Assembly: GCA_937944165.1 (NCBI GenBank)
Contig: CALDZF010000206.1
Span: 1-32,791 of the forward strand
DNA length: 32,791 nt
Source of the DNA: an uncultured Rhizobiaceae group bacterium
Lineage (GTDB): Bacteria > Pseudomonadota > Alphaproteobacteria > Rhizobiales > Rhizobiaceae
Direction: 5' to 3'
The position numbers were made by a program, and so were the translations under genes. Within the stretch, counting starts at the first letter, position 1. Each line of letters begins with the position of its first letter. Shown here piece by piece: positions 1-32,791 of the stretch. The notes below the pieces were generated by a model that was not told where the DNA came from, made no database searches, and worked only from the letters and a program-made list of their open reading frames with translations.

Positions 1-779
1 ACACAAGCACCAGCGTCTTCTGATGTATCAAAGCCAAACATCACAGGACGCGCCCCCTCCGGCTTGGCAATCAGTCGAACTGTTGCTTCCGTTACTATGC
101 CAAGCTGTCCTTCTGACCCGCAGATCACGCCAAGCAGATCAAGCCCTGCCGCGTCTAGATGCTCCCCACCCAAATTAACAACAGTGCCATCAACCAGAAC
201 CATTTTAACGCCGAGTAGATTGTTCGTCGTCACACCATATTTCAAGCAATGCGCACCACCAGAGTTCATCCCGATATTGCCACCAATCGAACAAGCTAGT
301 TGCGACGAAGGATCAGGCGCATAGAAAAACCCGTCATCTGATACCGCATCAGAGATTGACAAATTGGTTGCGCCAGCCTGAACTGTCAGCGTACGGTTTT
401 CATAATCCGTATCCAGAATTTTAATCATCCGTGACAGACCAACAATCACTGCATCTTCTTGCGGGATAGCCCCCCCTGAAAGCGATGTCCCTGCTCCGCG
501 CGGAATTACCGGAACACCCTCTTTTGCCAAATATCGCAGAACCGCTGAAATCTGCTCGGTCGTCTCAGGCAAGACCACAGCCAGCGGCATAAATCGGTAT
601 GCTAGAAACCCATCTGTTTCAAACGGCTTCATTTCTGTTGGGTCATCAACAACGCCTTCACCAGAAACAATTTCTTTTAACTCTGAAACGATTTTATCAC
701 GCTTTAATAGAATAGCCGGATCAGGCTTCGGCATTTGAATGCCTGTTGAGACGGCTTCTGATATTTGAGTATTAAACAT
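1..779 (-). CDS. glcD: FAD-linked oxidase, glycolate oxidase GlcD-like subunit (C-terminus cut off by window start)
   Basis: Reverse-strand translation from ATG 779 (GGAG Shine-Dalgarno (SD) upstream) reads MFNTQISEAVSTGIQMPKPDPAIL...VVLPETTEQISAVLRYLAKEGVPVIPRGAGTSLSGGAIP...NIGMNSGGAHCLKYGVTTNNLLGVKMVLVDG, a typical FAD_binding_4/GlcD N-terminal domain. The ORF runs off the window. Confidence 0.88.
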   Translation of the reverse strand, partial: MFNTQISEAVSTGIQMPKPDPAILLKRDKIVSELKEIVSGEGVVDDPTEMKPFETDGFLAYRFMPLAVVLPETTEQISAVLRYLAKEGVPVIPRGAGTSLSGGAIPQEDAVIVGLSRMIKILDTDYENRTLTVQAGATNLSISDAVSDDGFFYAPDPSSQLACSIGGNIGMNSGGAHCLKYGVTTNNLLGVKMVLVDGTVVNLGGEHLDAAGLDLLGVICGSEGQLGIVTEATVRLIAKPEGARPVMFGFDTSEDAGAC

Positions 780-791
780 TGACATCTCCAT

Positions 792-818
792 AAATTGGTA
801 AAATATTATTACCAATTT
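792..818. promoter_or_regulatory. 27-bp palindromic putative operator for the adjacent GntR/FCD regulator
   Basis: AAATTGGTAA-AATATTA-TTACCAATTT: perfect 10-bp inverted arms around 7 nt, in the divergent glcD/gntR intergenic region. Contains the TTGGT...ACCAA core common for FadR-subfamily GntR operators. Confidence 0.7.
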
Positions 819-848
819 ATTGTTACATTGAAAAGGCCATATTGGAAA

Positions 849-1634
849 ATGACTTTCAACAAAGTGGAAAAGATCTTTTCCCCGATTGAGCAAAACCGTG
901 TCTCACAGGAAGTCGAGATGCAAATCGAGACACTTATACTCGAAGGTGTTTTGCGTGTAAGTGACAAACTCCCCAGCGAGCGCGAGCTTTCAAAATCCAT
1001 GAAAGTCTCAAGACCCATTCTGAGAACAGCACTCGCCTCTTTGGAAGCCCGTGGCCTGATTTCAATTAAACATGGAGGCGGCGCTTATATTGCGGACATC
1101 ATAGGAACCATTTTTGCAGAGCCTGTTGTAGACCTAATTGGCCGAAATGCTAAAGCCAAAGCGGACTATCTGGAATATAGAAAAGAAATTGAAGGCCTTG
1201 CAGCAGAAATGGCTGCAACACGTGCAACCCCTGCGGACAAGGAATTGCTCAAGAAAATCATGCAGGAAATGAAAGACGCACATCAGGCAAAAAACGCTGA
1301 ACGCGAAAGCAAAGCCGATGTTGAATTTCACTCAGCAATTGGAGAATGCACCCATAATATTATTCTCATCCACACCTTGCGTTCTTGTTATGCGCTTTTT
1401 TCAGATGACGTATTTTTCAACCGAATGGTCATTTATGAAGAGATCAAAAGCAGACAGGTTTTACTTGACCAACATGAAGCAATCTACAACGCCATCATTG
1501 CTGGAGATAGCGCCCTTGCAGCAAGAGCAGCCCGCGAACATATCACTTATATCGAAAAAATGACGAAAGACATTAAACGCAAAGATACATGGCAGGAAGT
1601 AAGCCAACAAAGGTTGGCACTTCGAGAAGGTTGA
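849..1634 (+). CDS. GntR family transcriptional regulator, FCD (FadR/GlcC-like) subfamily
   Basis: N-terminal wHTH (LPSERELSKSMKVSRPILRTALASLEARGLISIKHGGGAYI) plus an all-helical FCD domain. ORF track starts at TTG 795, but ATG 849 is preferred because 795 lies inside the palindromic operator. Confidence 0.88.
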   Translation: MTFNKVEKIFSPIEQNRVSQEVEMQIETLILEGVLRVSDKLPSERELSKSMKVSRPILRTALASLEARGLISIKHGGGAYIADIIGTIFAEPVVDLIGRNAKAKADYLEYRKEIEGLAAEMAATRATPADKELLKKIMQEMKDAHQAKNAERESKADVEFHSAIGECTHNIILIHTLRSCYALFSDDVFFNRMVIYEEIKSRQVLLDQHEAIYNAIIAGDSALAARAAREHITYIEKMTKDIKRKDTWQEVSQQRLALREG

Positions 1635-1664
1635 GACTATTCAAAAACTTGCTAAACTGATTGT

Positions 1665-2051
1665 ATGAGACTAATTACTTCTTCAATTACAGCCATATTT
1701 ATCAGCATGTTTGTCTTTGTTCAAAAACCGGTAAAAGCTCAGGAACCGTCTGAATTAGCGCAAAAAGGCAAAATAATTGCAGACCAGAATTGTTCGCGCT
1801 GCCATGTAGTAGACCCTGCAAAGAAGTTTTCAGGTATATCATCAACCCCCTCATTTCAGATTTTGGTGACAGCCCTTGATGATTGGGAAAAACGGTTTTC
1901 TTCTTTCCCTTCACGCTTGCCACATCAATCTATTGTACGTTTTGAAGACGAAGAGCCTGAGCCAAACACTACAGAATTACGCCCACCCGTAATTTTAAAA
2001 CATGAAGACATAGATGCCCTTGTAGCTTATGCAAGAACCCTGTTAAAGTAA
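1665..2051 (+). CDS. Small secreted c-type cytochrome
   Basis: Signal peptide (MRLITSSITAIFISMFVFVQKPVKAQ) and one haem motif CSRCH; C-terminal DIDALVAYARTLLK. Confidence 0.8.
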   Translation: MRLITSSITAIFISMFVFVQKPVKAQEPSELAQKGKIIADQNCSRCHVVDPAKKFSGISSTPSFQILVTALDDWEKRFSSFPSRLPHQSIVRFEDEEPEPNTTELRPPVILKHEDIDALVAYARTLLK

Positions 2052-2078
2052 AACCCAAATAGCGGGGGAAACGCGTAA

Positions 2079-2783
2079 ATGAGTGATATTGTCAACGGAA
2101 TGCTGGGTGCATTCAGACTTATCTTTTCACTGGACGCCGATCTTTTCGAGATAATTCTTCTGTCGCTTCAAGTCACGATTTCTGCTGTTATCATAGCGTC
2201 CTTCATAGGCATGCCAATGGGTGCATGGCTTGCGGTTAATCGATTTAAATTTCGTCGTTTAACAATAGCAATTTTAAATGCGCTAATGGGGCTTCCACCT
2301 GTTGTTGTTGGTTTAATTGTATACATATTTCTATCAAGATCTGGCCCACTTGGTGTTTTGAATTTACTATTTACACCAACAGCAATGATCATTGCTCAAG
2401 TAATCATTATTACGCCTTTAATTGCCTCAATCTCTCATCAGGCAATACGGGACTTATGGGCGGATTATCATGATCTACTAATTTCTTTGAATGCCACCAA
2501 AAGCCAACGTATTTTTACACTTATCAAAGATTCAAGACGTTCACTCCTTACAGCATCTCTTGCAGGTTTTGGGCGCGCCATTGGCGAAGTTGGCGCTATA
2601 ATGATTGTTGGCGGCAATATAGATCATCTGACCCGTGTTCTAACAACAGCGATTGCTCTGGAAACTGGTAAAGGAGAATTTGCCTTTGCATTGGCACTTG
2701 GCTTCATTCTTATTGCTCTCGCCATCATCGTAAACTTGGCTATCCACTCGATTTCCAAAACCGAGAGGGCAAGCACGTGGTAG
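2079..2783 (+). CDS. tupB: Tungstate ABC transporter permease (TupB-like)
   Basis: MetI-type permease with EVGAIMIVGGNIDHLTRVLTTAIALETGKGEF, typical of TupB. Directly overlaps the ATPase gene; SD GGGGG upstream. Confidence 0.87.
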   Translation: MSDIVNGMLGAFRLIFSLDADLFEIILLSLQVTISAVIIASFIGMPMGAWLAVNRFKFRRLTIAILNALMGLPPVVVGLIVYIFLSRSGPLGVLNLLFTPTAMIIAQVIIITPLIASISHQAIRDLWADYHDLLISLNATKSQRIFTLIKDSRRSLLTASLAGFGRAIGEVGAIMIVGGNIDHLTRVLTTAIALETGKGEFAFALALGFILIALAIIVNLAIHSISKTERASTW

Positions 2784-3493
2784 AGCAAATCCTCCCTTTA
2801 AGTGTTCAAGGTGTAAGCGTAAAAAAGCGTGGCAAAACCATCATTTCCGAATTAGATTTGGAACTTTCCAAGGACGGTTTAACAATCATAATGGGTCCCA
2901 ATGGAGCAGGAAAGACAACCCTTCTCAGGCTATTACATGGATTGGAACAACCAAGAACTGGCAAATTAGATTGGAATACCAATTTAAAAACCGCAAGGCT
3001 AAATCAGGCTTTCGTTTTTCAAACGCCAATCATGTTGAGGCGTAGCGCCCTTGAAAACATCATCTATCCCTTAACATTAAAAGGGGCAAGCAAGTCAGAA
3101 GCAATGCGCGAAGCTGAAAAATGGATAAACATAATCAATCTGGAACAATCAGCACACTTGAATGCAAAGCTTCTTTCGGGTGGCGAAAAGCAAAAATTGG
3201 CATTGGCGCGAGCCTTGGCAACCAAACCGCAGTTATTGTTACTAGACGAACCTACATCCAACCTTGATGGACGTGCAACAAAAGAAATAGAAGCCCTTTT
3301 AAATCAGACAAGAAAATCAGGCACACGGATTGTAATGACAACGCATGATATCGGTCAGGCAAAGCGTCTTGCTGATGAAGTAATCTTTTTATACCATGGC
3401 AAAATTCATGAAAAACAAGAAGCAATTAGTTTCTTTAAAAAACCATCAACCAAAGAAGCTACAGCTTTTTTAAAAGGAGACATTGTTGAATGA
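2777..3493 (+). CDS. tupC: Tungstate ABC transporter ATP-binding protein (TupC-like)
   Basis: Walker A GPNGAGKTTLL, signature LLSGGEKQKLALARAL, Walker B LLLLDEPTSNLD. Overlaps tupB and tupA by a few bp. Confidence 0.87.
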   Translation: MVEQILPLSVQGVSVKKRGKTIISELDLELSKDGLTIIMGPNGAGKTTLLRLLHGLEQPRTGKLDWNTNLKTARLNQAFVFQTPIMLRRSALENIIYPLTLKGASKSEAMREAEKWINIINLEQSAHLNAKLLSGGEKQKLALARALATKPQLLLLDEPTSNLDGRATKEIEALLNQTRKSGTRIVMTTHDIGQAKRLADEVIFLYHGKIHEKQEAISFFKKPSTKEATAFLKGDIVE

Positions 3494-4311
3494 AGTTCGT
3501 TGCACATCTATTGGTTTTCATATCCACAATCTTATTTTCAAATTCTGCTTACACAGCAGAAATGAAACTGGCGGTAACAACTTCATTTAACAATTCAGGA
3601 CTTTCAGACGTTCTTATTCCAGAAATCAAAAAGGACCTGGGACTGGATGTTCAACTCTTAGTAGTCGGTACAGGACAAGCTTTAAAACTCGGGCGCGCTG
3701 GCGATGTAGATGCCATTTTAGTCCATTCAAAAAAAGCTGAGGAAGAATTTGTGTCTGATGGTTTTAGCACGCATCGCCGTGAGATTATGTATAATGATTT
3801 TGTAATCATCGGGCCCTCCTCCGACCCTGCTAAAATTAGTAATTCAACAACGACTGTAGAAGCATTGGGCAAAATTGCTAAACACAAATCAATATTTACA
3901 AGCCGTGGTGATGATAGCGGAACACACCGAAAAGAAAAATCCTTATGGAAAGCTGCGGGTAAAGATCCAGAACGTTTTGAAGCAACTTGGTATCGTGCAG
4001 TTGGTGCAGGCATGGGCGCAACGCTTAATACAGCAAGTGGAATGAATGCCTATCTAATGTCAGATCGTGCAAGCTGGCTTAAATTTGGCAATAAGGGCGA
4101 ACTAAAACTACTCTTTTCAGGGGATCCAGTTTTATTCAACCAATATGCATACCTGCCTATAAACCCTTTAAAACATTCGCATGTAAAAATTGACCATGCA
4201 AAAACTTTGGAAACTTGGCTCACAAGTAAAAAAACACAAAAGATGATAGGAGCCTATACAGTTAATGGTGAGACCCTATTCACCCCCAATGCCATAAAGA
4301 AAGTAAATTAA
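3490..4311 (+). CDS. tupA: Tungstate ABC transporter substrate-binding protein (TupA-like)
   Basis: Signal peptide, TTSFNNSGL, LLVVGTGQALKLGRAGDVDAILVHSKKAEEEFV and FTSRGDDSGTHRKEKSLW, all TupA hallmark motifs. Confidence 0.9.
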   Translation: MKFVAHLLVFISTILFSNSAYTAEMKLAVTTSFNNSGLSDVLIPEIKKDLGLDVQLLVVGTGQALKLGRAGDVDAILVHSKKAEEEFVSDGFSTHRREIMYNDFVIIGPSSDPAKISNSTTTVEALGKIAKHKSIFTSRGDDSGTHRKEKSLWKAAGKDPERFEATWYRAVGAGMGATLNTASGMNAYLMSDRASWLKFGNKGELKLLFSGDPVLFNQYAYLPINPLKHSHVKIDHAKTLETWLTSKKTQKMIGAYTVNGETLFTPNAIKKVN

Positions 4312-4312
4312 T

Positions 4313-4609
4313 ATGGAACCGCCTAAAACACCTAATCGTAAGGAACGCCGTGCAATGGAAGCGGAAGGCAAAATGACTGATCGAAAATTTATAGAAGTTG
4401 CTGATCGTTTCATTGACATTGCTAATAAGGAAAATGCTTCAACCCAAGCAATAGATTTGCATATGATATTTCTTTATGCAGCTGCCCGGTATAATGCTCA
4501 CGTCGCTAAAAACGTTTTGGAAGTGGACGAGCATGAACCCTATGTGACGGAAATGCTCAAAAATTATCAGGAAATGCTACGAACCCATCTGGCTGACCCT
4601 GAGTTATAA
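4313..4609 (+). CDS. Small DUF3144-like protein
   Basis: 98 aa with EVADRFIDIANKENAS...HMIFLYAAARYNAHVAKN, resembling DUF3144; follows tupA with 1-bp spacing. Confidence 0.6.
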   Translation: MEPPKTPNRKERRAMEAEGKMTDRKFIEVADRFIDIANKENASTQAIDLHMIFLYAAARYNAHVAKNVLEVDEHEPYVTEMLKNYQEMLRTHLADPEL

Positions 4610-4610
4610 T

Positions 4611-5249
4611 TCAACCATCAAGCGCTAATCTTTGCCTCAAAGAAACTTTTGGCAAAGCGCGTTCTTTTTGCGGTTCATCCAAAACCCTATAAGAAGAAGC
4701 TTCTGCTACTTCGGGTTTTTCGTCTAGCACATCAATCTCTTCTGCCGCAACCTCGTTATGAATATCTTGTTCATCAGCTTCATCTGTGACTGCTTCTTGC
4801 GTATCAACTTCCTTGGCTTCATCTTCTTTTGAAACCACTTCAAGCTTTTCTTCAATTTCTTTAAGATAGCCTCTCCCAGCCTGCCATGCGGACTTAAAGA
4901 CTTTCATATTCAGGCCCTTATCACCAAAATCCTGATCGTAGTCATTGAGCCCATCAATATTTGCAAAGATTGGATTAGAACGCCAAAGAATTGAAAGCGC
5001 TTGCTTCTTGAGTTCGTCAGGAACACCGCGCTTCATAAAAACAGATAAATCACTTTCTTCATTAATTGTATCAAGGTCAATTTCTTCAGCAGCTTCACGG
5101 TTTGCAAGCAGTTCTGCTTCAAGCTCTTCGTCAATTAACGCCTGTTCTTCTTCGCTAACAACGTTTTTTTCCAGATCAACTTCAAGACCACGTTTACGCT
5201 TTGACCATCTGGAAATCATTCCCTCTTCGGTTTCTTGATCTTTAGCCAT
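4611..5249 (-). CDS. DUF3306 domain-containing protein
   Basis: N-terminal ISRWSKRKRGLE and central LSVFMKRGVPDELKKQALSILWRSNPIFANIDGLNDYDQDF, typical of DUF3306 proteins in FDH loci; long acidic C-terminal region. Confidence 0.75.
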   Translation of the reverse strand: MAKDQETEEGMISRWSKRKRGLEVDLEKNVVSEEEQALIDEELEAELLANREAAEEIDLDTINEESDLSVFMKRGVPDELKKQALSILWRSNPIFANIDGLNDYDQDFGDKGLNMKVFKSAWQAGRGYLKEIEEKLEVVSKEDEAKEVDTQEAVTDEADEQDIHNEVAAEEIDVLDEKPEVAEASSYRVLDEPQKERALPKVSLRQRLALDG

Positions 5250-5260
5250 CTACCTATGCC

Positions 5261-5797
5261 CTAATGTTTTGTATGAGATTGAAAGATTGGTGATTTACCA
5301 AACTTTTGTTCTTCAACATTCAACCTGTCACGTCTGCGTTTTATAAACTCTTCCTCAGTATGATGTTCTTCAACAAAAGCCTGAATAAAAGCGGCAACAG
5401 GTTCCGGCATGGCAACTTTTTCAATAATATCATCACCTGCATCTGTGAAATCCTGAGCGTCATATGAAGATGCTGTTACCAAATGTGGTAGATAAGGGAA
5501 CTCAGACTGTGGGTCATCATTTTCACGCAATACAACGTAAAGTTCAGGCTTATCCAACATTAGATTTAAAACCAACGCTTCCGTTTCACGCCGATGCAAA
5601 ACCAGCGGCAGACTTTCAGCGTGATAATGTGTGAACCCCTCACCCGTAACCAACTCAGTCCATTTTTCGGTTTTAGGTGGATTAAATATAACGGATACCG
5701 GTTTCCACACCCAATCAGCCCATGGATGGGAGGATTTGCGTTTTTCAACGACAATTCCCAAGGAAATATAAACCTCTCTTCCATCTACAGAACGCAA
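5261..5797 (-). CDS. DUF3305 domain-containing protein
   Basis: GIVVEKRKSSHPWADWVWKPVSVI...YHAESLPLVLHRRETEALVLNLMLDKPELYVVLRE, DUF3305-like. TTG start preceded by SD GGGAGAG. Confidence 0.75.
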   Translation of the reverse strand: MRSVDGREVYISLGIVVEKRKSSHPWADWVWKPVSVIFNPPKTEKWTELVTGEGFTHYHAESLPLVLHRRETEALVLNLMLDKPELYVVLRENDDPQSEFPYLPHLVTASSYDAQDFTDAGDDIIEKVAMPEPVAAFIQAFVEEHHTEEEFIKRRRDRLNVEEQKFGKSPIFQSHTKH

Positions 5798-5816
5798 ATT
5801 AACTCTCCCTTTTTAA

Positions 5817-5831
5817 TGAGTGTAACACTCA
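5817..5831. promoter_or_regulatory. Putative palindromic operator between divergent DUF3305 and polyferredoxin genes
   Basis: TGAGTGT-A-ACACTCA: perfect 7-bp arms around 1 nt in the 118-bp divergent intergenic region. Confidence 0.45.
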
Positions 5832-5915
5832 AAACAAATCCTGCAAGGACTTCAAAACAACATTTGCAACTATAAAAATCCTGTATAAACTCATATGAAA
5901 TCTGGGAGGATTAAA

Positions 5916-7961
5916 TTGGAAAATTCTACGCGTTGCCTTGTATGTAATTGTGAAAAAACTATGCCACTTGATGAAAAAAAACTCTCAAAGGCAATTTCTC
6001 AAGATGTAGAAAAAATCCATATAAGTCTTTGCAGGACACAGTTGGCAAGCTATGAAGAGGCAATAAAAAGTGGTGATGATTTAACCATCGCTTGCACGCA
6101 AGAAGCGCCCCTATTCCAGGAAGTTGCTGAAGAACTAGGCTCAAACTCCAATCTAAACTTCATAAACATTCGTGAATTTGCAGGCTGGTCAAAAGAAAGC
6201 AATAAAGCAACGCCCAAAATTGCAGCACTTTTGACAAATGAGAAATATCAAGCAAAACCTGCCAGACTAAAATCTATCATCTCAGATGGCATGTGTCTTA
6301 TCTATGGTTCAGGCGAAGCTGCACTTGAAGCAGCAAGAATATTATCAGAAAAACTTTCAGTTACGCTTCTTCTAAGCGATGCAGAAGAATTCGTACTACC
6401 TATAACTGGTGAAGTTCCAATTTATCGAGGCGACATAATAAAAGCAGAAGGCTCATTTGGTAATTTTTCTATTACTGTTGATAATTACGCGCCTTTACGC
6501 CCTGCTGCACGTAACACACTTGATTTTGCTGTTGCACGAAATGGTGCCACTTCAAATTGCAGTCTTATTCTTGATATGTCAGGAAACGCTCCACTGTTTA
6601 GTGGCTACCAACACCGTGATGGATATTCACGCGTAGATGCAGGCGACCCTGCCGCAGTACTTCGTGAAACCATTAAGCTGTCTGAAATGGTAGGTGAATT
6701 CGAAAAGCCAATATATGTAGATTACAACCAGGATATTTGCGCACATTCTCGTTCGCAAAAACAAGGCTGTAATAAATGTCTTGATGTTTGTCCCGCAGGT
6801 GCCATCACTGATATTGGGGACACCGTAGAAATTGATAGTGGCATATGTGGTGGTTGCGGTTCTTGCAATTCGGTATGTCCAACAGGTGCAATTAATTATC
6901 AATATCCAACGCGCACAGACATTATTTCCAACAGCCAAAACATACTCGCCACTTATAACAATGCAGGCGGTAAAGACCCTATTCTTTTAATCCATGAAGA
7001 ACTCTCAGGGTTTGAAATGATTTCAGCAATTGCAAGATATGGTGAAGGATTGCCAGCAAATATAATACCACTTGGTATTCATGCAGTAACAACATTTGGA
7101 CATATTGAAATAACTAGCCTGATTGCTAGTGGCGCAGCGCAAGTAATCTTACTTACTAATCCACTACGAAGTGACGAATTGTCTGGGCTGGAAAAGGAAG
7201 TTGAACTCGCTAATTCGATTTTAGATGGCCTTGGTTTGAATAACCAGGCTCGTGCGCATATTGTAAGTGAAGCAGATCCACAAATTGTCGAAAACACATT
7301 ATGGAATTTATCAGACATTAAACCTTTAAAATCAGATAGCTTTAACGCATTGGGCTCAAAACGCGAGATTGGTCGCCTTACTTTTTCCAAACTGCATGAA
7401 CAGTCTAAAACAAAACCGCAAGTTATTGCATTACCACTACAAGCGCCTTATGGAAAACTGGATATTAATCAAGACGCCTGTACGCTTTGCATGGCATGCA
7501 CATCATCTTGTCCAACTGGTGCAATTACAGACACACCTGGTGAACCCAAATTACGATTTACACAATCAGCCTGTGTGCAATGTGGGTTATGCGCAAACAC
7601 CTGCCCGGAAAAAGCACTAACCCTAATACCACAACTGGATTTTACACCTGCCGCAATGCAGGCAGTAACACTTTATGAAGAAGAGCCATTTGAATGCATT
7701 AATTGTGGCACAGCATTTGCGACAAAGTCCACAATTGAACGCATATCAGAGCAACTTGCAGGAAAACACTCGATGTTTGAAGATGAAGAACGTTCAAACC
7801 TAATTAAAATGTGCGAAAATTGCCGTGTCGAAGCACAGGCAAACTCATCTAATGATCCGTTTGCTGCAGGAAGCCGCCCCCGCCCAAGAACGACAGAAGA
7901 TTATATAGCTGCAGAAAAAGGCGATCTTACTGCAAGTGATTTTTTAATAGAAGATGATTAG
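5916..7961 (+). CDS. Polyferredoxin (four 4Fe-4S motifs) with HdrA-like Rossmann/central regions, FDH-locus associated
   Basis: Four motifs: CNKCLDVCPAGAI (with an upstream Cys), CGGCGSCNSVCPTGAI, CTLCMACTSSCPTGAI, CVQCGLCANTCPEKAL. Extra Cys pairs at N- and C-termini. ORF track starts at ATG 5895, but TTG 5916 has a clear SD GGGAGGA. Confidence 0.82.
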   Translation: MENSTRCLVCNCEKTMPLDEKKLSKAISQDVEKIHISLCRTQLASYEEAIKSGDDLTIACTQEAPLFQEVAEELGSNSNLNFINIREFAGWSKESNKATPKIAALLTNEKYQAKPARLKSIISDGMCLIYGSGEAALEAARILSEKLSVTLLLSDAEEFVLPITGEVPIYRGDIIKAEGSFGNFSITVDNYAPLRPAARNTLDFAVARNGATSNCSLILDMSGNAPLFSGYQHRDGYSRVDAGDPAAVLRETIKLSEMVGEFEKPIYVDYNQDICAHSRSQKQGCNKCLDVCPAGAITDIGDTVEIDSGICGGCGSCNSVCPTGAINYQYPTRTDIISNSQNILATYNNAGGKDPILLIHEELSGFEMISAIARYGEGLPANIIPLGIHAVTTFGHIEITSLIASGAAQVILLTNPLRSDELSGLEKEVELANSILDGLGLNNQARAHIVSEADPQIVENTLWNLSDIKPLKSDSFNALGSKREIGRLTFSKLHEQSKTKPQVIALPLQAPYGKLDINQDACTLCMACTSSCPTGAITDTPGEPKLRFTQSACVQCGLCANTCPEKALTLIPQLDFTPAAMQAVTLYEEEPFECINCGTAFATKSTIERISEQLAGKHSMFEDEERSNLIKMCENCRVEAQANSSNDPFAAGSRPRPRTTEDYIAAEKGDLTASDFLIEDD

Positions 7962-7970
7962 GCTCAAGAC

Positions 7971-8297
7971 TTATTGCTTCGGCGCTGGATTTTGTTGATA
8001 ACAAAGCTCTTCTGCACGCGCCTTGAAATCAGAAAATTGCGCTTCAGATAAAACACCATCTTGTTTCATTTGGTTTACATCTCCAATACGCTTTTGAAGA
8101 CATTGCGCAAGTTCAGGATTTGTATCTGCAATGGAAGCGGTTGTTGCTTCTGGAAGACCAACCGCAACTTCATTTGAAGCAAGGCGCACAAAGTCATCTT
8201 TGTAATGGTAGTATAATAAAAACGCAAAAAGCAGTGCCAGTAATAATGCTAAAATTCTTGCAGCACCCGTATCAACAAATTTTCGTTCAATGGTCAT
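7971..8297 (-). CDS. Small membrane-anchored hypothetical protein
   Basis: 108 aa, one N-terminal TM segment (ILALLLALLFAFLLYYHY), then a soluble domain; downstream end of the FDH accessory gene string. Confidence 0.6.
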   Translation of the reverse strand: MTIERKFVDTGAARILALLLALLFAFLLYYHYKDDFVRLASNEVAVGLPEATTASIADTNPELAQCLQKRIGDVNQMKQDGVLSEAQFSDFKARAEELCYQQNPAPKQ

Positions 8298-8302
8298 TGG
8301 TA

Positions 8303-9346
8303 TTATTCCCTCCCGATTTTTAATGGCAAATTGGTTAAAAGATTTTGCGGCTTCATAATCAACTTGCGTCCTTCACTCATTGCCATTCCTAAATATACAT
8401 TCTTTCCTTGCATCGTGTCTATAACGTCGCTTTCATAAAGAAACTCAATTCGGTAAAGCGCAAGAATTCTAAATAACTCAGCTTCGCTTACACTTTCATT
8501 ATTGTAAAGTGCATTTAAAATTCGCGTTGCTTCCAAATCAAGACCAACATGCCATGACCACTTTTCATCACGAATAGATTTCATTGCTTGAATGCGAGTT
8601 TTAGCTCCTAAAAAATGCATAATCCATTTTTCAATTACCCGGCCAAGTGCATCTTGTGCTGGTTGCGTAAACCTAAAATCAATGGCCATATCAAATTGAT
8701 CTGAACGCTGCCAATATTTGGCCTTGTTATCATCCGTCATAACATCAAGGGAAATTTCACGCGCAGGCGTACCGCTTTCGGCTAATAATTGCCCTAACCC
8801 GCCAAACCCTGATTGCGAACGCATCTCGACAATTTCCTGGTCAGCAAGCATCAACTCATCTTCGCCTGTTGTCACCGCTTGCTCTCGGAAAAATAGTTCA
8901 CTAGCACGCAATTGCATTGGATCATCTTCATCAGCAAGTATATTTCTCAAAATCAAATGCACCATCTGGTCAATAAAGACTGGCGGGATTGTAATTGACC
9001 CTGATTGAAAAAGTGAAGCATACGCCCCTTCAATCGTACCATGAGACGCAAGCAAATCTCGAAAACCCAACATAAAACGATAGTTATCTGCTGCATCACT
9101 ATCTTTAATCGAAGTTATTTCACTTGTTGAAACTTTAGCAAACGGATCATCCATAAGTTTTTCAAATAAGGCATATTCATACTGACAGGATTCTTCTATC
9201 GGGTGAATTTCAGGCCTGGTAAAATAAGCACGCAAATAATCAGTTGTAACTTTTAACCATCCATTTTCATCTCGCTCAACCAAATGAAACCCGGCAGATT
9301 TCCAAAAACCGTTTTTATCATCAGACATTAATCTACAATCTCCCAA
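8303..9346 (-). CDS. DUF6352-like protein of unknown function in FDH locus
   Basis: 347-aa soluble ORF overlapping the upstream gene. Family name assigned from recalled gene order and sequence style in alphaproteobacterial FDH loci; not checked by search. Confidence 0.6.
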   Translation of the reverse strand: MGDCRLMSDDKNGFWKSAGFHLVERDENGWLKVTTDYLRAYFTRPEIHPIEESCQYEYALFEKLMDDPFAKVSTSEITSIKDSDAADNYRFMLGFRDLLASHGTIEGAYASLFQSGSITIPPVFIDQMVHLILRNILADEDDPMQLRASELFFREQAVTTGEDELMLADQEIVEMRSQSGFGGLGQLLAESGTPAREISLDVMTDDNKAKYWQRSDQFDMAIDFRFTQPAQDALGRVIEKWIMHFLGAKTRIQAMKSIRDEKWSWHVGLDLEATRILNALYNNESVSEAELFRILALYRIEFLYESDVIDTMQGKNVYLGMAMSEGRKLIMKPQNLLTNLPLKIGRE

Positions 9347-9804
9347 ACCTTCGTATGCACAGGTTCACTGGGTGGTTGCACTATGCGAAATTCTTCTCGT
9401 ATTTCTCCAGTATCATCAAAATATCGCCCTATCGCAAAAATGGTGTTGATCGGTGCATCCTCACACATTTCGACAACAAAGCTCGTTTCTTGTTGAGCAA
9501 CTTTCATTGCAGCATCCATATCAGGAGCGCCAAAATCACTCATAAATCTTTGCGCCAGTATGTTTGTAATAGCTTCAAAATCATCTTGCACAATGTCTGC
9601 AACACTGACAAATGTTGAAAATCCAAAACTTGAAATTGATAAAAACCCATTACTGAACGCTTGTTTAGCTTTACCCTTCAAGTCAGTTTTTTGCGCACCA
9701 GAAAAACAAAAGCCGCCTGGAATAGCCCACTCATCTGGCATAGCTGCCAAATCAAATACATTATTATCAGATGGGTCAAAGCGTATGGTTTTAAGAAACT
9801 TCAT
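9328..9804 (-). CDS. DUF6505-like protein of unknown function in FDH locus
   Basis: 158-aa ORF, MKFLKTIRFDPSDNNVFDLAAMPDEWAIPGGFCFSG. Overlaps both neighbours (translational coupling). Confidence 0.6.
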   Translation of the reverse strand: MKFLKTIRFDPSDNNVFDLAAMPDEWAIPGGFCFSGAQKTDLKGKAKQAFSNGFLSISSFGFSTFVSVADIVQDDFEAITNILAQRFMSDFGAPDMDAAMKVAQQETSFVVEMCEDAPINTIFAIGRYFDDTGEIREEFRIVQPPSEPVHTKVWEIVD

Positions 9805-10529
9805 TTAAAGCTACCCATTGAGTTTCCAAGCACTTCGATAGTATCAAGCGAACGCATTTCATCATTGAATTTAACAAGTGCATTACCGCTTTCATCCAAT
9901 CCCAAATACTCGTTTTCTGACAACCCAGATATTAATTTATCGTCCTTGGAAAACCGCCCAACCCACTGGTCATGAATAGGCTTAAACCCCTCTTCACTCC
10001 AGGTATGTATCCAGTTAAGCAAATGACGAGACGTTGATTCCAATAATTGCGTTCTGGAGATATCACCACACCCCTCATCCCACATTGTAGTGCGCCAGGC
10101 TTCTTCTCCAGGGTCGTTGATGAATTTTTCTGGTTTCATTGATATATCAAGCGATACAATCATCCAATCAGGCAACTCTGCAGTAGATGTTTCGCTTAAT
10201 GCCAATCCACAAAGGCCAATTTGTGCTTCATTCAATAAAATAACATTTGGCCATTGATAATTTATAGCAACCTCTGGTGGGCATAATGTTCCAGCGGCAT
10301 CACCAAAAGCGACCATTGCAACATAAAGCATCTCCCCACATCGTGAAACATCAACTTCAGGCTCAAGCACAAGTGCAAAACGCAGATTATATTGATCATC
10401 TGACCAAATTAGATCACCAGCACTAAACTCACCTTTTAAAACATGCGCTTTTGCATGTTTTAAAGGTGACTTACCAGAAGCAATTCGATGCCCTTTTAAC
10501 AAAGGAGGAAAAGTAGGAGCTTGTATCAT
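9801..10529 (-). CDS. Biotin/lipoate protein ligase-like protein with DUF4444-type C-terminus
   Basis: Layout matches the BPL_LplA_LipB_2 + DUF4444 family: FPPLLKG..., PPEVAINYQWPNVILLNEAQIGLCGLAL, C-terminal WSEEGFKPIHDQW. Overlaps the DUF6505-like gene. Confidence 0.72.
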   Translation of the reverse strand: MIQAPTFPPLLKGHRIASGKSPLKHAKAHVLKGEFSAGDLIWSDDQYNLRFALVLEPEVDVSRCGEMLYVAMVAFGDAAGTLCPPEVAINYQWPNVILLNEAQIGLCGLALSETSTAELPDWMIVSLDISMKPEKFINDPGEEAWRTTMWDEGCGDISRTQLLESTSRHLLNWIHTWSEEGFKPIHDQWVGRFSKDDKLISGLSENEYLGLDESGNALVKFNDEMRSLDTIEVLGNSMGSFK

Positions 10530-10531
10530 CT

Positions 10532-10723
10532 TTAAGAAATATCAATATCACCTTCAACAACATGATTCAGATCCGTACCTTCTGCTGTCAGAACAACTTT
10601 TACGCTAAGTTTATCCTTTCCGCTTAAATCAGCTTCACGGACAATACGCTCAATTTCCTGCTGAGAAGTTACACCGACCTGTTTCAGGAATTTACGCATA
10701 GACATATTAAATTCTTCACTCAT
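10532..10723 (-). CDS. DUF6494-like 63-aa protein
   Basis: MSEEFNMSMRKFLKQVGVTSQQEIERIVREADLSGK...; overlaps the stop of the protease gene by 1 bp. Confidence 0.65.
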   Translation of the reverse strand: MSEEFNMSMRKFLKQVGVTSQQEIERIVREADLSGKDKLSVKVVLTAEGTDLNHVVEGDIDIS

Positions 10724-11688
10724 TATTTTTTCCTTTGGTTTGCTGGAATGATTAATTCAAGTCTTTCATTATTTCTTAAAATATCAACTTTAATGCTTTT
10801 ATCATTGCCAACCAAAACAACAATCGCCTCATAACTTCCTGCACGTTTTATTCTTTTGTCATCAGCATAGTAGATTATATCGCCACTCTTTATGCCAGCT
10901 TTTTCTTCACTGGAGTTCTTTTCCATGCGCATTACTTCTGCACCAACCAAGCCACCCTCAGCACTAGGTTTCGCCGGCCTTAGCAAAAGACCCGACTTTC
11001 TCAATGTAACAATTTTATCATCTAAATAGTCGTTTAATAAAACGTTTAACAGCTCCACAGAAACTGCAAAATTAACACCAATATTTGCATCAGATTGTCG
11101 TGTAAAAATCGCTGATAGCATACCGACTAAATGACCATTAACATCGACTAAAGCCCCACCTGACATGCCAGGATTTACAGAAGCATCTGTTTGAACAAAG
11201 TCTTCTATTTTATTAAACCCAACGCCTGACACATTTTTTGCTGAGATAACACCACAGGTAATTGACACATCTAATCCAAAACTGTTGCCAATTGCACAAG
11301 CTCTGTCTGCTAAGGCATAATTATCAGAAAACTGAATAGGTGACATTTTTTTATTAATTTTTAAAAATGCAATATCTGTTTGAGGGTTACGCATCACAAT
11401 AGAGGCTTTTAAAACTTCCCCATTCACAGTTCTTATATTAGCTGTTTTTGCAGGACCAAGAACGTGGTCTGCTGTAGCAATTAATCCAGTTAAGATAACA
11501 ACACCAGAACCTTCTGGTTCTTCGTTTCGTAAAAAACCTGATGGCCAATCAGGCAAAACACTAACAACAGAGTGGCTAGCACACTCAAGAGTCATTTTAC
11601 ATTCAAGCAACTGACCCTTATTTAATGTTTTTGCTTGAAGGGGCAAAACATATAATAAATTGAGTATGAAATAGAGGAATATCCTCAA
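10723..11688 (-). CDS. Periplasmic trypsin-like serine protease with PDZ domain (HtrA/DegP-like)
   Basis: Signal peptide; catalytic triad candidates H in IATADHVLG, D in NPQTDIAFLKI, S in VNPGMSGGALVD; C-terminal PDZ-like AGIKSGDIIYYADDKRI. TTG start. Confidence 0.85.
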   Translation of the reverse strand: MRIFLYFILNLLYVLPLQAKTLNKGQLLECKMTLECASHSVVSVLPDWPSGFLRNEEPEGSGVVILTGLIATADHVLGPAKTANIRTVNGEVLKASIVMRNPQTDIAFLKINKKMSPIQFSDNYALADRACAIGNSFGLDVSITCGVISAKNVSGVGFNKIEDFVQTDASVNPGMSGGALVDVNGHLVGMLSAIFTRQSDANIGVNFAVSVELLNVLLNDYLDDKIVTLRKSGLLLRPAKPSAEGGLVGAEVMRMEKNSSEEKAGIKSGDIIYYADDKRIKRAGSYEAIVVLVGNDKSIKVDILRNNERLELIIPANQRKK

Positions 11689-11693
11689 GGTTT

Positions 11694-11825
11694 TTAATCC
11701 AAACGAACTGAATTATTTTGAGAAACAAATGCCTCATCTGCTGTTGTAGCTTGTGTGCCTAATACAACCCATGAAACTGCACTTATAACAATCATCGCTA
11801 CAATGCCTAAAATAACAGCTTTCAT
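11694..11825 (-). CDS. 43-aa single-pass membrane protein (not in supplied ORF track)
   Basis: Reverse-strand translation MKAVILGIVAMIVISAVSWVVLGTQATTADEAFVSQNNSVRLD*, with SD AAGGAAG upstream of ATG. Fills the gap between the protease and WD40-cytochrome genes. Confidence 0.72.
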   Translation of the reverse strand: MKAVILGIVAMIVISAVSWVVLGTQATTADEAFVSQNNSVRLD

Positions 11826-11853
11826 TATATATTCTTCCTTATATTCACAGGCA

Positions 11854-13188
11854 CTATTGCGCCTTTGTAGCTTCTTTTAAAAAGCGGATTAAGTCATCCC
11901 GCCGCTCTATTTTCTTTAATCGTTGAACAGGCATTTTAGTTCCTGGCAGCATAACATCAGGTCCATCATCAAACAAACGGGCAATTGTGTCTTCATCCCA
12001 TATTACATCAGTTTCCAATAAAGCTTTAGAATAATTATAGCCTGCAAGAGTTCCTGCCTTGCGTCCAAAAACATCATAAAGTGTTGGCCCTGCTCTATTG
12101 GCGCCATCAGGTGTTAGCGTATGACAAACACTGCACTTGCGACGAAATTCCAATTCGCCCAAGTCTTTTGTATCACGCACTTGAAACCGCCTTGGAAATT
12201 CAGAACGGTTTTGTTGAATTTTATTGGGTGAAATTTGCCAGCGCGAGGCAAAATCATCCAAACCGACATGATAAATTTGGTTAGTGCCTGATACAAAATC
12301 AAAATCCCATATGGGGCCAAAAGTTACCTCATTATTTTCAATAACCTTGCCAGAAGAAGCTGCAAAAACCTCTATCCATCCAGAACCATCACCATAGGCA
12401 GCCAATGCTTTATCAGATGATAATTTGACACTTTGTATGGGGCGTTCACGCTTGGCAATTTCTTGTATCTTTTCAGCTTTTTCAATACCAACGATTGCTA
12501 CAGCGCCATCAATTGCGCCAAACAAAACGCGGTCATCATCTAATAATACAATCGAATTTATACCCCAGCCATGACGGTATATGGGACGTATCATTTCTTG
12601 TTTTTCTACATCCCACTCCAGTATTTGACCATCAACGGCACCAGAATAAAGTTTTTTACTATCCTTTGAAAAGCTTACCGTATTTACATTACCACGATGG
12701 CCTGAAAGAACTGCCAGTTCTTTTCTTGTCTCAAGGTTATAAAGACGAACCGTTTCATCCCATCTTGCAACTGCTGCAAGCCTACCATCTTTACTCACAT
12801 CAACATCAAGTACCTTATCAACAGGCGCATCAATACGAGTAATCAACTTACCAGAATTCAAATCCCAAATGCCGAGCGAACCATCATCACTTACAGAAAT
12901 CGCTTCATTTCTGGTTGGTACAAAAACAACATCATTAACCGCTGCATCATGGCCATCTAAACGGTTTAAAAGCTCAGCACCCTCTTCGCCAATTTTCCAA
13001 TGGATAATTGAATAATCAAATGATGCCGTTAAAACATGTTCACCATCAGCGGCAATGCTAATTGCCTTGATAGGCCCACCATGACCTTTGAGTGTATCTG
13101 GCAGTTCTTGTGCATGGGCTGAGAAAAAACAAATCCCCACCAGCAAAAAGCCAGAGAGGATTCTTTTTAAATTCAAAGTTTCAATCAT
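11854..13188 (-). CDS. Periplasmic WD40 beta-propeller fused to C-terminal cytochrome c domain
   Basis: Signal peptide (LKRILSGFLLVGICFFSAHAQ), several WD repeats (LKGHGGPIKAISIAADGEHVLTASFDYSIIHW...), C-terminal haem motif CSVCH with candidate distal Met in PGTKMPVQRL. ATG 13188 preferred over the TTG 13206 implied by the ORF track. Confidence 0.87.
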   Translation of the reverse strand: MIETLNLKRILSGFLLVGICFFSAHAQELPDTLKGHGGPIKAISIAADGEHVLTASFDYSIIHWKIGEEGAELLNRLDGHDAAVNDVVFVPTRNEAISVSDDGSLGIWDLNSGKLITRIDAPVDKVLDVDVSKDGRLAAVARWDETVRLYNLETRKELAVLSGHRGNVNTVSFSKDSKKLYSGAVDGQILEWDVEKQEMIRPIYRHGWGINSIVLLDDDRVLFGAIDGAVAIVGIEKAEKIQEIAKRERPIQSVKLSSDKALAAYGDGSGWIEVFAASSGKVIENNEVTFGPIWDFDFVSGTNQIYHVGLDDFASRWQISPNKIQQNRSEFPRRFQVRDTKDLGELEFRRKCSVCHTLTPDGANRAGPTLYDVFGRKAGTLAGYNYSKALLETDVIWDEDTIARLFDDGPDVMLPGTKMPVQRLKKIERRDDLIRFLKEATKAQ

Positions 13189-13206
13189 CGGTCTAAAACC
13201 TGACAA

Positions 13207-14304
13207 CTATTCCGCGGGATGAGGCTTGCTCGCTAAGCGGTTTTCTTCGTCCATTTCTTCAACCCAAAGAGAATGGTGTTCCATTGCCCAATTTTCATCA
13301 ACTTCGCCAGAAGTCATTGCATCAAGCGCACCTTCCATTCCTACAGAGCCAATATAAATATGAGCGATGATAACAACGATCATAAAGACTGCCATTATCG
13401 TATGCCAAGTTGCTTGTAGTTGTTGTTCTTGGATAGCACCAATATTCGTAGCAAATTCAGTTCCAAATATACTATTTGAAATTGCCGCTGTATCTGCCAT
13501 CATTGTTGTTGTAAATGGGTTTAGTAGCGCCCATCCAGACATTGAAATTGAAACGCCACATAAAATTACAATCCAGAAGATAATCTTTTGGCCTGCATTA
13601 AATTTCTTGGCGGGAGGATGACCTTTACCAATCATTCCGCCACCTTTTAATATCCAAACAAGATCATGACGATTTGGGATGTTATGAACAATCCACAATA
13701 CAGCAACCAACACCAAAGCTACCATGAATGCAAAACCAACATAGTTATGAACAAACTTACCAAAAATTGTAATGGTTGAAAAAGCACTTGCGCCAATTAC
13801 AGGTAACAATACGGTTTTGCCGAAGATTAAGTTTAACCCGCTTAAGGCCAAAACAATAAAACTGGAAGCAAGCAGCCAATGCGAGCCACGTTCTAATAAT
13901 GTAAAACGCGTAATCGTTCTGCCAGACGCACCTTTCGAAATTTTCATGCGTCCGCGTAATGCAAAAAATACCGATAGTAAAAGTAAAATACCAAGAATTG
14001 CCCAAGCAGAATATCGTGGTAACGGGCCATTTCTCATTTGGCGCCATTCTTCACCTTGACTTTGTATCATCAAGCCAGATCCAGCATTTTGGCCAGCAAC
14101 AGTACCTTGACCGCCTTTACGAATTTGCCGCCAAAGCTCTGCATCAGACGATGACCCACTGGTTGTATTACCTGGCACAGCGCCTTCAACTGGTGCTCCA
14201 TTATCGTTGGATTGCGCGTAACTAGGTGTTAAAACTGTAAGCATAGAAACGACAACCAACATGGTTGCAAAAAGAATAGTTAGAAATGACTTCGCCAATT
14301 TCAT
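13207..14304 (-). CDS. fdhC: Formate dehydrogenase gamma subunit (cytochrome b556, FdoI/FdhC-like)
   Basis: C-terminal cytochrome b TM core (RFTLLERGSHWLLASSFIVLALSGLNLIFGK...FGKFVHNYVGFAF...WHTIMAVFMIVVIIAHIYIGSVGMEGALDAM) with an N-terminal signal peptide and periplasmic extension. Confidence 0.9.
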   Translation of the reverse strand: MKLAKSFLTILFATMLVVVSMLTVLTPSYAQSNDNGAPVEGAVPGNTTSGSSSDAELWRQIRKGGQGTVAGQNAGSGLMIQSQGEEWRQMRNGPLPRYSAWAILGILLLLSVFFALRGRMKISKGASGRTITRFTLLERGSHWLLASSFIVLALSGLNLIFGKTVLLPVIGASAFSTITIFGKFVHNYVGFAFMVALVLVAVLWIVHNIPNRHDLVWILKGGGMIGKGHPPAKKFNAGQKIIFWIVILCGVSISMSGWALLNPFTTTMMADTAAISNSIFGTEFATNIGAIQEQQLQATWHTIMAVFMIVVIIAHIYIGSVGMEGALDAMTSGEVDENWAMEHHSLWVEEMDEENRLASKPHPAE

Positions 14305-14360
14305 GGCTTCTCTCCCCTGATACTAAGCAAATGCTAGTACCTATTTGGCTTATAATTATT

Positions 14361-14395
14361 TTAGATAAAAAAGGCGGCAAATGTCTTCGCCGCCT
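14361..14395 (-). terminator. Rho-independent terminator/attenuator between FDH beta and gamma genes
   Basis: On the minus strand: AGGCGGC-GAAGACATTT-GCCGCCT-TTTTATCTAA, a perfect 7-bp GC-rich stem followed by a T-tract. Confidence 0.75.
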
Positions 14396-14456
14396 CGATT
14401 AACAAAGTAAAATATCAATACTGCGTAGTAATTGCAGCATTGATTTTTAACGAGGC

Positions 14457-15053
14457 TTATCCACCAGTCTTCTGGCCGTAGGCAGTACCCCAACCCCATG
14501 CACCAGCACCGAAACCACGTGCAACCACGCGCTCACGATAAACAGCAGAGACCACGTCACCGTCACCAGCAAGAAGTGCTTTTGTCGAACACATCTCTGC
14601 ACAAAGTGGCAATTTACCTTCCGCAAGACGGTTACGCCCATATTTCTGGAATTCAACCTGAGACTCATCCTCTTCAGGTCCACCAGCACAGAAAGTACAT
14701 TTATCCATCTTGCCGCGTGAACCGAAATTTGAAGCCTGCGGGAACTGTGGCGCACCAAATGGGCAAGCATAGAAGCAATACCCACATCCGATACATAAAT
14801 CCTTGGAGTGGAGAACCACACCATCTTCTGTATCGTAGAAGCAATCCACAGGACAAACAGCCTTACAAGGCGCATCCGAACAATGCATACATGCAACAGA
14901 GATTGAGCGCTCGCCTGGCTTGCCATCATTGATGGTTACAACCCGGCGGCGGTTCACCCCCCACGGTACTTCATGCTCATTTTTACAAGCCGTAACACAA
15001 GCATTACACTCGATACAGCGTTCAGCATCACAAAGAAACTTCATTCTAGCCAT
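14457..15053 (-). CDS. fdhB: Formate dehydrogenase beta subunit (4Fe-4S ferredoxin-type)
   Basis: CIECNACVTACKNEHEVPWGVNRRRVVTINDGKPGERSISVACMHCSDAPCKAVCPVDC...CIGCGYCFYACPFGAPQFP, typical FDH-type iron-sulfur subunit. Confidence 0.93.
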   Translation of the reverse strand: MARMKFLCDAERCIECNACVTACKNEHEVPWGVNRRRVVTINDGKPGERSISVACMHCSDAPCKAVCPVDCFYDTEDGVVLHSKDLCIGCGYCFYACPFGAPQFPQASNFGSRGKMDKCTFCAGGPEEDESQVEFQKYGRNRLAEGKLPLCAEMCSTKALLAGDGDVVSAVYRERVVARGFGAGAWGWGTAYGQKTGG

Positions 15054-15067
15054 AGTATAATCCTCCC

Positions 15068-17962
15068 TTAAGCTCGTTCAATTTTGCAAAGCGTTGCTTT
15101 GGTTTCTTGCATTTGGGTAACAGAGTCATACCCGTAGGTTTGAGCTGTATTGGTCGATTCACCCAAGACATAAGGATCTGCACCAGCGGGATATTTATAT
15201 CGCCTGTCTTCACCCTCTAAGTGACCACCAAAGTGGAACGGCATAAAGGCAACGCCTTTGCCCACTCGTTCCGTTATCATGGCCATTACTTTTACCTTGG
15301 CGCCTTCAGGACCTTCAACCCAACATTGTTCTCCATTACGGATTCCCAAATCATTGGCGTCAGCTGTATTTATTTCAACAAACATATCTTGCTGTAATTC
15401 AGCCAACCATGGGTTTGATCGTGTCTCATCACCACCACCCTCATATTCAACCAAACGGCCGGATGTGAGAATAATTGGATAATCCTTTGAAAAATCATTT
15501 TTCTGGATAGAGGCATATGCAGTTGGAAGACGGTAGAATTTCTTGTCTTCATAAGTTGCATATTTATCAAGAAGATCACGACGCGGCGTATAAAGTGGCT
15601 CACGGTGCAGTGGCACAGGGTCAGGAAAGTTCCATACAACCGTACGAGCCTTCGCATTACCAAATGGCGCACAACCATGTTTGATTGCCACACGTTGAAT
15701 ACCACCAGAAAGATCTGTCTTCCAGTTTGTATTCTCACCTGCAACAGCATCAATTGCAGCCTTTTCTTCAGATGAAAGATCTTTATCCCAGCCAAGCGAT
15801 GTTAACATCGCCATGGTAAATTCAGGATAACCGTCTTCAATCTCAGATCCTTCAGACCATGAACCTTCTGCTAGCAGATTTTCACCGTCTTTTTCCACAC
15901 CAAATCTTGCACGGAAAGTAAGTCCCCCCTCACCTACAGGTTTTGATGGATCATAGAGGATTGGCGTACCAGGGTGTTTCATTTCTGGTGTACCCCAACA
16001 TGGCCAAGGCATGCCGTAATACTCACCATCAAGTGGTCCGCCAACAGCCTGCAAAGTCGTTTTATCAAAGGTATGTTGATGCGCCATATGCATACGTAGA
16101 CGCTCAGGAGACTGACCTGTATAACCAATAGTCCACATGCCCTTGTTAAACTCACGTGTAATATCTTCGATCAAAGGCTCGTCATTCTCAACCTTGATGT
16201 TTTTGAAGAGTTCATCCGCAAAGCCCAATTTATTTGCAAGCTTATATGCAATTGTATGGTCAGGCAGTGATTCAAACAATGGCTCAACCACTTTATCACG
16301 CCACTGGATTGAACGGTTGGAAGCCGTTACTGAACCATATGTCTCAAACTGCGTACATGCCGGCAATAAATAAACGCCATCTGTACGGTCTGAAAGAATT
16401 GCAGAAACAGTTGGATATGGATCAATCACAACCATAAGGTCAAGTTTTTCCATTGCTGTTTTCATTTCTTTCATACGGGTTTGAGAATTTGGAGCATGGC
16501 CCCAGAAAACCATACCACGTACCTTGTTTGGATTATCCATATTCTCGACATCTTCAAGAACACCGTCGATCCAGCGAGAAACCGGAATACCCGTTAGGTT
16601 CATCAGATTTTTCTCTTTACCATCAGCCCCCGTTTCTTTTGCAAAACGGCCTTTCAGATAATCAATGTCTGTATCCCAAACACGAGCCCAGTGCGCCCAT
16701 GAACCATCTTTCAGGCCATAGTACCCAGGAAGTGTGTGTGAAAGAACACCAAGATCTGTTGCACCTTGAACATTGTCGTGGCCTCGGAAAATATTTGTTC
16801 CACCACCGGCTCTACCCATGTTACCTAGTGCAAGTTGAAGCACACAATATGCACGTGTATTATTGTTACCATTCGTGTGCTGAGTACCACCCATACACCA
16901 GATAACAGTACCAGGACGGTTTTGTGCCATAGTCCGGGCAACCCGCTTTAATTGAGAACCAGGAACACCAGCAACGCGTTCAACTTCTTCGGGGTTCCAT
17001 TTGGCAACTTCAACCTTGATTTGATCCATACCCCAGACACGCTGGCGAATGTATTCTTTATCTTCCCAACCATTTTCAAAGATATGCCATAAAATACCCC
17101 AGATTAAAGCAACGTCTGTACCAGGGCGAAAACGAACATATTCATCAGCATGAGCTGCAGTACGTGTAAAACGCGGATCACAAACAATCATGGGTGCGTT
17201 ATTTTCTTCTTTAGCCTTTAAGAGGTGAAGAAGTGAAACCGGGTGCGCCTCTGCAGGGTTACCACCAATCACGAAGATTGCTTTAGAGTTATGAATGTCA
17301 TTATACGAGTTCGTCATCGCACCATAGCCCCAAGTGTTTGCAACACCGGCTACTGTGGTTGAGTGACAAATACGCGCTTGGTGGTCAACGTTGTTTGTAC
17401 CCCAATAAGCAGCAAACTTACGAACCAGATACGCCTGCTCATTGTTATGTTTCGCAGAACCAAGCCAGTAGACAGAATCAGGACCAGACTCATCGCGAAT
17501 TTTCAACATGGAGTCGCCAACTTCATTGATGGCATCATCCCATGAAAGCTTTACCCACTTGCCATCAGCAAGTTTCATTGGGTACTTCAAGCGACGTTCA
17601 CCATGCGCATGCTCACGAACAGCAGCGCCTTTGGCACAATGTGCACCAAGATTAAATGGTGAATCAAAAGCCGGCTCCTGGCCAATCCAAACACCGTCTG
17701 ATACCTCGGCTAAAACCGTACAACCGACAGAACAATGAGTACATACTGATTTAATAACATCAATTTTTCCGTTTCCTGCACCAGCAGCAACTGCCTTTGT
17801 AGCAGTGCCTGTGGTTAGGGCACCAGCGGCGGCAATACCACCTACAGCCAAACCTGAATTCTTTAAGAAATCACGACGGTTAACCGTTGTACCCGAAACT
17901 GAAGCGGTGGTTGATGACAGTTGGGGGCGTCTCGCAACCCCTCCTACCTTCTTCCTTAGCAT
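15068..17962 (-). CDS. fdhA: Formate dehydrogenase alpha (catalytic, Mo/W-bisMGD) subunit, Tat-exported
   Basis: Tat motif NRRDFLKNSGLAVGG; 4Fe-4S site CTHCSVGCTVLAE...GAHCAKG; active-site region HQARICHSTTVAGVANTWGYGAMTNSYNDI with Cys ligand; C-terminal molybdopterin dinucleotide-binding domain. Confidence 0.95.
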   Translation of the reverse strand: MLRKKVGGVARRPQLSSTTASVSGTTVNRRDFLKNSGLAVGGIAAAGALTTGTATKAVAAGAGNGKIDVIKSVCTHCSVGCTVLAEVSDGVWIGQEPAFDSPFNLGAHCAKGAAVREHAHGERRLKYPMKLADGKWVKLSWDDAINEVGDSMLKIRDESGPDSVYWLGSAKHNNEQAYLVRKFAAYWGTNNVDHQARICHSTTVAGVANTWGYGAMTNSYNDIHNSKAIFVIGGNPAEAHPVSLLHLLKAKEENNAPMIVCDPRFTRTAAHADEYVRFRPGTDVALIWGILWHIFENGWEDKEYIRQRVWGMDQIKVEVAKWNPEEVERVAGVPGSQLKRVARTMAQNRPGTVIWCMGGTQHTNGNNNTRAYCVLQLALGNMGRAGGGTNIFRGHDNVQGATDLGVLSHTLPGYYGLKDGSWAHWARVWDTDIDYLKGRFAKETGADGKEKNLMNLTGIPVSRWIDGVLEDVENMDNPNKVRGMVFWGHAPNSQTRMKEMKTAMEKLDLMVVIDPYPTVSAILSDRTDGVYLLPACTQFETYGSVTASNRSIQWRDKVVEPLFESLPDHTIAYKLANKLGFADELFKNIKVENDEPLIEDITREFNKGMWTIGYTGQSPERLRMHMAHQHTFDKTTLQAVGGPLDGEYYGMPWPCWGTPEMKHPGTPILYDPSKPVGEGGLTFRARFGVEKDGENLLAEGSWSEGSEIEDGYPEFTMAMLTSLGWDKDLSSEEKAAIDAVAGENTNWKTDLSGGIQRVAIKHGCAPFGNAKARTVVWNFPDPVPLHREPLYTPRRDLLDKYATYEDKKFYRLPTAYASIQKNDFSKDYPIILTSGRLVEYEGGGDETRSNPWLAELQQDMFVEINTADANDLGIRNGEQCWVEGPEGAKVKVMAMITERVGKGVAFMPFHFGGHLEGEDRRYKYPAGADPYVLGESTNTAQTYGYDSVTQMQETKATLCKIERA

Positions 17963-18074
17963 TTCATTTCCTCCAATATGCCTTCAATTTAAACAAAGGC
18001 TTTTTCAAATAACGCCCAACTCAAAACCTTTTGGCGAGTTAATTCGCAGATCAAGCCTGCGAGAATTTATAATT

Positions 18075-18272
18075 CTAGAACTTCGCAGAATCATAATAGG
18101 TTTTGACATGCGCAGTTTCGCGGTAGCCAGAACCCTTTATTTCCTCAACTTCGGAAGCTTGAGCAGCACCGCCTGCAACTATTGTTGCGCCAGTCATTAC
18201 TGTTCCTAGACTTGCAAGTTTAAGGAAATCACGCCTGTCCGTGGCGTTCTTTTCTTTTTTGCTATCGACCAT
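18075..18272 (-). CDS. fdhX: Small Tat-signal FDH-associated protein (FdhX-like)
   Basis: ATG 18272 with SD GGAGGG: MVDSKKEKNATDRRDFLKLASLGTVMTGATIVAGGAAQASEVEEIKGSGYRETAHVKTYYDSAKF. The longer ORF-track start (18332) has no obvious support. Confidence 0.8.
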   Translation of the reverse strand: MVDSKKEKNATDRRDFLKLASLGTVMTGATIVAGGAAQASEVEEIKGSGYRETAHVKTYYDSAKF

Positions 18273-18361
18273 ATGGCCCTCCAATTCTCTGTCCCTCCAT
18301 GATGTTAAACTCACATGGTATAAATTTAACATTCGGCACGATGACAGGAAATCGTACCTAT

Positions 18362-18393
18362 AAAAAAAACGCTCACTCCATGGAGTAAGCGTT
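18362..18393 (-). terminator. Palindromic terminator/attenuator overlapping the chaperone stop region
   Basis: On the minus strand: AACGCTTACTCCATGGAGTGAGCGTTTTTTTTA, a 26-nt near-perfect palindrome with a T-tract, spanning the last codons of the TorD-like gene. Confidence 0.65.
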
Positions 18394-18975
18394 TGTTTCT
18401 ATTTCTATAAACAGTCTGCCTATTGCACCGACTGGTTGATAAAACTTACTGAGTTGAGCAGCTTCCAGATCTTTAAAGAAGTGCACCGCCCAAGGCTCTA
18501 TATGTTGGGTATAGAACTCCCTTTGGGTTTCCATATTTGCGGGAGTACCGTACCTCCCAATAATAAGACCAGCCATCATTTCAAAAAGCGATCCTATGTG
18601 ATCTTCAGGTTCTTTAACAGCTTCATTGCGCTCAATGCCTAACTCACGCATGGAATTGCGAAGCTTGGCTAAAGGCTTTTCATTTAAAAAACCTGTTAGG
18701 TAATAAGAGCCATAAGGCAAAAGTTCACCACGTCCCATACCAATGAAAAGAGCGTTATATTCTTCAAGTACCGTTGCTTCATCAGTAGAAGCGGCCAGCT
18801 TTGACAATGCTTTAAAGGCATTGCCCATATCAGTATCATCCCCTTCTAGGGATTTTAAATCATTCAATATATCTTTGGATGGAGATTTGAATAAAACATT
18901 GCCAATCAATGCGTAAAGATTTGCACGCATTTCATCTTCAGCACTAATAGTTATTTCATTAGCCTTTACTGACAA
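18373..18975 (-). CDS. TorD-family chaperone for the FDH catalytic subunit
   Basis: Helical TorD-like protein, RANLYALIGNVLFKSP...GSYYLTGFLNEKPLAKLRNSMRELGIER...EPEDHIGSLFEMMAGLI. TTG 18975 preceded by SD GAGGAGA is the likely start (ORF track: 18990). Confidence 0.85.
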   Translation of the reverse strand: MSVKANEITISAEDEMRANLYALIGNVLFKSPSKDILNDLKSLEGDDTDMGNAFKALSKLAASTDEATVLEEYNALFIGMGRGELLPYGSYYLTGFLNEKPLAKLRNSMRELGIERNEAVKEPEDHIGSLFEMMAGLIIGRYGTPANMETQREFYTQHIEPWAVHFFKDLEAAQLSKFYQPVGAIGRLFIEIETNAYSME

Positions 18976-19081
18976 ACTGTATCTCCTCAATTCAGAGTTA
19001 ATACCATGAATCCTAACCTGTCAATCAAAACCAGCACCTTTCAAGTATAAGTCATAAAACACAAAAACTAATGCCCTAAAG

Positions 19082-19534
19082 TCACTTTACCTCTGCTGGA
19101 TTGAGTTGAATTACACGTAAATTCAATAACATAGCGACACCCAGCCAACAAAGGTAAGGTAAAAATAAAATAGCAGCGAGCTGTGATACGGAATAAGTAA
19201 CAAAAACAAACGCCACGACTAAAATTATCAACAGAGCGATATTTATCAGCGCAGCGCGCATCTTTTTTATACCAAAGAATATATATGACCACATACCATT
19301 AGTAATAAGCTGCAGTCCCCAAAGAACAATAGAAAAGTGTGCGCCAAGCTCCCAGACAAGCCATCCTGCATACGCAATCATGCAATAAAGCAACGTCCAA
19401 ACAACAGGAAACACCCAATTAGGCGGTGTCCAACTTGGCTTGTTTAAAGAAAAGTACCATTCGCCGGGCTTGAAAATACTGCCAGTTGCCGCCGCTACGA
19501 CAACTATAAGAGTGATAATAATCCCGGATAACAT
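19082..19534 (-). CDS. tspO: TspO/MBR family tryptophan-rich sensory protein
   Basis: TGSIFKPGEWYFSLNKPSWTPPNWVFPVVWTLLYCMIAYAGWLVWE: characteristic TspO motif, 5 TM segments. Confidence 0.93.
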   Translation of the reverse strand: MLSGIIITLIVVVAAATGSIFKPGEWYFSLNKPSWTPPNWVFPVVWTLLYCMIAYAGWLVWELGAHFSIVLWGLQLITNGMWSYIFFGIKKMRAALINIALLIILVVAFVFVTYSVSQLAAILFLPYLCWLGVAMLLNLRVIQLNPAEVK

Positions 19535-19552
19535 TTCAAACTTTCAAAAAGA

Positions 19553-19999
19553 TTAGTTTTGCTCGTTGATAACTTCTGCAAATTTTTCAAAAAACTTACC
19601 AGCCAGTTTTTTTGAGGTACTTGTAACCAAACGACTACCAAGTTGAGCAATTTTACCGCCAACATCCGCCTTGGCCGTATATCTTAAAATGGTTTCATCC
19701 CCATCTTCAATGAGTATAACTTCTGCCCCCCCTTTTGCAAAACCAGCGATACCACCACTGCCTTCACCCTCAAGCGAGAATTTTTCAGGTACATTAATCG
19801 GATTAAGAGTAACATTGCCAGAAAATTTTGCCTTTACGGGCCCAATCTTCAAAACAACCTTTGCTTCAAGCTGCGTATCAGAATGTTTTGTAAGCTCTTC
19901 ACACCCAGGAATACATTGCTTTAAAATTTCAGGATCATTCAAACCCTCATAAACTTCTACGCGTGAGGCTAAAATCCGAACTTCGTCTTCTAATTCCAT
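19553..19999 (-). CDS. CoxG/SRPBCC family protein
   Basis: VYEGLNDPEILKQCIPGCEELTKHSDTQLEAKVVLKIGPVKAKFSGNVTL, typical CO dehydrogenase subunit G-like fold. Confidence 0.88.
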   Translation of the reverse strand: MELEDEVRILASRVEVYEGLNDPEILKQCIPGCEELTKHSDTQLEAKVVLKIGPVKAKFSGNVTLNPINVPEKFSLEGEGSGGIAGFAKGGAEVILIEDGDETILRYTAKADVGGKIAQLGSRLVTSTSKKLAGKFFEKFAEVINEQN

Positions 20000-20174
20000 A
20001 ACTTATCCCTTTTATATGAATCAAACTGACAAGAACCATTTAGATGTTGATAGAGTTAGAACACATGCGATTCAAGTAGGACTTTTAGTCAGTGCAGAAA
20101 TAAGTCTTGCCTATGGACTTTTGCAAAAATTCATCTATTTCCATGTTTTAACAAATACATTTTCAAAGCTTAAC

Positions 20175-20693
20175 ATGAACAAGCAATCACAACCTGATAC
20201 AAAACTCGACCTCAGAGAAGACTTTCTTGCTGGCATGCGCTATGTTGCAAATAGTGTAACAGTTGTAACAACAAATGGCGTAGCAGGCATATCAGGCGTA
20301 ACTGTGAGTGCATTTTCATCTGTTTCAGCAGACCCACCTACTGTTCTTGTATGTTTGAATTCAGCTAGCAGCACACTTGAAGCATTACAGGCAAACAAAG
20401 ACTTCTGCGTAAACGTATTGCCCGAAGGCGCCAAACATATTGCAGAGCGCTTTGCTGGCTTCCATGACACAGCAATCAGTGACCGTTTCGAGGGGATTGA
20501 TCTGACAGACTCAAAGGGGCCTTCTCCAGTAATTTCTGGTGCTACTGCATTTATATGCAAGCTTGGCGAAACACTATCATCAGGAAGCCACGTAATTTGT
20601 ATTGGCCACATCGTGGAAACACATGCAGGCAATTTTACACCACTTATCTATATGGATAGAAAATTCAAACGCATTTCAGACATAGAAGGTTAA
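20175..20693 (+). CDS. Flavin reductase family protein (FMN-binding split barrel)
   Basis: FLAGMRYVANSVTVVTTNGVAGISGVTVSAFSSVSADPPTVLVCLNSAS...FCVNVLPEGAKHIAERFAG. ATG 20175 preferred over 20016 because homology starts here. Confidence 0.88.
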   Translation: MNKQSQPDTKLDLREDFLAGMRYVANSVTVVTTNGVAGISGVTVSAFSSVSADPPTVLVCLNSASSTLEALQANKDFCVNVLPEGAKHIAERFAGFHDTAISDRFEGIDLTDSKGPSPVISGATAFICKLGETLSSGSHVICIGHIVETHAGNFTPLIYMDRKFKRISDIEG

Positions 20694-20702
20694 GTACAGA
20701 GC

Positions 20703-21461
20703 CTAAGCACTTTGTAAGCTTCGCAAAATAAATACACACCCAATTATAAACAACGCGAACAGAATCAATTTTCGAAAAGCTGCATTGGGAACACGTTCGC
20801 CAATAAGATTACCCATCCACATTCCGACAAAACACGGAACCAGCGCTAACATACCAATTATAATATTGTTCTGATTTAACAATCCAGCAAACCAAAAGCC
20901 TGAATTAATTAAAAATCCAGAAACAATAAACAACAAGGCAATAGCGGAGCGAAACGCTTGCCTATCCACTCCGATACCAACCAGATACATGATAAAAAAT
21001 GGCCCGTTTATGGTAGTAAGACTGCCAATTAAGCCAGCCACAAATCCAGCGATTAATCCAATTAAGTTCTGCTTGCCCGCAGCAATTTTGACAGAATATC
21101 CAGATAAGCTATAAATTGAAAACCCTATTAAGGTCGCTCCTAAAAGAAGCAAATGAGAATTACCTTCCAAACGGCTTAAATACCAAGCACCTATTGCAAC
21201 AGAAGGAATTAAAGCCAGCAAAACTGTCCAGGTAGAATTAAACGCCTTACGAACACCTCCAGAAGCAATTAACTGCCCAACATTAGTAGCAGGCTGAACC
21301 AGAGCAGATAGCACAATTGCAAGTTCAAGTGACACAATGAACGGCAATAATGACATTGTAATAAGCGGCAGGCCAAAACCTAAAACACCTTTTACACTTC
21401 CCGCTAAAAAGAAAATTACAAAAACGCCTATCAGCGTATCTATTTCAAGGCCAAATATCAT
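20703..21461 (-). CDS. TauE/SafE family membrane exporter
   Basis: FFLAGSVKGVLGFGLPLITMSLLPFIVSLELAIVLSALVQPATNV...GFVAGLIGSLTTINGPFFIMYL; 8-TM-type hydrophobic ORF. Confidence 0.88.
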   Translation of the reverse strand: MIFGLEIDTLIGVFVIFFLAGSVKGVLGFGLPLITMSLLPFIVSLELAIVLSALVQPATNVGQLIASGGVRKAFNSTWTVLLALIPSVAIGAWYLSRLEGNSHLLLLGATLIGFSIYSLSGYSVKIAAGKQNLIGLIAGFVAGLIGSLTTINGPFFIMYLVGIGVDRQAFRSAIALLFIVSGFLINSGFWFAGLLNQNNIIIGMLALVPCFVGMWMGNLIGERVPNAAFRKLILFALFIIGCVFILRSLQSA

Positions 21462-22702
21462 TTTCGTTTCGCCGAGTCCCGTTTACGCTTTCTAACTATA
21501 TCTACGATGAAAAGAGACGTACGCGGGATATAATTATAAGGGCGTTGCATTTTACCCACACGACCAATGATAAAGCGCCAAACTGTATAACCAAGCAAAG
21601 CAATATGAGCCGCCATAATAAAACTAAACATCGCTTGCGGCCCATAAGCCTCTATCAGATATCCCGCGAAGGAAGGCGCTAAAACAGAACCGATTGCATA
21701 AAAGAAAATCAATGAAGCACTCATTGCAAGCATCTCATCCTGCTTGGCAAAGTCACTCGCATGAGAGGCACAAATTGAATAAATTGGCAGGGTAGCAAAG
21801 CCAAAAAGAAAACTCCCGATATAAACAAACGGTATGCCTGCAACTTGGTTTGTTATTTCAATCGAAATGGCACCACAAACCAGAATGGCAAAGACACTAA
21901 ATCCAATTAAAGTTGCCCGCCTGCTAATACGGTCAGCTATCATGCCCGCAGGAAGCTGCGCCGTAAGCCCGCCTATGATTGCAAGCGAAAGAAAGATTGC
22001 AACACCATCTTTGGACAGGCCTGATTGAGAAGCATATACAGGCGCAACCATCCTAAAAGAAGAATTGGTCACGCCCACAACAATTACCCCAAGTGCAGCC
22101 AATGGAGACAATGTATAGACAAAAAATGGCTTAAATTTTTGTGCTTTTGGCAAGGATGGCACCGTTGTTTGGGTAAGTGCCAAAGGTATTAAAGCCATGC
22201 AGGCAACAACAGCTATTAGATTATAGGAGACATAATGCGCAGGCGTAAGACCAGCAATCACAATTTGCGATAAAAGCGTACCCGTCATATCCACCATGCG
22301 GTAAATCGAAAATACAGTACCACGGTTTTCATTATTTAACTTGGACTGCAGCCAACTTTCAATAACCGTATAAGCACCCGCAACCGCGAAACCTGTAGCA
22401 ACTCGCAATATCATCCAAAACCAAGGGTGCTGGATTACCGGGTGCAATATAATAGAAATTGTGGAGACAGCTGCCATAACCGCAAAGGCACGTGCATGAC
22501 CAGAACGAATGACAATATAGGGGCTAAGCACACACCCTATAAAAAAACCTAGAAAATGTGCCGACCCCAAATAACCAATTTCAGTTGGCGAAAATCCGAG
22601 TGCAAGGCCAGACAAAGCATCAAGCGGCCCAAGCGATCCTGTTCCAATTTGAACAAAAATCACAGAAATCAGCAAAGCCGAAAGAGAAATGATAAGCCGC
22701 AC
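21458..22702 (-). CDS. Major facilitator superfamily transporter
   Basis: ~12 TM segments; GLALGFSPTEIGYLGSAHFLGFFIGCVLSPY...GGLTAQLPAGMIADRISRRATLIG; 4-bp overlap with the downstream TauE gene. Confidence 0.88.
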   Translation of the reverse strand: MRLIISLSALLISVIFVQIGTGSLGPLDALSGLALGFSPTEIGYLGSAHFLGFFIGCVLSPYIVIRSGHARAFAVMAAVSTISIILHPVIQHPWFWMILRVATGFAVAGAYTVIESWLQSKLNNENRGTVFSIYRMVDMTGTLLSQIVIAGLTPAHYVSYNLIAVVACMALIPLALTQTTVPSLPKAQKFKPFFVYTLSPLAALGVIVVGVTNSSFRMVAPVYASQSGLSKDGVAIFLSLAIIGGLTAQLPAGMIADRISRRATLIGFSVFAILVCGAISIEITNQVAGIPFVYIGSFLFGFATLPIYSICASHASDFAKQDEMLAMSASLIFFYAIGSVLAPSFAGYLIEAYGPQAMFSFIMAAHIALLGYTVWRFIIGRVGKMQRPYNYIPRTSLFIVDIVRKRKRDSAKRK

Positions 22703-22942
22703 CTAAAGAGCCTTTATCAAAAGCAAGTAATATTGAGCACAAGACTCAAAGCTTAATTGAAGTTACGCCCATAGATAAATTTTGCAAGTGCTTCTGCATA
22801 GCTTGTTTGATTAAAACTTTCCACAGACTAAATCCGTCACCATTGTAAAATGAAATAATTTCGATATATTTTTCATTATTAAAAAGCAAAACATTATTAT
22901 TTTAATTAATTTACAAAAATATATTTTAAAAGGAATTCTATA

Positions 22943-23296
22943 TTGAGAAACAATTTACTTATTACTGCATTAATTTTTTCTTCAACGATATATTCAACAC
23001 CCGCCTCTTCAATGAATCTCAGCGCTGAGGAAATATCTGCCCAAATCATTGGCGTTAATTTGAAATGGAAAAATCGTAGAGGCCGAATTGGAACAATCAA
23101 TTACAATCCAGATGGAACCTTTACTTGGCGCGCTGGAGCTAATCGAAATGGAACAGGAACTTGGAACATTAAAAACAAGAAATTTTGCACAACATTTAAC
23201 AAAACTAGCAGTTGGAAAGGCAGGCCGCAGAACTGCTATCCAATCACAATCAGAAATGGCAGGTACCGCTTAGGTTCAGTTTCATTATGGAAATAA
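22943..23296 (+). CDS. Small secreted hypothetical protein
   Basis: TTG start with AAAAGG upstream, signal peptide (LLITALIFSSTIYSTPASS), beta-rich region TINYNPDGTFTWRAGANRNGTGTWNIKNKKFCTTF with two Cys residues. Confidence 0.65.
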   Translation: MRNNLLITALIFSSTIYSTPASSMNLSAEEISAQIIGVNLKWKNRRGRIGTINYNPDGTFTWRAGANRNGTGTWNIKNKKFCTTFNKTSSWKGRPQNCYPITIRNGRYRLGSVSLWK

Positions 23297-23309
23297 GAAA
23301 GAAAATCAG

Positions 23310-23717
23310 CTATCCAGGCATTCCCGAAAACTTCTTCATATCAGGATCCATCGCTGTTGATGGAATGGCACTATCACAAAATATGTTAGCGCCTGGTTTG
23401 ATTATGTCTTTTTGTTCTATACAGCCCGCCCGCAAGCCTATGACACCTTCGCGCCCTGTATTCTTGCCAGCAACTTGTGAGCCACACCTGCCACAAAATA
23501 TTTTAGTCAATGTATTGCCACTATCGGCTGGGTGACTGTACTCAGTAACCTCGCCTTTAATTTCAACCGCATCATCAGCAACAAACAATAGTGTGCCGTG
23601 CGCAGAACCCGTTGCTTGCTGGCAATCTGTACAATGACAATTAATTGCCATCTTAATTTCAGTATCGCACATATAAGAAACGTTGCCGCAAAGGCATGAA
23701 CCAGTAATTTCTGTCAT
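23310..23717 (-). CDS. GFA (CENP-V/GFA domain) family protein
   Basis: TEITGSCLCGNVSYMCDTE...NCHCTDCQQATGSAHGTLLFV...FCGRCGSQVAG, Cys pattern of GFA-type zinc proteins. Confidence 0.88.
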   Translation of the reverse strand: MTEITGSCLCGNVSYMCDTEIKMAINCHCTDCQQATGSAHGTLLFVADDAVEIKGEVTEYSHPADSGNTLTKIFCGRCGSQVAGKNTGREGVIGLRAGCIEQKDIIKPGANIFCDSAIPSTAMDPDMKKFSGMPG

Positions 23718-23844
23718 AATATTATCCTTTTAATGCAAACTTAAAACTAACACGACAAACTGACAACACTAAAATTAATTGTTTTTGAATAAATACAGGA
23801 TACTTTGATAATTTAATATAACCCAATTCAAGTAGCGCGATTGC

Positions 23845-25077
23845 ATGCGATCCAAATCAACTTCATTGCACCCTAAAAAGAGGAAAGTCTCAAGCTTTTC
23901 TATTGAAGGTCAGGCTTACGAACTGGAATGTCTTGAAAACATTCCGGCAATCGCTGAAATGGAAGAGATCTGGAACACGCTAGAGAAAAAATGCCAGGAA
24001 GACTTCTCATTTTTTCAAAACTACAATTGGTGTTATGAGTATTACAAACAATTTGCAGATGATTTAACTGACAAAGATTGCCCTGTACCGCAGGTTTTTG
24101 TTTTAAAACAAGACAATAACCCTATCATGATTTGGCCAATGATGTTGTTGCAGTCAAGAATAGGTTTAAAGATATTAAGCTCTGCCTCAGAGCCACTTGG
24201 GCAATACTGCAATTTACTTTTCAACCCATCCAAATTTAATTTAGAAGTCGGAAAAGCAACCTTAAAGGCGCTTAAACAAAGTAATAATGCAGACACAATC
24301 TCGTTTAATTTTTACCCAAAAGACAGCATGTTGGAAGCAATACTTTCAAATCAAGGCATCAAAGAAAACTCTAACTTTGTTTCCTCAATTCTTGATATTA
24401 CAAGATTTAAAAATTGGGATGATTATTACAGCACCTTAACAAAATCACAGCGTAAAAACCGCAAAAGGAACAAACGTAAATTAGAAACTGAAGGCAATAT
24501 AAAATACGAGGTCTATGAGGCAGGCTCAAAAGAATACGTTAATCTGATTGAAACCGCTCTTCGCATGAAGATTGCATGGCTGGAAGAAACTGGAAGAAGT
24601 ACAGGTATATTAGGCGACAAGTGTACTTTAAAAATGTTTAAGAACCTAAAACAGACTAAAGCTAATCAAAAAATTGGCGCCTTAGTCCACGCGCTTTATT
24701 TAAACAACAAACCAATCGCCATTGAAATGGGGATGATTAAATCCAGACACTATTATTCGTATCTGGGTGCTATTGATTGGGGTTTAAGACATTTGGGACC
24801 AGGCAAAATTCAAATGGAAATGGCCTTTAAATGGGCATTTGACAATAGAATAGAAAAATTTGATCTATTCCATGATCCATCACCATATAAAGATTCGTGG
24901 ATAAACTGTAAACACCCAGTATTTAGTACAAACATACCGCTTACATATAAAGGTCGAGCCTATGTCTTATTATGGAAAACCCATCTTAGGCCAAAGCTAA
25001 AATCCATTTATCATTTTGCAAGCAATAAAACACGCAATAGGCTAAACAAAGTTCTAAGCTTGGTAAAAAGAGGCTAG
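23845..25077 (+). CDS. GNAT acetyltransferase of the BioF2-like/CelD-FemAB type
   Basis: WDDYYSTLTKSQRKNRKRNKRKLETEGNIKYEVYEAG...IGALVHALYLNNKPIAIEMGMIKSRHYYSYLGAIDWGLRHLGPGKIQMEMAFKWAFDNRIEKFDL, typical Acetyltransf_6 segment. Confidence 0.82.
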   Translation: MRSKSTSLHPKKRKVSSFSIEGQAYELECLENIPAIAEMEEIWNTLEKKCQEDFSFFQNYNWCYEYYKQFADDLTDKDCPVPQVFVLKQDNNPIMIWPMMLLQSRIGLKILSSASEPLGQYCNLLFNPSKFNLEVGKATLKALKQSNNADTISFNFYPKDSMLEAILSNQGIKENSNFVSSILDITRFKNWDDYYSTLTKSQRKNRKRNKRKLETEGNIKYEVYEAGSKEYVNLIETALRMKIAWLEETGRSTGILGDKCTLKMFKNLKQTKANQKIGALVHALYLNNKPIAIEMGMIKSRHYYSYLGAIDWGLRHLGPGKIQMEMAFKWAFDNRIEKFDLFHDPSPYKDSWINCKHPVFSTNIPLTYKGRAYVLLWKTHLRPKLKSIYHFASNKTRNRLNKVLSLVKRG

Positions 25078-25109
25078 GGTCGGAACCCAATTGGGAGTTG
25101 ATATCGGAA

Positions 25110-25880
25110 TTATGAAAATAATTCCTCTCCAAGCATTTTAGCCCCATTCATTAAAAACTCTTTGCATTCAAGTGCTGCCTCTAAAGACATTCTTTGTGTT
25201 GGGGCATGAAAAGCAATTGAAGCGCAATATCTGGACTTTCTATCTTTAACAGGTACGGCAACTGCAATCATGCCATCCATAAATTCCTCATTATCCACCG
25301 CATAACCCTGCTTTGCTACTTGCGTTAATTCTTCCAAAAAATGTGAAGGGTCACTAAAAGTATTTCTTGTCATCGGTTTTAAATCCATGCCGGTAACAAA
25401 TGAACGCCGCAAACTTGATGAAAGGCTTGCCAAAAACGTCTTGCCACTTGCCGTACAATGAAATGGTACGTGAGACCCCACAGGTAATTGGATTCTAAAA
25501 GGCCAATCTGTTTCCACACGATCAAGATACATCATGCCATCTTCTTCAGGCACAACTAAATTAACTGTCTCACGCACTTTATTGGCAATATCCACAAGTA
25601 CTTGTCGCAGGGCAATCTGATTACGAGAATTATATAAAATTCCTGACGCAAGGCCTTTTAATTTAGAAGAAGGTTGAAACCTTTTCCCATTCTTTTCGCG
25701 CATCAAATAGCCTTCTTGCTCCAGCGTTGTGCATAAACGATGAACCGTCTGCTTCGGTAATTTCAATTCTTGATTAATCTCTGTAGGCGTCATAGGCCTA
25801 TCAGAATTCCCAAATACCTCTAAAATTCGAAGCGTCCGCAAATTAGTTGGGATCCTGTTTTCATCACTACTCATTTTCAT
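25110..25880 (-). CDS. IclR family transcriptional regulator
   Basis: N-terminal wHTH RILEVFGNSDRPMTPTEINQELKLPKQTVHRLCTTLEQEGYL and IclR effector domain (SHVPFHCTASGKTFLASL, YAVDNEEFMDGMIAVAVPV). Confidence 0.92.
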   Translation of the reverse strand: MKMSSDENRIPTNLRTLRILEVFGNSDRPMTPTEINQELKLPKQTVHRLCTTLEQEGYLMREKNGKRFQPSSKLKGLASGILYNSRNQIALRQVLVDIANKVRETVNLVVPEEDGMMYLDRVETDWPFRIQLPVGSHVPFHCTASGKTFLASLSSSLRRSFVTGMDLKPMTRNTFSDPSHFLEELTQVAKQGYAVDNEEFMDGMIAVAVPVKDRKSRYCASIAFHAPTQRMSLEAALECKEFLMNGAKMLGEELFS

Positions 25881-25971
25881 TCCCTATACTTGTGGCTAAC
25901 TTAAAACCTGAATACATTTATTGAATTATTCCGCTTGCGATTCATTTCATTTCATGATTTTATTAATTAGC

Positions 25972-25986
25972 GAGACAAAAAGTCTC
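25972..25986. promoter_or_regulatory. Putative operator between divergent IclR and GMC oxidoreductase genes
   Basis: GAGAC-AAAAA-GTCTC, perfect 5-bp arms, 41 bp upstream of the GMC start. Confidence 0.4.
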
Positions 25987-26026
25987 ATTTTTTGAGCTTA
26001 TTGTCTAGTGCTTGGAGAGAATAAAG

Positions 26027-27631
26027 TTGGAATTTGATTTTATAGTAGTTGGAGCCGGTTCAGCCGGATGTCCATTGGCTAATCGTCTGTCAGAGAACGG
26101 ACGCTATAAAGTTGCGCTTGTGGAAGCTGGTGGCAAAGATACAAATCCATGGATACACGTGCCGGTCGGCTACTTCAAGACAATGGGCAATCCAAAAACC
26201 GATTGGTGTTATAAAACAGAATCTGATCCAGGTATCAATGGTCGTGCAATTCCTTGGCCTCGAGGCAAAGTTCTTGGTGGGTCAAGTTCTATTAATGGAC
26301 TTTTATATGTACGTGGCCAGGCCGAAGATTTCGAAGGCTGGCGCCAAATGGGCAATGCCGGCTGGGGGTGGGACGATGTTCTACCTTACTTCAAAAAAGC
26401 AGAAAACTGGGAAGAAGGAAAAGGCGAAGACCGTGGAACAGGTGGTCCGCTCAATGTTTCCCCTACCCGATTGAAGCGTGATATCGTTGACGCGTGGATA
26501 AAATCCGCAGTTGACGCAGGCTACAAAGAAAACGAAGACTATAATAATGGCGACCAGGAAGGTGTTGGCTACTTCCAATTAACTGCGAAAAACGGACAAC
26601 GCTGCTCGTCGGCAGTTGCCTATCTAAAGCCGATCAGAGGTCGTTCAAACCTTGTAATTTTCACCAACTCTCAAGCAGAAAAACTTGTCCTTGATGGTAA
26701 GCGTGTTACGGGTGTTAAAATCCGCAAAGGTGGCCCAAAGGGCGAGCTTGTGGAACTTACAGTAAATAAAGAAGTTGTTCTGGCATCCGGAGCGATTGGC
26801 TCACCGCAACTTCTCATGGTATCGGGCATTGGTCCTAAGGATCAGCTTAAAAACAACGGCATAGAAATTGTTCAAGAGCTTTCAGGCGTGGGCCAAAACT
26901 TACAAGATCATTTGCAGGCGCGCCCTGTTTACAAGGTGAATGTTTCTACCATCAACATTGAAGTTGGTAATTTCATTAAGCAAGGCATGATTGGTCTTCA
27001 ATACATTTTAGCTCGTACTGGCCCAATGACAATGGCAGCCAGTCTTGGAACAGGTTTCCTCAAAACCCGCGAAGATCTTGCAACGCCAGACATTCAGTTC
27101 CACATCCAGCCCTGGAGTGCTGATAGCCCTGCTGAAGGCCCTCACAAATTTTCCGCATTTACATCATCTGTATTGCAAATGCGTCCAGAAAGTGCTGGCC
27201 ATTTGGAACTGACTTCAAACGACATGCGCGAATACCCAAAAATTCATCCAAACTATCTGGCGACCAAGCTTGATTGCGATACGATGGTCGAAGGCTTACG
27301 TATTTCACATAAAATCACTCAACATGGTCCGTTAAAAGATATTATCACTGGTCAGCATAATCCTGATGCAAGTCTGGATTTTGACGATTATGATACAGTG
27401 CTTGATTGGGCAAGAAGTAATTCCACAACAATTTACCATCCTACCGGCACCTGCAAAATGGGTAATGATCCAATGGCAGTCGTTGATGAACGCCTAAAGG
27501 TACGTGGTGTAGAAGGAATACGTGTTGCAGATTGCTCCATTATGCCTATCATCACATCTGGCAATACAAATGCACCCGCTATAATGATTGGTGAAAAATG
27601 TGCAGCCATGATGTTGGAGGACGCAGGATGA
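26027..27631 (+). CDS. GMC family oxidoreductase (choline dehydrogenase-like)
   Basis: FAD motif DFIVVGAGSAGCPLANRLSE; PRGKVLGGSSSINGLLYVRGQAEDFEGW; catalytic region STTIYHPTGTCKMG ... TSGNTNAPAIMIGEK. TTG 26027 with upstream GGAGAG. Confidence 0.93.
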   Translation: MEFDFIVVGAGSAGCPLANRLSENGRYKVALVEAGGKDTNPWIHVPVGYFKTMGNPKTDWCYKTESDPGINGRAIPWPRGKVLGGSSSINGLLYVRGQAEDFEGWRQMGNAGWGWDDVLPYFKKAENWEEGKGEDRGTGGPLNVSPTRLKRDIVDAWIKSAVDAGYKENEDYNNGDQEGVGYFQLTAKNGQRCSSAVAYLKPIRGRSNLVIFTNSQAEKLVLDGKRVTGVKIRKGGPKGELVELTVNKEVVLASGAIGSPQLLMVSGIGPKDQLKNNGIEIVQELSGVGQNLQDHLQARPVYKVNVSTINIEVGNFIKQGMIGLQYILARTGPMTMAASLGTGFLKTREDLATPDIQFHIQPWSADSPAEGPHKFSAFTSSVLQMRPESAGHLELTSNDMREYPKIHPNYLATKLDCDTMVEGLRISHKITQHGPLKDIITGQHNPDASLDFDDYDTVLDWARSNSTTIYHPTGTCKMGNDPMAVVDERLKVRGVEGIRVADCSIMPIITSGNTNAPAIMIGEKCAAMMLEDAG

Positions 27632-27675
27632 CAACTTTAATTATAACTCAAAATAAATCGGAGCACGTTTTCTAA

Positions 27676-28341
27676 ATGTTTGAATTTCTATCCGACGCGG
27701 CCACTTTCGATACAATCCTTGACTACGGCAAGATTATCATTGCCGATATCGTATTATCAGGCGACAACGCTCTTATTATCGGGATGGCTGCCGCTGGACT
27801 GGCTCCAGAATTACGTAAAAAAGCTATTATTTTTGGCATGGTGGTTGCTGCAGTTTTACGCATTCTCTTTGCCCTTGTTGCAACTTACCTGCTTGATATC
27901 CCAGGTCTACTCTTAGTGGGTGGACTACTACTGTTTTATGTATGCTGGGGACTTTATAAAGAGATCAAATCTGGTCATGCAGAAGAAGAAACTGATCCTT
28001 TGGCAATTGCCGAAAATATGGATAAGGAAAACCCTGACAAACCAAAACGCACACTCAAGCAAGCACTCATTGCCATTACCATCGCCGATGTATCCATGTC
28101 ACTCGATAACGTGATAGCAGTTGCAGCGATTGCTGATGGCGATTCTAACAAGTTAATCATAGGCTTAGGCCTTGCAATATTGTTGATGGCCTTTGCTGCG
28201 ACATTAATTATGAAACTTCTTACACGTTACCCATGGATTTCTTGGGCAGGCCTGATAGTGTTGATATATGTATCAGCCGAGATGTTGTATCGAGGTATAT
28301 TTGACCCAGGTAGAGGTATACTTTCTTACTTGGGTTATTGA
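27676..28341 (+). CDS. TerC family integral membrane protein
   Basis: IIIADIVLSGDNALIIGMAAAGL ... ITIADVSMSLDNVIAVAAIADGD, the paired acidic TM motifs of TerC/YjbE-like proteins. Confidence 0.9.
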   Translation: MFEFLSDAATFDTILDYGKIIIADIVLSGDNALIIGMAAAGLAPELRKKAIIFGMVVAAVLRILFALVATYLLDIPGLLLVGGLLLFYVCWGLYKEIKSGHAEEETDPLAIAENMDKENPDKPKRTLKQALIAITIADVSMSLDNVIAVAAIADGDSNKLIIGLGLAILLMAFAATLIMKLLTRYPWISWAGLIVLIYVSAEMLYRGIFDPGRGILSYLGY

Positions 28342-28470
28342 TAAGAATTTGGCAGTTAATTCTGCCAATATAGATTGTGGTGAACCACCATCCCCCCTGC
28401 ACCTTCGGCAGGGAATTTTGATGGCACTACAAATTGTTCGAAGGAGAGGAAGACAAAAGGGAGGAATACC

Positions 28471-29577
28471 ATGTCTATTCTATCTAAAACTACGAAAGTG
28501 CTAGCAGGTTCTGCTGTTGCTCTTTCAATCACTGCTTCTGCTGCATTTGCAGAAACAGTAATCCGCGTCCAGTCAGTGATCTCTGCGAAAGCTGACGAAG
28601 TTGTAATGCTTAAAGCATTCGGCCAAGACGTATCTGACCTAACTGGTGGCGAAATCAAGTTTGAAGTTCTACCAGCTGGTGCAGTTGTCGGCGTTAAAGA
28701 AACTCTTGACGCTGTTGATAAAGGCCTTGTTGAAGGTGGTTTTGCTTGGACTCACTACTGGTCAGGTAAGCACCCTGCTGCAATGCTATTCGGCTCACCA
28801 GTTGCTGGTGCCGGAGTTGGTATCGACAACATTGCGTTCCTATCATGGTTCCAGTTTGGTGGTGGTAAAGAACTTTACGACCAGCTTTGGGACGAAATGG
28901 GTGTAAACGTAAAAGGCTTCATGCTACAGCCAGTGGGTCCAGAAGCCCTTGGTTGGTTCAAAGAGCCGATTACATCAATGGACGACTTCCGTAAATATCG
29001 TTTCCGCACACCTCCAGGTATTCCTGGCCAAACATATAAAGACATTGGCGTTGCTTCTGTTGCTATGGGTGGCGGTGACATTCTTCCAGCTCTTGAAAAA
29101 GGCACAATCGATGCAGCTGAATGGTGCTGCCCGAAGCCTGATTCAGTGTTTGGTTTCCAAAAAGTGCTTAAGCACTACTACCTACAGGGTCTACACCAGG
29201 TTGTTGTGAACGCTGACTTGTACATCAACAAAGATGTCTACAACTCACTAACGCCACTTCAGCAAAAAGCTCTTGAAGTTGCTGCTAATGCATCACTTTC
29301 AAAGTCAATGTCTTACCGCATCTACGAAAACGGTAAAGCTTTGAAAGACTTGACTGAAAACCATGGTGTTATTCTACATGACACGCCTGCTGATTACTTC
29401 CCAGCATACATGAATGCTGCAAAAGCATCACTTGAAAAGAACGCTGCTGAAAACGCATTCTTCGCTAAAGTATGGCAGTCACAAAAAGACTTCGCTGCAA
29501 TCGCAGTTCCTTTCTGGGCTGGTTCACAGGCTTCTAACGCTGCTCTCGGTAAAGCTTTCGCTGACACTGTAAAGTAA
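28471..29577 (+). CDS. dctP: TRAP transporter substrate-binding protein (DctP family)
   Basis: Signal peptide, then VIRVQSVISAKADEVVMLKAFGQDVSDLTGGEIKFEVLPAGAVVGVKETLDAVDKGLVEGGF...FRTPPGIPGQTYKDIGVASVAMGGGDILPALEKGTIDAAEW. Confidence 0.92.
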   Translation: MSILSKTTKVLAGSAVALSITASAAFAETVIRVQSVISAKADEVVMLKAFGQDVSDLTGGEIKFEVLPAGAVVGVKETLDAVDKGLVEGGFAWTHYWSGKHPAAMLFGSPVAGAGVGIDNIAFLSWFQFGGGKELYDQLWDEMGVNVKGFMLQPVGPEALGWFKEPITSMDDFRKYRFRTPPGIPGQTYKDIGVASVAMGGGDILPALEKGTIDAAEWCCPKPDSVFGFQKVLKHYYLQGLHQVVVNADLYINKDVYNSLTPLQQKALEVAANASLSKSMSYRIYENGKALKDLTENHGVILHDTPADYFPAYMNAAKASLEKNAAENAFFAKVWQSQKDFAAIAVPFWAGSQASNAALGKAFADTVK

Positions 29578-29594
29578 GTTAGACTTGCATATTT

Positions 29595-29630
29595 GGCGGG
29601 AGCTCTTAGTTCCCGCCATCTTATCTTTTT
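29595..29630 (+). terminator. Intercistronic hairpin/attenuator between dctP and the TRAP permease gene
   Basis: GGCGGGA-gctcttagt-TCCCGCC followed by ATCTTATCTTTTTT. Confidence 0.6.
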
Positions 29631-29696
29631 TGGAAATGTCACCTGTTTGAGTGACCTTTGGAAAAAAGATAAAATAAGGATTGGGGAGATCCAAAC

Positions 29697-32054
29697 ATGG
29701 CCGAAGAAGTAATTCCGGACGATCTAGATACCACTGATGAATCCATTGCGGAACGCCGCAATGAGAAAGCAGGCTATACACCAGAGGACATGACCTCATG
29801 GCAGCGCCCCATCACAGCAACCATCGACATTATCAACGAATGGGCAGGTAGATTAACGTGTTTACTTCTCATACCGCTTATCTTCTCTATGGTCTTTGAA
29901 GTTGTCTCGCGTAAAGCTTTTGCTGTTTTAACAGATTACGGCCTAAACGAACTGGCTCGTGACTGGGGTTTAGGCCCTACTCTATGGGTCTATGATACAT
30001 CCAGAATGCTGGGCGGCGTCATCTTTATGGCAGCGGCTGCTTATGCTTTGATGCGCGGCGTTCACATTCGTGCAGACTTTATCTATCGTAATTGGACACC
30101 AAAAACGCAAGCAACTGTAGATGCAGCGCTTTATCTACTCTTCTATTTCCCTGCCATGTTGTTCTTCTTCTGGTCAGCATTGGATTACGGACTTGATGCT
30201 TTCGGAAAAAGCATATTTGACCCGGTAGGTTGGGAGCGCGCGTCTGATAGTACTTGGGCTCCAATTCTATGGCCTGCACGTATCTTTATGCCAATCGGTG
30301 CATTCTTGTTACTATTACAAGGCTTGCCAGAACTGTTTAGATGTTTCCATCAAATGGGGCCAGTACGTGAAGCAAAGTTTGTTCGTCTGCTAATTCCATA
30401 TATTATTATTTTAGGAATAATCTTTACTGCTGTTTTCTTCCCTAAAACCCTTCCACTGTTTGAGTGGCTCGGACTAACTGGCAAAGCAGCTTTCTCGAAA
30501 GAAATCATCGGTCTGTTCATGTTAGCAGCAATGCTCTTTGTGATTTTCATTGGCTTCCCAATTTCATTCACATTGATCTTTCTTGCTTTCACATTCGGTG
30601 CTTGGGGATCAGGGAGTGCACTAACTTTCTTCCTGCAAACACTACAAACCAATTCGACCATGTTGGACGACCAATTGGTTGCGGTTCCATTGTTCATTTT
30701 GATGGGCATCGTGATGGAACAAGCAGGACTTATGGAACGTTTATTTAATGCAGTTCAAATGATGATGTCGAAAACACGCGGCGCTCTTTATATCGCTGTT
30801 CTATTCGTATCAACCATCTTTGCTGCTGCTACAGGTATTGTGGGCGCATCTGTTACCATACTTGGTATCATGGCTGCAAAAACCATGAACAAGTCTGGTT
30901 ATAATGTTCGCATGGCGGCTGGTACGATCACTGCGGGCGGCACGTTGGGTATTTTGATCCCACCATCAATTATGTTGATTGTTATGGGGCCTGTTCTGGA
31001 AATTCCGGTAACAGATCTCTTCCGTGCAGCGATTATTCCAGGTGTGCTTCTTGCATCCCTTTACATCATCTATGCAGTAGGTCGTTGTATGATTAATCCG
31101 TCGCTGGGTCCAATCCTTCCACCAGATGAGCAACCAGAAACATCGCCATATTATTTTATGGAAGTTGTCTTGGTGATGAGTTCATTGGTTGTTTTCGTAT
31201 GGTTGATAACAATCGGTGCTGCGACAGGCTTTGGTCTTTTCCCACTTGATGGTCTGCTTGTTCCAATCCTTTGGCTTGGCGTCATGTTTGGCGTCTACAA
31301 ATGGGCAAGAGCAACACGACCAGGAGGCTTCTACTTCTCAGATCTTTGGTATGAATTCTTCATGGGATTAGTACCACCAACTGTGCTGATTGCATTTGCT
31401 TTGGGTTCGATCCTGGCTGGTTGGGCAACGCCAGCAGAAGCAGCAGCCTGTGGTGCCTTCGGCGCGATTGTTCTCTCCCTTGGTTATGGACGTTTCAGCT
31501 TCAAGGGCTTTTATGGCGCGTTAATCAAAACACTGGAAATTTCAGTATTGATTATGTTCCTTGTGGCAGCATCAAATTTCTTTGGTGCTGTGTTCTCAAA
31601 CCTTGGTACGCCGAAATTCTTAACCGAAGTTCTGCTTTCACTAGACCTTTCAGTAGGCGCAATGCTCATCCTGGTTATGGCATTGGTCTTCTTGCTGGGC
31701 TGGCCTCTGGAGTGGGTACCAATCGTTTTGATTATCGTTCCAATCCTTGTGCCACTATTGGTTCAGTTAAATGTAAACCTTACCTGGTTCGCAATCCTTG
31801 TGGCGGTAAACCTTCAAACCGCTTGGCTAAGTCCGCCAGTGGCGCTCTCGGCTTACTTCTTGAAAGGCGTTGTTCCGGAATGGGATCTAAAAGACATTTA
31901 CTTCGGCATGATGCAATTTATGGTCATCCAAGTAATTGGCCTTATGTTGATCTTCATATTCCCAGGCTTCGCGCTTTGGCTACCAGACTTCTTGTCCAGT
32001 GCCGGATCTCCAGGCTTCTTAAGCTACGAAGGTTTCCCTTCTCCAGCGCAATAA
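29697..32054 (+). CDS. Fused TRAP transporter permease (DctQ-DctM)
   Basis: 785 aa: N-terminal DctQ-like 4-TM region (YDTSRMLGGVIFMAAAAYALMRGVHIRADFIYR) followed by DctM (VPLFILMGIVMEQAGLMERLFNAV...ATGIVGASVTILGIMAAKTMNKSGYNVRMAAGTITAGGTLGILIPPSIMLIV). Confidence 0.92.
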   Translation: MAEEVIPDDLDTTDESIAERRNEKAGYTPEDMTSWQRPITATIDIINEWAGRLTCLLLIPLIFSMVFEVVSRKAFAVLTDYGLNELARDWGLGPTLWVYDTSRMLGGVIFMAAAAYALMRGVHIRADFIYRNWTPKTQATVDAALYLLFYFPAMLFFFWSALDYGLDAFGKSIFDPVGWERASDSTWAPILWPARIFMPIGAFLLLLQGLPELFRCFHQMGPVREAKFVRLLIPYIIILGIIFTAVFFPKTLPLFEWLGLTGKAAFSKEIIGLFMLAAMLFVIFIGFPISFTLIFLAFTFGAWGSGSALTFFLQTLQTNSTMLDDQLVAVPLFILMGIVMEQAGLMERLFNAVQMMMSKTRGALYIAVLFVSTIFAAATGIVGASVTILGIMAAKTMNKSGYNVRMAAGTITAGGTLGILIPPSIMLIVMGPVLEIPVTDLFRAAIIPGVLLASLYIIYAVGRCMINPSLGPILPPDEQPETSPYYFMEVVLVMSSLVVFVWLITIGAATGFGLFPLDGLLVPILWLGVMFGVYKWARATRPGGFYFSDLWYEFFMGLVPPTVLIAFALGSILAGWATPAEAAACGAFGAIVLSLGYGRFSFKGFYGALIKTLEISVLIMFLVAASNFFGAVFSNLGTPKFLTEVLLSLDLSVGAMLILVMALVFLLGWPLEWVPIVLIIVPILVPLLVQLNVNLTWFAILVAVNLQTAWLSPPVALSAYFLKGVVPEWDLKDIYFGMMQFMVIQVIGLMLIFIFPGFALWLPDFLSSAGSPGFLSYEGFPSPAQ

Positions 32055-32073
32055 GATGAAGTAAAAAAGTTCT

Positions 32074-32126
32074 CCTCCCTTGCAGTCACGTTTGAAAAAG
32101 CGTAGCTGCGAGGGAGGGTTTTTATT
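32074..32126 (+). terminator. Rho-independent terminator after the TRAP permease gene
   Basis: CCTCCCTTGCAG ... CTGCGAGGGAGG (12-bp stem, one G-T wobble) followed by GTTTTTATTTT. Confidence 0.75.
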
Positions 32127-32143
32127 TTGTATTGAGGAAAACC

Positions 32144-32791
32144 ATGAGCGATCAATTTTCACTTGAGGGCAAAACAGCACTTATCACGGGCGGCGGCTCC
32201 GGCATCGGAAAAGCCATTGCCCACGCCTATTCAGACCAAGGTGCCAGTGTCATTTTGGTTGGAAGACGCGAAGCTCTGCTAGAAGATGCACTTGGTGACC
32301 GTGATGGTTTTACCATCGCAACAGACTTGATGGCAGAGGATGCAAGCCAAACCATCTTCAACGCTTGCAATACATTAAACGCCCTACCCGATATCATCGT
32401 CAGTGCAGCAGGCCTCAACCCTCGCAAACATGCTGATGATGTTGATCCTGAAACATGGAATAAAACAATTCACTTAAACCTCTCAGTGCCATTCTTCTTG
32501 GCGCAAGCTTTTGTACCTGACATGAAAAAGAACAACTGGGGTCGCATCATCAACATCGCTTCGCTCCAATCATCACGTGCCTTTTTAAACGGCATCGCCT
32601 ATGGCGCATCCAAAGGTGGCGTCACGCAACTAACCCGCGCCATGGCAGAAGCTTGGTCAAAAGACGGCATTACTGCAAACGCCATTGCGCCGGGTTTCTT
32701 TCCTACCGAACTCACCGCCGCAGTCTTTGAAGATGAAAAAATGTCAGCACATCATGCAAGCATGACGTGCGCGGGCCGCAATGGCGAACTT
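32144..32791 (+). CDS. Short-chain dehydrogenase/reductase (C-terminus cut off by window end)
   Basis: MSDQFSLEGKTALITGGGSGIGKAIAHAYSDQGASVILVGRR...IINIASLQSSRAFLNGIAYGASKGGVTQLTRAMAEAW...APGFFPTE: TGGGSGIG and YxxxK motifs. Open to window end. Confidence 0.93.
   Translation, partial: MSDQFSLEGKTALITGGGSGIGKAIAHAYSDQGASVILVGRREALLEDALGDRDGFTIATDLMAEDASQTIFNACNTLNALPDIIVSAAGLNPRKHADDVDPETWNKTIHLNLSVPFFLAQAFVPDMKKNNWGRIINIASLQSSRAFLNGIAYGASKGGVTQLTRAMAEAWSKDGITANAIAPGFFPTELTAAVFEDEKMSAHHASMTCAGRNGEL

Follow-up and report, generated by a model that had tools for sequence, protein, structure and literature searches.

Genes named 'fer4' and DUF3305/3306 were noted earlier near TorD/formate dehydrogenase (FDH) operons (PMC4464133). 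In S. oneidensis, whose W-containing and oxygen-tolerant formate dehydrogenase SoFdhAB is studied for CO2 reduction (PMC13397495), SO_4506 is annotated as an 'iron-sulfur cluster-binding protein', and its transcript changes with those of SO_4507 (the chaperone FdhT), SO_4509 and SO_4510 (PMC5826389). We analysed a 32,791-nucleotide stretch of DNA from an uncultured Rhizobiaceae group bacterium (the window), which encodes a polyferredoxin at 5916..7961 (+ strand). SO_4506 and this gene share their gene position, and from gene order we infer that they are orthologues, with the difference that the gammaproteobacterial members are short forms without the N-terminal domain. The literature searched, outside which most subscription journals lie, holds neither a functional study of the polyferredoxin (mutant or biochemical) nor an assignment to HdrA, only annotations and expression data. 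The results presented here reveal that the protein is a chimera of HdrA, MvhD and HycF modules.

The reading frame proposed in the preliminary description is real. Its start looks better placed at TTG 5916 (681 aa) than at ATG 5895 of the ORF list (688 aa), because a Shine-Dalgarno sequence, GGGAGG at 5904-5909, precedes the TTG; residue numbers are counted from ATG 5895. The motifs quoted in that description, LIYGSGEAALEAARILSEKLSVTLLL and GSFGNFSITVDNY, are found in the translation, as are its four 4Fe-4S motifs, the middle region and the C-terminal cysteines C601, C604, C640 and C643. It had overlooked that the N-terminus offers a fifth cluster site and that the last third of the protein is HycF-like, including a peripheral metal site. 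For the window protein, Pfam returns only generic 4Fe-4S ferredoxin families. A family alignment of 37 rows (A1) was built from relatives found at 80 loci in alpha-, beta- and gammaproteobacteria.

The AF2 model of the window polyferredoxin (pLDDT 87.8, pTM 0.83) finds HdrA as its top seven PDB matches (best E 2e-12), followed by HycF, with MvhD also found, and a second predicted model, of a beta-proteobacterial member, gives the same fold picture (E 1e-14). The AlphaFold comparison with HdrA and MvhD/FlpD suggested earlier thus came out in favour of both, HdrA ranking first and MvhD being matched with a probability of 1.00. Whole-chain TM values are low (~0.2-0.3, rmsd near 28 A), and the overall domain arrangements of HdrA and the polyferredoxin do not superpose (TM about 0.2); in these models the likeness therefore holds domain by domain and not in the overall arrangement.

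The HdrA-like architecture of the front part is supported by PDB profile searches, profile-profile comparison and the AF2 fold matches. A profile of residues 8-285 (278 residues), searched against 177,635 distinct PDB sequences, matches four HdrA sequences (E 2e-5 to 1e-4), which are the sole PDB matches below E=0.1, the next entry being an unrelated one at E 0.42. The alignment spans the N-terminal domain, the Rossmann strand-helix-strand and then the GNF segment across HdrA's inserted ferredoxin. Using HdrA proteins fetched from other genomes for hhalign, the profile-profile score reaches 57.9, compared to a column-shuffle maximum of 25.3 (n=60).

The HdrA-type N-terminal domain (residues 13-130; 5931..6284, +), recognised by HdrA-only profile matches and hhalign, is predicted to hold a [4Fe-4S]: C17, C19, C46 and C67 are invariant in 116/116 long-form relatives and lie in register with the CxC, C and C of HdrA (hhalign probability 91.3). 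It is followed by a remnant Rossmann beta-alpha-beta unit (residues 133-160, GSGEAA; 6291..6374, +), identified through fold matches and family conservation, and by the HdrA 'GYVGNF-VTV' strand pair (residues 176-202, GDIIKAEGSFGNFSITVDNY; 6420..6500, +), identified through profile, hhalign and conservation. In beta-proteobacterial relatives, as in HdrA, a two-cluster ferredoxin is inserted immediately behind the GNF segment; it is present in 58/116 long-form members and absent from the window protein, in whose lineage it was lost. The HdrA-type C-terminal ferredoxin (residues 282-335, two 4Fe-4S; 6738..6899, +) rests on motif and family profile matches, and its first motif is atypical, C282-x9-C292-x2-C295-x3-C299.

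The polyferredoxin thus shares with HdrA (5odc_A, 8rvu_A, 7bkb_A) the N-terminal four-Cys domain, the Rossmann strand-helix-strand and the GNF strand pair in the same order, and the family also keeps the order of the inserted ferredoxin (in the relatives) and the C-terminal two-cluster ferredoxin. It differs in having no conserved FAD motif, second TrxR half or CSxC cluster segment and in carrying an extra HycF-like end; the window member, in addition, has no inserted ferredoxin. Its HdrA2 NCBIfam score is 61.7 bits, below the cut-off of 1100, and no HdrB/HdrC partner genes were found among the window ORFs scanned. Since the gammaproteobacterial short forms do without the N-terminal domain, the conserved core consists of the C-terminal HdrA ferredoxin, the MvhD-like domain, the HycF-like ferredoxin and the Cys4 site. 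In 6/14 of these short forms (L161, L163, L164 and L166 among them), C321 is changed to A or V and a ligand of the second cluster is gone, suggesting a 3Fe-4S or altered cluster.

The middle region, previously described as FlpD/MvhD-like, forms an MvhD/FlpD-fold domain without Cys (residues 345-475; 6927..7319, +) according to Foldseek and shuffled hhalign. Foldseek matches the window AF2 model to MvhD with a probability of 1.00 (TMt 0.67, rmsd 2.7 A), and over the window and beta-proteobacterial models the MvhD matches have probabilities of 0.99-1.00 and TMt of 0.67-0.71. The hhalign score against MvhD/QmoB, 27.0, lies above all shuffles (maximum 18.2, n=100), at a low hhalign probability of 24%. 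The middle-domain profile (A3) finds no MvhD match in PDB sequences; Pfam FlpD is touched by 4/37 members (best E 0.011), and the PF02662 threshold is not reached in the window's genome. Residues 345-500 of the window protein contain no Cys, and thus no [2Fe-2S] ligands. HdrA2 and QmoB-type HdrA-MvhD fusions likewise have the MvhD fold straight after the C-terminal ferredoxin, whereas the polyferredoxin is without the [2Fe-2S] cysteines and has a further ferredoxin behind. ORFs of the sampled genomes that carry QmoB/FlpD proved to be a separate protein set, mostly from other genomes. Many sampled genomes also contain ORFs of ~520 aa with a moderate FlpD domain (L153-L158), some two in tandem, which are distinct from the polyferredoxin family.

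HycF carries a CxxC-x34-CPxC metal site at its interface with FdhF (PMC9474812). The end of the polyferredoxin resembles HycF/HyfH, formate hydrogenlyase subunit 6 (7z0s_F, 7z0t_F), in having a two-cluster ferredoxin and, behind it, a CxxC-x34/35-CxxC metal site. The ferredoxin (residues 520-580, two 4Fe-4S; 7452..7634, +) is defined by motif, profile and fold matches, and the Cys4 site, C601-xx-C604-x35-C640-xx-C643 (7686..7832, +), by profile, fold and conservation in the polyferredoxin family. The AF2 model matches HycF with a TMt of 0.62-0.72 at 24-26% identity, and the HycF/HyfH NCBIfam score is 66 bits, under the cut-off of 204. Unlike HycF, this end is fused to HdrA/MvhD modules outside any hydrogenase complex, and no hydrogenase genes occur among the window ORFs scanned. 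Taken together, the window polyferredoxin is predicted to bind five 4Fe-4S clusters and one Cys4-bound metal, and no flavin.

The predicted absence of flavin bears on the flavin-based electron bifurcation known from HdrA, where K409 and E356 are the bifurcation residues (PMC12054007), and which the preliminary description had raised. The window protein has the GxGxxA dinucleotide motif in full, but family-wide GxGxx[GA] is present in only 44/131 relatives, and the first glycine, G138, is near-invariant as the sole motif position so conserved. No Rossmann/FAD family of Pfam matches the polyferredoxin or the A1 members. The half of the TrxR domain that holds FAD is missing, because only about 80 residues separate the GNF segment from the C-terminal ferredoxin, and the HdrA region bearing K409/E356 is missing from A1 by length. 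A clear HdrA ancestry and the GxGxxA of the window member would speak for an HdrA-type flavin bifurcating enzyme; the motif in only 44/131 members, the missing TrxR half and the vanished MvhD [2Fe-2S] cysteines make such an enzyme highly improbable, and the idea of a carry-over of bifurcation is not upheld. From its sequence, the polyferredoxin is probably flavin-free.

The enzyme encoded nearby is, by sequence, an FDH3-class/SoFdhAB-type formate dehydrogenase. Its catalytic subunit FdhA (15068..17962, -), with the Tat signal VNRRDFLKNSG, is a homologue of the W-containing SoFdhA (9vap_A, 1437 bits). It is accompanied by the four-cluster FDH3 beta subunit FdhB (14457..15053, -; NF038355 346 bits, cut-off 240; 9vap_B) and by the cytochrome b561 FdhC, or FDH gamma (13207..14304, -; PF01292, TIGR01583 above cut-off). 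A small Tat-target protein of formate dehydrogenase regions (18075..18332, -; TIGR02811 above cut-off) is encoded between fdhA and the gene of a TorD/NarJ-family chaperone (18373..18990, -; PF02613, TorD/DmsD NCBIfam matches below cut-off). The divergent neighbour of the polyferredoxin is a DUF3305 protein (5261..5797, -; PF11749), which lies beside a DUF3306 protein (4611..5249, -; PF11748), and a TupB-ATPase-TupA tungstate-type ABC transporter (2079..4311, +; matches below equivalog cut-offs) is found on the side away from the FDH genes. The picture of a cytoplasmic polyferredoxin beside a periplasmic FDH is supported by the FdhA Tat signal, and by eye no Tat signal is seen on the polyferredoxin, whose location would be cytoplasmic. 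As FdhA-FdhB-FdhC make up a complete formate-to-quinone chain already, the 'unexplained electron route' evoked earlier is possible but not needed.

Co-occurrence was assessed in one set of 399 Pseudomonadota genomes. The polyferredoxin is present in 62 of them, SoFdhAB-type FdhA in 61 and DUF3305 in 61, and the same 61 genomes, spanning 14 families and 36 genera, have all three (Fisher p 9e-72, a value that ignores kinship between genomes). The single extra polyferredoxin genome is G219. The polyferredoxin gene lies within 12 kb of fdhA in 60/61 genomes and 35 kb off in one alphaproteobacterium. Most beta/gamma loci examined have the order DUF3305-(DUF3306)-polyferredoxin-TorD-FdhA-FdhB-FdhC, and in the alpha loci the polyferredoxin and DUF3305 are divergent neighbours whose cluster also includes TorD. 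A correlation between distance matrices (r 0.94-0.95) was set aside because it has no species-tree control.

FdhD is encoded in 61/61 FDH3 genomes and FdhE in 2/61, and PF04216 (FdhE) has no match in the window's genome. FdhE, an accessory of the E. coli periplasmic FDH-N/O with Cys-bound iron sites, can be likened to the polyferredoxin in its proposed role and in Cys-bound iron, although their sequences are unrelated. A replacement of FdhE by the polyferredoxin was considered, and is not claimed, because the counts (FdhE in 2/62 polyferredoxin genomes versus 12/80 without it) ignore kinship between genomes and the TorD-type chaperone alone could equally substitute for FdhE.

The exceptions to the pairing with FDH are the loci L160, in genome G219, and L202, in a related genus, where a short polyferredoxin adjoins a TorD/NarJ-family chaperone gene. 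These operons encode two different Tat-signal molybdoenzymes, each with its own FeS subunit: one of 944 aa is ArrA/PhsA-like with an NrfD subunit, the other of 869 aa has a c-type cytochrome nearby. Searches of G219 for SoFdhAB-type FdhA, FdhD, FdhE and DUF3305 found none of them. The polyferredoxin therefore tracks the chaperone and an exported Mo enzyme rather than formate. Given that L160 and L202 belong to one family, the move to other enzymes may have happened only once.

Mainly on the basis of this tracking, we prefer a maturation role, and consider with moderate confidence that the polyferredoxin is a cytoplasmic, probably flavin-free HdrA or HdrA-MvhD descendant serving as redox maturation factor of Tat-exported molybdo/tungsto-enzymes. 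The earlier suggestion of cofactor maturation thereby gains comparative support from how strictly the genes co-occur, from their order and from the re-use of the polyferredoxin beside other Tat-exported molybdoenzymes. Compared with the HdrA/HdrA-MvhD ancestor, the inserted ferredoxin and the FAD-holding half have been lost, and the C-terminus has gained a HycF-like ferredoxin together with its peripheral metal site. Its partners here would be the TorD-family chaperone and DUF3305/3306, and its client the FDH3/SoFdhAB-type formate dehydrogenase. In the mechanism that we infer, the HycF-like module may dock on the FdhA-FdhB precursor while the chaperone holds it in the cytoplasm, in the way that HycF contacts HycB and FdhF within formate hydrogenlyase. 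Low-potential electrons would then run along a chain of about five 4Fe-4S clusters to those of FdhB and FdhA, allowing cofactor and clusters to be inserted or checked while reduced, ahead of Tat export. The cytoplasmic location, the docking, the delivery and direction of electrons and the exact maturation step are all proposed here. A point against the proposal is that, to our knowledge, E. coli FdhF matures without a polyferredoxin-like protein.

Co-occurrence and gene order fit a maturation factor and a physical electron-transfer partner alike. As an electron-transfer subunit, the polyferredoxin would accept electrons from FdhAB, in a cytoplasmic pool or before export, at its HycF-like end and use them to reduce ferredoxin or some other acceptor in the cytoplasm, a soluble counterpart of the wiring in formate hydrogenlyase. 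Such a function would be in line with the homology to HycF, the formate hydrogenlyase wire, with a chain rich in clusters and with the obligate pairing with FdhA. It is nevertheless unlikely considering the Tat signal of FdhA and the full FdhB-FdhC quinone chain encoded, the related proteins that accompany the chaperone to other exported molybdoenzymes, and the fact that testing window genes in 80 loci turned up no recurring partner gene for a cytoplasmic acceptor. The many invariant cysteines, the adjoining chaperone genes and the presence with other multi-cluster enzymes could also indicate an Fe-S cluster or iron carrier or scaffold dedicated to loading the FdhB and FdhA clusters. We regard this as less likely still, since the folds are electron-transfer modules with buried clusters, unlike known Fe-S scaffolds and carriers.

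If the polyferredoxin is needed to build SoFdhAB-type FDH, it would be an overlooked ingredient for production of the enzyme in other hosts, and if the maturation role is true, HdrA-type proteins would extend from bifurcation to enzyme assembly. As an obligate, uncharacterised partner in 61/61 FDH3 genomes, it makes the question of what matures FDH without FdhE directly testable. More tentatively, a general class of cytoplasmic redox chaperones can be imagined, HdrA-derived, flavin-free and multi-cluster, which would dock on Tat-destined Mo/W enzymes while these are bound to a chaperone and would deliver or test electrons, releasing for export only an enzyme that is wired and reduced.

The L160 operon, which bears a polyferredoxin, also encodes (7846-8781, +) a 312-aa TorD/NarJ-family chaperone with its own C-terminal CxxC-x29-CxxC module, resembling the Cys4 site of the polyferredoxin and HycF. 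In the window, a protein in which a WD40 beta-propeller is joined to a c-type cytochrome domain at the C-terminus (11854-13206, -) is encoded next to fdhC and is possibly a periplasmic electron acceptor. The genes at 8303-10529 (-) encode DUF6352, DUF6505 and biotin/lipoate ligase-like proteins, which accompany the FDH cluster in 17/80, 20/80 and 26/80 loci, respectively (alphaproteobacteria and Marinobacter). A CoxG-like protein (PF06240; 19553-19999, -) is encoded near the FDH cluster and adjoins a TspO/MBR protein.
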